Assembly: GCA_016786465.1 (NCBI GenBank)
Contig: JAEUWC010000003.1
Coordinates: forward strand, 1 to 64,000
DNA from: Bdellovibrionales bacterium
Lineage (GTDB): Bacteria; Bdellovibrionota; UBA1018
Reading direction: 5' to 3'
DNA length: 64,000 nucleotides
A program made the translations under genes and the position numbers. A model generated the notes under the pieces. That model was not told the origin of the DNA. It ran no database searches and saw only the letters and a list, made by a program, of their open reading frames with translations. This document shows positions 1 through 64,000 of the stretch, one piece after another. Each line of letters starts with the position of its first letter. Within the stretch, counting starts at the first letter, position 1.

Positions 1-58
1 AACTTTGCCCAGCTGACTGGAAAAAAGGTCAGTCGACGATCAAGACCTGATTTTCTAG

Positions 59-1525
59 GTGAAGGTCGCAAAGCCATCAGCTGAAGCGCTTTCCAAGCTA
101 CTTCAAGAAGCGGAAAGCCCCAGCTGGAAAAAAGCACAATGGATCGGACTGCGCGAAGTTTCGGAAACGACGACTTCGCGCAGTGTCCGTGACGGCTTTC
201 CGGAACAAAACCAGGCTTTCTCGTCACGAGGATGGATGGTCGAAGTTCTGGTGCAAGGGCAATTTGCGTACGTAGCAACGCCGGCGCGTTCCGTAGAAAG
301 CCTGCGTGCTGCCGTGGACCGTGCGATGGCTCGGGCCGAATCAGCGTCCCGATACGGCGTTTTCAAGTTCACTGCTGAACAAAGGCCGCCCACGCGTGGC
401 CAGTATCAAAGTCCTTTTTTGAAAGATGCATCAGCCCTTCGCCCTGGGCAGGTGAATGATTTTCTGATCCGCGTTTGCCAGGCGTTGAAGGTATCGCCTG
501 AAATCGTTCGAACTGAAGCGATGCTTCGAATGGTTGAAACGGATTTCGCGTTCGCGTCGACCAACGGGGCCGCTTGGACCCAAAACTTCCTTCTATCGTC
601 CACACATTACGGCGTCGTTTCCCAAAAAGACGGCCAGATTCAGCGAAGGTCCGATAACGGATCTTTTGCGCGGTCCCGCCAAATGGGAATGGAAACCTTG
701 GACGAATCCGACCTGGATCGCGCGCGCGTTGTGGGAAATCAGGCTTTGGAACTTTTGTCGGCACCGAATTGCCCAACGGGCCCGACAGAACTGGTTTTGT
801 CGTCGGATCAAATGATGCTTCAGATTCATGAAAGCATCGGGCACCCGCTAGAAATCGACCGCATCTTGGGCGACGAAAGAAATTACGCGGGATCCAGTTT
901 CGTCAAGCTTTCGGACTTTGGAAAACTTCAATACGGATCCAAACACCTGAATGTCAGTTTTGATCCGGGATATCGGGGCGAATTCGCCAGCTATCGTTTC
1001 GATGATTCCGGCGCCGAAGCTAAGAAAGAATACATCATTCGGGATGGATTGCTTCTTCGGGGACTGGGCGGACTAGAAAGTCAGGCACGTTCAAGTGCCC
1101 CCGGAGTTTCAAATTTCCGATCTTGTTCGTGGAATCGGCCGCCGATCGATCGGATGGCGAATTTGAATCTGGAACCCGGGACGGTGTCTTTTGATCAAAT
1201 CATCGGTTCGATTGATGACGGCGTTTATATGGAATCGAACCTTTCTTGGTCGATTGATGATTATCGAAACAAGTTTCAGTTTGGCTGTGAATACGGGCGC
1301 CGAATTCGTGGCGGAAAGCTTGCGGAAGTCGTCCGTAACCCCAATTACCGCGGTGTCAGTACGCCGTTTTGGAATTCCCTAAAGCAAGTCGGAAATTCGC
1401 AAACGGTTGGGGTCTGGGGAACACCGTACTGCGGAAAAGGCGAACCCAATCAAATCATTCGCGTGGGGCATGCATCGCCGGTTTGTCATTTTTCCGGGGT
1501 CGAAGTCTTTGGCGGTGAAAAATGA
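59..1525 (+). CDS. tldD: TldD-family metalloprotease
   Basis: This is a 488-aa protein of the TldD/PmbA (U62) family. TldD is the catalytic zinc subunit of the TldD-TldE heterodimer, which degrades unfolded or modified peptides in the cytoplasm. The family motif HESIGH (HExxxH) lies at residues 257-262, and a glycine-rich C-terminal domain follows (GVWGTPYCGKGEP region). No signal peptide is seen. The start is a GTG with no good Shine-Dalgarno sequence, so the N-terminus is uncertain. The stop overlaps the next gene's start (ATGA), which gives the usual tldD-tldE pairing and translational coupling. Confidence 0.88.
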   Translation: MKVAKPSAEALSKLLQEAESPSWKKAQWIGLREVSETTTSRSVRDGFPEQNQAFSSRGWMVEVLVQGQFAYVATPARSVESLRAAVDRAMARAESASRYGVFKFTAEQRPPTRGQYQSPFLKDASALRPGQVNDFLIRVCQALKVSPEIVRTEAMLRMVETDFAFASTNGAAWTQNFLLSSTHYGVVSQKDGQIQRRSDNGSFARSRQMGMETLDESDLDRARVVGNQALELLSAPNCPTGPTELVLSSDQMMLQIHESIGHPLEIDRILGDERNYAGSSFVKLSDFGKLQYGSKHLNVSFDPGYRGEFASYRFDDSGAEAKKEYIIRDGLLLRGLGGLESQARSSAPGVSNFRSCSWNRPPIDRMANLNLEPGTVSFDQIIGSIDDGVYMESNLSWSIDDYRNKFQFGCEYGRRIRGGKLAEVVRNPNYRGVSTPFWNSLKQVGNSQTVGVWGTPYCGKGEPNQIIRVGHASPVCHFSGVEVFGGEK

Positions 1526-2886
1526 TTCGCCACGAAGATTTTCAGCAGATCAGTCGCGAACTTTTCAAAGGCTTGGACACCAATTTGATTCTGACACTGA
1601 ATCTGACTGCCGAAGAAACCGATTTTTCGCGCTGGAACGATTCGCGCGTGCGCCAGACGGGTACCGTTTCTGACCGATCGCTTTCATTGTCGCTGATGCA
1701 GGTCGAAAAAGAAGCGGGGGCTTTAAGGCTTCGGCGGTCAGAAAAAGTCGTTTCTTTGTCGGGCGATTTTCAACAGGACATCAATGACCTAAAGGCAAAC
1801 CTTTCGGACCTTTCAAAAGAAGTTTCAGAATTGCCTGTGGATCCGTTTCTGACGGTGCCGGAAAATTTTGGAAGCAGCCGAAAAGTTTTCAACGGAAAGC
1901 TTCCGGAAGACACCGGCGCTGCTTTAGGGAAAATTTTTGCTTCATCCCCAAACGCTCCACTGACGGGAATTTTTTCAAGCGGAAGGATGATCCGCGCCAA
2001 TTCCAGTTCACTGGGACAGGACCATTGGTTTGAAACGGATCTTTCGCATTTTGATTTTTCTTTAGTGAAGTCGGATCCGCAGGGTCAAGCCCGCGCCGTG
2101 AAGTTAGATTGGGCGGGGGGAATTTTTGATCCCTTGGCTGTTCAGGCTGAAATTCATGAAGCCGCGCAGAAGATGGATCTGATGATGCGCCCAAAGAAAA
2201 AGATTCGACCTGGGGCCTATCGCACCTATTTGACCGCAGCTTCAGTCGCAGAAATTACGGGCATGATCGCAGGCATCTTCGGAGAATCTGCGGTTCGCAA
2301 AATGGGAAGCCCTGCAAGACTTCTTCGTTCGGGTGAAGCCCTGCTTTCGGAAAAAGTGACGATTCATGAAGATCTTTCCATGGGGTCAGTGCCTGTCTTT
2401 AACTTTGCGGGTGAAAAAGGGCACGACCTGACCACAGTGGTTCGATCGGGGCGCTTCAGCGAATCCTTGGTGTCGCGATCGTCAGCAACGGAATTCGGAA
2501 TTCTTTCAAACGCGGCAGCTGAATCCGAAGCAATTCGTGCTGTACGACTTGAAGGCGGAAGTCTTTTTGAAAAAGACGCGATCGCGAAGCTAGGTGAAGG
2601 GCTGTATCTTTCGAATCTTCATTACTTGAACTATTCCGACTTCAGCGCGGGACGCCTGACGGGGATGACTCGTTACGCTTGTTTCTGGGTCGAAAACGGA
2701 AAGCTTTCGGCGCCGATCGAAGACCTTCGTTGGGATGACAGCATTTTCCGTTTTTTGGGTTCGGAATTGGAAGACCTGACCCGGGAAGTGCGTTTTCTTC
2801 CAAACGGATCAACCTACGAGTTCCGTCAATTGGGCGGCGCTCACGTTCCCGGTGCGTTACTGAAGTCCTTCCAGTACGTCTTGTAA
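1522..2886 (+). CDS. pmbA: TldE/PmbA-family protein, partner of TldD
   Basis: This 454-aa protein is the non-catalytic partner type of the TldD/TldE pair. It follows tldD with a 4-base ATGA overlap and is about the normal length for PmbA. It lacks the HExxxH zinc motif, as TldE subunits do. The family C-terminal region includes a segment around LEGGSLFEKD and LGEGLYLSNLHYLNYSD, which resembles the PmbA substrate-cleft region. The assignment rests on gene order plus overall family resemblance. The TldD-TldE complex is known to process peptides such as microcin B17 and CcdA; the substrate here is unknown. Confidence 0.82.
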   Translation: MIRHEDFQQISRELFKGLDTNLILTLNLTAEETDFSRWNDSRVRQTGTVSDRSLSLSLMQVEKEAGALRLRRSEKVVSLSGDFQQDINDLKANLSDLSKEVSELPVDPFLTVPENFGSSRKVFNGKLPEDTGAALGKIFASSPNAPLTGIFSSGRMIRANSSSLGQDHWFETDLSHFDFSLVKSDPQGQARAVKLDWAGGIFDPLAVQAEIHEAAQKMDLMMRPKKKIRPGAYRTYLTAASVAEITGMIAGIFGESAVRKMGSPARLLRSGEALLSEKVTIHEDLSMGSVPVFNFAGEKGHDLTTVVRSGRFSESLVSRSSATEFGILSNAAAESEAIRAVRLEGGSLFEKDAIAKLGEGLYLSNLHYLNYSDFSAGRLTGMTRYACFWVENGKLSAPIEDLRWDDSIFRFLGSELEDLTREVRFLPNGSTYEFRQLGGAHVPGALLKSFQYVL

Positions 2887-3059
2887 GTTCTTCGTCTAAA
2901 ATCAGTGACTTAAAGCGCCGTCAAAAAGCAGTCGCGATCGGCATTTTTGGCCGCATTTTAGGATCAGATCAGGACTCAATCTTTCCTTGAGTTAGCCGAA
3001 AAGATTCATAAGAATTGTTTTAACAGAGTCGTTCAATACATACGGGGAGATCGTTATCC

Positions 3060-3902
3060 ATGAATCTTTTTAAGTCAGTCAGTTTAAGTCTTGGGGCTGC
3101 CCTTCTAGTCGCAACCGCATCTTTTAGCGGTTGTGCAACGGGTGGAAAAACGGCGGGTCGTTCGGTAGCTAACGTCAGCGCACTGGCTACGTTTGCGGAA
3201 ACGGTCGCTGCACGCACCGGAGCATCGGCTGCGACTGTCGAAGCAGCCGCACAAAGTTACATTTCGACGACCTTCTTGGCCGGCGCTGCTTTCAGTTCTT
3301 TGAGCGCTGCTGACCAAACCAAGTACGTCAATTCAATGCTTGCGAATTTGAAAGCCGGCGACAGCAAGCTAGCAGCTGCTTTGGGCCTAACGGGCTTGAA
3401 GAAGGCCGAATTCGTTACCTTGGCTGCTGAAATCGCAGCAAAAGGTGAATCAGTCGGTTCGACTGGCGCAACCGGTTACGGCAAAGGCGAAGTCGATCCT
3501 GACGTTGCTGCTGCTGTGAACAAGATCAGCGACAAGTCGCTTCGTCAGCGCTACCGCTTGGCTGCAAACAACATTCAGGCTTTGGCAAACGACCCTGAAA
3601 TTTTCCCGATCCTAAAAGAAGTCGTGATCGAAGGCGCAGGTTTTTCAGCAGAAGCTCAACAGGCTTTGTTGGGCGAATTGAACTGCGTCGCTGATCGCCG
3701 TCTTGCAGGTAAGGCGGAATTGGTGAACGGACGCGAGATCATCAAGAAAGTCCGTCAGGCCATCCGTGGAACCGGCGTTTCGATCCAACAAGTGGCACAG
3801 GCTTGGGACCAAGCATCGGTCGAAGTGATCGGACGTTCGACCCGTAAGAATCTTCGTACCCCTTGCGACTTTATCGATGAAAAAGTCGCATTGGCTCCGT
3901 AA
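3060..3902 (+). CDS. Putative lipoprotein, alanine-rich, unknown function
   Basis: This 280-aa protein has a typical lipoprotein signal peptide: a charged start, a hydrophobic run LGAALLVATASF, and a lipobox-like SFSGC with Cys at residue 25. The mature part is alanine-rich and probably helical, with no recognised catalytic motif. A purine-rich Shine-Dalgarno (GGGGAGA) sits about 9 bp before the ATG. The gene is monocistronic: 170 bp of non-coding DNA precede it and a strong intrinsic terminator follows. No function is assigned. Confidence 0.8.
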   Translation: MNLFKSVSLSLGAALLVATASFSGCATGGKTAGRSVANVSALATFAETVAARTGASAATVEAAAQSYISTTFLAGAAFSSLSAADQTKYVNSMLANLKAGDSKLAAALGLTGLKKAEFVTLAAEIAAKGESVGSTGATGYGKGEVDPDVAAAVNKISDKSLRQRYRLAANNIQALANDPEIFPILKEVVIEGAGFSAEAQQALLGELNCVADRRLAGKAELVNGREIIKKVRQAIRGTGVSIQQVAQAWDQASVEVIGRSTRKNLRTPCDFIDEKVALAP

Positions 3903-3935
3903 TTCGACCAGTCGTTTAGCGAAGTAACCCGTATG

Positions 3936-3970
3936 AAGGCCCCGAAGACATCTTCGGGGCCTTTTCTTTT
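3936..3970 (+). terminator. Rho-independent terminator
   Basis: A 13-bp perfect stem (AAGGCCCCGAAGA / TCTTCGGGGCCTT) with a 2-nt loop is followed by TTCTTTT. It lies 33 bp after the lipoprotein stop and should end its transcript. Confidence 0.9.
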
Positions 3971-4131
3971 GCCCTGTCAAACCCCTAGACAGCTGTTCAC
4001 ACCCCCTTCGCCAAGCCTTCCTTTCTTCGGTTTTGGTACGTATAAGTACTTGAAATAAAAGCTAAAAAAGTTCGAATCTTGGGCCCTGGTTTGGAACGCT
4101 CCGTGCATCCTTAGGTTCCCAAGAGAGATCG

Positions 4132-7100
4132 ATGAAACTGAAGTGGTCGTTTCGCCATTACCTTTTGAGCACCCTCGCCTGCCTGGGAATGTCCCAAGCC
4201 TGGAGCGACAAAGTTCACCCATTGGTGGAAACCGCCATGGTCATTAGTGCCGGCCTGTCCGAGCAAGAAGGACGCTACTGGCAGTATCCCGAGAATCTGC
4301 GACTGAACCCACGACTTCCCGAATTCTTTCGCGCACGACAGGTTCAAGAGCTTCAGGAACAGATCGACGAAGAACTGAGCAAATCCAAAGAAAAGATCAC
4401 CTACAAAGTCACTGAGCAGGATCTGACCGTTTTTGAAGATCGTTCGGCGGGTGGATTGGGCCTAGAAGGGGTGCGTCGCCTTTTGATGAGCCTCAGGCAG
4501 GCCATTCACAAGCATTCCGAAAGCGTCACGTCCAAGAGCTCGGACCTGGGGCTTGCCCCTTTGGTTCGGGCATCCGTCATTTACATGGGGATGCTGTACC
4601 GAATGCATCTTCTCTTTGCCCGTGCTGCTTACAACACCGTTCAGATGGATCTGGATCCGGAAGATATTCGTGGAAAAATGTCGCCACAGATTCTGCAATT
4701 CAGCTGGGAACAACTGGACGCTAGCTTGGTGGTTTCTCGCCGGGCAGGTCTGCTTTTGATCGGAGAACTTGCTGAATTCAAGGTGCCTACGAAAGCGCGC
4801 CACTTGAACAACGGCGACAGTCCGAATCTGGATATTGAATTCGTATTAACGGAAGAACAAAAACAGTTTGCGGAATTCCTGGTTCTTTCAAGGGACCCGT
4901 CGGACTGGACATTGGATTTTTTGAATTCAAGAACGGGAACCGGAAAGTACAACACCGAAGAAATGAGCCGGGATCAGAATCTTTATTCTTTCCGGACGCC
5001 GGAAGCCTATGCGCGAATTCTTCAATTCGTTGCGATTCGAGAATCCTTGATCAATCGATATTCGCTGAATCGGATGTTTGAAACACCGGTCGCGGAAAAA
5101 TCGGTTCAGTACTGTGGCCCCGGTTTCCTGTCTTTGCGTCCTGAAGAAGGTCTGGTTCGAAAAAGCGCTGCTTATCAGGAATTGGCCGCCAACGATCGCT
5201 GGAACGTCTTTAATGAAAAGCTTCCGGACCTGAACAAACTGGTTAGCGACCGCCCGATCTTCAGCCCGCAGCAGTCTGGAAAGCTGATCGTCGATTTTGC
5301 GGCTTTGCACCAAAAAGAAATCAGTCTTGAAGATCAAGACACCTACGACATGGAACTTCTGGCCATTGGACAAAAGAACGTTCAGGTCGAAAACGCCCTT
5401 TTCGATGACAAGCGCGAAAGTATCGTGAAGCTCAGTTCCCTGAATGGCGACAACTTGGAAACGGATTTGGTCGCCCAACGCTTGGCCAATATTGCTTTTC
5501 GTTTTCGCGCTGATGCCCATAAAAAGGTGATTCGAGAGAACTTGATGAAGGATACGCCTGCATTGAAGGCGCAGGATATCGATGCGTTTTTGGACAAGGC
5601 CCTGAAAAAGAAAAAGGCAGGGTACATCGCGGCATTGAAGGAAGCATTGAAAGCACCGTTGGCTGAAATGAGCAAGCAGACCAGTCCAAAGCAGATTGCA
5701 ACCGAAGCTTACGAAAGCAAAATCAATCAGCTTCGCAAGGCGCTAGCGGCATCCGGGCCAGCGGCGTGGGAATTGATGAAGATCAAAAGCATGAGCGTGT
5801 CGGACAAAAGAAAGCCGGTATCGGCCTTGTACCGAAACCAGATCAATGATCCGGCGTTTTTGAAAATGTTCTTCGATGCAAAGAAGAATGACCACGAAGT
5901 ATTCGCCAAAGCGTGGAGGCACAAAGAAATCGTCGCCGAAGTCGATGCATTTTTTGGAGAAATCACGCGCCGCTTTGAAAATGCGCCTGAACCGGATCCA
6001 TCGACTGGGGTGGAAAAATTGGCCCAAGTCGTTTCAGAAGTGGCCACTGAATATGCGAATCAGTATCCCTATGACCGCATCGGTGTTCAGCTTAAAGAAG
6101 CCAGCTATGTGAAGGTCGACGGCGTTCGGGTCGAAAATCCGAAGCTGACCGCTTACGATAAGCGCAAGATTTACACGATGGAAGAGGGCTTTGACGCCGT
6201 ATTCAAGGCGTTGAATATCTTGCCCCGCAAAGTCAGCAAGGAAATCGAAGTGTATGATCCGAAGCTGAAGAAGAACGTGAAAAAGTGGAATGAAAGCTGG
6301 GCTGTGAACATCAAGAAGAACGCAGCGTTCACGCCGACCTATAATGATCACGAACTTCTGAACAGCTTTATCGTTGCATTGGCAGAAAAAGGAAACGTTC
6401 TTCTTGGATCGACTTGGCAGGTAAACCCTTATCAGAACCCGTATCTGAGCGATGAAGGCCCGTCGCAGTACTATGGATGGGGCCGCCGCAGTCACTATGA
6501 AATGCGAGACCATTCAGTGGTTCAGCAAGTCGGAATCTTTGCTTATAATCCAAACACCGGCGCGCTGGACGACGCAGTGGTTCGCCGAATATTGAAGACT
6601 GCTTTGAAAAAAGCGCATACGGCTGCAGGTGGTTTGGTTGAAGATTTCTGCGGAATCAATCCGTTGATGTACGCAACAAGTGATCAGTTCGGAAAACTTT
6701 TTCACGCAATGTCCGGAACTCGCGCAGCCTTGGCCAATGGCAACCGCGAAATCACGATGATGGATATGGAAATGTCGAAGCACTTTCGCACCACTGCTGA
6801 AAAGATTCAGCAGGATATCATTGCGCCGATGTACGGAAATATCGGGATGCTTCTTTTGGTTGGAATTGCAATCGGACTTTTGACTCCGGTCGTTCCGATG
6901 TTGGCCCCGCTAGCGGCGGCATTTACGTGGTCTACGGCCAGCGGTGTGATCCTGAATTCATCTTTCGTGGCCATGGCGACGCTGAACTTAGCTTTTAATA
7001 CGACGACTAAGCTGATCGATGCCCCTGCGCGTGCGGCTTACACGACCCAAGTCGCGCAGTCTCAGGTCGGCGACGGCGAAACGATTTCCAGCTGGTCGGC

Positions 7101-7389
7101 GGTTCGAGCCGAACGTGCGCAAGTTGAAAAAGGCGTGAAGACCTGGGCGATCACGTCGATCATGGAAGTTTATGCGGTGGCATCGATGGGACCCAAAGCT
7201 TTGTCTGCTTTGAAAAAACTTTTTCCTGCCCCGACTCAGGTCACGTTTTCGGTTCAGCCCGGGCCCGTGGTCGGTGGCGTTTCAGATTATTCGGGATACC
7301 GAGTGACATCCAAACTGGAAGACAAGCTCAAGGCCTTTGGTGGTTACATCAAGCGTTTAGGCAAACCGAAACCGAATCCAGGCTACTAG
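4132..7389 (+). CDS. Large exported protein of unknown function (1085 aa)
   Basis: A signal peptide is clear (residues 1-25, KLKWSFRHYLLSTLACLG then AWS). The protein is mostly charged and helical. Near the C-terminus, around residues 900-960, are two hydrophobic stretches (MLLLVGIAIGLLTPVVPMLAPLAAAF and a second alanine-rich one), so the C-terminus may be membrane-anchored. AAGAGAGA a few bases before the ATG can serve as ribosome binding site. No known domain is recognised. Its end overlaps the convergent chrA gene by 33 bp. Other exported proteins in this window (9511-10701, 28267-29595) also combine a signal peptide with late membrane segments, but I cannot show homology. Confidence 0.8.
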   Translation: MKLKWSFRHYLLSTLACLGMSQAWSDKVHPLVETAMVISAGLSEQEGRYWQYPENLRLNPRLPEFFRARQVQELQEQIDEELSKSKEKITYKVTEQDLTVFEDRSAGGLGLEGVRRLLMSLRQAIHKHSESVTSKSSDLGLAPLVRASVIYMGMLYRMHLLFARAAYNTVQMDLDPEDIRGKMSPQILQFSWEQLDASLVVSRRAGLLLIGELAEFKVPTKARHLNNGDSPNLDIEFVLTEEQKQFAEFLVLSRDPSDWTLDFLNSRTGTGKYNTEEMSRDQNLYSFRTPEAYARILQFVAIRESLINRYSLNRMFETPVAEKSVQYCGPGFLSLRPEEGLVRKSAAYQELAANDRWNVFNEKLPDLNKLVSDRPIFSPQQSGKLIVDFAALHQKEISLEDQDTYDMELLAIGQKNVQVENALFDDKRESIVKLSSLNGDNLETDLVAQRLANIAFRFRADAHKKVIRENLMKDTPALKAQDIDAFLDKALKKKKAGYIAALKEALKAPLAEMSKQTSPKQIATEAYESKINQLRKALAASGPAAWELMKIKSMSVSDKRKPVSALYRNQINDPAFLKMFFDAKKNDHEVFAKAWRHKEIVAEVDAFFGEITRRFENAPEPDPSTGVEKLAQVVSEVATEYANQYPYDRIGVQLKEASYVKVDGVRVENPKLTAYDKRKIYTMEEGFDAVFKALNILPRKVSKEIEVYDPKLKKNVKKWNESWAVNIKKNAAFTPTYNDHELLNSFIVALAEKGNVLLGSTWQVNPYQNPYLSDEGPSQYYGWGRRSHYEMRDHSVVQQVGIFAYNPNTGALDDAVVRRILKTALKKAHTAAGGLVEDFCGINPLMYATSDQFGKLFHAMSGTRAALANGNREITMMDMEMSKHFRTTAEKIQQDIIAPMYGNIGMLLLVGIAIGLLTPVVPMLAPLAAAFTWSTASGVILNSSFVAMATLNLAFNTTTKLIDAPARAAYTTQVAQSQVGDGETISSWSAVRAERAQVEKGVKTWAITSIMEVYAVASMGPKALSALKKLFPAPTQVTFSVQPGPVVGGVSDYSGYRVTSKLEDKLKAFGGYIKRLGKPKPNPGY

Positions 7390-8442
7390 TCCGCCGATTC
7401 CGACGGTTGCCCAGCTGGGAAGTCGAAGGGATGCCGCAGTTAAAAGGGCCAGCACCACGGCCTTGTCGATCGACTGTATCGAAAACGTCGTCAATTGCCA
7501 CCAGGTCGCCAAGATGGATCCGATCACTGCTGGAATCGCGCCGCTGGTGAAAGCGGCAAAAGCGGGCTTTCCGCTAACACGGTCCCAGATCCTAGGAGCA
7601 ATCACCAACATCAAGATGAAAGCGGGAAGAAAAATGCCCAGGGTTGCTACACATGCTCCGACCCAGCCCGCCACTTGATATCCTAAGAAAGTGGTCGTGA
7701 TGATCACCGGGCCAGGCGTAATCTGACCCAAAACCAAGCCGTCCAAGAACGTGGACCTGGAAAGCCACTGGGTTTTCTGAACAAATTCGCCTTCAAGCAA
7801 AGGCACGATGGCTAGACCCGTTCCAAACGTGAATGCGCCTGCCTTGATGCAAATCCAAAAAAGGGTCAACACCATCCACGGATCGGTTCGCAGAAATTTT
7901 CGTCGAACCAGGTAAGAAACCAGCATGAAGATTCCAGACCCGACGATCAAGGCGGGTTCGTGACTGGGGTAGCGACTGATCCAGTAAAAGGCGATCGCGC
8001 CAATAGTCCAAGAAGTCGGACTTTTGATTTCTGGCTTGGCCATGCGCAAGGCCGAAACCAAAATCAGGGCCAATGCACCGATTTGAAGTCCGTGTACCGT
8101 TTCCTGAATCAGGGGTTGCGAGATGAACCCAGGGGGAAGCGAACTGTAACCAGCGCTCAGCGCTAGCATCAAAAAAAACGCCGGAAGGAAGTAGGCTAAA
8201 CCAGCAGCCAAACCCCCCGCTGTGCCGGCGCGAAGTCTTCCCACTTGAATCGAAACCAAGGCACCGACGGGTCCGGGCAAGGCTTTGCAAACGGCGGTGA
8301 TTTCTGAAAATTTTGCTGCTGGCAGCCATTTCAGTTTTTTGACGGTTTCTTGCTCGATCATGGCGATCAAGGCCAGGGGGCCGCCAAACCCCACGGCACC
8401 GATTTTCACAAAAACGGTGAAGACTTCCCGAAATCCCGACAT
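7357..8442 (-). CDS. chrA: ChrA-type chromate transporter
   Basis: This 361-aa integral membrane protein of the CHR family is the long form, with two homologous halves. The first half starts with the family signature around FVKIGAVGFGGPLALI and has the conserved ALPGPVGA loop. The second half repeats the pattern at IKAGAFTFGTGLAIVPLLEGEFV and QITPGPVIITTTFLGYQ. The family exports chromate, probably in exchange for sulfate or with protons. I chose the ATG at 8442 because the frame upstream of it codes for an unlikely polar sequence. The 3' end overlaps the convergent 1085-aa gene, so one transcript may affect the other. Confidence 0.88.
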   Translation of the reverse strand: MSGFREVFTVFVKIGAVGFGGPLALIAMIEQETVKKLKWLPAAKFSEITAVCKALPGPVGALVSIQVGRLRAGTAGGLAAGLAYFLPAFFLMLALSAGYSSLPPGFISQPLIQETVHGLQIGALALILVSALRMAKPEIKSPTSWTIGAIAFYWISRYPSHEPALIVGSGIFMLVSYLVRRKFLRTDPWMVLTLFWICIKAGAFTFGTGLAIVPLLEGEFVQKTQWLSRSTFLDGLVLGQITPGPVIITTTFLGYQVAGWVGACVATLGIFLPAFILMLVIAPRIWDRVSGKPAFAAFTSGAIPAVIGSILATWWQLTTFSIQSIDKAVVLALLTAASLRLPSWATVGIGGLVAWIRFRFA

Positions 8443-8517
8443 ACCCGCATATTGCCACAGGAATTTGTATGAAGTGATTGAAATGAAAAGATTTCTAAGA
8501 GACCATTGCACTAAGTC

Positions 8518-9465
8518 ATGGTGCGGATCGCAGCTACTTCCGGAAGGGTCCTTGCGGCATTGTTGGCCGTTCAACTTCTTTTCGGAATCAACTATGTGGT
8601 TTCCAAGTTCGTGCTTCACGCGTTCCCGCCGCTGGTCTGGGCCAGTGGGCGGATCATCATTGCGTCGATCATCATGCTTGCGGTCGCACTTTTGCTTCGA
8701 CGCAAGCACCCTAAACCCGACAGAAAATTTTTCGTCCCGCTGATTTTTTTCGCGCTTTTGGGAACGGTGATCAATCAAGCGTCTTTCTTGGTGGGCTTGA
8801 ATTACACGACGTCGACCAATTCAGCGATTCTGAACACTTTGATTCCGATTTTTACTTTGTTGATCGTCACTTTGCGCGGTCAAGAACCTGCGACGCCCCG
8901 ACGTGTTTTGGGATTTGTCAGCGCGTTCGTCGGCGTTTTGATCATGCGACGGGTGGAAGAATTCACCTTGTCGAATACGACCTGGATTGGCGACCTTCTG
9001 ACCATTTTGAATTGCTTAAGCTATGCGATCTTTCTTTCTTACGGAAAGAAGTTTTTGGAAAAGCATGACCCGATTTGGACTACGACGTGGCTATTCTTTT
9101 ACGGTTCGATTGGTCTGACGCTTTTGGCGATTCCGGATTATTCACGCTTCCACATGCCGGTGATCAATTCGCAGCTGGCTTGGGCGATGGTTTTCGCAAT
9201 CGTGGGCGCCACTTTATTGACGTATTTCCTGAATTTCTGGGCTTTGGCGAACGCGAAGTCTTCGATGGTCGCCTTGTTCATTTATTTGCAACCTGTGGTC
9301 GCAAGCTTCATTGCATGGATTTGGATGAATGAAACCGTAGGCGCGCGCACTGTTCTAGCTAGCCTTTTCATTCTGATCGGATTTGTGATGGCGCTTAGCC
9401 CCGAAAAACGCTGGTACGAGGTCCTATTGGGCCTAGGGCGCGCGTTTAAACCAACCAAAATCTAG
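8518..9465 (+). CDS. EamA/DMT-superfamily transporter
   Basis: This 315-aa protein has about ten hydrophobic segments and the two-fold EamA repeat. The first repeat begins at LLAVQLLFGINYVVSK, with the conserved NYTTSTNSAILNTLIPIFTLL region at residues 94-116. The second repeat ends with YLQPVVASFIAWIWMNE, the usual P..a.l.a..fl.E signature. Members export amino acids, nucleosides or other metabolites, and the substrate cannot be told here. The gene is divergent from chrA, with 75 bp between the starts. Confidence 0.85.
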   Translation: MVRIAATSGRVLAALLAVQLLFGINYVVSKFVLHAFPPLVWASGRIIIASIIMLAVALLLRRKHPKPDRKFFVPLIFFALLGTVINQASFLVGLNYTTSTNSAILNTLIPIFTLLIVTLRGQEPATPRRVLGFVSAFVGVLIMRRVEEFTLSNTTWIGDLLTILNCLSYAIFLSYGKKFLEKHDPIWTTTWLFFYGSIGLTLLAIPDYSRFHMPVINSQLAWAMVFAIVGATLLTYFLNFWALANAKSSMVALFIYLQPVVASFIAWIWMNETVGARTVLASLFILIGFVMALSPEKRWYEVLLGLGRAFKPTKI

Positions 9466-9510
9466 TCGGATTTACTGAACTTTTTCGATCGAGCACCGAA
9501 AAGTAAAGAG

Positions 9511-10701
9511 ATGAGCACTCTTCTTCTTCGGATTCTCTTTCTAGCGACCCTTCTTTGTCCGGCGGCTTACACGCCTTTGGCGTCAGCGGATGAAAAAGAA
9601 GGGGCTGAAGGGGTCACCGCCCACTACAAAATCCCTCAAGCGGACGGCACTGAAGAAACGCTGACCGTGGATGGCGTGTGGATGCCCGTAGCTTCGAAAG
9701 AAGAACTGGCGTCGATCCTGGAACTGACCAGCACGGCCTATCCGGGAACCGCTGAAGAACCCGTTCTTTTTTACACAGATTCAGATGGCGATCGTCAAGC
9801 GCACCGCAAGGGTCTTTTAGCGCGAGCTTGGGATTGGCTGAAGGGTCAGAAACGCAAAACAGAAGTTTCAGAAATTTCTTCAAAAGATCAGGACAAGCTG
9901 ACCTTTCTTCTGAAGACGAAGAATTTCTTCAAGACGATCTACAAAAAACCTACAAAAACTGAAATGCGCTTGGGCTTGGTTCAAGCGACATATATGGGAA
10001 TCACGTCCGCTTCGATGTTTTTTTCAGCTTCAGGAATTGATCCCATTTCCGCTTTCGCAGCGACGGCGCTTCGGACTGCGCTCAGTGTTTTTCACGGGCC
10101 GTGGGGTGGAACCACCGATCGATTCTTAACCCGCCAGTTTGCAAAGCCACTTGAACGAACGGGCAGGGTGGCTGAAATGATTCGTCGGCAGGCCTACAAC
10201 TGGGTTTGCACCACTGCGATTCGCCTTTTGTCAGGGCCGCTGAACGGTTTGGGTGCCGCTTTCACTTTGCAGGGTCAGCTTGAAATTCTGACTTACTTGG
10301 TGACGGTTGGCTTTGGCGGAGCCTATTTGCATTCATCACGCATGGCGGCTTTCAAAGACGATGTCGACACAAACGCGCGGATGAGTTTTGCGTCGTTTCT
10401 TTTGACGGCGCCGGTGCAGATGGCTGATCTTTCGGGTCTTGGCAAAGGTGTTGTTTTTGATCTGGGATATTACCAGATCAAGGAATCCAGTTTGGTCATC
10501 GTCGGTGTTTACGCGGGGTTAGTGATCGCGCTGCGCACGGCACCCAAACTGATTAAGAAACTTTTGTATTCGCTGGATGGCCCTGTGGCGAAAATCAAAC
10601 GCCTTTTCGCAAAAAAGCGGATCGAACTTCCGGCCAAGTGCGGCGACAGTTTGAAAAAGGAATCTGAACCCGACATTCCAGATTCCGTGGTAAGCTCTTA
10701 G
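9511..10701 (+). CDS. Exported/membrane protein of unknown function
   Basis: This 396-aa protein starts with a signal peptide (LLLRILFLATLLCPAAYTPLASA). A polar region follows, and from about residue 155 several moderately hydrophobic helices appear (MGITSASMFFSA, ISAFAATALRTAL, LVIVGVYAGLVIALR). No known family is recognised. It lies 4 bp upstream of the HD-GYP gene, so the two are probably co-transcribed, and this protein could be tied to that signalling protein. Confidence 0.7.
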   Translation: MSTLLLRILFLATLLCPAAYTPLASADEKEGAEGVTAHYKIPQADGTEETLTVDGVWMPVASKEELASILELTSTAYPGTAEEPVLFYTDSDGDRQAHRKGLLARAWDWLKGQKRKTEVSEISSKDQDKLTFLLKTKNFFKTIYKKPTKTEMRLGLVQATYMGITSASMFFSASGIDPISAFAATALRTALSVFHGPWGGTTDRFLTRQFAKPLERTGRVAEMIRRQAYNWVCTTAIRLLSGPLNGLGAAFTLQGQLEILTYLVTVGFGGAYLHSSRMAAFKDDVDTNARMSFASFLLTAPVQMADLSGLGKGVVFDLGYYQIKESSLVIVGVYAGLVIALRTAPKLIKKLLYSLDGPVAKIKRLFAKKRIELPAKCGDSLKKESEPDIPDSVVSS

Positions 10702-10705
10702 TCCT

Positions 10706-12067
10706 GTGCGAATACTTCTAGTCCACGACAAGAACGACGAATATCGGGACAAAATCACGTTTTCCCTGGAAAGCCAGTTTGGGGCTGAAGTCGATGAAGT
10801 GCGCACGCTTGAACAGGCGAAGCTTTTGGTTTCGGAAAAAGCGGACGCCTTTGACCTTCTGATTTGCGATTATCAAAAAGGCAGTGTCGCTCACTTCGAA
10901 GAATTTCAGCGCTCGACGTCGGGAGTTCCCACGCTTCTTTGCTTTGACAAGCGGCCCGAAAAGGCGCCGCCGATGGAATGGAACATCATCGCCATCATTG
11001 AACGCGACAACATGATCAAGGAAATGATCGGGGCCCTGAAACGACAAATCGAACAGGGCAACTTGGAAGTCAAACTTCAGCGTGGCGACTTCTGTCGGAT
11101 TCGCGCGAAGATTCTTCTTTCGGTCGTCCCCTTGAAGGGCGACATTTACATTCGGTTAAACGAAAAAAAATTCGTGAAGTTGTTTCACCAGGGCGACAAC
11201 TTCGAAATGGGCGACCTTCAAAAGTACACGGTCAAACGCGGCGTCGAATTCTTTTTTATTCGTGTGCAAGACACCCAAGAATTCGTCGAAAAATACAACG
11301 ACGATCTTCAGCGGTATTTGAAAAAGTCTTACAACTTGTCGCTGGAAGAAGCCGTCAAGGTCAACGAATCCATTTACGAAACGGTTCAAGAACTGGGCAA
11401 CACGATGGGGTTTACCAAAGACGTTCAGTCGCTTTGTAAGACCCAGGTCCGGATGACCGTTCGGACGTTGGGAACGAATCCGTCATTGAAAGCGATTTTG
11501 GATAAGTTGGAAACCTTCAAAGGTCAGTACTTGGCCATGCACAGTTCGCTGACAGGTTACTTGGCTTGCGCCATCGCCAGTCAGCTGGAATGGGGATCAG
11601 AAGCCACTTTTTCGAAACTGATGCTGGCTTCATTTCTTCACGATGTGACTTTGGACAACCAAGACCTGGCCCGATGTGAATCTTTGGCACAAGCTGAAGA
11701 ACGCGGTTTCAAGGGTTCGGACTTGGATAAGTATCGGGACCACCCGTTTAAGGGTGGCGAGATCGCCCAGCGTTTTCAAGAAGTCCCACCCGATGTCGAC
11801 GTGATCATCATGCAGCACCATGAAAAGCCCGATGGTACGGGGTTTCCGCGTAATTTGACACATGCCTATATTTCTCCGTTAGCCGCTACTTTTTCGGTCG
11901 CGCACGAATTAGCGGATGCAGCCATTGATGCCGGAAAATCTTTTGATATCGAAGAGTTTCTGAAAAAGGTGCGACCGCGTTACAACAACATCCGCTATCG
12001 CAAGATCCTGAATGCCGTAGAAGCCATCTACGGTCTGAAGCGCACGCTGCCTGAAATCGGAGAATAG
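10706..12067 (+). CDS. Receiver-like plus HD-GYP domain protein
   Basis: This 453-aa protein has a receiver-like domain at residues 1-115 (MRILLVHDKND, with a possible phospho-acceptor D55 in LICDYQ). A middle region follows, then an HD-GYP phosphodiesterase domain from about 215. Metal-binding residues are visible: H312-D313 (FLHDVTL), H346 (DHPFKGG) and H371-H372-E373. The signature loop reads GTGFP at 377-381, so the Tyr of GYP is replaced by Phe. HD-GYP proteins hydrolyse cyclic di-GMP, or only bind it when degenerate. The start is GTG, 4 bp after the preceding gene. A long hairpin follows the stop. Confidence 0.85.
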   Translation: MRILLVHDKNDEYRDKITFSLESQFGAEVDEVRTLEQAKLLVSEKADAFDLLICDYQKGSVAHFEEFQRSTSGVPTLLCFDKRPEKAPPMEWNIIAIIERDNMIKEMIGALKRQIEQGNLEVKLQRGDFCRIRAKILLSVVPLKGDIYIRLNEKKFVKLFHQGDNFEMGDLQKYTVKRGVEFFFIRVQDTQEFVEKYNDDLQRYLKKSYNLSLEEAVKVNESIYETVQELGNTMGFTKDVQSLCKTQVRMTVRTLGTNPSLKAILDKLETFKGQYLAMHSSLTGYLACAIASQLEWGSEATFSKLMLASFLHDVTLDNQDLARCESLAQAEERGFKGSDLDKYRDHPFKGGEIAQRFQEVPPDVDVIIMQHHEKPDGTGFPRNLTHAYISPLAATFSVAHELADAAIDAGKSFDIEEFLKKVRPRYNNIRYRKILNAVEAIYGLKRTLPEIGE

Positions 12068-12073
12068 ATTCCA

Positions 12074-12130
12074 GGCTACTTTTTGGATACGGCGCGTAAG
12101 CTTAGGTGCGCTGTATCTAAAAAAGTAGCC
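12074..12130. other. Long imperfect hairpin after the HD-GYP gene
   Basis: The two arms (12074-12098 and 12106-12130) are complementary over roughly 25 bp with a few mismatches: GGCTACTTTTT..GATAC.GCGC pairs with GCGC.GTATC..AAAAAGTAGCC. It may be a transcription terminator or RNA-stabilising stem between the HD-GYP and M1 peptidase genes. It has no terminal T-run outside the stem, so it is not a standard intrinsic terminator. CAGGCACCTT directly follows it and resembles the element at 50277. Confidence 0.6.
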
Positions 12131-12174
12131 AGGCACCTTGCGAAAGACCAGGGCCCCAGGCAACTTGGCCGAAT

Positions 12175-14901
12175 ATGAAAAATTTCATTTTCTGCGTGGC
12201 CGTTAGCGCGAGCCTTTTGGTTTCTTGTCAAAAAACAAATTCGTCATCGCCGGCAACTTATGTCGATGGGGTCCTGACTCAGAAGCAGGCCGCGCAGCGC
12301 GCCGCCAGGGTTTCCGATGTTCGCTACCAAGTGGTCTTGAATCTGCTTCAAGACGCGACAGGAAAGACGCCTAACTTTTCAGGCGAAGTCTTGGCCCAGT
12401 TCAATCTTTCAGCGGCCCACCACCAGGAAGATTTGATTTTGGATCTGGCGCGCGAAATGAAAATTTCGGGACTTGAAATCAATGGGCGCGCACTTTCGGA
12501 AGAACAATTGAAAAAAGTTCAAGCCCAGGCTTCGGCTGAAGGACATCTACTTTTGACTGGGACGATGCTGGCTGCGGGGGCAAACAGCGTGAAGGTGGTT
12601 TATTCGGCGCCTTACAGCGATTCAGGTTCGGGCTTGTACCGTTTCAAGGATCCGGAAGACGGAAAATTTTATCTGTACACGAATCTGGAACCTTACGACG
12701 CAAATCGCGTCTTCCCTTGCTTTGATCAACCTGATTTGAAAGCTGTGTTCAACACCCAGGTTCGGGTTCCATCGGAATGGACCGTCGTTTCAAATACGCG
12801 TGAAAAGACAGTCACCCAGGAAAAAGACGGGATCAGTCAATGGACCTTTAACGAATCGGCAAAGTTTTCAACCTACCTTTTTCAGGTATCGGCGGGACAT
12901 TACAAAGTTTGGGAATCAGTTTCGGTAGACGGTTCCAATCGCGTTCCACTGCGGTTGTTTGCGCGTCAGTCTTTGGCCAAATACGTGCAGCCCGAAGTTT
13001 GGTTTACGGTCACAAAACAAGGCCTTTCCTTCTTTTCAAAGTACTTTGATTTTCCGTACCCTTTCAAAAAATACGACCAAATCATCGTCCCCGATTTTAG
13101 TTCCGGAGCGATGGAGAACGTCGCTGCGGTCACCTTTTCGGAACGCTACGTTCATCGCGGCGGGATGACACGGAATCAGAAGGAAGACCTTTACGAAGTC
13201 GTCCTTCATGAAATGGCCCACATGTGGTTTGGCGATCTGGTCACCATGGTTTGGTGGAACGACCTTTGGCTAAACGAAAGCTTCGCTAGTTTCATGGCCA
13301 GCACGGCCACGGCAGCAGCGACCGAATTCAAGGACGGCTGGAAGACCTTCGCGCTTTCCGACAAGCCTTGGGCTTATTGGTCGGATCAGTTGGTGACGAC
13401 CCATCCGATTGAAACAGAAGTGGCATCGACCGCCGTTGCTTCTTCGAACTTTGATGGAATCACTTACGGAAAAGGCGCATCCGTCATCAAGGCTTTGAAT
13501 TACTACTTAACGCCTGAAAAATTTAAGGAAGGTGTTCAGGCCTATTTCAAAAAGCACCAGTACAAGAACGCGACCTTGAAGGATTTCATCGCCGCCTTGG
13601 CTGAAGCTTCAAAAACCAACTTGGATCAATGGACCCACGACTGGCTTCAGACTTCAGGCGTCGCTGTGATCGAAGACCAGCTGACGTGTAAAGATGGAAA
13701 GATTGAAAAACTTTCCTTGAAGCAGATTCCTTCAAAGGAATACCCAAAAGTTCGCGAATACCGTTTCTTGGTTGGCCTGTTTTATAAAGATGCAAAGGGC
13801 ATGATTCAGGTTCAAAAGAAGTTCCCCGTGAAAATGACGGCGGAACACAGTTTAACCGAAGCGGTGGGACTGAAATGCCCGGATCTGGTTTTTGCGAATC
13901 TGGAAGATCACGCGTACGCACGGCTCAAGTTTGATCCAATCAGTGTCGCAACCATCGAATCGGGGCTGGGCAAGTTTGAAGACCCGATGGTTCGGGGGAT
14001 GGTCGCGGCTGCCATGCAAGATCTGTTGAAAGACGGCGACTGGGCAACCCAAGCTTATGCCGGCATGGCCATTCGCGCGCTGAGCACAGAAAGCGATCTG
14101 CGCGTGGCCGAACAGCTGGGTGGTTCTTTGGTCGGGCGGCGCCCAGGCGATTCAGGTCATTTGGTTTACCTTGCGCCAGAAGAACGTAAACCCGTGATTC
14201 AGCAGCTTCACGATGTGTACTTAAAGCGTCTTCCTATGGCAAAGCCCGGTTCAGACGATCAAAAGGCTTGGATGGATGGACTGATTGTGACCAGCTTTGA
14301 AAAAGCGCAGCAAGAACGCTTGATTCAATGGCTTTCGGGTTCGGATCAAAAGCTGAAAGAATCCATGGACCAGGAACGCCGTTGGCGAATTCTGACCCAG
14401 CTAAAGCGGGTCGGAAATCCTGAAGCAGATTCCCGGATTCAAGAAGAAGCCAAGAAGGACGGGTCAAGCCGCGGCGAACTGAGCCGATTGGCCGCTGAAT
14501 CGATCGGCGCTGGCCTAGAAAACAAAAAGAAATGGATCCGCGAAATCGGCAAGGGTTCAAAAATGAATCTTGCAAAGACCCGGGCGATTTCCGGGGCCTT
14601 GTTCCCGCTAGAACAGGAAAACGATCAGGTCGCAATGAGCGAAGAACTGATCAAAACGATCGCGGATGTGGTGTCGGAAAAAAGCGAAGACTTCGGTCGT
14701 GCAGTCGCCCAATCGATTCTGCCCGCGAACTGCAATCCCGAATCGGCCAAGCGCATGGACAAAATGATTCAGGGAAAGGAATTGGGAAATTTGCCACCTG
14801 TCGTGGACAAGGCTGTCCGAGTTTCGATTCAAGCCCTGAAGCGTTGCTTGGTCGCCCGCGAAGTTTCAGGACGGTACAAAGCGCAATCGGGCAATCTGTA
14901 A
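12175..14901 (+). CDS. M1-family zinc aminopeptidase, lipoprotein
   Basis: This 908-aa protein begins with a lipoprotein signal (SASLLVSCQ, Cys19). It then has the M1 (aminopeptidase N) architecture: an N-terminal beta domain, the substrate-binding GAMEN motif at residues 311-315, and the zinc site HEMAH at 345-349 with the third ligand Glu in NES about 18 residues on. A helical C-terminal part of about 400 residues completes it. It should remove N-terminal residues from peptides. The lipid anchor places it in the envelope, unlike cytoplasmic PepN, which would fit digestion of external or periplasmic peptides. It converges with the next gene with no gap between stops. Confidence 0.92.
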   Translation: MKNFIFCVAVSASLLVSCQKTNSSSPATYVDGVLTQKQAAQRAARVSDVRYQVVLNLLQDATGKTPNFSGEVLAQFNLSAAHHQEDLILDLAREMKISGLEINGRALSEEQLKKVQAQASAEGHLLLTGTMLAAGANSVKVVYSAPYSDSGSGLYRFKDPEDGKFYLYTNLEPYDANRVFPCFDQPDLKAVFNTQVRVPSEWTVVSNTREKTVTQEKDGISQWTFNESAKFSTYLFQVSAGHYKVWESVSVDGSNRVPLRLFARQSLAKYVQPEVWFTVTKQGLSFFSKYFDFPYPFKKYDQIIVPDFSSGAMENVAAVTFSERYVHRGGMTRNQKEDLYEVVLHEMAHMWFGDLVTMVWWNDLWLNESFASFMASTATAAATEFKDGWKTFALSDKPWAYWSDQLVTTHPIETEVASTAVASSNFDGITYGKGASVIKALNYYLTPEKFKEGVQAYFKKHQYKNATLKDFIAALAEASKTNLDQWTHDWLQTSGVAVIEDQLTCKDGKIEKLSLKQIPSKEYPKVREYRFLVGLFYKDAKGMIQVQKKFPVKMTAEHSLTEAVGLKCPDLVFANLEDHAYARLKFDPISVATIESGLGKFEDPMVRGMVAAAMQDLLKDGDWATQAYAGMAIRALSTESDLRVAEQLGGSLVGRRPGDSGHLVYLAPEERKPVIQQLHDVYLKRLPMAKPGSDDQKAWMDGLIVTSFEKAQQERLIQWLSGSDQKLKESMDQERRWRILTQLKRVGNPEADSRIQEEAKKDGSSRGELSRLAAESIGAGLENKKKWIREIGKGSKMNLAKTRAISGALFPLEQENDQVAMSEELIKTIADVVSEKSEDFGRAVAQSILPANCNPESAKRMDKMIQGKELGNLPPVVDKAVRVSIQALKRCLVAREVSGRYKAQSGNL

Positions 14902-16002
14902 TCAGCCCGAACCGATTTGTTCCGGGGTCAGCGGCATTGCTGGTGATTCAGGGGTTTCGACACAAAAACGCTTCGTACGTTCGTCTTTGCAAAATTCGAT
15001 GGTCGAAGTCAGAAATTGGGCAATTTCGGAATCGTCCCCAGGCATGATGTCCACTTCAACAAGTTCGGACCCGCCGAAGGTCGCTTTTCCTTCTTTGGTA
15101 ATGGTCAGGAAATCCTCGTTGTGGCTGGGGCTGCGATTTGGGTCCTTGATCGAGACTTGGTAGGATCCGTCTTCGGCCTTGTCTGAAACGGCGTGAACCG
15201 GAAGGATGTGAATCCACTTTCTGCGCGCGCTGCTCAGTGACTTGGACAAGTAGATGATCGGGTTGTAGTGCCGCGCAACTCTTTGCTTCAAGTCATCATG
15301 AAGGTCTTTGGCTTCCTTGGCTGAAAACGAACCACGGATGCTGGTCAAAACGGTCAAGATCCCAGGCAAGGTCGCGTTTTCGCTGGCCCAGGTTTTCACA
15401 ACGGCTTCTCGAAGCACGCGTCCCATCACCGGGTGTTGCGACATTTCCATCAAGTTGTTGAATCCGGGAACAACCACGGGTTTTCCTTCCCGGGTTTTCT
15501 GAATCAGATCTTCGTAAAAGCGAAAAAGCTTCTTGGGTTCAGTCGGAACTTTCTGCGCCAGGGTGTTTTCGGGGTCGTAATAAACCAACATATTCAGGCG
15601 ACGGTCCAAGTTCGTCATGCCCTGACAAACACCCAGGGTCAGATCGCAGATCGGGCTAAAGCTGGAATCACTGTTCGTAAAATTGAATGAATGTTCGGCG
15701 CTGGGTTTAATGGTGCGGCTTCGAAGAAGTTTGAAGATTTCGAAGACTTCCGGGTTATCTGTCAAAGAACCATAATTAGAATCCGAAAGCAGGGAACCTG
15801 CGCAACGAATCGCTGCCCAAGGCCGGTTAAGCAGGTACTTTGCAAAGCCAATGGCCAGAAGAACCTTTTGACTGGAAGCCAGGGGCTTTCTGGCTTTCAG
15901 AAATTTTTCGATTTCTTCGTTACCCTGTGCTTGGGGGACCCACAAAGATGTTCCAAACAGGAACAAAAATCCCAAGGTCGCACGTGTCCGATTCATAGTC
16001 AT
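14902..16002 (-). CDS. Exported protein with papain-like cysteine peptidase motifs
   Basis: This 366-aa protein has a signal peptide (residues 1-27, FLFLFGTSLWVPQAQG). I do not recognise the family with certainty. Three motifs are in the order and style of papain-fold or C39-like peptidases: GVCQGM with C126, ILPVHAV with H270, and IKDPN with D287/N289 in a beta-strand context. This suggests a secreted cysteine peptidase or transglutaminase-like enzyme. It is the last gene of a minus-strand set of three exported proteins (14902-18738). The start ATG at 16002 has a second ATG two codons later. Confidence 0.65.
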   Translation of the reverse strand: MTMNRTRATLGFLFLFGTSLWVPQAQGNEEIEKFLKARKPLASSQKVLLAIGFAKYLLNRPWAAIRCAGSLLSDSNYGSLTDNPEVFEIFKLLRSRTIKPSAEHSFNFTNSDSSFSPICDLTLGVCQGMTNLDRRLNMLVYYDPENTLAQKVPTEPKKLFRFYEDLIQKTREGKPVVVPGFNNLMEMSQHPVMGRVLREAVVKTWASENATLPGILTVLTSIRGSFSAKEAKDLHDDLKQRVARHYNPIIYLSKSLSSARRKWIHILPVHAVSDKAEDGSYQVSIKDPNRSPSHNEDFLTITKEGKATFGGSELVEVDIMPGDDSEIAQFLTSTIEFCKDERTKRFCVETPESPAMPLTPEQIGSG

Positions 16003-16070
16003 TTCCCCGCTAGAATCTTATCGGCGATTCTTGGCCTGGAATTGACCGGAAATCCGGTTAGAAATACGAA

Positions 16071-17390
16071 CTAGGGCGTCTTCAGCTGGTCGTCCACTAG
16101 GCCTTCGTAAATCGAAGTCGGAGCGAATTTTTTGGCCAGATCGTCGCGATAAAGGAGAACGTAGATGTTGTGAAGAATCAGATAATCTGTTGACGACCCG
16201 CGCGGATTTCCCATCTGCACGGTCCAGTCGTCGCTGTCGCTCGAGTAATGCTTCTTGGCCTGATAATGGCGGTTCGTCGAATTCCAACCGATTGGACCCC
16301 CCTTCAAAGAAGGGTTGTCACCTGGATTCATCAGCGCCAAAAGTTCTTCGATTTTCTGCCGGTCTTTTGGTTTCAGTTTCTTGGAAGCTTTCTGGGGTTC
16401 ATTCAAAAGAACTTCCATGAAAGGGTACACGGTCCGATCCCACATTCGGGAATAGCGTTTTGCAACGCGAACCGATCCGCGATTCCAGACTTGGCCGCTT
16501 GCACCCAAGATACTGACCATGGCGCGATTAAAAAAGACAGGAACCAGACCCGCGCGGAAGACCGTGTGCCAGATGATCGCTGAATACCAAGCGGGTTTCA
16601 CATCAGCGATCTGATCGCCCAATACGTTTCTGGCCGTTTTCACAAAACCCTTAGAAAAAACGCCCGGCTTTGGCCCGCGTTTGACCTGCTTGCCGGTCAC
16701 GGGATTCATGATCGTCCAGTTGTTTTGGCTGATGTGGCGAATGATCCGTTCCGCCATCTGATTTGTGATGTCCTGAATCTTTTCGCCACCGACTTGGGCG
16801 TCTGGCGCCACAAAGTCATGAATAAAGTGAAAGGCCATGAAAAGGCTGACGCACTGATCTTGGCTCATTTCAAAATAGTTTTCGTTGGGATCGATCCAAT
16901 CCGACCAAATCGAAGTCACGCCAGGGAAGTTGTATTGAAATCCGTGATCCACATCGTCGCGGATGAAAAATCCATTTAAAGAAGGGGTGCCCGGCAGTCC
17001 AGTCTTTGGATCTTTGAAACGGGTTTCGGTGATTCGATCGACGCGCTCAAGCGCCTTCAATGCGTAGTAAAGTTCCTGGACGTTTCGGTCCGTGTTCTGG
17101 CCCGATTTGCGCAAAAGGGCGTTTTCGGTTGCTAGGACCGCCATGTACCAAGCGGTCATGATCGGAGTGTCCATCCAAACGACTGTGTCGTCCGTTCGCA
17201 CGCCCATCATCAAACTTTTGCCCGGGCTAGTTCCGATTCGGATGAAATCCCGGACCAGACGTTCGCGAATTGACCAATAGGTTTCCAAAAAGGGATGGTT
17301 ACTGTGGTCCACGCGCTTTCCGGCATGGGCAGGAAGACCCGATGTAAGGGTTTGAATCAGAATCAACGCTAAGGCCCATGGGCGAATCAT
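16071..17390 (-). CDS. Exported protein of unknown function, helical
   Basis: This 439-aa protein has a signal peptide ending near LPAHA. It is rich in aromatic residues and alternating helices. The segments SLNGFFIRDDVDHGFQ and MSQDQCVSLFMAFHFIHDF recall six-hairpin (alpha/alpha toroid) enzymes, where an SxDQ motif lines the cavity. This is only a fold-level guess and no catalytic pair can be named. It lies between the papain-like and amidoligase-like exported genes on the same strand, with a short AT-rich promoter region carrying a dyad upstream. Confidence 0.65.
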   Translation of the reverse strand: MIRPWALALILIQTLTSGLPAHAGKRVDHSNHPFLETYWSIRERLVRDFIRIGTSPGKSLMMGVRTDDTVVWMDTPIMTAWYMAVLATENALLRKSGQNTDRNVQELYYALKALERVDRITETRFKDPKTGLPGTPSLNGFFIRDDVDHGFQYNFPGVTSIWSDWIDPNENYFEMSQDQCVSLFMAFHFIHDFVAPDAQVGGEKIQDITNQMAERIIRHISQNNWTIMNPVTGKQVKRGPKPGVFSKGFVKTARNVLGDQIADVKPAWYSAIIWHTVFRAGLVPVFFNRAMVSILGASGQVWNRGSVRVAKRYSRMWDRTVYPFMEVLLNEPQKASKKLKPKDRQKIEELLALMNPGDNPSLKGGPIGWNSTNRHYQAKKHYSSDSDDWTVQMGNPRGSSTDYLILHNIYVLLYRDDLAKKFAPTSIYEGLVDDQLKTP

Positions 17391-17410
17391 GGGTCGCTTA
17401 TACCAGATAG

Positions 17411-17431
17411 AATTAGTCAGGTAAACTAATT
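17411..17431. promoter_or_regulatory. 7-bp inverted repeat in an AT-rich promoter region
   Basis: AATTAGT and ACTAATT are separated by 7 bp. They lie in the 67-bp AT-rich gap upstream of the gene that starts at 17390 on the minus strand. It is a candidate operator; no regulator is identified. Confidence 0.35.
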
Positions 17432-17457
17432 ACTTAAGTATATGTAATATAAGGATT

Positions 17458-18738
17458 TTAGTACTTTCCGTAAAGATCGGCGACCCCGGATTCGCGCGCC
17501 CACTGCTGTAGATTCCAGTGGATGACGGTTTGAATGTCTTCCTGCATAGGTTCGATTTCAGAAGCATTCAATTCTCGAATCAGGTCCTGCGAATTCTTTT
17601 CATAAGTGATCCGTGCGGCCTGAATCTTTTTGATTTGTTCTTCCGTAGGACTGAATAAGCGCAAGTTTTGGTAATCGGGGTAAAGGCCATTTTCAAATTT
17701 CAGATAGGGTAGGCCCGCAAGTGGATCATAACGGCTGGCCAAGTCCAAGTTTCCCCAGGTCGCGGGACCTTGGGTTTCTGTTGGGATCAGAACCATCCGC
17801 GCTTTTTCAGAATCCGTAACTAGAAGTTTAGCCCAAGCGCGAGTTTTTTGGGTTTGGGCAATTTGAAGGATGCGCTTTTCCAGGGTGTTCAAATTTCTTG
17901 TGCTATCGCGCAGTTCGCATCCCCACTTTTTTCGGTCCGATGTCGAGGCGACGCCATAAATTCTTTGGCGGATTCCTGCGCTGAGAAGCTTTTCTTCGGA
18001 CCAGTAGGTATTGCCCCAAGAATCTTTCATGATCCGGGTCATGTTGTTCGGAAAAAGGCCTTCGGTCATTCCGGCGATGACTAAGTGGTCGTTCAGAATT
18101 TTGAACCAATGAAAAAGAAGTTTTTTTGAATCTTGTTCGCCTACTTCGAAGCCGATGTGAGCATGGAACGAATGGGTTTCGCCAAGATAGGCGGCAATTT
18201 CGCGGACTTCCTGGATCAGTCTTTTGGGTTCAAATTCGAAGTTTGCGTGTTTCACTTCCAAGACGGATGAATTTTCATAAGTCAGCTGGCCTAAGTAATC
18301 GGGTAACAAAGATGTGGAAGTCCGGTTTTCCGGAGCAAACCGTGTTTCATCGTGAACCAAAGCGGCCTTGCGTTCTTCGTCCGGCATTTCAAGCCATTGC
18401 TTTTCTGGAATTCGAAGGGGACGGTACAAAGCAGCGATCAGGTTCGAGTGCGTTTCTTTTTCGAAAGAAAATGTCAGAAAAGAACCCGGCAGGCCGTCTA
18501 TGGGGATCGCTTTTTTTGCGCCCGGGTGGTGGGCCAAAAGTCTTTCGATCAGTTCAATTTTTTCTTCATCCGGCGAAAGATCATTTTCGAGAATTGAGCT
18601 GTAAGTGCGAATGGCGTCTTGGTGGTGCGACAGCAGCTGACTTGAGCAAGACGAAGGCGCAGCGGGACCGGCCGACGAATGCGCCGAAAACACCGTCAAA
18701 ACCATGGCGAATGGGATGAAAGTGATGAACCGATTCAC
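17458..18738 (-). CDS. Exported protein with amidoligase (GS-fold) motifs
   Basis: This 426-aa protein has a signal peptide (residues 1-23, FIPFAMVLTVFSAHSSAG). Four motifs follow the order seen in carboxylate-amine ligases of the glutamine-synthetase fold (GCS2/amidoligase types): FEKET at 92-96, VLEVKH at 159-164, FHAHIGFE at 191-198 (the HxH pair) and CELRD at 274-278. Those enzymes form amide bonds using ATP, which makes an exported member surprising. The match is my reading of motifs, not a database hit. It could also be a divergent domain with another chemistry. Confidence 0.6.
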   Translation of the reverse strand: MNRFITFIPFAMVLTVFSAHSSAGPAAPSSCSSQLLSHHQDAIRTYSSILENDLSPDEEKIELIERLLAHHPGAKKAIPIDGLPGSFLTFSFEKETHSNLIAALYRPLRIPEKQWLEMPDEERKAALVHDETRFAPENRTSTSLLPDYLGQLTYENSSVLEVKHANFEFEPKRLIQEVREIAAYLGETHSFHAHIGFEVGEQDSKKLLFHWFKILNDHLVIAGMTEGLFPNNMTRIMKDSWGNTYWSEEKLLSAGIRQRIYGVASTSDRKKWGCELRDSTRNLNTLEKRILQIAQTQKTRAWAKLLVTDSEKARMVLIPTETQGPATWGNLDLASRYDPLAGLPYLKFENGLYPDYQNLRLFSPTEEQIKKIQAARITYEKNSQDLIRELNASEIEPMQEDIQTVIHWNLQQWARESGVADLYGKY

Positions 18739-18787
18739 CTGGTTCTCATCGGGTTTCGGCGCACTTGCCTGGACCCGTTTTTAGATC

Positions 18788-19123
18788 CTACGCGCTGACT
18801 GCAGCAGGTTTACGAAGCCCAGGCTGCAACGACGTCGATCCGGGGCCTCGGCCGTAGCGCCAGCGATAGACCTGTTCCTCAAGTCGGCGTAACGCATTCA
18901 TGATCGCTTCGCGGGCACTTGGGCCAAGCGCCGATTGTTGAAAGGTGCGGAAGCCAGATTCGACCGTGGTGCTTGCTACAAAGGTTCGTCCTTCTTTCCG
19001 GATTTGGGCTTTCGCTATGGCCTCGGGCGGCGCAATCGCAAGGATTTCGACCAGCCTAAGATTCGTTCTTTTTTCCAACTCGGGATCGTAAGCCAGGTTT
19101 TGAAATTGAAGATCGTATCGCAT
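18788..19123 (-). CDS. HPF/RaiA-like small protein
   Basis: This 111-aa protein starts at 19123. A near-perfect Shine-Dalgarno (AAGGAGGA) sits just upstream and overlaps the end of the preceding small gene. The pattern is one of basic helices and strands (YDPELEKRTNLRLVEIL, then IRKEGRTFVASTTVE, then AREAIMNALRRLEEQVYRWR). It resembles the beta-alpha-beta-beta-beta-alpha layout of ribosome hibernation factors HPF/RaiA, which bind the 30S subunit in stationary phase. The C-terminal tail is proline- and glycine-rich. The family call is moderate. Confidence 0.6.
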   Translation of the reverse strand: MRYDLQFQNLAYDPELEKRTNLRLVEILAIAPPEAIAKAQIRKEGRTFVASTTVESGFRTFQQSALGPSAREAIMNALRRLEEQVYRWRYGRGPGSTSLQPGLRKPAAVSA

Positions 19124-19125
19124 CG

Positions 19126-19368
19126 TTATTCCTCCTTCCGGTTTCCCTGTGTGCAGCGATTCTGATCCAAGCGCCAAGGGTTCAAGTGATTGTCGGCGCA
19201 TGAATTTTGGGTCAGGGTCAGCGATTGACCGTTTTCATTGGGGTCGGGAGGATCGAAGCCCACGTCGGGGCCTTGCCCCCGAACCGTATTCGCCCAGCAG
19301 AAAACTGCGGCGGTGAGAATGACCAGCGGGTAGATCCGCTGAAGAGGTAAGACGGTGTTTCCAGTCAT
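19126..19368 (-). CDS. Small exported protein upstream of the HPF-like gene
   Basis: This 80-aa protein has one N-terminal hydrophobic segment (IYPLVILTAAVFCWANTV) that works as a signal peptide or anchor. A short polar tail with two cysteines follows. A good Shine-Dalgarno (AAAGGAG) lies 8 bp before the ATG. Its stop codon lies inside the ribosome binding site of the HPF-like gene, which points to translational coupling. No family is recognised. Confidence 0.6.
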   Translation of the reverse strand: MTGNTVLPLQRIYPLVILTAAVFCWANTVRGQGPDVGFDPPDPNENGQSLTLTQNSCADNHLNPWRLDQNRCTQGNRKEE

Positions 19369-19414
19369 AACAGATGCTCCTTTCTTTTTGGGTCAGGGGT
19401 ATTAGTTATAAGTG

Positions 19415-19428
19415 GCCGTAATTACGGC
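19415..19428. promoter_or_regulatory. 14-bp perfect palindrome in a divergent promoter region
   Basis: GCCGTAATTACGGC is a perfect palindrome 47 bp upstream of the start at 19368, in the 183-bp AT-rich gap between divergent genes. It is a likely operator for a dimeric regulator. Confidence 0.45.
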
Positions 19429-19496
19429 GTTTTTACAAAAAATGGGTTTGGATTATTGACTGTCAAGTGGGGTGGATTTAAAGATTTTAAGTCAAT

Positions 19497-19536
19497 GTTT
19501 TGTCCAGGATATATCGGAACAAAACTTAGACAAAAC
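19497..19536. promoter_or_regulatory. 8-bp inverted repeat before the DCC/lipocalin operon
   Basis: GTTTTGTC and GACAAAAC are separated by 24 bp and end 15 bp before the ATG at 19552. A second ACAAAAC copy lies inside the spacer. A possible -35 TTGACT is at 19456. The spacing would fit a dimer site spanning the promoter or a looped mRNA leader. No regulator is named. Confidence 0.4.
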
Positions 19537-19551
19537 AGGTAGTGTGGAAGA

Positions 19552-19995
19552 ATGGAAGCTCAAAAACTTTCAGTTTTTTTCGACGGCGGTTGCAGGGTCT
19601 GTTCCTGGGAAGTTCAAAAGTATCTGGACTTGGATCAGAAGCTAAACCAACCGCCCAAGCTGATTCCGGTCGACATTAGTCGTCCTGAATTCGCAGCAAA
19701 GGATCTGGGCCTGGATCCGCTTCAGGTTCAAAAATACTTTCACGTCATGACTGCCGACGGAAAAGTCATCGTCGGTGTCGACGCCTTCATCGAAATCTGG
19801 CGAACTTTGGGATCACCCGTTTCATCGATCGCTGCCCGTTTGGCCAAAATGGGCTGGGTGCACGCCGCGCTTCGCTTGGGTTATCAAATTTTTGTTCAGA
19901 TCCGACCTTTCCTTCCTCGAAAAAAGGGAGAACCCGTTTGCGATGACGGGACTTGTTCAATCCGATCCACATCGACACAACTAAGGAGTCCATAA
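19552..19995 (+). CDS. DCC-family (DUF393) thiol-disulfide oxidoreductase-like protein
   Basis: This 147-aa protein has the DUF393/DCC hallmark at its N-terminus, FFDGGCRVC (a DGxCxxC redox motif), followed by the family's central region with V/I-G-V-D-A-F (residues 75-80). Family members are small thioredoxin-like proteins of poorly known role. No signal peptide is present. The stop overlaps the start of the lipocalin gene by one base (TAATG), so the two are translated as an operon. Confidence 0.85.
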   Translation: MEAQKLSVFFDGGCRVCSWEVQKYLDLDQKLNQPPKLIPVDISRPEFAAKDLGLDPLQVQKYFHVMTADGKVIVGVDAFIEIWRTLGSPVSSIAARLAKMGWVHAALRLGYQIFVQIRPFLPRKKGEPVCDDGTCSIRSTSTQLRSP

Positions 19996-20528
19996 TGAAA
20001 TTTCTGGGTACAGCGTTTGGTTTTAGTCTTTTGACATTTTCTGCTTGGGCATCGGCACATGACTTTGCAGAATTGAAAACGGTGCCTTCGGTGGACCTGA
20101 ATCGTTACACCGGGGTCTGGCACCAGATCGCCTTTTTTCCAACCCGCTTTCAGCGCAAGTGTACTTTGGACACGACTGCCGAATACGGCCTTCGCGCTGA
20201 CGGAAAGATTTCCGTTCGAAACGAATGCACGAAGAATGAATCCGGCAAACGGGTGTCCATCGAAGGCACTGCACGCGTCGTCGACCCAGTCAGTCTGGCC
20301 AAACTGAAAGTGAAGTTCTTCTGGTTTGCCCCGGCTGGCGATTATTGGATTATCGATCTGGGAAGCAATTACGAATACGCCGTCGTTGGAACACCGGATC
20401 GCGACTACCTTTGGGTACTTTCGCGGACGCCGACCATCAGCCAAAACGTCTATGATCAGTTGGTGGCTCGCGCCAAGGCCCAGCAGTTTCCCGTGGAAAA
20501 ACTGCAGATTACTGGAAAAGTTCAATAA
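19995..20528 (+). CDS. blc: Bacterial lipocalin (Blc-like)
   Basis: This 177-aa protein has a cleavable signal peptide (to about SAWASA) and the lipocalin signature LNRYTGVWHQIAFFP (GxW motif) at residues 34-48. The later YAVVGTPDRDYLWVLSRTP is the second conserved region. Bacterial lipocalins bind lipids at the envelope and are often stress-induced. E. coli Blc is lipidated, but no lipobox Cys is seen here, so this one may be soluble in the periplasm. AAGGAG at 19983-19988 inside the preceding gene fixes the start. Confidence 0.9.
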   Translation: MKFLGTAFGFSLLTFSAWASAHDFAELKTVPSVDLNRYTGVWHQIAFFPTRFQRKCTLDTTAEYGLRADGKISVRNECTKNESGKRVSIEGTARVVDPVSLAKLKVKFFWFAPAGDYWIIDLGSNYEYAVVGTPDRDYLWVLSRTPTISQNVYDQLVARAKAQQFPVEKLQITGKVQ

Positions 20529-20582
20529 TTAGCGTCAGATTTCTGCCATTCAGTTTGGATTGAAATAGTCCGATCTGGATTT

Positions 20583-21737
20583 ATGAAATTTCGAAATCGG
20601 GTGTCGGCGTTAGCGCTGTTTTGCACATTGCAGGCTTGGGCCGAGGATCGTTCACCGCCAAGCGACGCGTTTCCAGGAATCGACAGCTGTAGCTATCAGT
20701 TCGTTTCGGTTCAGGGACTTCATGCCGCGTATCTGGCCGCCTTGACTCAGGTTCAGGAAGCCAGCAAGTGGATCAAGGAAAACGAAGCTTCGGATCTGGT
20801 CACATTTGCGCAGAAACATTCTGAACTGGAAGCCCAGACCCGTTCGGCGCTTTCTTTTGCGACCGTGATTTTTCACACCGAAAAGCTGGGCAGAAAACTG
20901 ACCGCGGGTGAAAATTACAACTCTCGAATCGACACGATCTTGGAAGGACGACTGTCCTACGAAACGTACGTCAACATCATCCATCGATTTGTAGAAAAAA
21001 TTCAAAAGGAGCTGGGTGGCGAAAACGAAAATACCCGTTTGATCTTCACCGCACTTTTGAAAAGTTTCGATGTGAAAAAAGTTCGTGAATTAAACGAAAG
21101 TCTGATCGAAGCCAATCGAATCGCTGAAGAAGCCCGCAGTCAAGAAGCAGCCATTCGCGCGGGGCAGATTCGCGCTGAAGCTGGAAATAGCCTTTTGCAG
21201 TCCAATGCGTTCCTTAGCGAAATTTCAAAATTGGGTCAGCTGACCGAAGAAGAAGCGTACCGGTTGGCGTCCCTTCAGTTTCCTCAATCCGCCAAAGACT
21301 TGGGCTACCGAGCAGCGACGATGAACGCTCCGTACGTAGAAAAACAAGCGGCCGTTGATCTGGCCGTTCGTACCTTCTTGAAAATGTTGAAACAAGAACG
21401 CAAAGCAGACGCAGGCCAGCTGGTTCAGATTTTCGAAGATTGGGCGGCAAAGAAGGATACCCGCGAAAGGCGTCTGGGCGCTGTCGCTGCGCTCAGTTAT
21501 CTGGCAACCTTGGGACGCACGGAATCTTGGTTGATGAATCGGGGCTGGAACGAAGGCAGGATTTTTTCCGAGGCCCTGTACCTTTACCTTCAGAAGCATC
21601 CGCTTTTGGGGCCTACGCCTGAAATCGACATGGTTCGGATGTTGGTCGTCGAAACGATTGCCGACTGGCGCAAACTTCCCCGAAATCACCAGCCCTTTGA
21701 AATCGATTCAATTGAACGCATCATCGCTGTAAATTAA
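20583..21737 (+). CDS. Exported helical protein of unknown function
   Basis: This 384-aa protein has a short signal peptide (ALALFCTLQAWA). The mature part is almost entirely charged helix, with coiled-coil-like stretches around residues 150-210 (ELNESLIEANRIAEEARSQEA). No domain is recognised. It stands alone between the lipocalin and histidine kinase genes on the same strand. Confidence 0.7.
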   Translation: MKFRNRVSALALFCTLQAWAEDRSPPSDAFPGIDSCSYQFVSVQGLHAAYLAALTQVQEASKWIKENEASDLVTFAQKHSELEAQTRSALSFATVIFHTEKLGRKLTAGENYNSRIDTILEGRLSYETYVNIIHRFVEKIQKELGGENENTRLIFTALLKSFDVKKVRELNESLIEANRIAEEARSQEAAIRAGQIRAEAGNSLLQSNAFLSEISKLGQLTEEEAYRLASLQFPQSAKDLGYRAATMNAPYVEKQAAVDLAVRTFLKMLKQERKADAGQLVQIFEDWAAKKDTRERRLGAVAALSYLATLGRTESWLMNRGWNEGRIFSEALYLYLQKHPLLGPTPEIDMVRMLVVETIADWRKLPRNHQPFEIDSIERIIAVN

Positions 21738-21769
21738 GAAACCTTATATAGTGGTTACCTTGACCCAGA

Positions 21770-23275
21770 TTGAAGATCCACGCCGTGCCGACAAAAAAAA
21801 TCGACTTGGACTTTAAAGCGCTTTTTGAATCCGCACCGGACCTTTATTTGGTCCTGGCACCGGATCTGACCATTGTTGGCGCTAGTGACGCGTACCTGAA
21901 GGCGACTTTAGTGAAGCGTGAACAGGTCTTGGGCCGTCCCCTGTTTGAAGTCTTTCCCGACAACCCCGACGACCCCACGGCAACAGGCACAAGCCACCTT
22001 TCTGCATCCTTGGATCGGGTTTTGAAAAACCGCGTGGTCGATACCATGGCGATTCAGAAGTACGACATTCGACGGCCGGAATCCGAAGGGGGTGGCTTCG
22101 AAGAACGCCACTGGGCACCGGCCAACTTTCCTGTTTTGAATTCCAAGGGCGAAGTTCAGTCCATCATTCACAAAGTTGAAGACGTCACTGAATACGTAAA
22201 ATTAAAGAAGGAACGCATCGAGCAGCACCGCGTGAATCAGGAACTGATCGATAAACAAGATCAGATGGAAAAGCTTCGGCAGTTGCAAAAGCTGGAAGCG
22301 ATGGGACAGCTAGCCGGCGGAGTCGCCCACGATTTCAATAATTTTTTGAATATCGTCATCATGAGCTGCGAAGAACTTCTGACCCATCAAGAACTTTCAA
22401 TTGCTGTTCGGGGCGAGATCGAACGAATTCACAAAAGCGCGGGAAGTGCGGCTGATTTGACCCGGGGGCTTTTGGCGTTTAGCCGAAAACAAGTTTTGCA
22501 GCCTAAAGCACTGGAACTAAACGCGTCGGTTGAAAAACTTTTGAACACGCTTTTGAAGCGATTGCTTCCTGAAAACATCCAACTGAAAACTTCATTGAAA
22601 GCGACGCATGCAAAAGTCGTGATTGATCGCGGACAATTGGATCAGATCCTTTTGAATTTAGTCGTGAATGCACGCGACGCGATGCCATCGGGGGGAACGG
22701 TAACTGTTGAAACCGAATCGGTGCACCTGGATGAAGCCATGTCAGCAGGGCATTTCAAAGTCGCGCCCGGAGAATACGTCATGGTTTCGGTTCGTGATAC
22801 GGGCGTCGGAATGGATGCAGCGACTCAGGCCAGGATTTTTGAACCCTTTTTTACGACCAAGCCTATGGGAAAAGGGACGGGGTTAGGGCTAGCGACGGTT
22901 CACGGAATCGTCAGTCAGAACCAAGGGACAATCTGGGTCTATAGCGAACTGAACAAGGGTACGGTTTTCAAAGTTTATTTACCCAGGACGGACCACGAAA
23001 TTGAAGCCCCATTTGAACCGCCCAAGAAAAGGGAAAAAGTCCAAGGCGTCGCACCGATCTTGGTCGTCGAAGATCAGGATCCCCTTCGTGGCATCATCTG
23101 TTCAGTTCTTCGCAGCCAGGGATACGTGGTTCATGAAGCCGAAAATGGGGTCAAGGCGCTTGAATTTTTAGCGGGCTACAAGGGCGAACTTTCGCTTTTG
23201 GTCACTGACGTGATCATGCCGGACATGGGCGGGCAAGCCTTGGCGGCGCGCCTAAAGAAAATCAGACCCGGGTGA
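21770..23275 (+). CDS. PAS sensor histidine kinase, receiver domain truncated by an IS
   Basis: The protein has a PAS domain (residues 15-140), a short coiled coil, and a HisKA domain with phospho-acceptor H187 in GGVAHDFNNFLN. A full HATPase domain follows (N-box LVVNARDAM, G-boxes DTGVGMD and GKGTGLGL). A receiver begins near 425 (ILVVEDQDP) and reaches the phospho-acceptor D480 (LVTDVIMP), but ends at residue 501, about 45 residues short. The stop codon is the first three bases of the inserted IS. The remaining receiver sequence is not found beyond the IS. The start codon is uncertain (TTG 21770 or GTG 21785). The kinase core may still be active without the receiver. Confidence 0.85.
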   Translation: MKIHAVPTKKIDLDFKALFESAPDLYLVLAPDLTIVGASDAYLKATLVKREQVLGRPLFEVFPDNPDDPTATGTSHLSASLDRVLKNRVVDTMAIQKYDIRRPESEGGGFEERHWAPANFPVLNSKGEVQSIIHKVEDVTEYVKLKKERIEQHRVNQELIDKQDQMEKLRQLQKLEAMGQLAGGVAHDFNNFLNIVIMSCEELLTHQELSIAVRGEIERIHKSAGSAADLTRGLLAFSRKQVLQPKALELNASVEKLLNTLLKRLLPENIQLKTSLKATHAKVVIDRGQLDQILLNLVVNARDAMPSGGTVTVETESVHLDEAMSAGHFKVAPGEYVMVSVRDTGVGMDAATQARIFEPFFTTKPMGKGTGLGLATVHGIVSQNQGTIWVYSELNKGTVFKVYLPRTDHEIEAPFEPPKKREKVQGVAPILVVEDQDPLRGIICSVLRSQGYVVHEAENGVKALEFLAGYKGELSLLVTDVIMPDMGGQALAARLKKIRPG

Positions 23276-23353
23276 CGTCTCCCCGAATAACTGGTCCAGC
23301 GAGAATTAGAAAAATCGGCTATAACGCGGTTATCCAAAACTAAGGAAACCGTC

Positions 23354-23623
23354 ATGAAAAAAAGTAAGCACACAGAAGAACAAATCGCCCACGCGCTGAA
23401 GCAGGTTGAATCCGGATTGATCAGCGTCCGTGAGATCTGCCGCAAGATGGGAATCAGTGAAGCCACGTACTATCTTTGGAAGAGAAAATTTACGGGCATG
23501 GGGATTTCTGAGCTCAAGCGACTCAGGCAGATGGAAGACGAAATTCGAAAGTTGAAAGCTCTTGTCGCTGACCTCAGCCTCGATAAGCACATGCTTCAAG
23601 AGGTGCTTTCAAAAAAGATCTAA
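23354..23623 (+). CDS. IS3-family transposase OrfA
   Basis: This 89-aa protein has a helix-turn-helix (ISVREICRKMGISEATYYLWKR) and a C-terminal leucine-zipper-like helix, typical of IS407-group OrfA. It ends in LSKKI. The slippery heptamer AAAAAAG at 23611-23617 allows a -1 shift into OrfB to make the OrfAB transposase. OrfA alone would bind the ends and regulate. Confidence 0.9.
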   Translation: MKKSKHTEEQIAHALKQVESGLISVREICRKMGISEATYYLWKRKFTGMGISELKRLRQMEDEIRKLKALVADLSLDKHMLQEVLSKKI

Positions 23624-24453
23624 AGCCGGCGCGAAAGCGCGAACTCGTTCGCTATTTGAAAGAAAAGTTTCAGTTGAGCGAACGCAGGTCGTGCCGGCTT
23701 GTCCAACTTTGGCGGTCCACCGCACGGTACGTTCATCATCGTCGCGACGATTCCGCACTCAGGGCTCGAATCAAAGAAATTGCCCACTCGCGTCCCAGAT
23801 TTGGTTATCAGCGCGTCTACGTGATTTTGCGACGCGAGGGATGGCTAGTGAATAAAAAACGCGTTTACCGAATATATATCGAGGAAGGACTGCAAGTGCG
23901 AACCAAGAAAAGAAAAAAGCGAGCGAGCCATCTTCGAGTCGTTCCCCCTGTCGCAAGCCAACAAAACGAGCGTTGGAGTATGGATTTCGTCCACGACAAT
24001 CTCTACGACGGCAGGAAGTTTCGCGCGTTAACTGTGGTCGATAACTACACACGCGAATGCAAAACTATAGCGGCTGACTTTCATCTAAACGGAAAGAAGG
24101 TGGCAGAAGTTCTGACCCAGGTAGCCCGACGGCATGGGCTTCCAAAGTTGATCACGGTCGATAATGGTTCAGAATTTATTTCAAAGGCGCTGGATCTTTG
24201 GGCGTATCAGAACAACGTGAAATTGGATTTCATCAGACCAGGAAAACCGACCGAGAATGCGTATATCGAAAGCTTTAACGGTCGTCTTCGTGACGAATGT
24301 TTGAACGCGAGCATCTTTGTTTCTTTGGCGGATGCTAAAGCAAAACTCGAAAGTTGGCGATTAGATTACAACGAGCATCGCCCTCACAGCTCAATCGGAA
24401 ATCTGACGCCGAAAGAGTTCGCAAGAAAAAGTCAGAAAACCAGAACCGCGTGA
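23587..24453 (+). CDS. IS3-family transposase OrfB (DDE integrase domain)
   Basis: The frame is open from 23587 and is entered by -1 frameshift at 23611-23617, giving ...LSKK-DLKPARKRELV. It contains a DDE/rve integrase core: D in WSMDFVHD, D in TVDNGSEF and E in AYIESFNG, with exactly 35 residues between the second D and the E. The basic residue 7 after the E is also present. No internal stop is present, so it appears intact. The stop lies at the border of the duplicated right end. Confidence 0.9.
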   Translation, partial: AHASRGAFKKDLKPARKRELVRYLKEKFQLSERRSCRLVQLWRSTARYVHHRRDDSALRARIKEIAHSRPRFGYQRVYVILRREGWLVNKKRVYRIYIEEGLQVRTKKRKKRASHLRVVPPVASQQNERWSMDFVHDNLYDGRKFRALTVVDNYTRECKTIAADFHLNGKKVAEVLTQVARRHGLPKLITVDNGSEFISKALDLWAYQNNVKLDFIRPGKPTENAYIESFNGRLRDECLNASIFVSLADAKAKLESWRLDYNEHRPHSSIGNLTPKEFARKSQKTRTA

Positions 24454-24551
24454 AGCCCCGCTTCTAAAGAGTTCGCTGGTACATTTTTTGGGAAGGCGTC
24501 AGAAGCCCCGCTTCTAAAGAGTTCGCTGGTACATTTTTTGGGAAGGCGTCA
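24452..24551. repeat. 50-bp perfect tandem duplication of the IS right end
   Basis: Positions 24452-24501 and 24502-24551 are identical (GAAGCCCCGCTTC ... GGAAGGCGTCA). Each carries the complete right inverted repeat. The duplication has no spacer. It may come from replication slippage or from collapse of a tandem IS pair. Confidence 0.95.
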
Positions 24552-24723
24552 AGTGGCCTAAAGTAAGCACAAAAGGTGGACTCGTAATCGGGGCTCGCTC
24601 AAGCTCGAACCCAAAGCGAAAACTGGAAATCGATTGGACTATAAAAAGAGTCCCGACTCTAATTGGCTACCAATTAACTGATTATTTCGTATTCTAAGAG
24701 ATTTTGGATACAATAGACGCACT

Positions 24724-25134
24724 ATGAATTTGCTCAATTTGATTGCATTAGTTCTAGGTTCAATTTCAATGCCGGGTACTGCCCATGCAGAATCCATTTA
24801 TACCTGTAAAGAGGAAAAGTCGGTAACGATTGGGTGGGAATACGGTAGCACTCTAAGTAAATCGGCGATGAAGGCTGAGGCAAATGATGCAAAAGAACCA
24901 GCGATTCTCACATTTATTGTTCAAGACAAAAGGGCCGTCTTAAAAGGCAATAGTGGACAGTCTTTACTTAAAAAAATATCTAAAAATAATTTTTTAGAAG
25001 AGAGCGAAGTTGGGAATGTCTTCTTATGGACTGTTTTCCCGGCCGAAAATAATGTTCCAACTTATATATTTCACCAAAAGGCTTACAAGCTGGCTGTCCC
25101 CTTTTCTATTACCGTTGCCTACAGGTGCCAGTGA
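24724..25134 (+). CDS. Small exported protein, unknown, atypical codon use
   Basis: This 136-aa protein has a signal peptide (LIALVLGSISMPGTAHA). The mature part has two cysteines, near the start and end (YTCKEE, YRCQ), that could form a disulfide. Base composition is clearly more AT-rich than the neighbouring genes (many TTA, ATA and AAT codons), a sign of transfer. A -10-like TACAAT at 24709-24714 is only 10 bp before the ATG, so the leader is very short. No family is recognised. Confidence 0.6.
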   Translation: MNLLNLIALVLGSISMPGTAHAESIYTCKEEKSVTIGWEYGSTLSKSAMKAEANDAKEPAILTFIVQDKRAVLKGNSGQSLLKKISKNNFLEESEVGNVFLWTVFPAENNVPTYIFHQKAYKLAVPFSITVAYRCQ

Positions 25135-25246
25135 TTTAAAGTTTGTTGCTGATTAGTGGTACCGAAGTGTCCGGAACGGACCTGTGCAATTGAAGGCAAA
25201 CAATCAGATGCTTGATTTCATCTCGGCCTATCGCTAAACGGTAACG

Positions 25247-25498
25247 ATGACATTCAAAAGCTCAAAAGTTCTTCGAGAGGAACTAAGCAATATTCTATCA
25301 ATATTTGGTGAAGGTGTAGGATTCGGTGGGGGAAGTGATACCCGCGAACATGAAAAGGTCAGAGCCGAATTGAAAATGAAAGAGTTAGAGCTCGCGCTCC
25401 AGACGGAAAATAAGCAGGTTCTCGACTGGATCGCTATCGGGGGGTTTATTTTTGCTGTTATTCAAATCGGCTTTACTATTTACGATCATGTAAAATAA
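25247..25498 (+). CDS. Small single-pass membrane protein, unknown
   Basis: This 83-aa protein has a charged, coiled-coil-like N-terminal part (EHEKVRAELKMKELELALQ) followed by one membrane segment at about residues 60-79 (IAIGGFIFAVIQIGFTIYD). It lies in the AT-richer patch between the IS and tRNA-Pro. It resembles small accessory or phage-type membrane proteins in general plan only. Confidence 0.5.
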   Translation: MTFKSSKVLREELSNILSIFGEGVGFGGGSDTREHEKVRAELKMKELELALQTENKQVLDWIAIGGFIFAVIQIGFTIYDHVK

Positions 25499-25553
25499 GA
25501 GTTTTCCTCGAGTGCCGGCGCAGCAGGCAATGGCCTGGAGATCGTATTTTTTC

Positions 25554-25582
25554 AGTAGCATCCCAGTAGCAAAAAAGTAGCA
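25554..25582. repeat. Three AGTAGCA iterons at exact 11-bp spacing
   Basis: AGTAGCA occurs at 25554, 25565 and 25576, one helical turn apart, 125-155 bp from the 3' end of tRNA-Pro. The regular phase suggests cooperative protein binding, as in recombinase arm-type or Xis sites. No integrase gene is in the window. Confidence 0.6.
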
Positions 25583-25589
25583 AACCCAA

Positions 25590-25607
25590 GAAATTTCGCG
25601 AAATTTC
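25590..25607. promoter_or_regulatory. 18-bp perfect palindrome
   Basis: GAAATTTCGCGAAATTTC is perfectly self-complementary and sits 7 bp after the third iteron. It is a possible regulator or recombinase core site in the patch beside tRNA-Pro. Confidence 0.5.
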
Positions 25608-25667
25608 CTGAAAGATTCAGTTACGGGCGTCAGCCCCTTTTCAATGATTTCAACTAGTTGTTCTTAA

Positions 25668-25701
25668 TGAAAAATGCCCCTGGTTTGCACCAGAGGCATT
25701 T
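25668..25701 (-). terminator. Rho-independent terminator of tRNA-Pro
   Basis: Read on the minus strand, AAATGCC.CTGGT and ACCAG.GGCATTT pair around a 4-nt loop with one mismatch, followed by a T-run. It lies just after the 3' end of the tRNA. Confidence 0.75.
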
Positions 25702-25707
25702 AAAGTT

Positions 25708-25785
25708 TGGTCGGGGTGGTGGGATTCGAACTCACGACCCTCTGCTCCCAAAGCAGATGCGCTAACCAGGCTGCGCTACACCCCG
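25708..25785 (-). tRNA. tRNA-Pro (anticodon UGG)
   Basis: The acceptor stem CGGGGTG pairs with CACCCCG and is followed by A and an encoded CCA. The D arm has GCGC/GCGC. The anticodon stem is TCTGC/GCAGA around loop TTTGGGA, giving UGG. The T arm has TTCGAAT, with one A-C mismatch in the stem. The 3' end faces the IS and foreign-looking patch, which is the usual orientation for integration at a tRNA. Confidence 0.95.
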
Positions 25786-25843
25786 ACATTTTTTAAGGAA
25801 GGCCACACCTTAGCCACGTCGGTGGCTTCCGTCAATGGTTCCG

Positions 25844-27100
25844 TTAGTCTTCTAGCTTTTCGTGCCAGGGATAGGCAGGGGTAGCGCCCTGAGGGACCGG
25901 CCTGGCGGGGATCCGCACGTTTTCGACTTCAGGCGGAATAACGGCGATCTGCGGGTCCAGACGGGCCGATCGGACCGCCTGTAGCCCAGGCGGTTCGGGC
26001 ACCTGAATGGTCATTCCCTGGCCCGTGATCTTGGTCCATTTCCGCCCAAGATACATTTCCTGAGCCGACGGGACTGTGCCTTCGCGGGCCTTTCGGCGGT
26101 TAGGGGCCTTTAAATTTGCATCGGTTTCAGCCACCGGATTGGGGGCCGAAGCCTTGCCAGCTAAGTTCGGGGCAGGGGGGGCGCGGCGTCCCGTCCTTTT
26201 ATGGATTTCAAAAAGCGGGATCCCCACTTCCTTCGCCAGCGCATCCAGCTTCTTGTCCATTCGATCCTGAACAAACGCGGCGTAATGGACCGCGCCTTCT
26301 TGCGAAGTCGACGCCACCCAAAGCGCGTGGATCTTGGGTTGAAGCTTGTCCAGGCCCGAAAGGATTTCTGTCGGAGTAATATTCGCCGGCTGGGACGGCG
26401 CTTGCCCCAGCTTCTTCACTTCAGACCTTTGCCTTGGGTTCACGATCACGCCTTTGAATTTTTTTAGGTCCTTATAATTTTTTGCGACTTCGACTGCTCC
26501 GCTAAAACAATAAACGCGAAGCCCGTCTTCGTTCACGCTGACCACAAAGTCCGTGCCACGAACGCCGATCGCCCCGAACCGCGTTTGAACGATGAAAACA
26601 TGCGCGCCGGACTTCATCCCCGCGTTTCGCAACATCGATTTTTTTTCCGGGACCAAAAAGCGGATGTCACCTGATAATAAAAAAACCATCGGCGTGCGAA
26701 TCGGCACAATGTCTTCTTCCGTTTTTTCCGTCGCGGCTTCTTCGAAATCCAGGGCCAAAGCGGTGTTGGATCCGACTAGCGCTTGTGCTCCGTCCAGAAA
26801 AAGAATTCGCATTGCGCCTTCGGACGACGTCTGAAAGCGATCGCCCATTTTGAATTCTTCACCCTGCTTCATTTCGCGCTTTTCGTTTTCGGGCGTTCCG
26901 ACTTTCAGGTACGGCATGTCCAAAAGTTCTTGAAGAAGCGGCGGAGCCCAAAAGCGCGCGACCAACTGGTCGACTGGGTCCATGACCGACGCCTTGGGAA
27001 GAAGATCGACTTCACTGGCTTGAGTCGGCGAAACCGATGGACTGGGCGAAGCTGCCCCCAAAAGCAGCCCCGCGACCGCTATCGCGAAAATCGATTTCAT
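25844..27100 (-). CDS. FecR-domain exported protein
   Basis: This 418-aa protein has a signal peptide (IFAIAVAGLLLGAASP). A FecR-like domain covers about residues 60-230, ending with the conserved FGAIGVRGTDFVVSV and an SGAVEV strand. The C-terminal third is proline- and alanine-rich and low in complexity. Outside sigma-factor systems, FecR domains occur in envelope proteins with beta structure. The ATG at 27100 overlaps the stop of the upstream small gene (ATGA), which supports this start over a TTG at 27127. Confidence 0.8.
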   Translation of the reverse strand: MKSIFAIAVAGLLLGAASPSPSVSPTQASEVDLLPKASVMDPVDQLVARFWAPPLLQELLDMPYLKVGTPENEKREMKQGEEFKMGDRFQTSSEGAMRILFLDGAQALVGSNTALALDFEEAATEKTEEDIVPIRTPMVFLLSGDIRFLVPEKKSMLRNAGMKSGAHVFIVQTRFGAIGVRGTDFVVSVNEDGLRVYCFSGAVEVAKNYKDLKKFKGVIVNPRQRSEVKKLGQAPSQPANITPTEILSGLDKLQPKIHALWVASTSQEGAVHYAAFVQDRMDKKLDALAKEVGIPLFEIHKRTGRRAPPAPNLAGKASAPNPVAETDANLKAPNRRKAREGTVPSAQEMYLGRKWTKITGQGMTIQVPEPPGLQAVRSARLDPQIAVIPPEVENVRIPARPVPQGATPAYPWHEKLED

Positions 27101-27366
27101 AGACTGGACTGGGATTGAGCTTTCCAAGCAAAGTGAGCCATCTGATTAAAAATTTCGTGGATGGATTCACCCAGGTGATTTTGATCGCGACCCTGACCGA
27201 TCATTTCGCGGGTCGCTTGGGCCTTCAGGCAAAGGTCCCGTTGGCCGTGCGATTCGGCAATCAAAGCCAGCGATTCCAGGCTTTGGCCAACTTGCGTCAA
27301 ATCTTCCTTCTGCAAAGCGAAAGAAAGTTCCGAACGGACCGCATCAATCTGAAGCGCGATAGACAT
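27097..27366 (-). CDS. Small helical protein coupled to the FecR-domain gene
   Basis: This 89-aa acidic, fully helical, cytosolic protein has no signal peptide and no recognised motif. The ATGA overlap with the FecR-domain gene is the main reason to call it real. No clear Shine-Dalgarno is seen. Confidence 0.5.
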   Translation of the reverse strand: MSIALQIDAVRSELSFALQKEDLTQVGQSLESLALIAESHGQRDLCLKAQATREMIGQGRDQNHLGESIHEIFNQMAHFAWKAQSQSSL

Positions 27367-27477
27367 GGTTTATTCAGGGTAGGGGGATTGGAACGAAAGT
27401 CAACAGTCAGGACATTGACGCTGCGTGGGTCCTACGATAACCCCAAAAGGATCCAAAATTTTCCCGGGGGGGATTCT

Positions 27478-28236
27478 ATGGTGCAAGCGATCTTTGTTTC
27501 GGTTTTGCTTTGGGGCCAGGCGCATGCGCAGGTCACGCCATCAGCGACGGTGACGGCGCTTTTGGATCGGACCTTGGAAGTCGGGGCCAGCGTGACGGCA
27601 GGAAAGAACCCTGTGCGAATCCCAGCACGAATTGATTCACCCGGGCAGCGTCTAACAGCCCGTTACGGAACCGAAGCCAATTTAAGTCGTTATGGCAAAG
27701 ACGGATCCGCAAGCGACGCTTCCATGACCCGTGTTCCAGCCACGGAATGGGCTAAAAAGACGATGATTTTGGCGATCGACCTTTTCTTTTGGGATTCGCG
27801 CAACGATGCGCAGGCCTGCACCGATAGCGTGGATCGCGTGACTGAATTTGCGGACCTGATGAAAAAAAACAATCTGGCTTGGGTCATCGGCACGGTGCCG
27901 GACATGACCGACGGAAAAGTCGTGAGGATTTCTCAACCTTGTCGCGATGCATTAAATACGGCGATCTTGGCGGCCTGTGCTGCGGATTCGGTCTGTTATT
28001 TGGCTGATTTTTTCTCGATGCGCGCCAAATTTAAGGCAGACGGTGGCATCCAGTACAAAGGCAAGCATTACAGCTTTTTTGAACTTCAGCCCGACGGCTT
28101 GCACCTAAGCCCAGTGGCTTCGGAACACGTCGTGGATCAGATCCAAAGCCGTCTGGAAGGAAACCTGGAACCGTTTGTCTTCAAGGGCACCCACTGCGGC
28201 TATTTTGAAGGCCAGGGACCGACCTGTACGCTTTAA
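27478..28236 (+). CDS. SGNH-hydrolase-like exported protein
   Basis: This 252-aa protein has a signal peptide (AIFVSVLLWGQAHAQ). Three features fit the SGNH/GDSL esterase fold: VGASVTAG with a candidate nucleophile S38 (the usual GDS reads GAS), a central LAIDLFFWDSRN strand, and a C-terminal DGLHLS with D206 and H209 in block V. Four cysteines (C113, C155, C167, C173) may form disulfides in the periplasm. The ATG at 27478 is chosen because the frame upstream overlaps the divergent gene and lacks signal-peptide character. It may de-acylate lipids, glycans or peptidoglycan; the substrate is unknown. Confidence 0.65.
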   Translation: MVQAIFVSVLLWGQAHAQVTPSATVTALLDRTLEVGASVTAGKNPVRIPARIDSPGQRLTARYGTEANLSRYGKDGSASDASMTRVPATEWAKKTMILAIDLFFWDSRNDAQACTDSVDRVTEFADLMKKNNLAWVIGTVPDMTDGKVVRISQPCRDALNTAILAACAADSVCYLADFFSMRAKFKADGGIQYKGKHYSFFELQPDGLHLSPVASEHVVDQIQSRLEGNLEPFVFKGTHCGYFEGQGPTCTL

Positions 28237-28266
28237 GAAGGCCTTCGTTTTCACCGACAAGAAGGG

Positions 28267-29595
28267 GTGAACTTTCGTTTACCCCTTCTTTTGATCCTGA
28301 CCTTCTGGACCCTTGAAGGACCTGCGTTTGCCAATCCCGATTGGGACGATTTGGCGAATATGCGGGATCGCGACGTCGAATTTTCAATTCGGCTGATGGC
28401 CAAGTACCACGCGATCGTTCAGCGCGGAGATCGCATTCAATTTGATCCAGGTTCGGACACTGCCGCGAACGAAATTTCTGAAAACTACGCAACCTTGATC
28501 GACGAATGGATCAAGACCAATAAGATCGCAAGCGAAGCTTCCAAGAATCGAATTCTAGGGCTTCGAAAGTACCTTCCTTTCCAATCCATTGCGAAGCGCT
28601 TTCATCGCGTGGGGGCGTTTGTTCGTGAATTTTACCGTCAGCACGGACCGGGATACCTTTTGCTTTTTGCCGTTTTGGAAGCCGTCAAGCTGGGCGGAGT
28701 CTTTGCGTCTGCCGAGTATCTGGGACCCGAACTGAAAACGATCATCGCTTTCTTTCCGTCTAAGCCGGTTGTGGGATTGGTTTGGCTTGCCGTTCAGTTG
28801 AAGCAACGCCGCGAGATCATTAAAGCCTATGGTGGAAATCTAGCCTTCAACGAAGCAATGCAGGCTGAAAAGGATGTTCGAAAAAGATTGGACCCCCCGT
28901 CGGCTTCAGATCTTTTGATCCCGCTTCGGATTCACGGGGAATACTGGAAATCCATTTTGGTTTCGGATTCGGGTGCGATCAAAAGATTTTTTTCGTTTCT
29001 GGGATTGGGGAAAATTTCTTTGAATCTAAGCGATTTGAAGACCTTCGTGATCGAAAAGAAATTGGAACATCCCGACTTGGATCTGATCTGGCAAGACGGG
29101 GGCCTAAGCGACGCGGTAAAGACGGCGCTATCAGTTCAGTGGATCTATAGCAGGCCTGACCGCGACGAATGGTCGTCAGAATTTCAGATTCGTTTTGGCG
29201 ATCTGTTTCGCGATCAACTGGTTCCGGGTGAATTACCATCGGTGGTCTATCAATGGGCGTTTCGGGCTAGGTATTCCAGAAATCTGAAAGAACTGGTGGA
29301 TTCACTGGAACTTCTTGAAGGCCAGGGGGTGCCCACTTTTGTTATACTGACCTTGTTTAAGGACCTAATCGTTCCGGACCTGGCCCGGGGCACGGCCTTA
29401 AGTCGCAAAGAAATCGCGGTCTTGGTGGGGCCCGACTTTCGCCGACTCCGGGTCGAATCCGATTTGAAAAAGGGAATGTGGAACCGCGAGTGGACGGATC
29501 GCATCAGGAATCACTTGATCCAGCCGGAACCGGAACTGAGCGCGGACCGGCCCTTATTTAATTCCTGCCAAGGTAATTTCCTGGAATATCCATGA
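28267..29595 (+). CDS. Exported/membrane protein of unknown function
   Basis: This 442-aa protein has a GTG start and a signal peptide (LPLLLILTFWTLEGPAFA). A moderately hydrophobic region lies near residues 128-178 (GYLLLFAVLEAVKLGGVF, TIIAFFPSKPVVGLVWLAVQL). The rest is charged helix. No known domain is recognised. It follows the SGNH-like gene by 30 bp on the same strand and may be co-transcribed. Confidence 0.65.
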   Translation: MNFRLPLLLILTFWTLEGPAFANPDWDDLANMRDRDVEFSIRLMAKYHAIVQRGDRIQFDPGSDTAANEISENYATLIDEWIKTNKIASEASKNRILGLRKYLPFQSIAKRFHRVGAFVREFYRQHGPGYLLLFAVLEAVKLGGVFASAEYLGPELKTIIAFFPSKPVVGLVWLAVQLKQRREIIKAYGGNLAFNEAMQAEKDVRKRLDPPSASDLLIPLRIHGEYWKSILVSDSGAIKRFFSFLGLGKISLNLSDLKTFVIEKKLEHPDLDLIWQDGGLSDAVKTALSVQWIYSRPDRDEWSSEFQIRFGDLFRDQLVPGELPSVVYQWAFRARYSRNLKELVDSLELLEGQGVPTFVILTLFKDLIVPDLARGTALSRKEIAVLVGPDFRRLRVESDLKKGMWNREWTDRIRNHLIQPEPELSADRPLFNSCQGNFLEYP

Positions 29596-29632
29596 TTTCC
29601 GATTTTCTTAAGACCGGCCATCAGAGCGGGTC

Positions 29633-29660
29633 TTGACAGAATCCGAGACTGGCCTATCCT
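29633..29660 (+). promoter_or_regulatory. Sigma70-like promoter of the small exported gene at 29751
   Basis: A perfect TTGACA (29633-29638) is followed by a 16-bp spacer and TATCCT (29655-29660). An alternative -10, TATAAA at 29660, has too long a spacer. It lies about 90 bp before the gene's ATG. Confidence 0.6.
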
Positions 29661-29750
29661 ATAAATAGAAGGTCGGGGTCGTTCATAAGCCCAGTCTTCG
29701 TCACACGCAGAACTCCCTGACCGTAAAACCGTTCAGACAAGGAGGTCTGT

Positions 29751-30062
29751 ATGAAAAAGAATATTTCCCCTCATTTTCACTTCTTCCAGGCGTTATCGAT
29801 GGCCATTCCTTTGGCCCTTGCCCTGGCAGCAGCATATGGATCGATGGCTGAAGCCGGGCGCGAAGGAAGTGCGCTTGTGAATCGAATCGAACAGCAAAAC
29901 CAGGTTTACCTAGCGAAAAACGATACGACGGCATCTGCGGTTCGTAATGCCGAGATCATCACCGGCGACACCATCACGGAAACTCAGGCAGCTTCGGAAG
30001 AAGCGGCTCAGGTTTCGTGTAACGGTGACGCTTGTGTTTCGGTTCAAAGTCCTGGGCAGTAG
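29751..30062 (+). CDS. Small exported protein, unknown
   Basis: This 103-aa protein has a signal peptide (LSMAIPLALALAAAYGSMAEA). The mature part is polar, threonine- and glutamate-rich, with two cysteines (SCNGDACVS) near the C-terminus. A perfect AAGGAGGT at 29739-29746 and a consensus -35 promoter suggest high expression. Its end overlaps the convergent SelO-fusion gene by 19 bp. Confidence 0.75.
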   Translation: MKKNISPHFHFFQALSMAIPLALALAAAYGSMAEAGREGSALVNRIEQQNQVYLAKNDTTASAVRNAEIITGDTITETQAASEEAAQVSCNGDACVSVQSPGQ

Positions 30063-33000
30063 CGAAGAAAGGCGCATCTGCATCGGTTGTAAAGACTTGG
30101 ATCTTTGACTTTGCGCGGACCTATCGAGCCGTCCAGAATCATCGAGGCTTGACTTAGGTCCGCGTCCAAACCTTGCCATTTTTCATTTTCAAGAACACCC
30201 GTGATTCTGGGAGTGATCAGGTTTTCAATTCGGATAATCGACTGAAAGCGGTCCTGGGTCGCTTTCAAAACAGTTTCGGCATCCTTCGCCCCTTGGATGA
30301 TCTGATCCGGCGGTACAAAGTGGGATCCATCCAGGCGCCTTTGATCATTTCGTTGAAGCGCCATTTCTAGCGGTGCTTCGATGCGAATGTTTTGCATCAC
30401 CGCCTTGGGTGCTAGCTTTGCCATTTCGTCCAGCTGCAAAAGCGTTCCATTTAAATTTCTAAAACTTCCTTGAACAATGATGTTCTTTCCGGCGCGCAAT
30501 GCATCCACGACCAAGGCCCAAGCTTGATTCACGCTTGGGTAATGCATCAGATCAGCCGCATATGCAGGATCACTGCTTCGGGCATAGGTCGGAGCCTTCA
30601 ATGTAAAGAGATCTGGGTCGATGACGACAAAGTCCTTCACCTGAATTCCACCTTCTTCGGCCAGCAATTTCAGAACGGTCGACTTTCCAGACCCCATGGT
30701 TCCGGTAATCCAAAGAATTTTTTGAGTGCTTGCAGTGGGGGCGTTATCGATCAGTTTCTTTCGGGTTGCCTGATACACGGCTTCATCTTCGGGTTGGATT
30801 CCCAGCTGCCCAAGTTCAGCATCCCGCGCCCAAATTCCTTTGAAGGATTCTGCGTTTCGGGCTCGGGTCGCGTAGGATTGGGGTGACTGGTTCAGATAGT
30901 GCCAGTGATCCAATTCGCGGTTTCCGCCAAAATACCCTAGATGGGTGCCTTCTTCCTTGGTCGTAGAAAGCAAACTTCCCTTTTCTTCCCAAGGAAGCTT
31001 TTCAATTTCATTTGCTAGTTTGTCGATTCCATTCTTTCCAAGCGCCTTGTAGATATGTGAATCCGCGTTGGAAATGTCCAAGGTCGACACGGACAGATTC
31101 TTCGAATTCAGTTCATTGTGAACCACCTTTAAGGCTTCATCATCGACCAAGCTTCCTTGGATGATCGCAAAGCTTCCGCTTTGCGCCCGTTTCCGAAGTC
31201 GCTGGTAAAGTTCATCAGAACCTAGAATCGTGTCTTTCCAGGTGTGATTCGACTGAAAGCGATCAATCGCGGCGTATCCCCACTGACTTTTTGGATCGAA
31301 AAAATCATGCACGAATGTCGCAGTGGCAGGGTCACGGCTGATATTGGTCTTGGCTTCTTGGTAAGTTGTCTTCAGCTGCTGGATGAATTCGTCTTCTGAC
31401 CATTCGGCTTTGGGTTTCCAGGTTCGATAGCCCGGAGCTTCTCCAAAGAAAAGCCGGGCCAGGAATTCGCGGCGGCTAGGTATTTCTGCGGATAACTTCA
31501 ACGCCTTTTGATTCAGCTGGCAGACCTTTTCATCAAAATCCAAAAAGATTCCCAGCTTGAAGTCGCCCACGGCGAAAGCGTTCAGTGCTCGAAATGATCC
31601 GACACCGATGTACGCGCCTGTCTTCTTTTTAAGCTGGTGATAGAAAAGATCAGGGCGGAATTCGTTGGGCGCCATTCCGTTGCCTTGGGAAATCCCATGG
31701 CCCGCGCGGATGATTGGGGCCAGGCCACCGGTACGATTGGCTAAGGTTCCGACCGTGGACGCATTCTGATCCGCGTTTCCAGTGGCCAGTTGCAAGGTCT
31801 GATCGATCAGGCTTCGAACCAACGATGCGTCGCCTGATTTTTCATAATCAGCAATGACTTTGAAATTCGCATCCATGGCTTTCCATCGATACAGTTCAGG
31901 GTGCGGGGCATTTAGTTTCTTTGCCCGATCGACAAAGGCTGGATTAGCCGTCGTTTTTTTCATCAACGCCAGGTAGCCTTGGGCCAGGGTTTGTCGCCAT
32001 TTGGCGAACTGGGTACCAGGAATGTATCGCGCCAGCGTGTTTTCGATAGCAGTTGGTCTTCCTTGGGTTGTTGCTAGGTCGACAAACAAAGCGTTCACAT
32101 CAAATTTTTGAAGTTTTTCAGGCACCGTATAGCGGGCTTTTACTTTTTCAGACCCATAGTCCGCTAGTTTCGCTAGTTCGTCGCCCAGTTTGCGAATCTC
32201 GGGGTCCGAAACCAGATTTTGGGCTTCTTTGCGATCGACTCCAAGCAGGATGATGAATTCCTTGGCCACGGATTCGGAATAGCGACTGCGAAAAGTTTTT
32301 TCTGAAAGATTCGGTTCCGGAAAGAACTTCTTCAGATTCTTTGGGACGGTTTCTTGGACTTCTTCGATGAAGTCGTGAACCAGGGTTTCGATGAATTCGC
32401 TGATTTCTCCGTTTTCTTGAACGTGATCTAGAACCTGAATGCGTCCGTAGCCGGGTTGGGCTGTCATCGTGCCAAAATCAATCATTCGCCCAGTCAGTTC
32501 GATATTCGATTGGCTGGTGGCGCCGTGGTACATGCGGTTGGCGTAAAGGTAAGCGTACTGTTCTGCGATTCTTTGAATGTAAATCTGAAGGCCCTGGCGA
32601 ATCTTGTCGCCATCAGAAAGCCCGGACGGCAGGTCAAAGATTTTACCTAGGGTTTTGGCAAAGTATTTACCCGTGGCGACCAGTCTTGCCGGTTCGCTTT
32701 TTTTCATTTTTTCACCGCTCCCAAAAGGGGACTTCATGAAATGAGCCGGCCGCAGCGAACTTTCGCGAATCACAAGAACATCTTTTTGAACCGTTCCGCC
32801 GCCGAGCTGGGTCCAAGTTCCACGATCAATCAGCGCCAGCACGCGGTTACTTCCGTGCGGTGTTCCTTGATTCACCTGGGACCAGATGACTTCACGAATG
32901 GCTTCTTCAATTGGGACGGTTCCGTTTGAATGGCTTTTTCCCTGGGTTTCTCCGACCAGGGTTGTCGCCCCCAGTCCCTTGATTTGAATTCCGCCTTTTT

Positions 33001-33367
33001 CGGCGGCGCGACCGCTTCCCCAGTTTTCACCAATTCCGGTGCCGCCGTAACGGTCGGCATAGACGGTTGCCGTTTCTTCGGTAAAGGCGCTGGGCGCGTC
33101 CGTTGGGTTTGGAATTCCCCACGCGAAAGCATCCAAGATGTCCTGGTCTTTTTCACCGGCCAGTGAAGGATGAACCCAAAGCAGTTTGGGATGGGCCAAT
33201 CTTTTTGCGGTATGAGCGATGTACGATTCTTCGGGAAGTGTTTTCCCGATGCTGGCGGGCTTTCCTTGAGCAAGATCCCGGACGCCCTTTCCCGCAAGGA
33301 CCGGGGTGGGCGAAAAGCCAAGCGGCAAGGTCAGCGAAAGGGTTAGGACTAAAAGACGGACGATCAT
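30044..33367 (-). CDS. Exported SelO-like AMPylase domain fused to a P-loop kinase domain
   Basis: This protein is about 1107 aa from the ATG at 33367; a GTG at 33394 adds 9 residues, and the numbering here uses that GTG. The signal peptide ends near TPVLA at residue 34. Residues 95-330 carry SelO (YdiU) motifs: YGGTGIGENWGSGR, IQIKGLGATTLV with K139, EEAIREVI, then HG at 290-291, N297 and DFG at 306-308, matching the HG..N..L.G...DYG nucleotide and metal site. SelO transfers AMP from ATP to proteins. The C-terminal part has Walker A GTMGSGKST at 898-906, with VIDPD and NIIVQGSF, like zeta-toxin or chloramphenicol-phosphotransferase-type kinases. The middle (about 550-880) is unassigned. An exported two-enzyme protein suggests an effector acting outside the cell. 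Confidence 0.75.
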   Translation of the reverse strand: MIVRLLVLTLSLTLPLGFSPTPVLAGKGVRDLAQGKPASIGKTLPEESYIAHTAKRLAHPKLLWVHPSLAGEKDQDILDAFAWGIPNPTDAPSAFTEETATVYADRYGGTGIGENWGSGRAAEKGGIQIKGLGATTLVGETQGKSHSNGTVPIEEAIREVIWSQVNQGTPHGSNRVLALIDRGTWTQLGGGTVQKDVLVIRESSLRPAHFMKSPFGSGEKMKKSEPARLVATGKYFAKTLGKIFDLPSGLSDGDKIRQGLQIYIQRIAEQYAYLYANRMYHGATSQSNIELTGRMIDFGTMTAQPGYGRIQVLDHVQENGEISEFIETLVHDFIEEVQETVPKNLKKFFPEPNLSEKTFRSRYSESVAKEFIILLGVDRKEAQNLVSDPEIRKLGDELAKLADYGSEKVKARYTVPEKLQKFDVNALFVDLATTQGRPTAIENTLARYIPGTQFAKWRQTLAQGYLALMKKTTANPAFVDRAKKLNAPHPELYRWKAMDANFKVIADYEKSGDASLVRSLIDQTLQLATGNADQNASTVGTLANRTGGLAPIIRAGHGISQGNGMAPNEFRPDLFYHQLKKKTGAYIGVGSFRALNAFAVGDFKLGIFLDFDEKVCQLNQKALKLSAEIPSRREFLARLFFGEAPGYRTWKPKAEWSEDEFIQQLKTTYQEAKTNISRDPATATFVHDFFDPKSQWGYAAIDRFQSNHTWKDTILGSDELYQRLRKRAQSGSFAIIQGSLVDDEALKVVHNELNSKNLSVSTLDISNADSHIYKALGKNGIDKLANEIEKLPWEEKGSLLSTTKEEGTHLGYFGGNRELDHWHYLNQSPQSYATRARNAESFKGIWARDAELGQLGIQPEDEAVYQATRKKLIDNAPTASTQKILWITGTMGSGKSTVLKLLAEEGGIQVKDFVVIDPDLFTLKAPTYARSSDPAYAADLMHYPSVNQAWALVVDALRAGKNIIVQGSFRNLNGTLLQLDEMAKLAPKAVMQNIRIEAPLEMALQRNDQRRLDGSHFVPPDQIIQGAKDAETVLKATQDRFQSIIRIENLITPRITGVLENEKWQGLDADLSQASMILDGSIGPRKVKDPSLYNRCRCAFLRYCPGL

Positions 33368-33407
33368 CCTTCTCTTGTCGGATTTTGGGTTCACTCAGTT
33401 GAGCGGG

Positions 33408-33670
33408 TTGCAGGTGTCGGAAGTCTGTCGGATTTGTGCGGCGATGCCGGTCGGGATCTCTCTGTGCAGGTGTCGGAAGTCTGTCGGATTTGTGCGGCGC
33501 ACCCAGGATTCGGGACCGCCGACCCACCGCCGTTGGATTTCCGACACAGTTCCGACAACTGAACAGAGGGGGCGGGGGCGACGCGTCCTTGGATTTCCGA
33601 CACAGTTCCGACAACTGAACAGAGGGGTTAGGGGCGTCCCGCCCTTGGATTTCCGACACACTTCCGACAG
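33408..33670. repeat. Cluster of five TGTCGGA-type repeat units (locus A)
   Basis: Two forward units (33410-33435 and 33462-33491) and three reverse units (33535-33566, 33591-33622, 33647-33670) share the core TGTCGGAAsTsTGTCGGA, most with a CTGTkCAG flank. Each unit is two TGTCGGA copies 11 bp apart. A further half-unit (TTGTCGGATTTTG) lies at 33375, inside the start of the SelO-fusion gene. The cluster fills the 325-bp gap between divergent genes. Opposite orientations allow a large stem. Confidence 0.85.
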
Positions 33671-33692
33671 GACTCGTGATAATTTGCTAGCC

Positions 33693-33998
33693 ATGAGCAA
33701 CAACTTCGATCCCACCCAAGTCGCAACACCTGATCAACGCCTGGATTTCGACGATCACACTTTGAATCGCGATTACTACATTCGCCTAGCCAAAGAAAAA
33801 GGCGTGTCCTACGCGATCACCGAGCTTCACCACGAAAAAGAGAAGCTTGAGCACGCGACCTTTGAAGGCGACAAAGGATACCGCCCTGAACTTTTCGAGC
33901 GCGTGCAAGAATACGCCGCTTTTTCACGCGAGCTTTGGGATATCGCGCTGGATTCGGAATCAATCGAACGCAAGGATTGGGAAAAGCGTCCCGGCTAA
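33693..33998 (+). CDS. Small cytosolic protein, unknown
   Basis: This 101-aa acidic helical protein has no signal peptide or recognised motif. It starts at an ATG 23 bp after the last repeat unit. The reading frame also runs upstream through the repeats, but that part is not coding-like. No strong Shine-Dalgarno is seen. Codon use matches the neighbours. Confidence 0.55.
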   Translation: MSNNFDPTQVATPDQRLDFDDHTLNRDYYIRLAKEKGVSYAITELHHEKEKLEHATFEGDKGYRPELFERVQEYAAFSRELWDIALDSESIERKDWEKRPG

Positions 33999-34002
33999 AG
34001 GC

Positions 34003-34437
34003 TTACGGAATGCGCTTGGCTTTCACCAAGCCTGCTTTTTCCAAAGCCCGCGCAATGCTGACTAGCTTCAATTGGGCCGCACCGGTGTCGCGTGGCTGAA
34101 TCGCCTGGGTCAAAGTATCTTTAATTTCCGCGGCCGTCTGCGGGCGGCAGTTTTTCAGCCAGCGATCCGTCACGTCTTGTGCGTAAGGCTTGATGGCGTA
34201 AGCAACGGTTCGCGCTGAAGGCGATTTGCCGATGACTTCGGCCAATTCCATGTCGGGAAGTTTCATGACATCTTCCCAAGTCATCATCATCGCCAAAGCT
34301 TTTTGCGTATAATCCGGATCTTCTTGCATGCCGACGTCGATCATTTTCTGTCTGCGCGACATCGGTGTGGATTCGAGAAGTTCAACAAGTTTACGAAGAC
34401 CCGAAGGGTCTTTTTTGAATCTGGTGTAGACGCCCAT
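34003..34437 (-). CDS. FliG C-terminal-domain-like protein
   Basis: This protein is about 144 aa (150 with the GTG at 34455). Residues 40-110 match the FliG C-terminal pattern: MMTWEDVMKLPDMELAEVI (FliG: MF.FEDi..LdD..iq..l), a small gap region (SARTVAYAIKPY, like dLALALKga), then WLKNCRPQTAAEIKDTL (like fl.NmS.R.a..l.edl). FliG-C is the torque-generating part of the flagellar switch. The N-terminal and middle domains, which bind FliF and FliM, are absent. It may be a paralogue with a role outside the motor. The start is uncertain. Confidence 0.6.
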   Translation of the reverse strand: MGVYTRFKKDPSGLRKLVELLESTPMSRRQKMIDVGMQEDPDYTQKALAMMMTWEDVMKLPDMELAEVIGKSPSARTVAYAIKPYAQDVTDRWLKNCRPQTAAEIKDTLTQAIQPRDTGAAQLKLVSIARALEKAGLVKAKRIP

Positions 34438-34465
34438 AGATGCATAATCATACACTCTTTTTCAG

Positions 34466-34777
34466 ATGGCGAAACACCGAATCGTCCGTTGGAGCAAACA
34501 GACGCTCCCCACAGATTCTGAAGTTGAAGCGTTGCTTCATGCCGAAGGTTACGAATCTTTCACTTGGTACGATGTGCCAGGCGCCACTTATCGGCGCCAC
34601 AAGCATGACTACGACGAATGCATCTGGGTGATTCAAGGCAGCATGCAATTTGAAATCGAAGGAGAAACCTGCCTTTTAAATCCGGGCGACCGGCTTTATT
34701 TGCCGAAAAGTCTTCACCACACCGCAGAGGTTCCTGGGCGCGGCGTTTCTTATTTAGTGGGGCAAAAGCGGACCTGA
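34466..34777 (+). CDS. Cupin-domain protein
   Basis: This 103-aa protein is a single cupin barrel. Motif 1 has H45, H47 and E51 (HKHDYDECIWVIQG). Motif 2 is LNPGDRLYLPKSLHHTAEVP with H84 or H85. These are the expected metal ligands. Small cupins are often dioxygenase-like or sensors, and the substrate is unknown. Its start is only 28 bp (10 bp for the GTG) from the divergent FliG-like gene, and no Shine-Dalgarno is seen, so it may be leaderless. Confidence 0.85.
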   Translation: MAKHRIVRWSKQTLPTDSEVEALLHAEGYESFTWYDVPGATYRRHKHDYDECIWVIQGSMQFEIEGETCLLNPGDRLYLPKSLHHTAEVPGRGVSYLVGQKRT

Positions 34778-34791
34778 CACCCAGGCTGGAA

Positions 34792-35514
34792 CTAAAGCTT
34801 GAATCCGGCGGCTTCTGAATCCGCCTTAAAGGTCTTCACCGTGTCCAAGCTCATTTCGAAAAGGTCTTTGCCAAAAGCAAAGGACTTCTTCAGAAGATCG
34901 CCCGGCGCTGTGATGATGTCGCATCCCATTTTTTCGGCTTGGACAATGTTGAAAGCTTCGCGAGTGCTTGCCCAAAGAAGTTCGATGTTGCGATCCGATT
35001 CGCGGCACATGGCAAGCGAAGCTTCCATAATGGGCATGGGGTCGCGACCTGTGTCGGCGATTCGTCCGGCAAAAACCGACAGAATCGAAGGGGCTCCGCC
35101 CTTCAGCGCCTGACAAACTTCCCAAGACTGAGCCAACGTGAATACGGCCGTCACATTCAATCGAACCTTGGCCTGCGAAAGTTCGCGGATGATGGGGGCT
35201 GTGGATTCTCCCTGGGTGTTGATCACAGGGATCTTCACGTAAAGTTTGTCTTTTGGCCCGGCCCAAGAGGCAATTTCCTTGGCTTGCGAAAGCATTCCCG
35301 CAAGATCGTCAGCAAAGACTTCGTAAGAAACGGGTTTTCCATCCAGTTCCGGAAGAAGTTCGCGGCAAAAGCTTCGATAATCCTTCACGCCTGACTTACG
35401 CATCAGACTGGGGTTGGTGGTGAAGCCATGGATCTTTGGATCTTTTGCAAACGAAGTCATTGCAGCGCGGTCCGCGCCGTCTAGGAAAAGTTGGATGCCC
35501 TTATTTTTCGTCAT
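34792..35514 (-). CDS. tal: Transaldolase (TalC/FSA-like)
   Basis: This 240-aa protein has the aldolase barrel of the short transaldolase family, with the TTNPSLMRKSG motif at residues 32-42 and the Schiff-base lysine K94 in LYVKIPV. NVTAVFTLAQ and FAGRIADTGRDP are further family motifs. It transfers dihydroxyacetone units in the non-oxidative pentose phosphate pathway, or acts as a fructose-6-phosphate aldolase. Length fits the 210-240 aa TalC group. Confidence 0.9.
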   Translation of the reverse strand: MTKNKGIQLFLDGADRAAMTSFAKDPKIHGFTTNPSLMRKSGVKDYRSFCRELLPELDGKPVSYEVFADDLAGMLSQAKEIASWAGPKDKLYVKIPVINTQGESTAPIIRELSQAKVRLNVTAVFTLAQSWEVCQALKGGAPSILSVFAGRIADTGRDPMPIMEASLAMCRESDRNIELLWASTREAFNIVQAEKMGCDIITAPGDLLKKSFAFGKDLFEMSLDTVKTFKADSEAAGFKL

Positions 35515-35555
35515 GCGGGCAAGATAGCTCGGCCAGGGCGGGTCTGAAAATAAAA

Positions 35556-38500
35556 TTATCGACCGTTCGTGCTGTAGCCAATCATATTGACGCCCGTAAT
35601 CGTGGAACCTGTGTACAGGCAGCTGTCTGCAGTGCCGTGACCCTGGTACGCGCCGAAGTTCGGGGTGTAAAGGCAGGTTTCGCCGGATTCACAAAGTCCA
35701 TCTTCGTTGCCAGTGCCAAAGCCTAAGCCCACCAGTTCGACGGCATTTTTCAAATAAGGGCGCGATCCGTTTTGGTTATCCGTATACAGAATATTCGGAC
35801 CCGTGTTTCCATCCAAAATCGACGGACAAGCTGACGTTGCGGTAAACGCAGGGTTCGGCGTTGATCCACTATGCGAACGGTTTCTAAGTGTTGCGTCGGC
35901 CGCCGCAGCTGACCAATCATAGATTCGGCACGCAAGTGAAGTACAAGCTTTTCTTTGGTTGCTGGTGGTCCAGAAGTTCAGGCCGTCAAAGCCCCAAGAT
36001 CGGTAAAAATTGTCAAACAAAGTCATGTCCATTCCGGAAGTGTACGCAGCCGCACCCAAAGTGTCTGAAGCGTTGAGTGTGTCGTTTGCGGTGACTTTGC
36101 CAAAAAATGCGGTGGCCACGTTCGCAGGTGTTCCAACGTTGACCCAAGTTGCTGTGGATTCGCCTGCGTTGGCGCAAGTTCCGTTCGGAATCGAAGAAAG
36201 TGAAGCACTATAGCACCCGTTTACGCCAGAATGCTTTAGCCCTAAAAGGAACAATCCCGTAAGTCGGTTTGAAGTCGACGAACTGAATTCGTCAATGAAG
36301 ATGGGATTGTGGCTAATGGCGAACTGCGAATAAGTGTTATCGGCGCCCCAAAGCGCCAGCATTCCGTAGGTGTCCGTGGTTTGCCCATTTCCGACCAAGG
36401 CGAAGTTATGAAGCACGTTCTTGGTTGACGAAGACGTTTCATCGATCGAAGCGTAGGTGGCGGATCCGCCCGTATTTGCAGCAACCGTGATCTGACTGAA
36501 AATGTTTTGCTGAGCCGCATTGTTTCGAATGGCGGTCATTTCGTTGTGCGAAAGTACGATGTTCTGAAAGACGTTTCCGGTGGGCGCAGTCGCGCCGTAC
36601 TGAACGATTCCGGAATCGACGGTGTTATTGATCGTGACGTTTCTTACCGTGTTGAAACTTGAATCCGAATCAAAACTTAGTCCGTAAGCAGTATGCGCGA
36701 TCCTTATATTAGCGATTTCGACGTTCTTGCTGGCGCCCATCAGTTCGACACCTGCGTAAGCTGCGGGTGATGAACCTGCGTTGACGATGCTTGGTCCTCG
36801 AACTTTAGAATACCTGACGTTGTACAGATACAAGGCGATCGGAGCATTTGTGAACGACTGGCCGTCGAAGACACCTTCGATCCAAATAAATTTCTGAGAT
36901 CCTGCCGAAACCATGGCCCAGTTTGAAGATCCGGGTTCTCCGTTTGCGGTGTTGACGTTCGCGGCACCTGTCAGTGAAAACGTAAACTTTGCGGGCGGAA
37001 GAATCACTAGACCAATCCCGTCACCGTTCAAATTGTATCCATCGCTGGTCCCGCTGCTGGTGACCACCCAAATGGGGTTCACGTCGCCACCGCTTGGGGT
37101 GAGCGTTCTTAGCCCTGTACCCAGCGTTTCGTCCTTGATCGTGTTGGCCCACCAGGTTCTTGGAATTGAAGTGTAAATCGGTGTTCCTGATAGGCGGACG
37201 GTGACCGCATTTTGCGCAAGTCGTGTCGGTCCGGTCGTGATCAAATCAAAAAGGTTCTTTCCCGCTTTCAGGCGAGACACCACATAGGGGTATCCGCTGA
37301 TCATGGTGCAGGTCCAATCGAATGCTCCTAAGCTATCGTCGGCGGTGATTCCGGTGCAGTTCACTGCGTCCCCAGCTAAAATCGCGCGGCGATCACCACC
37401 GTGGCGACACGCATTTCTGCCCACTTCAGTGCCCACGCAAGGATTCGACGGGGTTGCTGTAACGTAATAGGAATTCCAATGGGGTGCTGAAGCAAACTGA
37501 GGCGCTACGGCAAGAACGCGTGTAGGAAGATCAACGCTGGTCGAATTTCCTGCCAGGTCTGAAAGGGTCATTCTGAACTTAGCCAACGGAAAGTTTCCGT
37601 CTGGCATCGCAAGCGCCGTGTAACTGGCGGTCCCGCTGTTGGGGTCAAAGACTTGCGAACCCCCGAAGGTTGTTCCATCCGAAGAAAACTGAATCGTAGC
37701 CGAAGCGTTCAGGCCGCTTCCAGTTCCCGAAGCTGTCCACGAAAGTGAAACAGGTGATGCAAGCCCAGCCACCGTCGGAAGTGCGGACCAGCTTAAGGTC
37801 GGAATGATGTTATCAAAAACGACGCTTGCGGAATCCCTTCGAACCGGGCTGATATTGCCAGCGTCATCGCGCAGCCAGGCTGAAAGAACTTTGCCCCCTT
37901 GAACGCCTGGGTTCACACCCTTAGTTGTCGGAAGCGGGGTCGGGTACCAAATGCAATTCATCGGATCGGTGTCGTTTTCGTTGATACAGTACTGGGTGTA
38001 GTCCCCGGCTGGGCTACCGAAGTTAATCGGGTAGTTCGAGTTATTGGTTGGGCCCGGGATCGTCACGCTAAATGAACCCAGTGTCGGTGGCGTGATGTCG
38101 TATTGGTAAGTATAGAAAACGGATACGGTGAACGAGCAGGGTCCAGTGTTTCCGGCTGGATCAGTTCTTCTTGCCGTAAAGTTGAAGAACCCTTCGGGAA
38201 GTGCCGAGCTGGTCAATGTGATGCTGGTTCCCGCTGCCGTTCCTGACGCCCTAAGGGACGTGCAACCGGTGTCCGAGTAAAGTTGAACAAAATCACCGAC
38301 TGCAGTTCCGTCGATTTGAAATTGCGGTGTGCTGACCGTTCCCGGGTTGCTGAGCGGCGCCACCATATAGACGCCGCTGGGCGCAGCAGGCGCAGTCATG
38401 TCCAAGTTGACTGTATTCGAAGTCACCATCGGGCTGTAATTGGGAACCGTGTCCCTGATCCATGCGTAAAGGGTTTTAGGTCCGTCACCCCCAGGTACAA

Positions 38501-40934
38501 CGACGCTGGCAGGAACCGAACCGGCTTGCCAAGCGCAAGCCCCGATATTCGAATCGTTCACGTTGATGCAGTAATGGGTGTAGGCACCCGTGATGGTGCC
38601 CCAGTTCAGGCCATAGGCAGTCGTGTTTGTCGGAGAAGCATTGGTGACGGTCAGTGAAACGATTCCTAAAGTGGAAGGATCATGAGTGAAGCTTATGGAA
38701 GCCGAAGAACAAGGGCCCGTGTTTCCTGCGCTGTCGATTGCGCGGGCATAAAAGGTGTGTGCCCCCGTAGAAATCGTCGAGCTGGTTACGTCAGCTGTGG
38801 TTCCAGCTGACGTGATCGATCCGCGCAGCGACGTGCAGGCGGAATCTTCGTGGAGTTCGACGGTGTCGTTTAGAGATACGCCTGAAACGCGAATCGTCGG
38901 CGTATCATCGTTTGCGGGTGTGTAGTTAGGATTCTGAAGAGCAAGTGAACTTGGCGCAGCTGGTGCTGCCGTGTCGACGGTAAAGTTCGAAGAAGGACCC
39001 GCTGCAACAGAAAGGTTTCCGATGGTATCCGATGCAGTTCCTGCAGCAATTGAAATTCCAACCGTTCCGTTTCCCGAGCAACTGGATAGCGTGACGGTCC
39101 GTGTGCTTCCGGTTCCCGTGACGGCCTTTGAACAGGTTGCGCCACCTGTGGTGTTCAGGGTGACGTCACCGCTTGCCAAGCTGATCGCGTTTTCGCCCGT
39201 GTAGGTCACCGTGTAAGTGATGGGCGTAGAAGAATTCGTCAAGTTGCCCGACGGCATTGAAATCGCAATGGTTGGGCCTAGGTTATCGACGGTAAACGTC
39301 GAAGAAGGACCCGAAGAAGCTGCCGTATTTCCTGCAGCATCTGTTGCCGTTCCGGCTGCAATCGAAATTCCTGCGGTGCCATCACCGGTGCAGTTGATCA
39401 ACGATACGGTATAAGAACTTCCGCTTCCGCTTACGCTTTTGGAACAGGCCACGGTGCCGGTCGTGTTCACAGTGACGTTTGCTGAAAGCAAGTTCGTGGT
39501 CGTAAATCCTGAATACGTAACCGTATAGGTCACCGGCGTTGTGACGTTCGTCAGACTTGCCGATGGCGCCGAAATCGAAATTCCGGGACCTGTGTTGTCG
39601 ACGGTAAAGGATGACGAAGGGCCAGCTGCTGCAGCTAAGTTTCCGGCCCCGTCCGTTGCGGTTCCGGCGGCGATGCTGATGCCAACGGTTCCGTCACCGG
39701 TGCAGCCTGAAAGCGTGACTGTATAGCTTGCGCCTGAACCGGTCACACCGTGAGAACAGGTGGCGCCGCTACCGTTTACGGTTACGTTGGCGGGCACCAA
39801 AGACGTGGATGAATGGCCGGTGTATCCCACCGCGTAGGTGATCGAACCCGCAGAATTCGTCAATGACCCAGAAGGCGCTGAAATCGCAATCGTCGGACCC
39901 AGGTTGTCGACGGTAAACGTCGAAGAAGGACCAGCCGCGGCAGCTAAATTTCCCGCCGCATCGGCTGCCGTGCCTGCCGCGACACTGATTCCAACGGTTC
40001 CGTCACCCGTACAGCTTGAAAGCGTGACTGTATAACTTGCGCCCGACCCGGTGACAGATTGCGAACAGCTGGCTCCGCCGGTTGTGTTTTGGGTCACGTT
40101 TGCGGAAACCAGGCTTGACGTCGACTGGCCGGTATAGCTGACCGTGTAGGTGACGGATCCCGCAGAATTGATCAGCGAACCCGATGGCGCCGAAATCGCA
40201 ATCGTAGGAGGTGTCGTGTCCACCGTAGTTGTCGGACTGGCGCCCGAAGCTAGGGCGATATTTCCGGCGGCATCCATTGCCGTGCCAGCACCGATGCTAA
40301 TTCCCGCAGTTCCGTTACCTGTGCAGCTGGAAAGCGTAACCGTTCTGGTGCTTCCCGAACCGCTGACAGTCGCTGTGCAGCTAGCCCCGCCTGTCGTATT
40401 CACGATGACGTCAGGCGCGGAAAGACTAATCGAATTTTCGCCGCTATAGGTGACCGTAAAGGTTACCGTCCCGCTGGAACCCACCTGCGCAGCCGACGGC
40501 GCTGAAATTGAAATAGAAGGCGGTGTAGCGTCGTAGACATATGAAACACTGTCAGTCGAACAGCCGGCGCTGACCAAAGCGATATCCGTCTTTTTGTACC
40601 AATAAGTGTAGGTCGGTCCTTCGGTTACAGCGGGAACCGTGAAGTCTTGTTGGTTCCCTGTGGCAACTGCGCTTGATACTAAGGTCGAACAAGTAGCGTC
40701 GCTGAAAAGTTCAACGGTGTCCGTCGGTGCAGTTCCGTGAACTCGGACGGTCGGCGTAGGGTTATTTCCCGGGCTAATGGCCGGGGTCAGAAGGGTGATC
40801 GAGCTTGGAGTCGCTATTCCGTTTAGAAAATGATTCCAGTCCAGGCGAGCTGAGCATGCGCTCAGGCCGAAAACTACCGGTAGGGCAGCTGCCTGAAGCA
40901 GGTGCCGATTCAATCCCCAAAGTCCCCTGGACAT
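35556..40934 (-). CDS. Giant Ig-like repeat and beta-helix lipoprotein
   Basis: This 1792-aa protein starts at the ATG at 40934, with AGGA 5 bp upstream. It has a lipobox GLSACSA. Residues about 120-660 hold at least five Ig-like repeats of about 103 aa, each with PTIAISAPSG, YTVTLSSCTGDGTVGIS and AGTATDAAGN segments. Three further Ig-type units follow (PSSLALQ, PAAPSG and others). The last 600 residues look like a right-handed beta helix (NVEIANIRIAHTAYGL, NTVRNVTINNTVDSG, NVFQNIVLSHNEM). It is probably a surface-exposed lipoprotein for adhesion or carbohydrate contact. Confidence 0.85.
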   Translation of the reverse strand: MSRGLWGLNRHLLQAAALPVVFGLSACSARLDWNHFLNGIATPSSITLLTPAISPGNNPTPTVRVHGTAPTDTVELFSDATCSTLVSSAVATGNQQDFTVPAVTEGPTYTYWYKKTDIALVSAGCSTDSVSYVYDATPPSISISAPSAAQVGSSGTVTFTVTYSGENSISLSAPDVIVNTTGGASCTATVSGSGSTRTVTLSSCTGNGTAGISIGAGTAMDAAGNIALASGASPTTTVDTTPPTIAISAPSGSLINSAGSVTYTVSYTGQSTSSLVSANVTQNTTGGASCSQSVTGSGASYTVTLSSCTGDGTVGISVAAGTAADAAGNLAAAAGPSSTFTVDNLGPTIAISAPSGSLTNSAGSITYAVGYTGHSSTSLVPANVTVNGSGATCSHGVTGSGASYTVTLSGCTGDGTVGISIAAGTATDGAGNLAAAAGPSSSFTVDNTGPGISISAPSASLTNVTTPVTYTVTYSGFTTTNLLSANVTVNTTGTVACSKSVSGSGSSYTVSLINCTGDGTAGISIAAGTATDAAGNTAASSGPSSTFTVDNLGPTIAISMPSGNLTNSSTPITYTVTYTGENAISLASGDVTLNTTGGATCSKAVTGTGSTRTVTLSSCSGNGTVGISIAAGTASDTIGNLSVAAGPSSNFTVDTAAPAAPSSLALQNPNYTPANDDTPTIRVSGVSLNDTVELHEDSACTSLRGSITSAGTTADVTSSTISTGAHTFYARAIDSAGNTGPCSSASISFTHDPSTLGIVSLTVTNASPTNTTAYGLNWGTITGAYTHYCINVNDSNIGACAWQAGSVPASVVVPGGDGPKTLYAWIRDTVPNYSPMVTSNTVNLDMTAPAAPSGVYMVAPLSNPGTVSTPQFQIDGTAVGDFVQLYSDTGCTSLRASGTAAGTSITLTSSALPEGFFNFTARRTDPAGNTGPCSFTVSVFYTYQYDITPPTLGSFSVTIPGPTNNSNYPINFGSPAGDYTQYCINENDTDPMNCIWYPTPLPTTKGVNPGVQGGKVLSAWLRDDAGNISPVRRDSASVVFDNIIPTLSWSALPTVAGLASPVSLSWTASGTGSGLNASATIQFSSDGTTFGGSQVFDPNSGTASYTALAMPDGNFPLAKFRMTLSDLAGNSTSVDLPTRVLAVAPQFASAPHWNSYYVTATPSNPCVGTEVGRNACRHGGDRRAILAGDAVNCTGITADDSLGAFDWTCTMISGYPYVVSRLKAGKNLFDLITTGPTRLAQNAVTVRLSGTPIYTSIPRTWWANTIKDETLGTGLRTLTPSGGDVNPIWVVTSSGTSDGYNLNGDGIGLVILPPAKFTFSLTGAANVNTANGEPGSSNWAMVSAGSQKFIWIEGVFDGQSFTNAPIALYLYNVRYSKVRGPSIVNAGSSPAAYAGVELMGASKNVEIANIRIAHTAYGLSFDSDSSFNTVRNVTINNTVDSGIVQYGATAPTGNVFQNIVLSHNEMTAIRNNAAQQNIFSQITVAANTGGSATYASIDETSSSTKNVLHNFALVGNGQTTDTYGMLALWGADNTYSQFAISHNPIFIDEFSSSTSNRLTGLFLLGLKHSGVNGCYSASLSSIPNGTCANAGESTATWVNVGTPANVATAFFGKVTANDTLNASDTLGAAAYTSGMDMTLFDNFYRSWGFDGLNFWTTSNQRKACTSLACRIYDWSAAAADATLRNRSHSGSTPNPAFTATSACPSILDGNTGPNILYTDNQNGSRPYLKNAVELVGLGFGTGNEDGLCESGETCLYTPNFGAYQGHGTADSCLYTGSTITGVNMIGYSTNGR
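38980..40550 (-). repeat. Coding tandem repeats of about 310 bp (Ig-like units)
   Basis: Five consecutive units of about 310-315 bp show high nucleotide similarity, for example the recurring GTCGACGGTAAA and AAGGACC blocks near 38976, 39288, 39598 and 39909. They invite recombination and copy-number change. Confidence 0.75.
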
Positions 40935-41072
40935 CAATTCCTATCGTTTCATGACAGATGGTGTGTGCGTAATGCGTCATGTTTGACACAGTTTCATTCA
41001 TTATTTCAATGAGTTACGAGCGAAAACGATCCCCTTGCGTGACTGGGGCCAATATGATTAGTTGCCGTCGCG

Positions 41073-41780
41073 ATGCGGTGCGTTATTTTCATCACTTTAC
41101 TGGCCTCTTTGGGAATGGGTTGTGGGCGAAAGTGCGAACTTCCGGAACCACAATCGGCCAGCCTGATGGCGCCTTTGGAATATGAATCGACCGTCAAGGT
41201 GAAGATCGATTCTAGTTTTTCACCTTTCCAGCAACTGGAAATCCGCCAGGCGGTGATGCAATGGAACCGTTTCAGCGACGAAAAGCTTCGGTATGCGTTT
41301 TTTGCGACTGAAGTCGCGACCCCAACGGGAGCCGATCGTCCCAAGAACATTGGTGACTGTGACTTTTCGGGCTCGTCAGACAGTGAATTCTGGATCCTTC
41401 GTGAAGAAGATAGCGGACGCTGGAAGTCATTGGGGCTGACCAACAGCAACCCCGGTGTCACCATTCGTTGCGGAAGCGGCAGCTCGATATCGCAACAGGT
41501 CATCTTCTTGAATACGTCTTTGGTTGACCCTCGCCAATTCGTCAGTGTAGCTCTGCACGAACTGGGACATGCAGTAGGCCTGGATCACAGCTGCCAGCTG
41601 GCGGGTGGAAGCAAGGACTTCGTCGCCTGCGGTTCGGTCGGCAGTCCGCACCCTTACCGGGAAGCGGTCATGTATCCGGCATTGAGATCCATTCTTCCTT
41701 TGACGGGTCAGCCCGAAAAGAAGGAAGTCCTAATGGGTAACGATCACGAACGCGCAGCTTGCTTGTACGGCGCCCAGTAG
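41073..41780 (+). CDS. Matrixin-like zinc metalloprotease, lipoprotein
   Basis: This 235-aa protein has a short lipoprotein signal (ITLLASLGMGC). The metzincin site HELGHAVGLDH lies at residues 162-172 (HExxHxxGxxH; zinc ligands H162, H166, H172), with a Met-turn AVMYPAL at M200. Family members cleave proteins outside the cell. Divergent from the giant surface lipoprotein and 138 bp away, it could process surface or prey proteins, though that is inference. Confidence 0.88.
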   Translation: MRCVIFITLLASLGMGCGRKCELPEPQSASLMAPLEYESTVKVKIDSSFSPFQQLEIRQAVMQWNRFSDEKLRYAFFATEVATPTGADRPKNIGDCDFSGSSDSEFWILREEDSGRWKSLGLTNSNPGVTIRCGSGSSISQQVIFLNTSLVDPRQFVSVALHELGHAVGLDHSCQLAGGSKDFVACGSVGSPHPYREAVMYPALRSILPLTGQPEKKEVLMGNDHERAACLYGAQ

Positions 41781-41788
41781 AAACTTCT

Positions 41789-42406
41789 ATGATCCTTTTA
41801 CTTTCAGCAATCACGATCGGCTTCATCCATAGCCTTTCGCCCGCACATTGGCTGCCGATTGTCCTTTTAGGTAAGGGGCGCCGCTGGAAGCCGGAAGGTG
41901 TCGCGGCGGCTTCCTTGGTCACTGGATTTTCCCACATCGTCGTCACGTCTGCGATTGCTCTTTTGGCCGTTTTCCTAGGAGAGAAAATCCTGGGTACCGA
42001 TCTTGAAAGATTCGAAACCTATTCGGGCTATGGTTTGATTTTTTTTGGGGTGATCTACGGTGGGCTCGCTTATTGGAATCACTACCGTTGCCATGGCCAT
42101 GGTCACCACGGTCCAGATCCTAAGTCTGAAAAATCCAAACGTCCGATCGGTTTCTTAATCGCAGTGGGGCTTGCTCCCTGTGTTGCGATTCTTCCACTTT
42201 TGATTGCAGCCGGATTGAAAGGATGGGCTTCTTTCACGACCTCAGCCTTGGCATTTTCTTTGGGCGTTTTTGCGGCGCTCGGCTTTTCGACCTATGCCGT
42301 ATCGCGGGGGGCTTTGAAATTGGATCATCCTTTTTTGGAACATTACGGCGACGTCGTCACCGGCGTGGGCGTCGCTCTTACCGGCCTTTTTGTGGCCAGC
42401 ATTTAA
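41789..42406 (+). CDS. NicO/RcnA- or UreH-like metal transport membrane protein
   Basis: This 205-aa protein has about six membrane segments. The N-terminal GFIHSLSPAHWLPIVLLGK has the conserved H and the PxHW-type motif of the UreH/RcnA/CcdA-like superfamily. A cytosolic His-rich loop (HYRCHGHGHHG) is typical of nickel/cobalt exporters. The second half repeats the pattern (GLAPCVAILPLLIAA). It probably exports Ni/Co or another metal. It starts 8 bp after the protease stop and precedes the FmdB-like zinc ribbon by 11 bp. Confidence 0.7.
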   Translation: MILLLSAITIGFIHSLSPAHWLPIVLLGKGRRWKPEGVAAASLVTGFSHIVVTSAIALLAVFLGEKILGTDLERFETYSGYGLIFFGVIYGGLAYWNHYRCHGHGHHGPDPKSEKSKRPIGFLIAVGLAPCVAILPLLIAAGLKGWASFTTSALAFSLGVFAALGFSTYAVSRGALKLDHPFLEHYGDVVTGVGVALTGLFVASI

Positions 42407-42417
42407 TCGAGGGACCT

Positions 42418-42624
42418 ATGCCTTTGTATGAGTACCGTTGCGAAAAATGTGAAAAGACGATCGAAGCGATGCAGAAGTTTTCAGATGCTCCGCTAGAAAC
42501 GTGCGAATTCTGCGGCGGAAAACTACACAAGCTCATGAGCCTGAATTCCTTTTCGCTGAAAGGAACGGGCTGGTATTCGACGGATTACAAGAAATCGACT
42601 TCTTCTTCGTCTGAATCGAAGTGA
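42418..42624 (+). CDS. FmdB-family zinc-ribbon protein
   Basis: This 68-aa protein starts MPLYEYRCEKCEK and has a second CEFCGG, giving the CxxC..CxxC zinc ribbon of the FmdB/putative regulatory family. A serine/lysine-rich tail follows, as usual. The function of the family is poorly defined. It is co-directional with the metal transporter, and its stop directly abuts the convergent 1177-aa gene. Confidence 0.88.
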   Translation: MPLYEYRCEKCEKTIEAMQKFSDAPLETCEFCGGKLHKLMSLNSFSLKGTGWYSTDYKKSTSSSSESK

Positions 42625-45600
42625 TTACCAGGTTACGATCACCAGACCCGGTGCACCGGGCATTCCTGCTCCGGCGCAGACGAATGCGGCAGAACCACCC
42701 GTTCCGTATCCCGAGGCCTGTGCCGCCCAAGGTGTAGAACCGAAGCCATAAGAACCCCCGCCTTGCGAGTTGCCGCTAGCGTAGTAGATCGTTCCGCCAG
42801 GAACCGTGAATCCTGTCGTACCAATGGTTCCTGGGGTTGAAGCCGTACCGCCTGCGGTTACTGGCGTCGTTGGGTTGTACAGGTTGTAGCATTTGCCGCC
42901 TGTTCCACCGTTTCCAACCACCATGCCGCCAAAGCTGCTGTTACCTCCGCCGGTTGCCGAGTACGTACCGCCAGCGGTACAAGATGCCGTTGCTCCCGTG
43001 CCGCCAACGCCACCCGTTCCAACCGTGACGGTTACGGTACCAGAAGGGGTGACTCCGACCATGCCTTCCGCATAGCCGCCACCGCCACCGCCGGACGGAT
43101 AGTCGGTGTTACAAGTCGTGTTGCTTCGTCCCGACCCACCACCGCCACCGCCCCAAACCTGGACATAAACTTGGTTGACGTTCGCGGGCACGTTGAAAAC
43201 GCCGCTCGTTGTAAAGACCTGACGCCCGGTCATCGCAGGGGCTGGGCCCGACACGAATGAAGTTCCGTCGCTGACCAGCACGTTTCCGACAGCGCCAGGT
43301 GCGCGCCCAATCATTTGCGTGCCGGCTGGGTTCATCACGACAGCGTTGTTTGCAGGAATTGCAGTGGTTCCCGTTCCGCCTTGGGACATCACTAAAGTTC
43401 CCGAAACGTTTGCCGCTGCCAAAGTACCTGAAAGAGTTCCGGCAGTGACGGTTCCTGTGGTGGTCAAGTTGTTCGCACCCATCGAAACAGGACCCGCCAT
43501 CGTCAAGGTGGTTCCGGTCAGGGTCACGCCTGTTGCATCGGCCGTCACGCGGTCGCTGCCCAAGCGTTGAATTCGAAGACTGGTCGCTGTCGAATTGATG
43601 ATTCCTCCGTCAGCGTTCAAGTTTCCGGTGATGATTGCTGAACCTGCGATGGTCGCGCTTGATGCGCTTAAGCTTCCACCTGAAATCGTGCCTGTGGTTT
43701 GAATCACCCCAGCGCCCGCGTTCAGGCTGGTTGACGTGATCGCGCCGGCTGAAAAAGCGCCGGTGCCGTCGCGCTGAACCAAGGCGTTCGCCGTAGCTGC
43801 GCTAGAAGGAGTAATGAAGACCCAGTTGGATCCGTTGTACTGCAGAATATTTCCGACAGCCGGCATTCCCGTAATCGTACTGCCTTTGATTCCGTTGACG
43901 ATGAAGGTGCCGGTAGAACCCAATGAACCGTCACCTGCAACCGCCGTCGCAGTAGCAGTGCCCGAGTTTCCAATCCAAATCTGTGCGTTCGGCAATCCTG
44001 GAAGGGAAGGGGCTGCAGTAGTCCAAGACAAAGTGCCCGAACCGTTCGTCGTTAAGAACTGGCCGTTGGATCCGTTGTTGGATGGCAATGTCCAGTCCAG
44101 GTCCGACGCAAGGGTTGCCGGTGAACGAAGCTTGATGTTGTTCGAGCTATCCGCATCGTCCAGCTGCATGGGTTGACCCATGGTTACACGAAGGCTTCCG
44201 AATGTGCCGGCGCCGCTGGTGTTGATGATCGTAGCGTTTCCGATTGTTCCGTTAATGGCAGAACCGTTGACCTTTCCTGCGGTTGAAATCGTAGCCAGCT
44301 TCGTGTCGGCAATCGCTGCAGCTGCATTGATGTCGACGTTAGAAATCGAACCGTCTGCGATCTTACTGGAATCAACAGCACTGGCTGCGATCGTCGCACC
44401 GACTGAACCCACACCGCTAGCGACTACATCACCCGTCAAAGCGGTGATGCCGCTACCTGCTGCTCCCAAAGTCGTCCACGCGCTGCCGTCGCAGTATTGA
44501 AGGGATGATCCGTTCATTCGAATCGCACCCGAAGTGCCGGCATTACAAATAGCGGCTGAAGTCGCTACGCGAACATAATCACTGGAAGTAATCGCACCGG
44601 ATGAAATTGTACCGGTAGTCGAAATCGAAGTCGTGCCGCCGATGCTGCTTGGGCCGGCGATCGTGACACCGCTTAAGGTTCCGCTGATGGCCGTTCCGTT
44701 CACTTTTCCTGCGGATGAAATCGTAGCCAATTTGGTATCCGCAATTGCAGCGGCCGCATTGATGTCGACGTTCATGATCGAACCGTCAGCGATTTTTCCC
44801 GAATCCACGGCGTTTGCCGAAATAGTTGCCGCTACCGAACCTGAACCGCTTGCGGTCACGTCACCCGTTAGGGCGCTGATTTCCATTCCCGACGCAACAC
44901 CCATCCACGCAGCGCCGTTACAGAATTCGATATTAGCGCCGTTCAACCGAATTGCGCCTTGAGTGGGGGCTCCGCAAACCGCTGCCGAAGTGTTTACTTT
45001 AATGTAGTCGCCTGCGACGATTGTTCCGGCCGAAGTCAGGCTGCTTCCCGTAATGGATCCCGAAGTGCTGATCGAAGTCGTACCGCCGATCGTACCGGCG
45101 TTAATCGGGCCCGATACCCAGGCTGATCCGTTCCATTTCAAAAGATCATTCGTGGTCGTCCCAGATAATTCTACGGCTTGGTTGGATCCGTTACCGATCC
45201 AAATCCGACCGCTGGTCAAAGCGTTGGTTTGCTTGTTGGTGAACGCCAGGAAGTCGGCCGCGGCCAAGTATCCGTCGGAACCCGCACTGGCTTGGGTAAT
45301 CGAAATCGCAGGGGTGGTGGTGGGGTTCAGAACCGACAAAGGTGCTGATACGCCGACACTGCTGACGCCTGCGCCCGTCGTGTCCGCGCCAGGTGCCCAC
45401 TGTGATCCGTTCCATTTCAAAACTTGGTTGGTTGAAGGCGCGGTCGGATCCACGTCGCGGCCTTGAATTTTGGTGACTGTGGATGCACCGCTGTTTCCGG
45501 TGACGTCACCGCTGATGGCCAAAGCCGACGAAAGTCCCGCTGCGTTTCCGGAAATATTGATGGAATAAGTCCCGCCGGCCAGATCCGCAGGTGAAATCGT

Positions 45601-46158
45601 TCCGTCCAAAATCTTGCCCGAAGTGACCGAATCGGCGGCAAGCATCGTTGACGAAATGGAAGAAGCTGCGCCCGTTTGAACAAACGCGCTGGGTGCCAAA
45701 CCTTGAAGCGTTTCAGCGGTTTCGGCGGCGAAAGCCTGTGGAACGGAAGTCAAAGTTTGGTCTGGGCTTAAAGTATAAGGTGTTCCCAGGGGATCCACGG
45801 TGACGCGAAGACGGCGAGTATCGCCCGCGGCAGGTGAATAGCATCCGACAGTCCCTGTACTTCTAAAGATGTTGGCCATCGAATGGCCAGGGTCACCGGC
45901 TGCGCGTGTGCCACCGCCGACTTTGACTGAAAAAACCCCAGGCGGCGAATTCAGGTCCAAACCCGTGTGATCTTCCCGTAGAAGAAGACAGCCGGCACTT
46001 GGATCGTAGATTTCAAATCGCAAAGTGACCGTGCCCGTGATCGGTGAAGATCCATCCGATGTGGTCAGCTTTCCTTGGTACGTGAAGCTGCCTGCGACGG
46101 CCGCCCAAGCGCTTGAAGTAGCCAGTATTCCCAAAAGTGCAATTGATGATGGTTTCAT
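42625..46158 (-). CDS. Large glycine-rich surface/tail-fibre-like protein
   Basis: This 1177-aa protein has a signal peptide (IALLGILATSSAWA). An N-terminal domain (SFTYQGKLTTSDGSSPITG..LRFEIYDP) is common in long surface proteins of this type. A long central region of beta-rich repeats with the recurrent segment KIADGSIxNVDINAAAAIADTKLATIS follows. A C-terminal glycine-rich domain begins VYVQVWGGGGGGSG and ends APGLVIVTW, like the tip domains of phage tail fibres. It is probably a secreted fibre or adhesin. It is translationally coupled to the lipoprotein gene upstream (ATGA). Confidence 0.8.
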   Translation of the reverse strand: MKPSSIALLGILATSSAWAAVAGSFTYQGKLTTSDGSSPITGTVTLRFEIYDPSAGCLLLREDHTGLDLNSPPGVFSVKVGGGTRAAGDPGHSMANIFRSTGTVGCYSPAAGDTRRLRVTVDPLGTPYTLSPDQTLTSVPQAFAAETAETLQGLAPSAFVQTGAASSISSTMLAADSVTSGKILDGTISPADLAGGTYSINISGNAAGLSSALAISGDVTGNSGASTVTKIQGRDVDPTAPSTNQVLKWNGSQWAPGADTTGAGVSSVGVSAPLSVLNPTTTPAISITQASAGSDGYLAAADFLAFTNKQTNALTSGRIWIGNGSNQAVELSGTTTNDLLKWNGSAWVSGPINAGTIGGTTSISTSGSITGSSLTSAGTIVAGDYIKVNTSAAVCGAPTQGAIRLNGANIEFCNGAAWMGVASGMEISALTGDVTASGSGSVAATISANAVDSGKIADGSIMNVDINAAAAIADTKLATISSAGKVNGTAISGTLSGVTIAGPSSIGGTTSISTTGTISSGAITSSDYVRVATSAAICNAGTSGAIRMNGSSLQYCDGSAWTTLGAAGSGITALTGDVVASGVGSVGATIAASAVDSSKIADGSISNVDINAAAAIADTKLATISTAGKVNGSAINGTIGNATIINTSGAGTFGSLRVTMGQPMQLDDADSSNNIKLRSPATLASDLDWTLPSNNGSNGQFLTTNGSGTLSWTTAAPSLPGLPNAQIWIGNSGTATATAVAGDGSLGSTGTFIVNGIKGSTITGMPAVGNILQYNGSNWVFITPSSAATANALVQRDGTGAFSAGAITSTSLNAGAGVIQTTGTISGGSLSASSATIAGSAIITGNLNADGGIINSTATSLRIQRLGSDRVTADATGVTLTGTTLTMAGPVSMGANNLTTTGTVTAGTLSGTLAAANVSGTLVMSQGGTGTTAIPANNAVVMNPAGTQMIGRAPGAVGNVLVSDGTSFVSGPAPAMTGRQVFTTSGVFNVPANVNQVYVQVWGGGGGGSGRSNTTCNTDYPSGGGGGGYAEGMVGVTPSGTVTVTVGTGGVGGTGATASCTAGGTYSATGGGNSSFGGMVVGNGGTGGKCYNLYNPTTPVTAGGTASTPGTIGTTGFTVPGGTIYYASGNSQGGGSYGFGSTPWAAQASGYGTGGSAAFVCAGAGMPGAPGLVIVTW
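44230..44860 (-). repeat. Internal coding duplication in the glycine-rich protein
   Basis: Two segments of roughly 160-190 bp, near 44262-44420 and 44692-44850, encode nearly the same sequence (GKVNGtAI, IADTKLATIS, NVDINAAAAI, SGKIADGSI). They differ at many third positions, so the duplication is old and protein-level selection has kept it. Confidence 0.7.
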
Positions 46159-46439
46159 TGGGCGACTAGGCCTCCCTGAAGACGCAGGTTTCCGCCTGCG
46201 TTGATGCTGTAACCTTGAAGGTCAGGCGAACCTGCACTTCCTACCAAACGATAATTTCCAGGGATCGAAGTCGAAACGCCGCCACCGGCCGATTGCGCAA
46301 AGCCAGGCGATACGGTCGAAGTGTCTGGCGCTGGGTTAGTTTCTTCCCAAATCAATTTTGCGCGAAAACACCCCGAAGCGCCGGTCGCAACCGTGATGCA
46401 GAAAATAACGACAGAAGTACGAAAAATATTTCGATTCAT
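46155..46439 (-). CDS. Small lipoprotein coupled to the glycine-rich surface protein
   Basis: This 94-aa protein has a lipoprotein signal (SVVIFCITVATGASGC). The mature part is glycine- and serine-rich and ends with SINAGGNLRLQGGLVAQ, a short beta-rich tail. Its stop overlaps the start of the 1177-aa gene (ATGA). It may anchor or chaperone that protein at the membrane. Confidence 0.7.
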   Translation of the reverse strand: MNRNIFRTSVVIFCITVATGASGCFRAKLIWEETNPAPDTSTVSPGFAQSAGGGVSTSIPGNYRLVGSAGSPDLQGYSINAGGNLRLQGGLVAQ

Positions 46440-46549
46440 CCCCGATACCCTTTTTTGATCTAAATAGATTGTAGCCTGCGTCGAATAAATTCAGCGAGAA
46501 TGCGTCGAAAATGACACGTGCAATTTTTGGGTAAAAAAGTTCTGCGTTT

Positions 46550-47608
46550 TTAGGGGCTTAAAAAAAATTTTTGAACTGTTAAGGAAGGGACTTGTTTTGC
46601 CAGAAAATTTGCCCGATTTCGAAGTTCGTTATGTTCGATTTTCCAGTTTTCGGATTCGTTGACCGACGCAAGTTCTGGCCACCGAATCGCGTTTGATTTT
46701 TCTTCGGGCGTCTTTTTTCGAATCCAAAAAACGGGATTCGATCCCAGGTCTTGCCAATCATCCATGGCCTGAAGCAGTCGCGCGCGATCCAAGATCGTCA
46801 GCGGCTCGGATCCGACGATCCGTGAAGTTTGATCGTCTCGATTCGTGCCTTCTCCTAACCAGTGAAACCCGGCCTGGTCAAAAAGCCGAACCCAGTCGTA
46901 AAGGGTGACCGTGTTTTCATGGGCGTGAAAAAAAGCGTCAATAATGCCTGAAATATGGCCCTTTTCGATACAGTCTTCCCAGGCCTGAAGCCTTGGATCG
47001 TCTGAAGAAAGCTGGTTTAGGGCCTGGTGAATGGCCTTCATGAATTGGGGCTTTCCTTGTGCGGGGTCGACGTTCTGTTGGCGAAAGTGTTTGGATAGCC
47101 AGCGCATGCCCAGGCGACTGGATCTAGGATAAACACTGAAGCGGACCACACCATCATCAGAAAGCCAGTTGTGGATTCTTTCAAATATCACTTCGGGGTT
47201 CCTTAGGTGATGAAGGACGTTGCTGGCGCGGATCCACTGAAACTTTCTGCCGCCGCTTGGATCTTCGTTTTCGAAATCGCATTCACGGACTTCGAACTTT
47301 GGAACCTTTCGAAAAAGGCGCGCAAGCCTCATTCTTTTCTGAAGACGCGAAAGATTCTCGCGGCTTAGGTCGATGGCCAAGATCGAAGAAATCTCCGGGT
47401 ACTCGGTTGCGACTCCGGCGGGTTCAAACGTTCCAGAACCCAAGATCAAGGCGTTGACTTGTTCAGTCGAGCCCGAAAAATAATCTTCCAGCCGATCGCG
47501 CCGGCTTACAGCATTTTCTAAATCCAGTCGCGTAAAGCGTGGCAGTGCCAGCCAAGGGATCGGAGGGTAAGGAAAGCGTTCGTATTGGTTTTTGACCGGA
47601 TGGTTCAT
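46550..47608 (-). CDS. Class I SAM-dependent methyltransferase
   Basis: This 352-aa protein starts at the ATG at 47608 (MNHPVKNQYERFPYPPIPW). A proline-rich lead precedes motif I ALILGSGTFEPAG (residues 53-65) and the acidic end of beta-2 (ILAIDLS). NVLHHLRNPEVIFERI is the usual motif IV to V region. The lead NQYERFPYPPIP is typical of bacterial class I methyltransferases with small-molecule or protein targets. The substrate is unknown. It follows the DUF971 gene by 8 bp. Confidence 0.8.
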   Translation of the reverse strand: MNHPVKNQYERFPYPPIPWLALPRFTRLDLENAVSRRDRLEDYFSGSTEQVNALILGSGTFEPAGVATEYPEISSILAIDLSRENLSRLQKRMRLARLFRKVPKFEVRECDFENEDPSGGRKFQWIRASNVLHHLRNPEVIFERIHNWLSDDGVVRFSVYPRSSRLGMRWLSKHFRQQNVDPAQGKPQFMKAIHQALNQLSSDDPRLQAWEDCIEKGHISGIIDAFFHAHENTVTLYDWVRLFDQAGFHWLGEGTNRDDQTSRIVGSEPLTILDRARLLQAMDDWQDLGSNPVFWIRKKTPEEKSNAIRWPELASVNESENWKIEHNELRNRANFLAKQVPSLTVQKFFLSP

Positions 47609-47616
47609 CCGATTCT

Positions 47617-47958
47617 TCAGGCCGAAGTTCCGTGGTTTCGGCAAAGTTCGTAAAGCCGATCGAAGTGATACATTCCGGTGGCGTGGCCATCGGTCCAGGA
47701 AATCTGGATCGCGTAACGTCCGATGACTTGCATTCCCGTGGCCCGGATTTCGGGTGAAATCGATTCGCGTTTCAAGACGCGCTTTCCTGTGTGTTCGTCG
47801 ACGCAGGATGCACATGGGCATTCAAAACGAATCTCAAAATAAGGGACGCGAAATGATTCTCCGGTATTCCATTTGAAGAAGACTTCTTTGGGGCCGGAAG
47901 GTTGGATGTCGGTTGGGATTCGGTGATTGTAATCTGTCGTGTTCTGGTTTTTACTCAT
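47617..47958 (-). CDS. DUF971-family protein
   Basis: This 113-aa protein has the DUF971 (gamma-butyrobetaine-hydroxylase N-terminal-like) pattern: FFKWNTGESFRVPYFEIRFECPCASCVDE, then GRYAIQISWTDGHATGMYHFDRLYELC. Three Cys and a His can bind a metal. The domain is often found alone or next to ApbC/Mrp iron-sulfur proteins. Its start lies 6 bp from the divergent MlaE start. Confidence 0.82.
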   Translation of the reverse strand: MSKNQNTTDYNHRIPTDIQPSGPKEVFFKWNTGESFRVPYFEIRFECPCASCVDEHTGKRVLKRESISPEIRATGMQVIGRYAIQISWTDGHATGMYHFDRLYELCRNHGTSA

Positions 47959-47964
47959 CGGATC

Positions 47965-48750
47965 ATGACATCTAACCCCGGCCATTGGGCCATTTCAAGC
48001 ATTTCGGTCCTTGGCGACTTCATGCGTTTTGGCTTCGACGCTTTTGGCAGAATGAAGAAGATCCCAGGTCGAACGGGACTTGTGATCAAACAATGCGAAT
48101 TTATCGGGGTAAAGTCGCTGGGAATTCTATCCGTCGCATCCGTGTTTTTGGGTGGCGTGTTGGGCTATCAGCTGTATCTTTCTTTGCACCTTTTTGGTGC
48201 CGAAGCCCTGATGGGCGGCACAGTGGGGCTTTCTTTGTACCGCGAACTTGGCCCGGTCATGGCCGCGATCATGGTCACGGGAAACGCAGGCGCGGCGATG
48301 GCAGCCGAAATCGCCAGCATGCGAATTAGCGAACAGATTGATGCGCTGGATGTCATGGCAGTCGATCCAATGGAATACCTAGTGATGCCGCGCATTGTTG
48401 CGGGTACCTTGATGCTGCCGATCCTGGCCGTTTATTTTTCGACTTTGGGTTCGATGACTTCGCAGTGGGTGGCGACCCTAGTCATGGGCTTGGATTCAGC
48501 GACCTATTGGCAGCAGTTTGCCCGGGTCGTTGACGCGTTCGATCTTTTCCACTGCACTTTGAAGTCCAGTGTCTTTGGATTGCTGATTTCATGGATCGGT
48601 TGTTACTGCGGCTACACCGTTCAAGGTGGCGCCCGGTCGGTAGGGCTTGCGACCCGTCTGACGGTCGTCGCGACCTGTTTGGCGATTCTTTTTTCAGATT
48701 ATCTTTTAACTTCTTTTCTTCCGTTTACCCGGTACGATTTCAAAATCTAA
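47965..48750 (+). CDS. mlaE: MlaE-family phospholipid ABC transporter permease
   Basis: This 261-aa protein has five or six membrane segments and the MlaE signature around LSLYRELGPVMAAIMVTGNAGAAMAAEIASMRISEQIDALDVM, with VMPRIVAGTLMLPIL following. In the Mla system MlaE works with the ATPase MlaF and the MCE protein MlaD to move phospholipids between the membranes. MlaD follows 10 bp downstream, but MlaF is not in this window. The ATG at 47965 is assumed; an ATG at 48022 is possible. Confidence 0.9.
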   Translation: MTSNPGHWAISSISVLGDFMRFGFDAFGRMKKIPGRTGLVIKQCEFIGVKSLGILSVASVFLGGVLGYQLYLSLHLFGAEALMGGTVGLSLYRELGPVMAAIMVTGNAGAAMAAEIASMRISEQIDALDVMAVDPMEYLVMPRIVAGTLMLPILAVYFSTLGSMTSQWVATLVMGLDSATYWQQFARVVDAFDLFHCTLKSSVFGLLISWIGCYCGYTVQGGARSVGLATRLTVVATCLAILFSDYLLTSFLPFTRYDFKI

Positions 48751-48760
48751 CAGGACCTCT

Positions 48761-50275
48761 ATGAACCCATCTCAAGCGACCTCTTCTCAGAAGTTCAAAG
48801 TCGGAATCTTCACGATTATTGGAGTGATCCTGACCTTAGGCGTTTCCGTTTATGTCAATGACCGGCCTTTCTGGTGGCGTCCATGTGATTTGGTTTACAT
48901 CAACGTCGAAGATGCGACCGGATTGAAAACCAAGTCGCAGGTTCGCAGTCTGGGAATTCAGGTGGGCTATCTGAAGTCGGTTGAACTTTTTGAAACCTAC
49001 GTCCGCCTGGGGATTTGTATTACGGCACCGGTGGAAGTCTTGTCTTCGACGCGCGCTTATCTGCGCGGAGAAGGTTTCTTAGGTGACAAGTTCGTTGAAT
49101 TAAAACCCGTGAAGTATTTTGGCGATGCTTTAGCGCCGGCGACCAAGGACCAGAAAGAACAGAAAAGCAGCGAGCCGTCTTCTGGTGCATCCAGCGGGGC
49201 AAAAGAAATCAAAAGCCAGAAATCTGTTCCGACTTCATTCCGCGCGATCAGTCGTCATCCCATCGCGTTTTGGTTTTCTGTTCTGACTTTTTCAGATTCA
49301 CACGCGCAAGGCCGTAGCAAAGGGAAGAACATTCCGGTTGCAGGCCAGGGCAATCAAGACGTTCAAGAACTGGTCGGGCAAGTCGATGGCCTGGTTTCAG
49401 AAATGAAGGAACTGACCGGTAACTTAAAGACCGCCATTGATCCTGTGGAATTGAAGCGCACGATGCAGCAACTGAATAAGACGCTAGAAAATGCATCCAA
49501 GACCTTGGCACCCGGCGGCGGTTTGAATTCGACTGCGCAGCGGACGCTTGAAAAGTTAGAAGATGGAATCGAACAGCTTCGCGACATCATGACCCGGATC
49601 AATAAAGGTGAAGGATCCGTGGGCATGCTGATCAATGACCCCGTTTACGCTCAAGACATCCGGGAAGTGATCAAACAATTGAACTTACTTTTGAACCGAC
49701 TGGGCCAGGTGCGAATTAACTTGGATCTTTTCGCCGAACAGATTGGTCAAATCGGCGGACGCGGTTCGCTTTTCCTGAACGTTTGGCCAAATTCGACGCG
49801 GTACTATCGCCTGGGCTTTACTTCAGATCCTCGTGGATCGCTTCGAGTCATCAACTATTCGACGACGTCAGGCGGGACTACGACCAACGTCCAGACTTCT
49901 GCTGCCGACCTAGGGGGCTTGGTCATGAATCTTCAGCTGGGGAAAGTTTTCTGGCGTCGATTGGACCTGGCCATTGGACTGCTTCACGGCGACGGTGCAA
50001 TCAGCATTGAAACGCACCTTGGGCCGAATGAAAAAGAAACCATGCTTCGACTGCACGGCGACCTTTATGCGCGGGGCCGGGGTGTGGCGATCAACAAGCG
50101 GGTTTGGGCAAGGTTTCAACCCCTGGTTGGAACGGGCGTGATCCTATCGGGCGTTTACCTTCAAGGCGGCATCGAATCCTTCATCAATAATCCCACCCCG
50201 CAGCTTCCCTTCGCGGTGGCTGCAGGCTTGACGTTTGATGACGAAGATATTCGAATTCTGTTCGCGTTCCGGTAA
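48761..50275 (+). CDS. MCE (MlaD) domain protein with long C-terminal extension
   Basis: This 504-aa protein has one N-terminal membrane anchor (FKVGIFTIIGVILTLGVSVYV) and an MCE domain at about residues 40-120 (VYINVEDATGLKTKSQVRSLGIQVG, LRGEGFLGDKFVEL). A long tail has coiled coil around 205-320, then a beta-rich C-terminal region of about 170 residues. E. coli MlaD is only 183 aa, so this is a long-form MCE protein of the kind that may span the periplasm. It is adjacent to mlaE. Confidence 0.85.
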   Translation: MNPSQATSSQKFKVGIFTIIGVILTLGVSVYVNDRPFWWRPCDLVYINVEDATGLKTKSQVRSLGIQVGYLKSVELFETYVRLGICITAPVEVLSSTRAYLRGEGFLGDKFVELKPVKYFGDALAPATKDQKEQKSSEPSSGASSGAKEIKSQKSVPTSFRAISRHPIAFWFSVLTFSDSHAQGRSKGKNIPVAGQGNQDVQELVGQVDGLVSEMKELTGNLKTAIDPVELKRTMQQLNKTLENASKTLAPGGGLNSTAQRTLEKLEDGIEQLRDIMTRINKGEGSVGMLINDPVYAQDIREVIKQLNLLLNRLGQVRINLDLFAEQIGQIGGRGSLFLNVWPNSTRYYRLGFTSDPRGSLRVINYSTTSGGTTTNVQTSAADLGGLVMNLQLGKVFWRRLDLAIGLLHGDGAISIETHLGPNEKETMLRLHGDLYARGRGVAINKRVWARFQPLVGTGVILSGVYLQGGIESFINNPTPQLPFAVAAGLTFDDEDIRILFAFR

Positions 50276-50276
50276 T

Positions 50277-50291
50277 AGGTGCCTGGCACCT
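50277..50291. repeat. Short palindromic element AGGTGCCTGGCACCT
   Basis: A 15-bp palindrome with a central unpaired T, followed by TTTTC, starts 2 bp after the MCE gene stop. It could act as a terminator for the mla genes. A half-copy (CAGGCACCTT) follows the long hairpin near 12130. Confidence 0.65.
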
Positions 50292-50318
50292 TTTCTCTAA
50301 GCGCTGCGTCGATTCTGA

Positions 50319-50702
50319 CTATTTACGCTTCAAAGCGTTCAGGTACGCCACCAAGCCTTCGATTTCATCTTTCAGTTGCGGCATGGCTGGCATGATTCCG
50401 CCCGGGCGCTTGGGCGTATAACCCGGAGGGTACTTCGCTTCCATGATTCGAAGTTCGATTAGCTGTGGGGTTGAAAACGCGACATCAGGACCCACTGCAC
50501 CTGGCTTGCGCGGATCCGAATTGTGGCAGGCAATACAAAACGTCTGATAGGTGGCGCGTCCGCGAGCAATCAGCGGCGTTTCGGGCACAGCCAAGATGGA
50601 TTCTTGCTGAAAGCAGCCTGAGAAGCCCAAAGCTACGAAACTAAAAACCGCCCAGGGTTTACCCCTGGGCGGAAACTTACAAGAAGAATTCAACCAAGCC
50701 AT
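50319..50702 (-). CDS. Cytochrome c lipoprotein, partner of urate hydroxylase
   Basis: This 127-aa protein starts at the ATG at 50702 and overlaps the end of the preceding gene by 26 bp. A lipobox GFSGC (Cys30) precedes a mono-heme cytochrome c domain with CIACH at 56-60 and a probable Met ligand in GGIMPAMP. In many bacteria PuuD carries a C-terminal cytochrome c domain; here it is a separate gene. The signal-peptide coding region contains a terminator-like hairpin. Confidence 0.85.
   Translation of the reverse strand: MAWLNSSCKFPPRGKPWAVFSFVALGFSGCFQQESILAVPETPLIARGRATYQTFCIACHNSDPRKPGAVGPDVAFSTPQLIELRIMEAKYPPGYTPKRPGGIMPAMPQLKDEIEGLVAYLNALKRK
50641..50672 (-). terminator. Terminator/attenuator inside the cytochrome c gene start
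   Basis: A perfect 10-bp GC-rich stem (CCGCCCAGGG / CCCTGGGCGG) with a 5-nt loop is followed, on the minus strand, by TTTTTAG. It sits 5 bp after the urate-hydroxylase-like stop, within codons 11-20 of the cytochrome gene, and may reduce cytochrome transcription relative to the upstream gene. Confidence 0.75.
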
Positions 50703-51384
50703 AAAGAACGGCAGCAAGTCCGAATCCGCTGGTGATGACGCCTTTCACGGTGGTCAAAACGCCCAGTTTGCCCTTCAGTGCATTGAATTCCAGTCCCAAA
50801 ATAATGATGCCAGCGACGATGGTCAGCATCAGGTAATTGGATTCAGGGCCCGTTGCGATCGGAAGGTGACGTGCAGCAGCCATGAAAAAAAGCATAGGGA
50901 TCGAAAACAGCACGTTGTGGCGAGAAGCCAAGCCCGCCTTTGCACCGCAAGCTGCAGCGGCTGGATCGGCTGGCTTTCCAGCCAAAACGCCTTGAGCGTT
51001 TGCGATCACGACTTTTTGATTCGGCCAAATCACGAACCAGACGTTCATGAACATGATCGTTCCCAAAGTCATTCCCATCGTGATGTTCACACCCCAGCTG
51101 GAAGCGAACGAACCCCAGCCGCCTTGATGGGCGCGGATCATGATGATCAATAGGCCGGCTAGCAAAGTGCCGCTAGCGCCGTGACGGAACCAGATCAGTG
51201 CGCGAGGAACCAATTTTGAAATCGCTTGATTCTTGGTGCCCGCATCCGTTTCCGCAAAAAAGGCGCCTTGAACAAAGTTGAAGTAATAAAGATGTCCGAT
51301 CCACGCGATCCCAAAAAAGATATGTAACCAGCGCAATGCGAACAAAAGTCCATCAGTTGAAAAAAGTGCGATACCGGATTCCAT
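50677..51384 (-). CDS. puuD: Urate hydroxylase PuuD-like membrane protein
   Basis: This 235-aa protein has six or seven membrane helices. The family start LRWLHIFFGIAWIGHLYYFNF has conserved His residues, and LVPRALIWFRHGASGTLLAG and ASRHNVLFSIPMLFFMA follow, matching the Urate_ox_N/PuuD family. Those proteins oxidise urate in the membrane and pass electrons to a cytochrome c, which here is the next gene. Many deeper-branching bacteria carry the family without other purine genes, so the substrate may differ. A good Shine-Dalgarno (GGAGAA) precedes the ATG. Confidence 0.8.
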   Translation of the reverse strand: MESGIALFSTDGLLFALRWLHIFFGIAWIGHLYYFNFVQGAFFAETDAGTKNQAISKLVPRALIWFRHGASGTLLAGLLIIMIRAHQGGWGSFASSWGVNITMGMTLGTIMFMNVWFVIWPNQKVVIANAQGVLAGKPADPAAAACGAKAGLASRHNVLFSIPMLFFMAAARHLPIATGPESNYLMLTIVAGIIILGLEFNALKGKLGVLTTVKGVITSGFGLAAVLYGLVEFFL

Positions 51385-51404
51385 TTCTCGTTCTCCTGGT
51401 TTGT

Positions 51405-51424
51405 GTGTTTAATTGAGTTAACAC
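51405..51424. promoter_or_regulatory. Dyad in the divergent puuD/51453 promoter region
   Basis: GTGTTTAA and TTAACAC flank a 5-bp centre in the 68-bp gap between divergent genes, in an AT-rich context. It could be a regulator site. No match to a named factor is claimed. Confidence 0.3.
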
Positions 51425-51452
51425 CCCTTTGGTGCGGGATTCAAAGGTGAAA

Positions 51453-52625
51453 ATGTCTCAGGCTCGCTTCCTTTGCTTATCGATTTTGGTGGTTCACGCA
51501 CTGCATCCTTTAGGCGCACAGGCCGACGGGTTTGAAAGTCGCACGCTGATTTCGTCCACGACCTTCCAGCAAAGTATCGATCTGTCGCGGCATATTTTTT
51601 TGAACTATGACGACGGGGGCATGTCGCCCGACGAGCTTCGACAGGCGCGGGTGAACGAAGAAGAAGAATTCATTCGAATCAAAAAGCCAAGCCCGATTGC
51701 CTGGAACTTGGGGTACGCCATCAGTTCAAGCCCGGCGGTTGCGGGCAAAAGCAGCCCGACGATTGGCCATTCCTTTCAGGTCGGCTTGGTGACCCAAGTG
51801 ACCCCCAAAATTACGGTTGGAACTTGGGTTCGGGGGGACATCATTCCGGCCGAAGACCTTCGGGTCGGAGAAGTCGAACTGAACGTCGGGAACTTAGAGC
51901 TTCTTCAATTCACTCGCGAACTTCAGATGGAGGGCTGGCCGCCCGGGCCCTATGATCCAGAACTAGACGCCGAAGAAGTGGACCAACAAGTCCAAAGCGA
52001 TTACCAGCGGCTTTTTCGAAATCAGATTCTTCGCGACGAACGGGCGCGCAGAAAAGAAAACCGCGACTTACTTCGCCCCAAGAAACCCCGCCGATTCGAA
52101 AGGCGGGCACTTTACGGCAAATTTCGGCTGATCTTTGGAACTGCGGTTAAGACACCACCACTGCCTGCATCTGGAATTTCAAACGATCAGCGCCTTTTTT
52201 GGGGAAGTTTGGGGCCAGAACTTTTTTTGCTTTCTAGCAAAACGTTCACGGCTCGGTTTTCCGGTTTGGCGACCCTTTACCAAAGCGGCGTGATTCCGTT
52301 CATGTCTTCATTGTCGCGCCCCGAAATCAAGTTGCCGCTTCCGGATCTAAAGACCGGACTTAGCCAAATCGGCCCGTACTATCGGGGTTTTCACAGCATT
52401 CGGTTGGCAGCCGGTTTCATTCACGAAGCCAGTTCGGATTTTCTATGGACTGGTGACGCTGCGATCTCGAACTTCCTTTACGGAAATGCACGCTGGGTTC
52501 CAGCAGGTGGCCTAGGCTTCATGAATCGGATTTCCAAAGATTGGAATTGGGGACTGGATGCAAATGTCTGGGTCGTCGATGCGGTTGACTTCGCGTTCTC
52601 GCTTCGGACTTCGCTGGCACTTTAA
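51453..52625 (+). CDS. Exported, probable outer-membrane beta-barrel protein
   Basis: This 390-aa protein starts at the ATG at 51453, with AAAGGTG 4 bp upstream. The signal peptide ends near LGAQA. It has alternating amphipathic strands (WNLGYAISSSPAV, FQVGLVTQVTPKITVGTWVRG, LYGKFRLIFGTAV) and ends with FAFSLRTSLAL, a strand-like C-terminus usual for outer-membrane barrels. A polar loop of about 80 residues sits in the middle. No family is recognised. Confidence 0.7.
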   Translation: MSQARFLCLSILVVHALHPLGAQADGFESRTLISSTTFQQSIDLSRHIFLNYDDGGMSPDELRQARVNEEEEFIRIKKPSPIAWNLGYAISSSPAVAGKSSPTIGHSFQVGLVTQVTPKITVGTWVRGDIIPAEDLRVGEVELNVGNLELLQFTRELQMEGWPPGPYDPELDAEEVDQQVQSDYQRLFRNQILRDERARRKENRDLLRPKKPRRFERRALYGKFRLIFGTAVKTPPLPASGISNDQRLFWGSLGPELFLLSSKTFTARFSGLATLYQSGVIPFMSSLSRPEIKLPLPDLKTGLSQIGPYYRGFHSIRLAAGFIHEASSDFLWTGDAAISNFLYGNARWVPAGGLGFMNRISKDWNWGLDANVWVVDAVDFAFSLRTSLAL

Positions 52626-52632
52626 GACTTGC

Positions 52633-53853
52633 TTAGGTTTTTAGAATTTCTTGCAAGTCGCGACCCGAAATTCCAAGCAGGTACAAAACGCTTTTTAAGC
52701 TTTTTTGTGAAAGAGAAAGGTCAGCGCGTTCGCGAACAACTGCCTTGGCGTTAAACGCGATTCCAAGCCCAGCTTTTTCCAGCATCGGAATGTCGTTTGC
52801 GCCATCGCCAATGGCAATGACCTGATCCAAGTGAATTCTTTCTTGCTGGGCAATCAGGTCCAAAAGGTCGGCTTTTCTTTGGGCATTCACAATCGGTGGG
52901 ATGACTTTTCCCGTTGCCACCCCTTGGGACATTTCCAGTTGGTTGGCATAGGCAAAGTCGATTCCCAGTTCACTTTTGATTCGATCGGCGATGCTGGTGA
53001 AGCCCCCGGAAATCAAAGCCGTTTTGTAACCCAGTTGTTTCAAAACGCGAATCAGGTCTTTTGCACCCGGGGTCAGCTGAATCCGAGAAAAAACTCGGTC
53101 CATCTGAGCATTCGTCAGGCCTTTCAGTTTTTCGACCCGAAGGCGCAGGCTTTCATCGAATTCCATTTTGCCCTTCATCGCCGTGTGGGTGATTTCAGAA
53201 ACGGCCTCGAATGCGCCACACTCACGCGCGAATTCATCGATGACTTCGTTTTGAATCAGCGTCGAATCCATGTCAAAAACCACCAGACGTTTTGCGCGGC
53301 GGTACAGTCCTTCGGCCTGAAGTGCAATGTCGACCTGACTTTGGCTTGCGATTTCAAGAAGTTCCTTGCGAAGCCTTCGGCGATCGACTTCGGCTTCGGT
53401 CGAAACCAGCATTTCGACGCAGGAAAATTCATCTTCGGAAAGACGTGCGATTTCGTCGATGTTGATCTTGTTTTTGGCCAGCGCAGCGGTCACGTGGTGA
53501 AGCGCTGGGGCCGATACGCGTTCGGCCATCAAGGTGACTGCGTAATGATAGGCTTTGTGCTTTTGTTTTTGGGTGATTTCGTCGGGCTTCATGACCCGAA
53601 AATCCAGCTTCATTCCCAGTTCAGTGGCTTTGAAAAGCAGGTCCTTAATGATGGTCTTGTCGCGAGCTTCTGCTTCATTCAGTTCAAACAAGATTGAAAG
53701 CGAAAGAAGCCCGTGAATGACCGCTTGGCCGATGTCCAAAATGGTGGTTCCACCATCGGCAAGAATTCCAGTCAGTTGTGAAGTGATCCCAGGGGCGTCG
53801 GGACCGGCAACGGTGATTAAGACGACGGATTTATGTGCAGCTGTAGGTGTCAT
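52633..53853 (-). CDS. serB: Phosphoserine phosphatase with two ACT domains
   Basis: This 406-aa protein has an N-terminal ACT domain at about residues 8-85, a second at about 103-175, and the HAD phosphatase from 188. The DxDST motif has D194 and D196 (VVFDMDSTLI), and GGFTSIADRIK and GDGANDIPML are the other HAD motifs. It makes serine from phosphoserine, the last step of serine synthesis. The double ACT type is like the mycobacterial SerB2, where serine gives feedback control. Confidence 0.93.
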   Translation of the reverse strand: MTPTAAHKSVVLITVAGPDAPGITSQLTGILADGGTTILDIGQAVIHGLLSLSILFELNEAEARDKTIIKDLLFKATELGMKLDFRVMKPDEITQKQKHKAYHYAVTLMAERVSAPALHHVTAALAKNKINIDEIARLSEDEFSCVEMLVSTEAEVDRRRLRKELLEIASQSQVDIALQAEGLYRRAKRLVVFDMDSTLIQNEVIDEFARECGAFEAVSEITHTAMKGKMEFDESLRLRVEKLKGLTNAQMDRVFSRIQLTPGAKDLIRVLKQLGYKTALISGGFTSIADRIKSELGIDFAYANQLEMSQGVATGKVIPPIVNAQRKADLLDLIAQQERIHLDQVIAIGDGANDIPMLEKAGLGIAFNAKAVVRERADLSLSQKSLKSVLYLLGISGRDLQEILKT

Positions 53854-53912
53854 AAGCCAAACCCAAAGATAACACGAATCGGTCGGCAGGTAGTCGGCAA
53901 GATTTGCCGCTG

Positions 53913-54497
53913 CTATTTCAAATCGCGAATTTTATCTAAATGGACGATGAAGACGATTTCCGCGGGTGTGAACTCGAAGCCGGTTCCGATTCCAAACATC
54001 CGGATGCCTTTTTGGCCTCCGCCCAGATCTTCTTCATAACTTCCGCCTTCGATACCGACTCCGAACTTTACGGCTGAGCGCATTCCGCTCATCCGAATCT
54101 TGTCTTGGGTGATTTCAGACGGAAACTTGAAGCGAAGGAATTCTGCATGAATACCCAGATTCAATCCGATACTCAGGGTCGATAGGGCATAGACCGCATT
54201 TCGGCTACGGCAGGTTCCGAACTGGCCACCTACCAGGAAGCCCAGCCCCCAAGTCACGCAGCGAATCTTTCGATTGCTCTTCACTTTGGGAACCTTTTTG
54301 ATCTGGGTGTCGACCCAGGCAGGATCATTCTTTAGCTTTTCGACCCAAGCGGCGTGCGCCTTCTGGCTATCGGCTTCAAAAGTCGATTTGGCGGGCGTCG
54401 CAACCGAACTTTCAATCAGTTCGATTTCGACTTCCTGGTTGGCAAAGGCGGAATGGGACGTCAGGACCACAAGAACTGCAAAGATGGACTTCAGCAT
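53913..54497 (-). CDS. Small exported protein, unknown
   Basis: This 194-aa protein has a signal peptide (IFAVLVVLTSHSAFA), then a helical part, then a glycine-rich beta region (GLGFLVGGQFGTC, AVKFGVGIEGGSYEEDLGGG). This could be a small outer-membrane barrel. The start is the ATG at 54497; the frame upstream lacks signal-peptide character. No family is recognised. Confidence 0.65.
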   Translation of the reverse strand: MLKSIFAVLVVLTSHSAFANQEVEIELIESSVATPAKSTFEADSQKAHAAWVEKLKNDPAWVDTQIKKVPKVKSNRKIRCVTWGLGFLVGGQFGTCRSRNAVYALSTLSIGLNLGIHAEFLRFKFPSEITQDKIRMSGMRSAVKFGVGIEGGSYEEDLGGGQKGIRMFGIGTGFEFTPAEIVFIVHLDKIRDLK

Positions 54498-54570
54498 GAT
54501 CAGTCCATATCGAATTTTGACGCTATATGTCAAAATCGGCTTTCGGAATTAGCTTAGGTTAATGGGGCGA

Positions 54571-55422
54571 TTACTTCCAAAACGACTTGGGCTTTCGCGA
54601 TTTCAGCGCAGGAAGTTCCGCACGCGGTTTTTCCAGGGCATCCTTCATTAAATCCGCCCAAACGACGCCGGGACCATCTGCACGTTCTGCCAATACGCGT
54701 CCCCAAGGATCAATGATCCGCGTGTGCCCATGGCATTCGCGCCCTTCGAAGGGTTTTCCGTACTGGGCGGGCGCGACGACAAAGGCCTGGTTTTCGATCG
54801 CGCGTGCGCGGGTCAGAACATCCCAATGCGCCTTTCCGGTCAGCGCCGTGAACGCAGCAGGGATGAAAATCACGTGAACGTCTTTGTCGGCCTGGCGGCG
54901 ATAAAGTTCCGGAAATCGGATGTCATAGCAAATCGAAAGGCCTAAGTTTCCCCAAGGCGTGTCGGCGACTACGGCTTTTTTTCCAGCAACAACCGTGTCG
55001 CTTTCGCGATAAGCGCGGTCGGCTTTCAGGTCGACATCAAAAAGGTGGATCTTGTCATAACGCGAATGGATTTCGCCTTCGGGGTCAATCAACACACAAG
55101 TGTTCGTGATGGTCGGCGGTCCCGCCTTTTTTTTCGGGCTTGCACGGGCGGCACCTTTTGCGTTCTGGATCGGGACGCTGCCGCCAACGATCCAAACGTC
55201 ATTTTCCGCCGCCCATTCCTGAAGCGTCGATATCGTGGGTCCATTGATCTTTTCAGCACCTGCGATGAATTCTTCGCGGTGATCCGTGAAGAAACTGAAA
55301 TTTTCCGGAAACGCGATGCAGTTGGGGTCTTGCTTCAATGCTTCCTGAAACCAATGGTGCGCTTCCGCCAGATTCGCGCGCTTATCCGAATTGGCCTTCA
55401 TTTGTATCGCTGCTACTCGCAT
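54571..55422 (-). CDS. Nitrilase-superfamily amidase (Nit1/deaminated glutathione amidase-like)
   Basis: This 283-aa protein has the carbon-nitrogen hydrolase triad: E40 in FPENFSFF, K124 in YDKIHLFDV and C165 in LSICYDIRFPELYRR. The overall pattern, with DIRFPELYR and VPAAFT-like segments, fits the Nit1 branch, which repairs deaminated glutathione. Its start overlaps the end of the HAD gene by 10 bp, within the dut-hisS operon. Confidence 0.9.
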   Translation of the reverse strand: MRVAAIQMKANSDKRANLAEAHHWFQEALKQDPNCIAFPENFSFFTDHREEFIAGAEKINGPTISTLQEWAAENDVWIVGGSVPIQNAKGAARASPKKKAGPPTITNTCVLIDPEGEIHSRYDKIHLFDVDLKADRAYRESDTVVAGKKAVVADTPWGNLGLSICYDIRFPELYRRQADKDVHVIFIPAAFTALTGKAHWDVLTRARAIENQAFVVAPAQYGKPFEGRECHGHTRIIDPWGRVLAERADGPGVVWADLMKDALEKPRAELPALKSRKPKSFWK

Positions 55423-56156
55423 AGGATCGCCCGAACCACTTCCTGGGTCGCAGATAGGTTTTCAAAAAAATAATCCGGCTTATGGGCCAAGATCAGTTCC
55501 TTTGGAACGTCGCGGCCGGTTCCCACGGCGATGGATCGAACGCCGATGGATTTTCCGCAGTTCACATCATGTTCGGTGTCGCCGATGACCACGACTTCTT
55601 TTCCGGAAAAATCCACGCCCGTCGTGTGAAAGGCACGCGCTACGGCGACCCTGGGAAGTTCATAGCGATTCCAATGATCGTCACCGAAGGCACCCAGCAG
55701 ATCAGTTGCTGCGTCTTCGTCGCTGAAATGTTCCAAAAGCCCGGCGTGCGAAAGTTTCATCTGCGCGCCTTTTCTTACGTTCCCGGTCAGAATTCCCAGG
55801 CTGACGTCAGGATGTTCCGAAAGGGCTTTCAAAAGTTCGACCACCCCTGGAAGAAGTTTCATTTCCTGACCGCGCGAAGACAAAAGCGATCCTGCTTTTT
55901 CCAGGTATCGGTGGATGATCGCAGGAGCCAGTTCGTCGATCACTGGATCGGGAATTCCGAAGTCGCGAAGGATTTCTTTGCAGATTTGAAAATCGGTTTT
56001 ACCACCAAAGCGGACTTTTTCGGGTTTGAAGTCTGGGAACACTTCGGCGACGGCGCCCAGATAAGATTCTGTCCACATCGGGCCGGCCCGAAGCAGGGTG
56101 CCGTCGATATCAAAAAGAACCAAGCGTTGAGGTTTGGAAGATCCCACGGTCGCCAC
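55413..56156 (-). CDS. HAD-family phosphatase
   Basis: This HAD subfamily I protein has the catalytic LVLFDIDGTLL, motif II LGILTGN, the later K, and motif IV VVIGDTEHDVNCGKSIG. A helical cap is between. It resembles phosphoglycolate-phosphatase-like enzymes, with broad substrate use. The start is unclear: GTG 56156, GTG 56147, or a TTG at 56171 that overlaps the hisS stop. It is co-transcribed with hisS and the nitrilase gene. Confidence 0.85.
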   Translation of the reverse strand: MATVGSSKPQRLVLFDIDGTLLRAGPMWTESYLGAVAEVFPDFKPEKVRFGGKTDFQICKEILRDFGIPDPVIDELAPAIIHRYLEKAGSLLSSRGQEMKLLPGVVELLKALSEHPDVSLGILTGNVRKGAQMKLSHAGLLEHFSDEDAATDLLGAFGDDHWNRYELPRVAVARAFHTTGVDFSGKEVVVIGDTEHDVNCGKSIGVRSIAVGTGRDVPKELILAHKPDYFFENLSATQEVVRAILCE

Positions 56157-56158
56157 TT

Positions 56159-57439
56159 CTATTTGGCCCAATCCGACAGGGCTTTTGCCAATTCTTGGAA
56201 GCCAAATGTCTTCTGCTCGCCGGTTTCCAGTTTCTTGACTGCGACCTTCTTTTCGGCAATTTCCTGATCACCCAGAAGAACCACAAATCGCGCATTGGCT
56301 TTTGCAGCGGCTTTTAATTGCGCACCAAATCCTTCAACCGACAGTGCGGTTACAGTTTTTAGACCCGCTTTGCGAATCGCCAAAGCCAGTTCATCAGACA
56401 GGGTCTTCAGTTCAAGCCGGGGAAGGGTCACAAACACATCGATGGCGCTTGAAATTTTGGGCGCCAACCCGTGCGTTTCGATAAAGTTTTGAAGCGTGAC
56501 ATCGCCCATTCCGAAACCCACGCCGCTTAACTTGTGGTTTCCAAATAGCCCAACCAGGTTGTCATAGCGTCCGCCGCCGAACATCGCGCGCCGATTTTCG
56601 GGTGAAGTGTCGTAAACTTCGAAGACCGTTCCGGTGTAATAGTCCAGGCCCCGAAGGATCAGGGGATCGAAGCAGACTTGGGAATTCTGTTTCATCAGAT
56701 CAAAAAGCGCTCGAAGTTCTTGGGTGCCTTGGCAAGGCATCGTTTTTTCGATTTCTTCAAATGAAGCTTTGAAAAAAGATTCCAACTGACTGGCGACGTC
56801 TGAACCGACCCCCAGGTCACCTAGCCATTTCTGGTAAGCTTCTTCGCCGATCTTATTCCGAGCATCGATGGCTTTTGTGATCGCAAGCGCCTTGTCAGCG
56901 TCCAGTCCCAATTTTTCACGGAAAAGATGATCCATCAGTCGGCGATTGTTCACGCGTATGGAAATGTGCTCTCCGCCCCCGAAAGCATCCATCACTGACA
57001 GCGCAACCCTTAGGATTTCAGCGTCGGCTAAAATCGGATCGCCACCCAGAAGATCGACATTCAATTGCCAGTGTTCACGAAGACGTCCGCGTTGAGGGCG
57101 TTCGTAGCGCCAAAGATTCGGGATTGAAAACCAGCGAACGGGTTTGGGAAGTTCGTGAATTTTTCCAGCCACCATCCTAGCCATGGTCGGCGTCATTTCG
57201 GGGCGCACGGCAAGTTTGCGTTCACCACGATCGATCATCCAATAAAGCTGTTGATTGACCAGTTCTTCACCTGATTTTGCAGCGTAAAGGTCAAAGGGTT
57301 CCAGCATCGGCCCATCGTATTCTTCATAGCCGTAAGACTGAACGGCGTCGCGAAGGCGACCAAACATCCAGCGGCGGAAACGCATTTCGTCGGGGTAAAA
57401 GTCGCGCGTGCCTTTATAAGGTTGAGTCGAAAGAGCCAC
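56159..57439 (-). CDS. hisS: Histidyl-tRNA synthetase
   Basis: This 426-aa class II synthetase has the start KGTRDFYPDEM, motif 2 LWRYERPQRGRLREHWQLNVD, and the histidine-specific LRGLDYYTGTVFE loop. FGGGRYDNLVGLFG near motif 3 and a C-terminal anticodon-binding domain (VFVTLPRLE onward) complete it. The start is GTG, 2 bp after dut, with AGGAAAG upstream. It is essential for translation. Confidence 0.95.
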   Translation of the reverse strand: MALSTQPYKGTRDFYPDEMRFRRWMFGRLRDAVQSYGYEEYDGPMLEPFDLYAAKSGEELVNQQLYWMIDRGERKLAVRPEMTPTMARMVAGKIHELPKPVRWFSIPNLWRYERPQRGRLREHWQLNVDLLGGDPILADAEILRVALSVMDAFGGGEHISIRVNNRRLMDHLFREKLGLDADKALAITKAIDARNKIGEEAYQKWLGDLGVGSDVASQLESFFKASFEEIEKTMPCQGTQELRALFDLMKQNSQVCFDPLILRGLDYYTGTVFEVYDTSPENRRAMFGGGRYDNLVGLFGNHKLSGVGFGMGDVTLQNFIETHGLAPKISSAIDVFVTLPRLELKTLSDELALAIRKAGLKTVTALSVEGFGAQLKAAAKANARFVVLLGDQEIAEKKVAVKKLETGEQKTFGFQELAKALSDWAK

Positions 57440-57441
57440 GC

Positions 57442-57885
57442 TTACTTTCCTGTGCTGCCGAAGCCGCCCGCGCCACGGGCCGTTTCATCTAGGTTTGCGA
57501 CTTCTTCCACGCGTGGGGTTGCGATTGGAATCAAAAGCATCTGAGCGATGCGTTCGCCTTTTTTCAAGACGACTTCTTCATGCGACAGATTCCAAAGCAA
57601 GACCTGGACTTCGCCGCGATAGCCGGCGTCGACGATTCCTCCGGCCACTTTGATTCCTTTTTTTCCCAAGGATGAACGATCGGCGATCATTCCGACGTAA
57701 CCTTGGGGAATGGCCATCGCGATCCCGGTTTTGACGGGGCGGCCGTTGCCCGCCTTGTGGGCCGGCGCCAGCATCGCGTCTTCTGACGAATAAAGATCCA
57801 TTCCGGCATCTTCGGGGTGCGCGCGGGTCGGCAGGGTAGCCTGCGCGTCCAAACGCTTCATCGCAATAGATTCAAAATGGGTCAT
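57442..57885 (-). CDS. dut: dUTP diphosphatase
   Basis: This 147-aa trimeric dUTPase has all five motifs: AGMDL (27-31), DRSSLGKKG (69-77), GGIVDAGYRGE (82-92), a motif 4 GERIAQMLL, and the C-terminal P-loop-like RGAGGFGSTG (137-146). It removes dUTP and makes dUMP for thymidylate. I chose the ATG at 57885 because family proteins start about 8-10 residues before the KRL strand. It heads the dut-hisS-HAD-nitrilase operon. Confidence 0.93.
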   Translation of the reverse strand: MTHFESIAMKRLDAQATLPTRAHPEDAGMDLYSSEDAMLAPAHKAGNGRPVKTGIAMAIPQGYVGMIADRSSLGKKGIKVAGGIVDAGYRGEVQVLLWNLSHEEVVLKKGERIAQMLLIPIATPRVEEVANLDETARGAGGFGSTGK

Positions 57886-57901
57886 GTGAGAAGGTTTTTG
57901 C

Positions 57902-58612
57902 ATGCCGCTTACGATGCCCAAAGCCGTGCTTTTTGACAACGACGGAGTTCTAGTCGCCAGTGAACCTTTGCACTGGGCGGCCTGGGGCAATTTACTGAAA
58001 GAAATGGGAATTCCGTACAATGAAGCCGAAGTAGCGGCCCAGGTGGGGAAGACCGCGCCTCAGATTTTGACCGCGATTTTGAATCATCACCGTCCCGAGT
58101 GGTCGAAGCCTGAAAATCGGGGGGCTTATGTGCTGGAAGACCTGGCTTTGCGGAAGAACGACTTTTATTTGAAGCTTTTGAAGACCCAGCTTCGGGCGTA
58201 CCCAGGGGTGGAAGACGGGCTGCGGGTTTTGCGGTCACGGGGCGTTCGGATTGCGGTGGTGTCTAACGCAAAGCGGCGCGAACTGGATGAAGCCTTGCGC
58301 GCAACGGGCTTAGAAGGTCTGGTGGATCTGAAGATTTCCCGCGACGATTCTAAAATTCCAAAACCCGACCCGACGCCTTACTTGATGGCGGCGGCTAGCC
58401 TGGGATTTGAACCGATTGAATGTTTGGTGGTCGAGGATTCTCCGCCCGGAATCGAATCCGGTCTGATGGCGAAGATTCCGTCGGTGGGGATCACGACGAA
58501 TTTTTCGCGCGAGGTGATGTTATCGCCCGTGCCCGGGCGCCCGGATCTGCGCCCCGTTGAAGTTTTTTCGTCGATGGCCGAATTTTTTGAAGCCCTTTTG
58601 ATGGGTTGCTAG
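57902..58612 (+). CDS. HAD-family phosphatase/phosphoglucomutase-like
   Basis: This 236-aa protein has motif I AVLFDNDGVLVASEPLH (D12, D14), the usual start of beta-phosphoglucomutase-like and pyrophosphatase-like HADs. Motif II is IAVVSNAKRRE, the Lys sits in SKIPKPDPTPYL, and motif IV is CLVVEDSPPGIESG. It is soluble and its substrate is unknown. It is divergent from dut with 16 bp between starts. The following DNA carries the repeat cluster at 58625. Confidence 0.9.
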   Translation: MPLTMPKAVLFDNDGVLVASEPLHWAAWGNLLKEMGIPYNEAEVAAQVGKTAPQILTAILNHHRPEWSKPENRGAYVLEDLALRKNDFYLKLLKTQLRAYPGVEDGLRVLRSRGVRIAVVSNAKRRELDEALRATGLEGLVDLKISRDDSKIPKPDPTPYLMAAASLGFEPIECLVVEDSPPGIESGLMAKIPSVGITTNFSREVMLSPVPGRPDLRPVEVFSSMAEFFEALLMGC

Positions 58613-58624
58613 GGTCCGCGCGTT

Positions 58625-58817
58625 CCCTGTGCAGTTGTCGGAACTGTGTCGGATTCTGGCGGATGCCCCACGGGTTGCGCTCCCTGTGCAGCTGTCGGAA
58701 CTGTGTCGGAAATTGGGCCGTCAGGTGGGGTCCGACAGACTTCCGACAACTGCACAGAGTGATCGGACACACCTGCAGGCCGCCCAAGTCCGACAGACTT
58801 CCGACAACTGCACAGGG
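58625..58817. repeat. Cluster of four TGTCGGA-type repeat units (locus B)
   Basis: There are two forward units (58625-58655 and 58682-58714) and two reverse units (58730-58758 and 58788-58817). Each has CTGTGCAG followed by TGTCGGAAsTsTGTCGGA. The forward units are followed by reverse ones, so the whole locus can fold as a large stem. It fills the gap between convergent genes. The same unit recurs 25 kb away at 33408-33670. Confidence 0.88.
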
Positions 58818-58824
58818 TGATCGT

Positions 58825-59346
58825 CTAGCTAGTCAGCTTCCCCGAATTCTTCAGCTGAATGATGGCTTCCATCAATTCATCCGGGTTGCGGTGACTAAGT
58901 CGCGTCGCTTCGACATAACGGTAAAGAATCCGTCCCGACTTCGAAATGATGAAGACCGCACGACTGGTTCCGCCCAGCATGAAAAGCGAAGTCACGCCAT
59001 AGACCTTCGTCAGTTCGCGCTTGGGGTCGGTCAAAAGCGGAAATTCAAATCCATACTTTTGGCGAAAGGCTTTGTGCTGGGCCGGCGTGTTTTGGCTAAT
59101 CCCAATCACCTGCACCCCCAAGGCCTTGAAGCGTTCCATCGCGTTTTGGTAACTGCAAAGTTGCTTGGTGCAGACCGGGGTAAAATCACCCGGATAGAAA
59201 ACCAGCATCGAAGGCCCCTGAAGCATCACATCGATCAGGCTGACCTTTTTTCCGTCATCATTTTCCAGAGTAAAAAGCGGGGCCATGTTGCCGACAAAGG
59301 CAGACGCAGGGGCAGGGGTCGCAGGATTCTGTTGGGGTTGTGCCAT
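58825..59346 (-). CDS. Peroxiredoxin (Bcp/AhpC-TSA family)
   Basis: This 173-aa protein has the peroxidatic motif YPGDFTPVCT with C59 and a second Cys, C64, five residues on, as in Bcp-type 2-Cys enzymes. It removes peroxides using thioredoxin-like reductants. The N-terminal lead (QPQQNPATPAPAS) is low-complexity, and no signal peptide is evident. Confidence 0.9.
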   Translation of the reverse strand: MAQPQQNPATPAPASAFVGNMAPLFTLENDDGKKVSLIDVMLQGPSMLVFYPGDFTPVCTKQLCSYQNAMERFKALGVQVIGISQNTPAQHKAFRQKYGFEFPLLTDPKRELTKVYGVTSLFMLGGTSRAVFIISKSGRILYRYVEATRLSHRNPDELMEAIIQLKNSGKLTS

Positions 59347-59355
59347 GCCTTGATT

Positions 59356-59814
59356 CTAAGCGTAGATTTTGGCAATTCGGTAGGTCTTTTCTTGCGTCCC
59401 ACCTGCGACTTCGATCGAAAATGTGGCGCCTTCTGCCGCACCCTGAAGTTCTTCACCCAGTGGCGACGCAGGGCTTACGACCAGTCCTGACACGCCATCC
59501 AGTTCAAACGAAATTCCTCCGCCTAAAGGCGCTAAGAAAACCCAGGTTTTCTTTTTCACAGGTTCAAGCTGATGAAGTTCGATCAGCGATCCCATTGCTT
59601 GTTCAAAGCGCACGATCGTTTCATCGATTTCAGCCAATCGCTTGCCTTGACCGGCGGCTAGGTAAGAAGCTTCCACACCGCGTGTGTCGTGCGAATCTTC
59701 CGCCTGGCTTTCGGTATTGGTAGCGGCGTCGCGCGCAGCTTCAACAGCTTGCGATAGCGCGGATCTTTCTTTGCGAAGTTTGACCAGAATCGCAGCCAGC
59801 GCCCGATCACGCAT
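59356..59814 (-). CDS. GreA/GreB-like protein
   Basis: This 152-aa protein has an N-terminal coiled coil (LRKERSALSQAVEAARDAATNTE, then LAEIDETIVRFEQAM) and a C-terminal GreA/GreB-type beta domain ending SPLGEELQGAAEGATFSIEV..KTYRIAKIYA, where SPLG..L.G is the family hallmark. Gre factors rescue stalled RNA polymerase. The acidic tip residues of the coiled coil differ from GreA, so it may be a related polymerase-binding factor. The start overlaps the ferritin-like gene by 8 bp. Confidence 0.78.
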   Translation of the reverse strand: MRDRALAAILVKLRKERSALSQAVEAARDAATNTESQAEDSHDTRGVEASYLAAGQGKRLAEIDETIVRFEQAMGSLIELHQLEPVKKKTWVFLAPLGGGISFELDGVSGLVVSPASPLGEELQGAAEGATFSIEVAGGTQEKTYRIAKIYA

Positions 59815-60388
59815 CGGCAGATCCCAGGGCTTTGCGATTTTGGGATCCCGATACCGTCGCGGGGACCCGTTGTGCCAATTCTTCGGCAAAATCTTCGGGA
59901 AAAAATTTCTGGGCCAAACGGATGTGACCGACTTCTTCGATTGCGATCGTTTCAAAGATTTTGGCCGATACGGGATCGACGCCCGCCAGCCCCTGACCAA
60001 ACCGTTCACCCGCGCGGCGTCCACGTTCTTCGGCGGTGGCCATATAGATGGAAAACTGTTTAGCGGTTTCGCACTTCATGAACGAATGCCAAAGCTGATC
60101 CGATACGCCGACTTCGTCGGGCGAATGCCCAAGGTCGCGCATGCGTGAAAGCAACCAACCCAAGTGCTTTTCTTCTTCCCGGGCCAGCCGAATCCAAGCA
60201 TCGCGAAGTTCAGCGGGGGCATCCGTGAATCGTTCAGCCGCCCAAAGAAAAGCTTCTCGCGCCTGAATTTCCGCAAAGGCCGCTGCCCGAAGCCGATCGA
60301 CGATTCCATCATGTGTTTGCATGGGGCGCGGAGCCGCCGGGCGCTCTCCGTTGGGCAAAATTCGAAAAGGGGACCAGTCACGCTTCAC
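59807..60388 (-). CDS. Ferritin-like (DUF455-type) protein
   Basis: This 193-aa helical protein has metal-site motifs of the four-helix ferritin-like fold: AFAEIQAREAFLW, LAREEEKHLGWLL, YMATAEERGRR and IAIEEVGHIRLA (two ExxH pairs with extra Glu). The family is DUF455/MiaE-like, and some members are di-iron tRNA hydroxylases. The GTG start overlaps the end of the EVE gene (GTGA). Confidence 0.82.
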   Translation of the reverse strand: MKRDWSPFRILPNGERPAAPRPMQTHDGIVDRLRAAAFAEIQAREAFLWAAERFTDAPAELRDAWIRLAREEEKHLGWLLSRMRDLGHSPDEVGVSDQLWHSFMKCETAKQFSIYMATAEERGRRAGERFGQGLAGVDPVSAKIFETIAIEEVGHIRLAQKFFPEDFAEELAQRVPATVSGSQNRKALGSADA

Positions 60389-60819
60389 GATTTTTTCTTC
60401 CCTGCGGGCTTCGAACCCAGTTTTTCGATCTGCTTAAATTCTTCAGCCGTCAGCGGCGAACACGATAAACGGGATTGCCGAACCAAAAGGATGTTTTTCA
60501 GTTTGGCGTCGGCTTTCAGAACTTTTAATTCAACGGGGTTCGCCAGTGGTTGGACGGCTTTCAAATCAATTTGCACCCATCCGTCTGAATCCGGGTCGGG
60601 ATCCGGGTAAGCTTCACGGACGACTTCAGCGATTCCAACAACGGCCTTGTCATCCCCGCTATGGTAAATGAACGCCAGGTCGCCGACCTTGGCGGCTTTC
60701 AAAAAATTCCGGGCCTGAAAGTTTCTGACCCCGTTCCAGTTGACCTTTCGGTCTTTGACTAGCTGCGCAAAGCTATAGGTCTCGGGTTCGGACTTAAAAA
60801 TCCAATACGATTTGGCCAT
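60385..60819 (-). CDS. EVE-domain protein
   Basis: This 144-aa protein is a single EVE domain with the family start YWIFKSEPETYSFAQL, the W-x-GVRNFQARNFLK segment and FIYHSGDDKAVVGIAEVV. EVE domains belong to the PUA fold and read modified bases such as 5-methylcytosine or modified RNA. The ATG at 60819 fits the usual start MAKSYW. It is coupled to the ferritin-like gene. Confidence 0.92.
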   Translation of the reverse strand: MAKSYWIFKSEPETYSFAQLVKDRKVNWNGVRNFQARNFLKAAKVGDLAFIYHSGDDKAVVGIAEVVREAYPDPDPDSDGWVQIDLKAVQPLANPVELKVLKADAKLKNILLVRQSRLSCSPLTAEEFKQIEKLGSKPAGKKKS

Positions 60820-60850
60820 TCCCGCTAGTTGCCCTGGGGTGGGCCTAGGG

Positions 60851-61132
60851 TCAAGGGGCTTCAACTAGGTCTTTAGAATTCTGGGGGGTCTTGAAAGGCT
60901 CGGGGGCGACTTCAGTGGCTAGGCTTCGCCGGCCGTTGGGAAGCAGGTTTTTAGCCGCAGTGGGGCTGGTTTCACGGGCAGCCCCGCCAATCGATGACGT
61001 TTGAAGCCAGGCTGAAACCAAAAGTCCAAGACCGACAAAGAAAGTCCAAAGAAGCTGGGTGCGGTGAGGCGTCTCGTTTTCGTAATCTTTGCGACTGATT
61101 TGGGTTTCTTGCCCGGGCCGTGAGGGGATCAT
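60851..61132 (-). CDS. Small single-pass membrane protein, unknown
   Basis: This 93-aa protein has one membrane segment at about residues 27-43 (LLWTFFVGLGLLVSAWL) and a polar tail. It lies directly upstream of the EVE gene on the same strand (32 bp gap). No family is recognised. Its reality rests on a signal-like hydrophobic segment and codon use. Confidence 0.5.
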   Translation of the reverse strand: MIPSRPGQETQISRKDYENETPHRTQLLWTFFVGLGLLVSAWLQTSSIGGAARETSPTAAKNLLPNGRRSLATEVAPEPFKTPQNSKDLVEAP

Positions 61133-61154
61133 GATCTCTAAGGCTGTATCGGTC

Positions 61155-61185
61155 CTGGGTTCTAAAAAGTTGATTACAAACCCAG
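61155..61185. promoter_or_regulatory. Inverted repeat upstream of the CDF transporter
   Basis: CTGGGTT and AACCCAG are separated by 17 bp, in the 78-bp gap between the divergent small-membrane-protein and CDF genes. It is a possible metal-regulator operator. Confidence 0.35.
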
Positions 61186-61210
61186 AATCGTTTCGTTAGT
61201 CTGAACTCGA

Positions 61211-61858
61211 ATGTCCAGTTCGAAGCATCACGATCACTCTCACGACCATCCCGCTCACGGGTCAGCGCAAAGAAATCTGGGTCTGGCCTTTTTGATCACT
61301 GTCGTTTTCATGGTCATCGAAGCGGTGACCGGCTGGATGGCCAACAGTCTGGCCCTGATCGGTGATGCCGGACACATGGCTTCGGATGCGGGCGCCATCC
61401 TTTTAAGTCTTTTCACGACCTGGGTTGGGTCAAAAAGCCGCGCCAAGGGCAAGTCGACGGGGTACCACCGTGCGGAAGTTTTAGGAGCATTCATCAGCGG
61501 CGCGGCGATCTGGGTATTGGCCGGGGTCTTGATCTTTCAGGCCTATTCCAGGTGGCAAGCTCCGCCGGCGGTCGAAGGTCCCTTGGTTTTTGGGGTCGCC
61601 GTCTTTGGCCTGATTGCAAACTTGGTGAACATGAAGATCCTGCATGCCAATCACGGCCATTTGGGGGTTCGCGCCGCGTACTTGCACCTGATCGCCGATG
61701 CGATGGGCAGTATCGGAGCAATCATCGCCGGCGCCGTCTTATGGTGGACGGGGTGGGCCTTGATTGACCCACTGATCAGCATCGGCATCAGCCTTTTGAT
61801 GCTGGTCAGTAGCGCGGGGCTTCTTCGCGACGCCTGGTCGGCCTGGAAAAAGCTTTAG
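61211..61858 (+). CDS. Cation diffusion facilitator without C-terminal domain
   Basis: This 215-aa protein has a His-rich N-terminus (SSKHHDHSHDHPAHG), six membrane segments, and the metal sites of CDF proteins in TM2 (ALIGDAGHMASDAGAI) and TM5 (HLIADAMGSIGAI). It ends soon after TM6, so the usual cytosolic ferredoxin-like domain of about 80-90 aa is missing. Some bacterial members naturally lack this domain, as the sequence ends cleanly with a stop and no frameshift. It probably exports Zn, Co or Cd. Confidence 0.9.
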   Translation: MSSSKHHDHSHDHPAHGSAQRNLGLAFLITVVFMVIEAVTGWMANSLALIGDAGHMASDAGAILLSLFTTWVGSKSRAKGKSTGYHRAEVLGAFISGAAIWVLAGVLIFQAYSRWQAPPAVEGPLVFGVAVFGLIANLVNMKILHANHGHLGVRAAYLHLIADAMGSIGAIIAGAVLWWTGWALIDPLISIGISLLMLVSSAGLLRDAWSAWKKL

Positions 61859-61901
61859 CGGGGGTGCCCTTTTTGGGGTCGTCATGGTACCTCGGCCTTA
61901 C

Positions 61902-61978
61902 GCGCTCGTAGCTCAGTTGGATAGAGTAGCTGGCTTCGAACCAGTTGGTCGGGAGTTCGAATCTCTCCGAGCGCGCCA
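61902..61978 (+). tRNA. tRNA-Arg (anticodon UCG)
   Basis: Acceptor GCGCTCG pairs with CGAGCGC, then discriminator G and encoded CCA. The anticodon stem GCTGG/CCAGT holds loop CTTCGAA with anticodon UCG, reading CGA. The T loop is TTCGAAT. It lies 43 bp after the CDF gene. Confidence 0.95.
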
Positions 61979-62033
61979 ATTTTAAAACAAGTCCGTGGTT
62001 TACCGAATTTAGAAGGAATGAGACGCTTTGGCC

Positions 62034-62936
62034 ATGAAACTTCACGGCCGAGTGTTTGTGGGAGCATTCGTAGGTTTGGCCTTTTCAACCAGCCTTTTGG
62101 CCCAGAAAAGGATCCGCTCGGTGGTTTACGGCGAAGACGACCGCAAAGACGGCGTCGAAGTCCTAGATGCCGGTTGGACGGACTGGCACGACCGAATGAA
62201 GTCGGTGGTCAGCCTTTGGCCAAGCCACCAGATCACGATCGACTCTTCGAAGGGTACGGCCAGTTTCGAAACCGAAACCCATCGCAAACGCGAAAAACTT
62301 TGCAAGAACGAACCCTTTGCCGGGCAAAAGGTTGGGCCATTTTGTTCAGGATCATTGATTGCCAAGAACCTGATTTTAACGGCCGGTCACTGCGTCGCTA
62401 GCCAAAAATCGTGCATGGCAATGTCCTTTGTTTTTGATTACCGAATTGATCAGTGGGGAAGCGTGGGTCCGGAATCAGTTCCTTCGCAGCAGGTCTATGG
62501 CTGCAAGAAATTGATTGCTCGTGAAGAAGAAGAAGACGGCGCCGACTACGCGATCATCGAATTAGACCGGGACGTCACGGATCGTCTGCCCGTGACCTTG
62601 GAAAAAACCCTGCTGCCAGTGGAAGGCGATCCCGTGGTTTCAATTGGGCACCCGTCTGGACTTCCCGCAAAGCTTGCGGATTCAGCGGCGATTCGGTCGG
62701 TCGAAGACAGTTATTTTTTGGCGAACCTAGACACTTTTTACAACAACAGCGGAAGCCCTGTGTTTGACGAAAACACGGGGAATCAGGTGGGGATTTTGGT
62801 TCGAGGGGAAAAAGATTTTAAGATGACCTGGAAGGGTTGTCGCGTGATCAACGAATGTGCGGAAGACGAATGCGAAGGGGAAGCAGTAACCCGAATCGAT
62901 TACGTGCTTCCCCTTTTAAAGCCTTTCGGAATCTAG
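62034..62936 (+). CDS. Trypsin-like serine protease, exported
   Basis: This 300-aa protein has a signal peptide (VFVGAFVGLAFSTSLLA). The S1 fold triad is visible: H119 in LTAGHC, D171 in GADYAIIELDRD, and S239 in NNSGSPVFD. The cysteines C104/C120 and C127/C157 and others suggest disulfides. It resembles V8/glutamyl endopeptidase-like or S1B proteases. The ATG at 62034 fits the signal peptide; an ATG at 62018 with a better Shine-Dalgarno is in another frame. Confidence 0.9.
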   Translation: MKLHGRVFVGAFVGLAFSTSLLAQKRIRSVVYGEDDRKDGVEVLDAGWTDWHDRMKSVVSLWPSHQITIDSSKGTASFETETHRKREKLCKNEPFAGQKVGPFCSGSLIAKNLILTAGHCVASQKSCMAMSFVFDYRIDQWGSVGPESVPSQQVYGCKKLIAREEEEDGADYAIIELDRDVTDRLPVTLEKTLLPVEGDPVVSIGHPSGLPAKLADSAAIRSVEDSYFLANLDTFYNNSGSPVFDENTGNQVGILVRGEKDFKMTWKGCRVINECAEDECEGEAVTRIDYVLPLLKPFGI

Positions 62937-62939
62937 GAA

Positions 62940-63518
62940 TTACAGGCTGAAATTCAATCCGGCTAGGATTTGAACGCCGCCCATCTTGCTGGTTTGTCCA
63001 GCCACCGTGCTGGTGTCCTTCAGGCCAATATTGTAGCGACCATCGATCAAAAGCCCCAAGGTCGGTGCAATGGGAAACCGAAGCGCGCCGCTGAGCGTGG
63101 CGCCAAAGTTCGATTTAATGTCCACGGTGCTTGATCCGCTTCCCGTTACGGTTCCATCGGTCAATGGAAGGTCATAAAAAAGTCCGCCTGCGACCGAAAC
63201 GATAGGAAGAAGCTTGAAGCGCAAAAGAACGGGAATCATCAGCGAATTCCAAGTCGTTTTCGACACGCTTGGAACTTCGACGGTGTAAGGCGTGTAAAGT
63301 GCCCCCACTTCAAAATCAAATCCAGGAAACGCGCCAAAGCTCAATAAGCCACCAAATCCAATTGTTCCCGACGTGGTGGGTAAGGTCACCGGGGCCGGAG
63401 TAATGGATAGAGTCGGAATGTTATACGATCCAACTGCGCTTAGACCAAAAGCGTGCGCGGAGGGAGCGTTTGCTACTGCTGCCACGACGAGAGAAACTGC
63501 GAGAAGCATCTTTTTCAT
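62940..63518 (-). CDS. Small outer-membrane beta-barrel protein
   Basis: This 192-aa protein has a signal peptide (LLAVSLVVAAVANAPSAHA). Its alternating strands with glycine (TIGFGGLLSFGAFPGFDFEVGALY) and the last strand GGVQILAGLNFSL match 8-strand OMP_b-brl/porin-like proteins. AGAGGA precedes the ATG at 63518. It converges with the serine protease with only 3 bp between. Confidence 0.8.
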   Translation of the reverse strand: MKKMLLAVSLVVAAVANAPSAHAFGLSAVGSYNIPTLSITPAPVTLPTTSGTIGFGGLLSFGAFPGFDFEVGALYTPYTVEVPSVSKTTWNSLMIPVLLRFKLLPIVSVAGGLFYDLPLTDGTVTGSGSSTVDIKSNFGATLSGALRFPIAPTLGLLIDGRYNIGLKDTSTVAGQTSKMGGVQILAGLNFSL

Positions 63519-63571
63519 AAAAATCCTCTTATTAAATTATTGAGTTGATGCCTTGGATTCTAGCTGTGGCT

Positions 63572-63997
63572 TCAGACCATGTCCATCCACATCCCATCGA
63601 ACTGGGTCGGAGGCGGTGAGCGGTCTCGATATTTTTGGACATCTTTCACGTTGAAGACGTCTTGGATTTCGTCCAGAAATTGCTTCTCGGTCATTTTGCG
63701 GCCATCGTCATCAAAGTAGCCGATGCGTCGAAACTTCGAGCTGAGGTGCGACATAGGAATCGTGAATTCGTAGACCGTGTAGTAAACGCCACAAACGTTC
63801 TTTTTTTCATCGATCACGTAAATGTCGGTGGCGCGGGTGCAAACCATGTCGCGCGTCCACGGGTTGACCGTTGAATTCCCTGTGCAAAGTACGCGGCCTT
63901 CCTTTTCTTTTGCGCTATCGCATTGGACGCCGATGACTTTTGCAAAAGGGTTGTTGGTAGGAAAAAAGGAAAGGACGTTCAATGCAAAGCTGAACAT
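63572..63997 (-). CDS. Unknown protein, possibly incomplete at window edge
   Basis: An ATG is present at 63997, but it is 3 bp from the window end, so the gene may begin further upstream. The 141-residue visible part has cysteines (VQCDSA, VLCTGN, MVCTRA, KNVCGV) and aromatic residues and suggests an extracellular or periplasmic fold. No family is recognised. AAG/Lys- and Asp-rich C-terminus. Confidence 0.5.
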   Translation of the reverse strand: MFSFALNVLSFFPTNNPFAKVIGVQCDSAKEKEGRVLCTGNSTVNPWTRDMVCTRATDIYVIDEKKNVCGVYYTVYEFTIPMSHLSSKFRRIGYFDDDGRKMTEKQFLDEIQDVFNVKDVQKYRDRSPPPTQFDGMWMDMV

Positions 63998-64000
63998 TCC

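What the first reader, a model, noticed from the sequence alone, without database searches (positions are those of the whole stretch)
30044..33394. Exported SelO-like AMPylase fused to a P-loop kinase domain
Seen in the sequence: a signal peptide, a SelO/YdiU motif set (IQIKGLG, HG..N297..DFG306-308), and a C-terminal Walker A (GTMGSGKST) with zeta-toxin-like VIDPD and IIVQGSF segments. Known: SelO proteins transfer AMP to proteins and are normally cytosolic or mitochondrial single-domain enzymes; zeta toxins phosphorylate UDP-sugars of peptidoglycan synthesis. Inference: an exported two-enzyme protein of about 1100 aa could be an effector that modifies host or prey proteins and wall precursors. 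The middle region (about 550-880) is unassigned and may hold a third domain.
Basis: partly seen in the sequence, partly recalled or inferred. Interest (0 to 1): 0.85.

Follow-up and report, generated by a model that had tools for sequence, protein, structure and literature searches.

The report
Exported three-enzyme SelO-like fusion protein
A little-studied environmental bacterium makes a protein that appears to leave the cell and joins three nucleotide-handling domains, one a distant relative of the AMP-attaching enzyme SelO; relatives in the same phylum suggest a whole exported set of such enzymes that share an unexplained cysteine near their tail.

Summary
The 1116-aa ORF (30044-33394, minus) has a signal peptide, a SelO-like pseudokinase domain (39-535) and a C-terminal P-loop kinase (886-1065). 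The 'unassigned' middle is DUF7790 (575-848, Pfam 1.4e-21), otherwise an exported/lipoprotein family. Pfam SelO misses the window protein, but the domain is SelO-like: its family profile hits solved SelO (2.7e-5), profile-profile probability against canonical SelO is 98.7%, and an AlphaFold2 model built without canonical SelO matches SelO/YdiU over about 415 residues at Z 23-26 (next fold 10.7). SelO residues K113, E136, R176, R183, N253, D262 correspond to K139, E168, R210, R215, N297, D306. It belongs to an exported Bdellovibrionota clade; more distant exported relatives carry a NadD adenylyltransferase. This three-domain order was found only here. The zeta-toxin reading is weaker: the active-site acid is Gln975 and a lid Arg is His1025. 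Unexpectedly, exported SelO-like, DUF7790 and zeta-like proteins share a cysteine near the C-terminus (35/39 vs 22/110 exported controls). Function (an effector modifying proteins or NAD outside the producer) is inferred, not shown. New variant of a known kind.

The parts
30044..33394 (-). whole gene, 1116 aa, exported three-domain protein (stop codon included)
   Evidence: continuous ORF
33290..33394 (-). signal peptide, residues 1-35 (start at GTG or at ATG of residue 10)
   Evidence: composition by eye; similar N-termini in relatives
31790..33280 (-). SelO-like pseudokinase domain, residues 39-535
   Evidence: A2 profile vs PDB SelO 2.7e-5; hhalign 98.7% vs canonical SelO; AlphaFold2 pTM 0.82 and SelO match Z 23-26
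32471..32527 (-). catalytic loop and DFG-like motif, H290 to G308, with N297 and D306
   Evidence: aligns with HGVMNTDN...DYG of SelO
30851..31672 (-). DUF7790 domain, residues 575-848
   Evidence: PF25046 1.4e-21, 77.6 bits over cut-off 23; same coordinates; conserved YIGVGS, FLDFDE, LDISNA
30200..30739 (-). zeta/Pnkp-type P-loop kinase domain, residues 886-1065
   Evidence: PF06414 4.6e-9; profile with relatives hits Pnkp1, PezT, zeta
30677..30703 (-). Walker A GTMGSGKST, residues 898-906
   Evidence: direct reading; invariant G and K among relatives
30047..30088 (-). C-terminal cysteine tail NRCRCAFLRYCPGL, residues 1103-1116
   Evidence: tail Cys shared by 35 of 39 exported SelO-like, DUF7790 and zeta-like proteins

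Best explanation
The gene encodes a Sec-exported three-domain enzyme. Shown by sequence and fold: a divergent SelO-like pseudokinase that keeps the ATP- and metal-binding residues of SelO; DUF7790, whose motif order resembles a methyltransferase-type Rossmann fold (my reading); a zeta/Pnkp-type P-loop kinase; a cysteine-bearing C-terminal tail. It is one member of a clade of exported SelO-like proteins of Bdellovibrionota. Inferred: it is secreted and works where ATP or NAD is present outside the producer (a prey or host cell, or lysing neighbours). There the SelO-like domain moves AMP from a nucleotide to a protein side chain, with the nucleotide bound flipped as in SelO, while the other two domains modify a second target or a small molecule. 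The C-terminal cysteine would serve trafficking or anchoring. Not shown: any activity, the target, or secretion beyond the periplasm.
For: Fold and family. Active-site residues K139, E168, R210, R215, N297, D306: with SelO roles from PMC8097203. Export. DUF7790. Kinase. Exported clade. The partner families DUF7790 and zeta-like kinases are also exported as separate proteins in the same phylum.
Against: No activity data. Periplasm has little ATP, and no secretion system, immunity gene or conserved operon was seen nearby. Asp before the catalytic-loop Asn is Ser296. Kinase has Q975 and H1025 instead of zeta acid and lid Arg. The window's own three-domain order has no second example.
Confidence: 0.5

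Rival explanations
1. NAD-directed reading: the exported SelO-like family acts chiefly on NAD or related dinucleotides, not on proteins. SelO cleaves NAD to NMN and AMP, the NadD-type domains fused in other members act on the same metabolites, and the window's zeta-like kinase phosphorylates a nucleotide much as AvrRxo1 phosphorylates NAD.
For: Two exported SelO-like proteins end in a NadD-type adenylyltransferase (L158 TIGR00482 9e-24, L055 3.2e-20). SelO is reported to hydrolyse NAD to NMN and AMP (PMC13391479). YdiU-NAD complexes are among the best structural matches. A secreted zeta-fold effector phosphorylates NAD (PMC5491322).
Against: The reported NADase needs the C-terminal CSS tail of SelO, which this domain lacks. 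The NadD fusions are in a different exported branch of the tree. YdiU-NAD matches are only copies of the same fold.
Confidence: 0.22
2. Periplasmic or surface housekeeping protein: exported but kept by the producer, modifying its own envelope proteins or scavenging nucleotides, not an effector.
For: Only a signal peptide supports export; no secretion genes beside it. The DUF7790 relative LIC10091 is described as a potential outer-membrane lipoprotein (PMC2935396).
Against: Several nucleotide-enzyme families are exported in the same phylum, and their usual substrates are not normally periplasmic (general knowledge).
Confidence: 0.17
3. Catalytically dead domains: the SelO-like and kinase domains have become binding modules, and the fusion is a recent accident in one lineage.
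For: Ser296, Q975 and H1025 replace expected residues; only one example of the fusion.
Against: K139, E168, N297, D306 in the SelO-like domain and K904/D928 in the kinase are kept across very divergent relatives; DUF7790 motifs are intact.
Confidence: 0.11

Closest known systems
SelO / YdiU protein adenylyltransferase (PF02696; 6eac, 6iii, 6lna, 9l29)
   Same: Whole-domain fold (Z 23-26), Lys/Glu/Arg/Asn/Asp active-site residues
   Different: Exported, fused to two further domains, below the Pfam cut-off itself, Ser for the Asp before the loop Asn, no Cys pair and no C-terminal Cys/Sec tail
LIC_10091 lipoprotein family / DUF7790 (PF25046, NF047518, PDB 6ulo)
   Same: Same domain over Pfam cut-off; exported setting
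   Different: Here embedded between two other enzymes; far below the LIC_10091 equivalog cut-off (39.9 vs 350 bits)
Zeta toxin / PezT and Pnkp polynucleotide kinase (PF06414; 1gvn, 2p5t, 4xrp)
   Same: P-loop kinase fold group, Walker A, catalytic Asp (D928)
   Different: Exported, no recognised antitoxin, acid -> Gln975, lid Arg -> His1025
AvrRxo1, secreted zeta-fold NAD kinase effector
   Same: Precedent for a secreted zeta-fold kinase acting on a small metabolite in another organism (PMC5491322)
   Different: Type III secreted, no SelO or DUF7790 domain; sequence relation not tested here

Membership tests
SelO protein adenylyltransferase | SelO-type kinase-like fold over the whole domain | tested here: met
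   Foldseek 9.8e-11, Z 22.7-26.0 over about 415 residues, next family 10.7; no canonical SelO in the alignment
SelO protein adenylyltransferase | K113, E136, R176, R183, N253, D262 | tested here: met
   K139, E168, R210, R215, N297, D306 by profile alignment; the two Arg pairings are the least sure; not superposed in 3D
SelO protein adenylyltransferase | Direct match to the Pfam SelO model over its cut-off | tested here: not met
   no match in the window protein or its genome, although relatives L002 and L003 pass. Filed therefore as SelO-like, not as SelO
SelO protein adenylyltransferase | C-terminal Cys/Sec tail and redox Cys pair | tested here: not met
   no Cys before residue 625
SelO protein adenylyltransferase | AMP transfer to protein | not testable with these tools
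   needs purified protein
DUF7790 | Pfam model over cut-off and conserved motifs | tested here: met
   77.6 bits vs 23; conserved motifs kept
Zeta toxin (epsilon/zeta toxin-antitoxin) | Zeta_toxin Pfam match, Walker A, catalytic Asp | tested here: met
   36.4 vs 22.3 bits; K904, D928. The model also matches all 14 control genomes
Zeta toxin (epsilon/zeta toxin-antitoxin) | Active-site acid (E-G-T) and lid Arg (GR.VP) | tested here: not met
   Q975 and H1025; five relatives keep the Arg, four of five the acid
Zeta toxin (epsilon/zeta toxin-antitoxin) | Adjacent antitoxin gene | tested here: inconclusive
   no Pfam-recognisable antitoxin among the neighbours; a novel one is not excluded

The most novel reading that the evidence does not exclude
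Bdellovibrionota export an arsenal of nucleotide enzymes of unrelated folds (SelO-like, DUF7790, zeta-like kinases, NadD fusions) that share a single cysteine near the C-terminus as an unrecognised sorting, anchoring or secretion tag; the window protein joins three of these enzymes in one chain.
Probability: 0.33. Interest if true: 0.88.

Novelty: new variant of a known kind. Interest (0 to 1): 0.66.

Why it matters
SelO is known as a cytosolic or mitochondrial single-domain enzyme; the 2012 survey judged the few multidomain SelO proteins likely annotation artefacts (PMC3281104). A phylum-wide exported SelO-like clade with varying partner domains gives natural fusions that can test what SelO acts on, protein or NAD, just when a NADase activity has been reported for it. 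The shared C-terminal cysteine, if it is a real tag, would be a handle on which exported proteins of these bacteria travel together.

Tried and rejected
Direct Pfam SelO search of the window genome: nothing, so the case was built on relatives. Genome-contig scan with the whole protein: none; the 9-row alignment was too diverse; a 5-row alignment gave 8 named loci. Kinase scan of viral contigs: none. Same three-domain order elsewhere: not found in 58 genomes with the whole protein, 369 with the SelO-like profile, or 192 each with DUF7790 and the kinase; long ORFs L156 and L083 do not repeat it as read by eye. Structure of residues 555-1116 from a single sequence: pLDDT 37, discarded; relatives from the genome search were not handed to the structure tool because its rule does not list them. 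Idea that all exported proteins of this genome end in a Cys: rejected, single-Cys C-termini are not enriched genome-wide. Anti-phage defence: only P-loop-level matches. Assembly artefact: unlikely, one continuous 3.35-kb frame inside a 251-kb contig without an abrupt composition step at the junctions. Literature on SelO with Bdellovibrio, or on exported SelO fusions: none in the library.

Full report
OBSERVATION. The ORF at 30044-33394 on the minus strand encodes 1116 aa without interruption. The N-terminus looks like a classical signal peptide (RRMIVRLLVLTLSLTLPLGFSPTPVLA|GK), with the start at the GTG or at the ATG of residue 10.

SELO-LIKE DOMAIN. Pfam SelO finds nothing in the window protein or its genome. 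Several tests nevertheless agree. (a) Relatives of residues 13-535 occur as separate proteins, mostly of about 630-880 aa, in nine other genomes of 58; L002 and L003 pass the Pfam SelO cut-off (28.8 and 25.7 against 22.8 bits), as do the more distant L051, L054 and L055. (b) A profile of nine family members finds P. syringae SelO 6eac at 2.7e-5 and YdiU entries near 7e-4. (c) Profile-profile comparison with canonical SelO of the same phylum gives 98.7% over 335 columns. (d) An AlphaFold2 model of residues 36-545, from nine rows that include no canonical SelO, has pTM 0.82 and mean pLDDT 76.9. Its best matches are all SelO/YdiU structures (Foldseek 9.8e-11; Z 22.7-26.0 over about 415 residues, next other family 10.7). 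The residues that SelO uses for ATP and metal (K113, E136, R176, R183, N253, D262; roles of R176, R183, N253 and D262 in PMC8097203; K113/E136 from general knowledge of SelO and PMC3281104) correspond to K139, E168, R210, R215, N297 and D306. The two arginines are the least certain pairing, and no 3D superposition of side chains could be made. Differences: the Asp just before N253 is Ser296, there is no Cys before residue 625, and the Cys/Sec tail is missing.

MIDDLE DOMAIN. Residues 575-848 are DUF7790 (PF25046, 1.4e-21), related to the Leptospira LIC_10091 family and weakly to PDB entry 6ulo (phmmer 0.0022). It keeps YIGVGS (G597), FLDFDE (D619) and LDISNA (D773, N776), conserved among 14 relatives. 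The order of a glycine loop, an acidic residue after the next strand, then D-x-S-N resembles a methyltransferase-type Rossmann domain; that is my reading, not a test. The own genome also has a separate exported DUF7790 protein (L020).

KINASE DOMAIN. Residues 886-1065 match Pfam Zeta_toxin (4.6e-9). A profile with five relatives finds Pnkp1, PezT and zeta toxin (8e-9 to 2.3e-8). Walker A and D928 (zeta Asp67 position) are present. The acid of the zeta E-G-T motif is Gln975 and the lid Arg of GR.VP is His1025, while five relatives keep the Arg and four of five the acid. The Zeta_toxin model matches all 14 control genomes, so the hit places the fold group and not the substrate. Relatives L011, L012, L018, L093/L159 and L095/L161 have signal-peptide-like N-termini too; L018 has a NIF-type HAD phosphatase match, and L011 and L161 a similar region by eye.

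FAMILY AND CONTEXT. Strong matches to the SelO-like profile (E below 1e-30) occur in 8 of 35 genomes of the family, the window's own included; weaker ones across the phylum mix canonical and intermediate SelO (108 of 369 at E 0.001). Named relatives are Bdellovibrionales, Oligoflexia and Bdellovibrionaceae MAGs, plus one Duganella. Five relatives show no conserved operon by eye, and the window's neighbours give no hint. In the tree the window protein lies in a clade of 16 rows (98/95), all exported but the Duganella row; canonical SelO and a group of about 620 aa without signal peptide lie apart, and a second exported group holds NadD fusions. Those fusions join an exported SelO-like domain to a nicotinate (nicotinamide) nucleotide adenylyltransferase (TIGR00482: L158 9e-24, L055 3.2e-20; both are below that model's own equivalog cut-off). 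The three-domain order of the window protein was not seen elsewhere.

C-TERMINAL CYSTEINE. Reading C-termini side by side showed a cysteine a few to about 20 residues from the end, followed by a short tail, in exported SelO-like, DUF7790 and zeta-like proteins, often as the only Cys of the mature chain. Counted: 35 of 39 (31 of 35, plus L156-L159 read), against 22 of 110 signal-peptide proteins sampled from the own genome; Fisher 8.5e-15. Homologues without signal peptide (L062, L064, L163) lack it. Cautions: the pattern was noticed first and tested afterwards; many of the 39 are related by descent; the signal-peptide caller was crude; and the sampled exported proteins as a whole show no excess of single-Cys C-termini. 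The more independent units are about seven different domain architectures. The window tail NRCRCAFLRYCPGL has three Cys.

MECHANISM. Shown: an export signal, three domains with mostly intact nucleotide or cofactor motifs, and membership of an exported clade. Inferred: secretion to a place that holds ATP or NAD, AMP transfer by the SelO-like domain, and a second modification by the others. The main rival is NAD chemistry, given the reported NADase activity of SelO (PMC13391479), the NadD fusions, and AvrRxo1, a zeta-fold effector that phosphorylates NAD (PMC5491322); against it stands the missing CSS tail.

VERDICT. It is best filed as a divergent, exported SelO-like protein in a new fusion, not as a proven AMPylase or zeta toxin.

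Noticed in passing
window 30047-30088; C-termini of L002, L003, L020, L055, L077, L084, L156-L159: A cysteine near the C-terminus, often the only Cys of the mature protein, is shared by exported proteins of three unrelated domain families (35/39 vs 22/110 exported controls) and absent from homologues without signal peptide. Possible sorting or anchoring tag; post-hoc, relatedness not corrected.
   Followed up: partly
L158:1958-4312 (-), L055:1378-3720 (+): Exported SelO-like domain fused to a NadD-type nicotinate/nicotinamide nucleotide adenylyltransferase, of interest for the reported NADase activity of SelO.
   Followed up: partly
window 33409-33695 and 58636-58806: Repeat element with TTCCGACA-N3-TTCCGACA units at about 56-nt spacing in both orientations: 9 copies in the window, 38 in the genome, 0 for the reversed control. 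It lies directly upstream of the finding's gene.
   Followed up: partly
L011:1240-2532 (+), L018:1270-2880 (+), L161:1049-2278 (+): Exported zeta-like P-loop kinases followed by a HAD/NIF-like phosphatase region (Pfam match in L018, by eye in the others), a kinase-phosphatase pair outside the cytoplasm.
   Followed up: no
L062:64-1908 (-), L064:601-2475 (-), L163:887-2749 (-): A SelO-like group of about 620 aa without signal peptide; in L062 and L064 the next gene upstream looks like a conserved ATP-grasp-type protein.
   Followed up: no
window 28267-29595 (+): Neighbouring gene of unknown family with a signal-peptide-like start and the same kind of tail (FNSCQGNFLEYP), a lone Cys near the C-terminus.
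   Followed up: no
window 34003-34455 (-): A 150-aa stand-alone FliG C-terminal domain protein, away from any flagellar gene seen here.
   Followed up: no
L016:1411-1986 (+); L071:5839-6447 and 6505-7932 (+): A truncated and an apparently split copy of the exported SelO-like gene, possibly decaying paralogues or sequencing errors.
   Followed up: no

Follow-up and report, generated by a model that had tools for sequence, protein, structure and literature searches.

A lineage-specific, dispersed composite inverted repeat built from paired TGTCGGA heptamers in a Bdellovibrionales genome

The genome of this Bdellovibrionales bacterium carries intergenic arrays of paired TGTCGGA heptamers that are dispersed over 11 loci, follow a fixed geometry with two unlike arms, hold their heptamers under constraint, and are absent as arrays from the relatives searched. 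We consider, with a probability of about one half, that these arrays form a lineage-specific dispersed composite inverted repeat, mobile or once-mobile, in which the heptamer pairs are putative protein-binding sites. By analogy, the best reading would be a family comparable to BIMEs and MITEs, but not REP. The geometry of the family is precise and unusual, and in its pattern of conservation the recognition sites stand apart from the filler.

Architecture of the repeat

In the window, that is, the whole stretch of 64,000 nucleotides that was analysed, the pattern TGTCGGA-N4-TGTCGGA with up to three mismatches gave nine matches, against a mean of 0.9 and a maximum of 5 in 100 shuffles, and all nine were exact. 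Five of them (33415 and 33471 on the plus strand; 33540, 33596 and 33652 on the minus strand) formed a first cluster, 33415-33669, between the divergent starts ATG 33367 (minus) and ATG 33693 (plus). The other four (58636 and 58693, plus; 58731 and 58789, minus) formed a second cluster, 58636-58806, between the convergent ends of a HAD hydrolase gene (58612) and a peroxiredoxin gene (58825). The features of the two loci are as follows.

First locus
33415..33432, plus: heptamer pair, outer forward unit, gap AGTC
33462..33469, plus: CTGTGCAG box before the inner forward unit
33471..33488, plus: heptamer pair, inner forward unit, gap AGTC, 56 bp from the outer unit
33540..33557, minus: heptamer pair, inner reverse unit, gap ACTG
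33559..33566, minus: CTGTTCAG box of the inner reverse unit
33596..33613, minus: heptamer pair, middle reverse unit, gap ACTG
33615..33622, minus: CTGTTCAG box of the middle reverse unit
33652..33669, minus: heptamer pair, outermost reverse unit, gap AGTG, without a full box
Second locus
58627..58634, plus: CTGTGCAG box before the outer forward unit
58636..58653, plus: heptamer pair, outer forward unit, gap ACTG
58684..58691, plus: CTGTGCAG box before the inner forward unit
58693..58710, plus: heptamer pair, inner forward unit, gap ACTG
58731..58748, minus: heptamer pair, inner reverse unit, gap AGTC
58750..58757, minus: CTGTGCAG box of the inner reverse unit
58789..58806, minus: heptamer pair, outer reverse unit, gap AGTC
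58808..58815, minus: CTGTGCAG box of the outer reverse unit

An earlier sequence-only reading had described five units of two heptamers 11 bp apart ahead of the gene that it called a SelO fusion, and a recurrence at 58625-58817, and the exact pairs agree with both descriptions. The CTGTkCAG flank that it assigned to all five units was found at 33471, 33540 and 33596, and the two outermost units lack a full copy. It had also placed the units head-to-head between divergent genes; the genes are divergent as described, and the units in fact point toward each other. The neighbouring gene at 30047-33367 (minus), then labelled a SelO fusion, had Pfam matches to DUF7790 and to a zeta-toxin/AAA kinase domain and reached no SelO model.

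Each unit consists of two head-to-tail words 11 bp apart, which is one helical turn, and a box of approximately CTSTGTKCAGY precedes the inner units. The spacing between units of the same arm (n=22) was 56 bp (10), 57 bp (11) or 58 bp (1), and a copy typically contains 2+2 units. The arms converge, forward then reverse, in all ten two-armed loci, for which the probability would be 0.001 if both orders were equally likely. The 4-bp gaps differed between arms in 9/10 of these loci: one arm, which may be the forward or the reverse one, has an ACTG-like gap, and its partner has AGTN or, once, TGTT. The arms are therefore distinguishable ends. At C1:10145 the units are expanded to 10, 8, 9 and 2 tandem heptamers with the 11-bp period. 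The interiors between arms range from 8 to ~570 bp and share no visible homology among copies. At C3:184649-185378, the arms lie ~570 bp apart and enclose the gene of a 199-aa HTH protein, whose 3' end runs into the forward arm; the arm encodes the final ~40 residues of this gene (L034:6136-6735), and ~157 residues precede them. As an autonomous partner of the repeat the HTH gene was rejected, its homologues in relatives looking like ordinary chromosomal genes.

Distribution in the genome and the phylum

The whole genome (3,633,514 bases, 3.63 Mb, in 30 contigs) was searched with exact and then relaxed patterns and by inspection. The pattern TGTCGGAANTNTGTCGGA had 29 exact matches and the reversed control pattern had none. 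The family comprises 11 array loci and two lone degenerate pairs, listed here by contig.

C1:10145-10803: array between convergent genes
C1:110852-111069: array between divergent genes
C3:146866-147025: array between codirectional genes
C3:184649-185378: array between convergent genes, HTH gene enclosed
C9:31562-31695: array between codirectional genes
C10:26888-27099: array between codirectional genes
C19:54473-54629: array between codirectional genes
C21:33415-33669: first window cluster, between divergent genes
C21:58636-58806: second window cluster, between convergent genes
C23:207471-207544: one arm, in the clpA-aat gap
C29:129470-129706: array
C4:117272 and C13:38863: lone degenerate pairs

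All 11 array loci are intergenic or overlap at most a gene end, and the dispersal that had been proposed from two sites extends well beyond them. Chance or a single local duplication, for which tandem growth within the arms and nothing else speaks, is refuted by the 11 loci and the empty control. Because the flanking genes are divergent, convergent or codirectional, a promoter-specific operator does not explain the family; the idea of a regulator site in a promoter region, also raised earlier, fails as a general answer, since several copies lie between convergent genes.

Arrays of TGTCGGA pairs were present in one of 369 phylum genomes and in none of the 368 relatives. Three other phylum genomes among the 369 had a single pair match each, and a search of the taxonomic order that tolerated one mismatch gave only a few scattered matches outside this genome. 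In a survey of 1.23 Mb of the genome itself, this was the sole repeated pair-array family, one weak match aside, and 800 kb surveyed in a family neighbour held no comparable arrays of any word. No sequence similar to the arrays was found in phage and plasmid collections. A pattern scan of 257 Gb of genome contigs returned at least 115 stretches with a match, against ~120 expected by chance by our own estimate; apart from a Woeseiaceae/Halieaceae repeat they are at chance level, and they were not taken to indicate relatives. In Woeseiaceae/Halieaceae genomes (nine stretches and similar ones), a conserved block that ends near GCACAACTGATGTCGGAAATTTGTCGGA and contains the same heptamer pair is repeated, sometimes near integrase-like or transposase-like genes that were named by eye from sequence; it may be a separate repeat family.

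Conservation and folding of the units

Identity between loci was 97-98.5% for the heptamers, 88% for the box, 63% for the 4-bp gap and 38-41% for the inter-unit DNA, where ~28% is expected from base composition. Conserved heptamers beside an inter-unit identity of ~40% indicate that the pairs are under strong constraint. The inter-unit DNA carries a weak consensus at both edges, which was never reached in 20,000 shuffles, and therefore the units probably share ancestry, with only the heptamers and the box held since. No covariation between arms was seen by inspection, and arm-to-arm changes, such as TGTCGGG in one arm, were uncompensated, which favours double-stranded recognition over a hairpin.

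An element acting at the RNA level, in which a hairpin in read-through transcripts would protect mRNA 3' ends or terminate transcription, as in proposals made for REP, is an unlikely explanation. The window copies, as single strands, do fold far better than shuffles (z -7.8 and -4.9), but any inverted repeat would fold so. The 4-bp gaps are mismatched between arms at most loci and the TGTCGGG-type changes lack partners, one window copy lies between divergent starts, and the arms at C3:184649 are separated by a gene; Rfam gave no match at the arrays searched. No hairpin common to the inter-unit sequences was seen, and the pairs are not self-complementary. The alternation of a conserved repeat of ~29 nt with a poorly conserved spacer of fixed length, ~28 nt, also resembles a CRISPR-like mini-array. 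However, the 11 loci are dispersed, with one spacer per arm and opposed arms, the spacers, besides being duplicated inside arrays, have a weak consensus in common, and Cas1 was not found; with cas1 absent from the genome, a CRISPR array was excluded, and a CRISPR-like origin has a negligible probability.

The more serious alternative, which we still judge distinctly less probable than a mobile or once-mobile repeat, is a set of fixed architectural or regulatory sites of the host. By analogy with known direct-repeat sites, a protein binding the head-to-tail 11-bp repeats would bridge the arms and insulate, loop or silence the neighbouring DNA. The pho-box sites of OmpR/PhoB-type winged-helix regulators are 7-bp direct repeats with an 11-bp period, and this likeness was the reason for considering a host regulator. 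In favour, the heptamers are almost perfect across loci beside spacers close to random, which suggests selection in place; the 11-bp head-to-tail period extends to as many as 10 tandem heptamers (C1:10145), the arms show no compensatory changes, as double-stranded recognition would predict, and divergent promoters are covered at two loci. Unlike OmpR/PhoB-type operators, however, the arrays have convergent double arms and no tie to promoters, three loci (58636, C1:10145 and C3:184649) lying between convergent genes where no promoter is expected, and no regulator or other candidate binding protein was found. Chromosome-organising sites are usually conserved, but the arrays are absent from the 368 phylum relatives, and one arm lies within a demonstrable insertion alongside a Y1 gene. 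If a host protein does act on the repeat, the arrays would be sites, specific to this lineage, that organise or insulate the chromosome.

An arm and a Y1 gene in the clpA-aat insertion

The gap between clpA and aat measures 1,373 bp in this genome, a 1.4-kb insertion that holds one arm and an intact IS200-like Y1/RAYT-type gene. The Y1 gene (L040:6562-7218), with its HxH motif intact, lies ~0.5 kb downstream of the arm at C23:207471, and nothing was found on its other side. The search for a RAYT-type transposase suggested by the sequence-only reading thus recovered one in the same insertion as an arm. In 21 relatives with readable synteny clpA and aat are convergent, with a gap of -98 to +68 bp in 20/21 and of 778 bp in one, and therefore the arm and the Y1 gene are both in DNA gained there; we infer that they arrived together. 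This empty-site comparison concerns one locus of a family known from one genome, and synteny at the other array loci in the family neighbour was uninformative.

Five Y1_Tnp genes were found in the genome, four of them members of a family that occurs in multiple copies throughout the order. The chance that one of five Y1 genes falls within 700 bp of one of ~12 loci is ~2% by our own, post hoc estimate. No array was near the other four Y1 genes, and none was found at 29 Y1 loci of relatives. The idea, prompted by matches of the pattern scan, that the arrays are integrase arm sites was rejected, the seven integrase genes of the genome not being at array places. At ~7.6-8.4 kb of C23 (L164:4591-5391), a TnpA-REP-like gene is flanked by 42-nt inverted repeats, 79% complementary, and part of its flank (C23:8330-8400) recurs elsewhere in the genome, which suggests a second, more classical RAYT system.

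Comparison with known systems and a possible mechanism

What defines a REP sequence is a stem-loop together with a GTAG or CGTC tag (PMC3733652), and the enzyme TnpA-REP works on REP folded as a single strand (PMC8266576). The present family shares with REP/BIME and REPIN-RAYT systems its dispersed, intergenic and inverted units of two subtypes and a Y1/HUH gene beside one copy. It differs in its low copy number, its 11-bp paired words and 56-57 bp period, and in having neither a GTAG tag nor a stem-loop conserved among units; the 2.7 kb of arrays contained no GTAG, one CTAC, and CGTC/GACG at chance level. Compared with a REPtron, the arm stands on one side of a single Y1 gene, with nothing on the other, and the four other Y1 genes are bare. 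The earlier proposal of a REP/BIME-like mobile repeat therefore holds for the dispersal and the BIME-like layout, and does not for the tag and the stem-loop; the bare Y1 genes, and copies that keep their heptamers and lose nearly all else, count further against it.

Transposons of the Tn7/Mu/IS21 type have two unlike ends with several recognition sites each. The convergent arms at ten loci resemble the terminal inverted repeats of MITEs, and with MITEs whose ends are multi-site in this sense the family shares two unlike multi-site ends reading TGT...ACA. Against a mobile element stand the lack of a target-site duplication by inspection of the outer flanks, the exact outer ends being undefined, the lack of an outer boundary common to the copies by inspection, and interiors that, unlike those of recent MITEs, are non-homologous, one of them being an ordinary HTH gene. 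No parent element was found.

For the mobile or once-mobile repeat that we favour, the heptamer pairs would be double-stranded sites for a direct-repeat-binding protein, and the two unlike arms would be the left and right ends of the element. The family would have spread by insertion, and the best candidate for its mobiliser is the Y1/RAYT-type enzyme encoded near the arm in the clpA-aat gap. The arms would then lengthen or shorten via 11-bp and ~57-bp duplications. Judged from gene position, mobilisation by this neighbouring enzyme is plausible and, if true, would widen the range of RAYT-type recognition. A bolder and unlikely version posits that two-ended, mobile intergenic elements of a new class exist, in which an IS200-like Y1 enzyme would read paired heptamers through iteron-like ends, not REP hairpins, and which could enclose a gene, such as the HTH gene at C3:184649-185378.

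Searching the literature for the TGTCGGA heptamer gave nothing relevant. The closest published heptamer arrays found are the TAACTGA repeats of Beggiatoaceae, direct repeats that are mostly one-directional and close to start codons (PMC4679880). Both are intergenic, patchy in phylogenetic distribution and of no known binding protein, whereas the heptamers of the present arrays are paired across a 4-bp gap, stand in two convergent arms and show no tie to start codons. Arrays of TGTCGGA with periods of 8 and 11 bp, in some cases in both orientations, were also seen beside a large primase-like gene in several viral contigs and a Pseudomonas genome (five stretches), as arrays of prophages. They share the heptamer with the present family but occupy a single place per phage, by the replication gene, without 57-bp units or the box, and are probably replication iterons.
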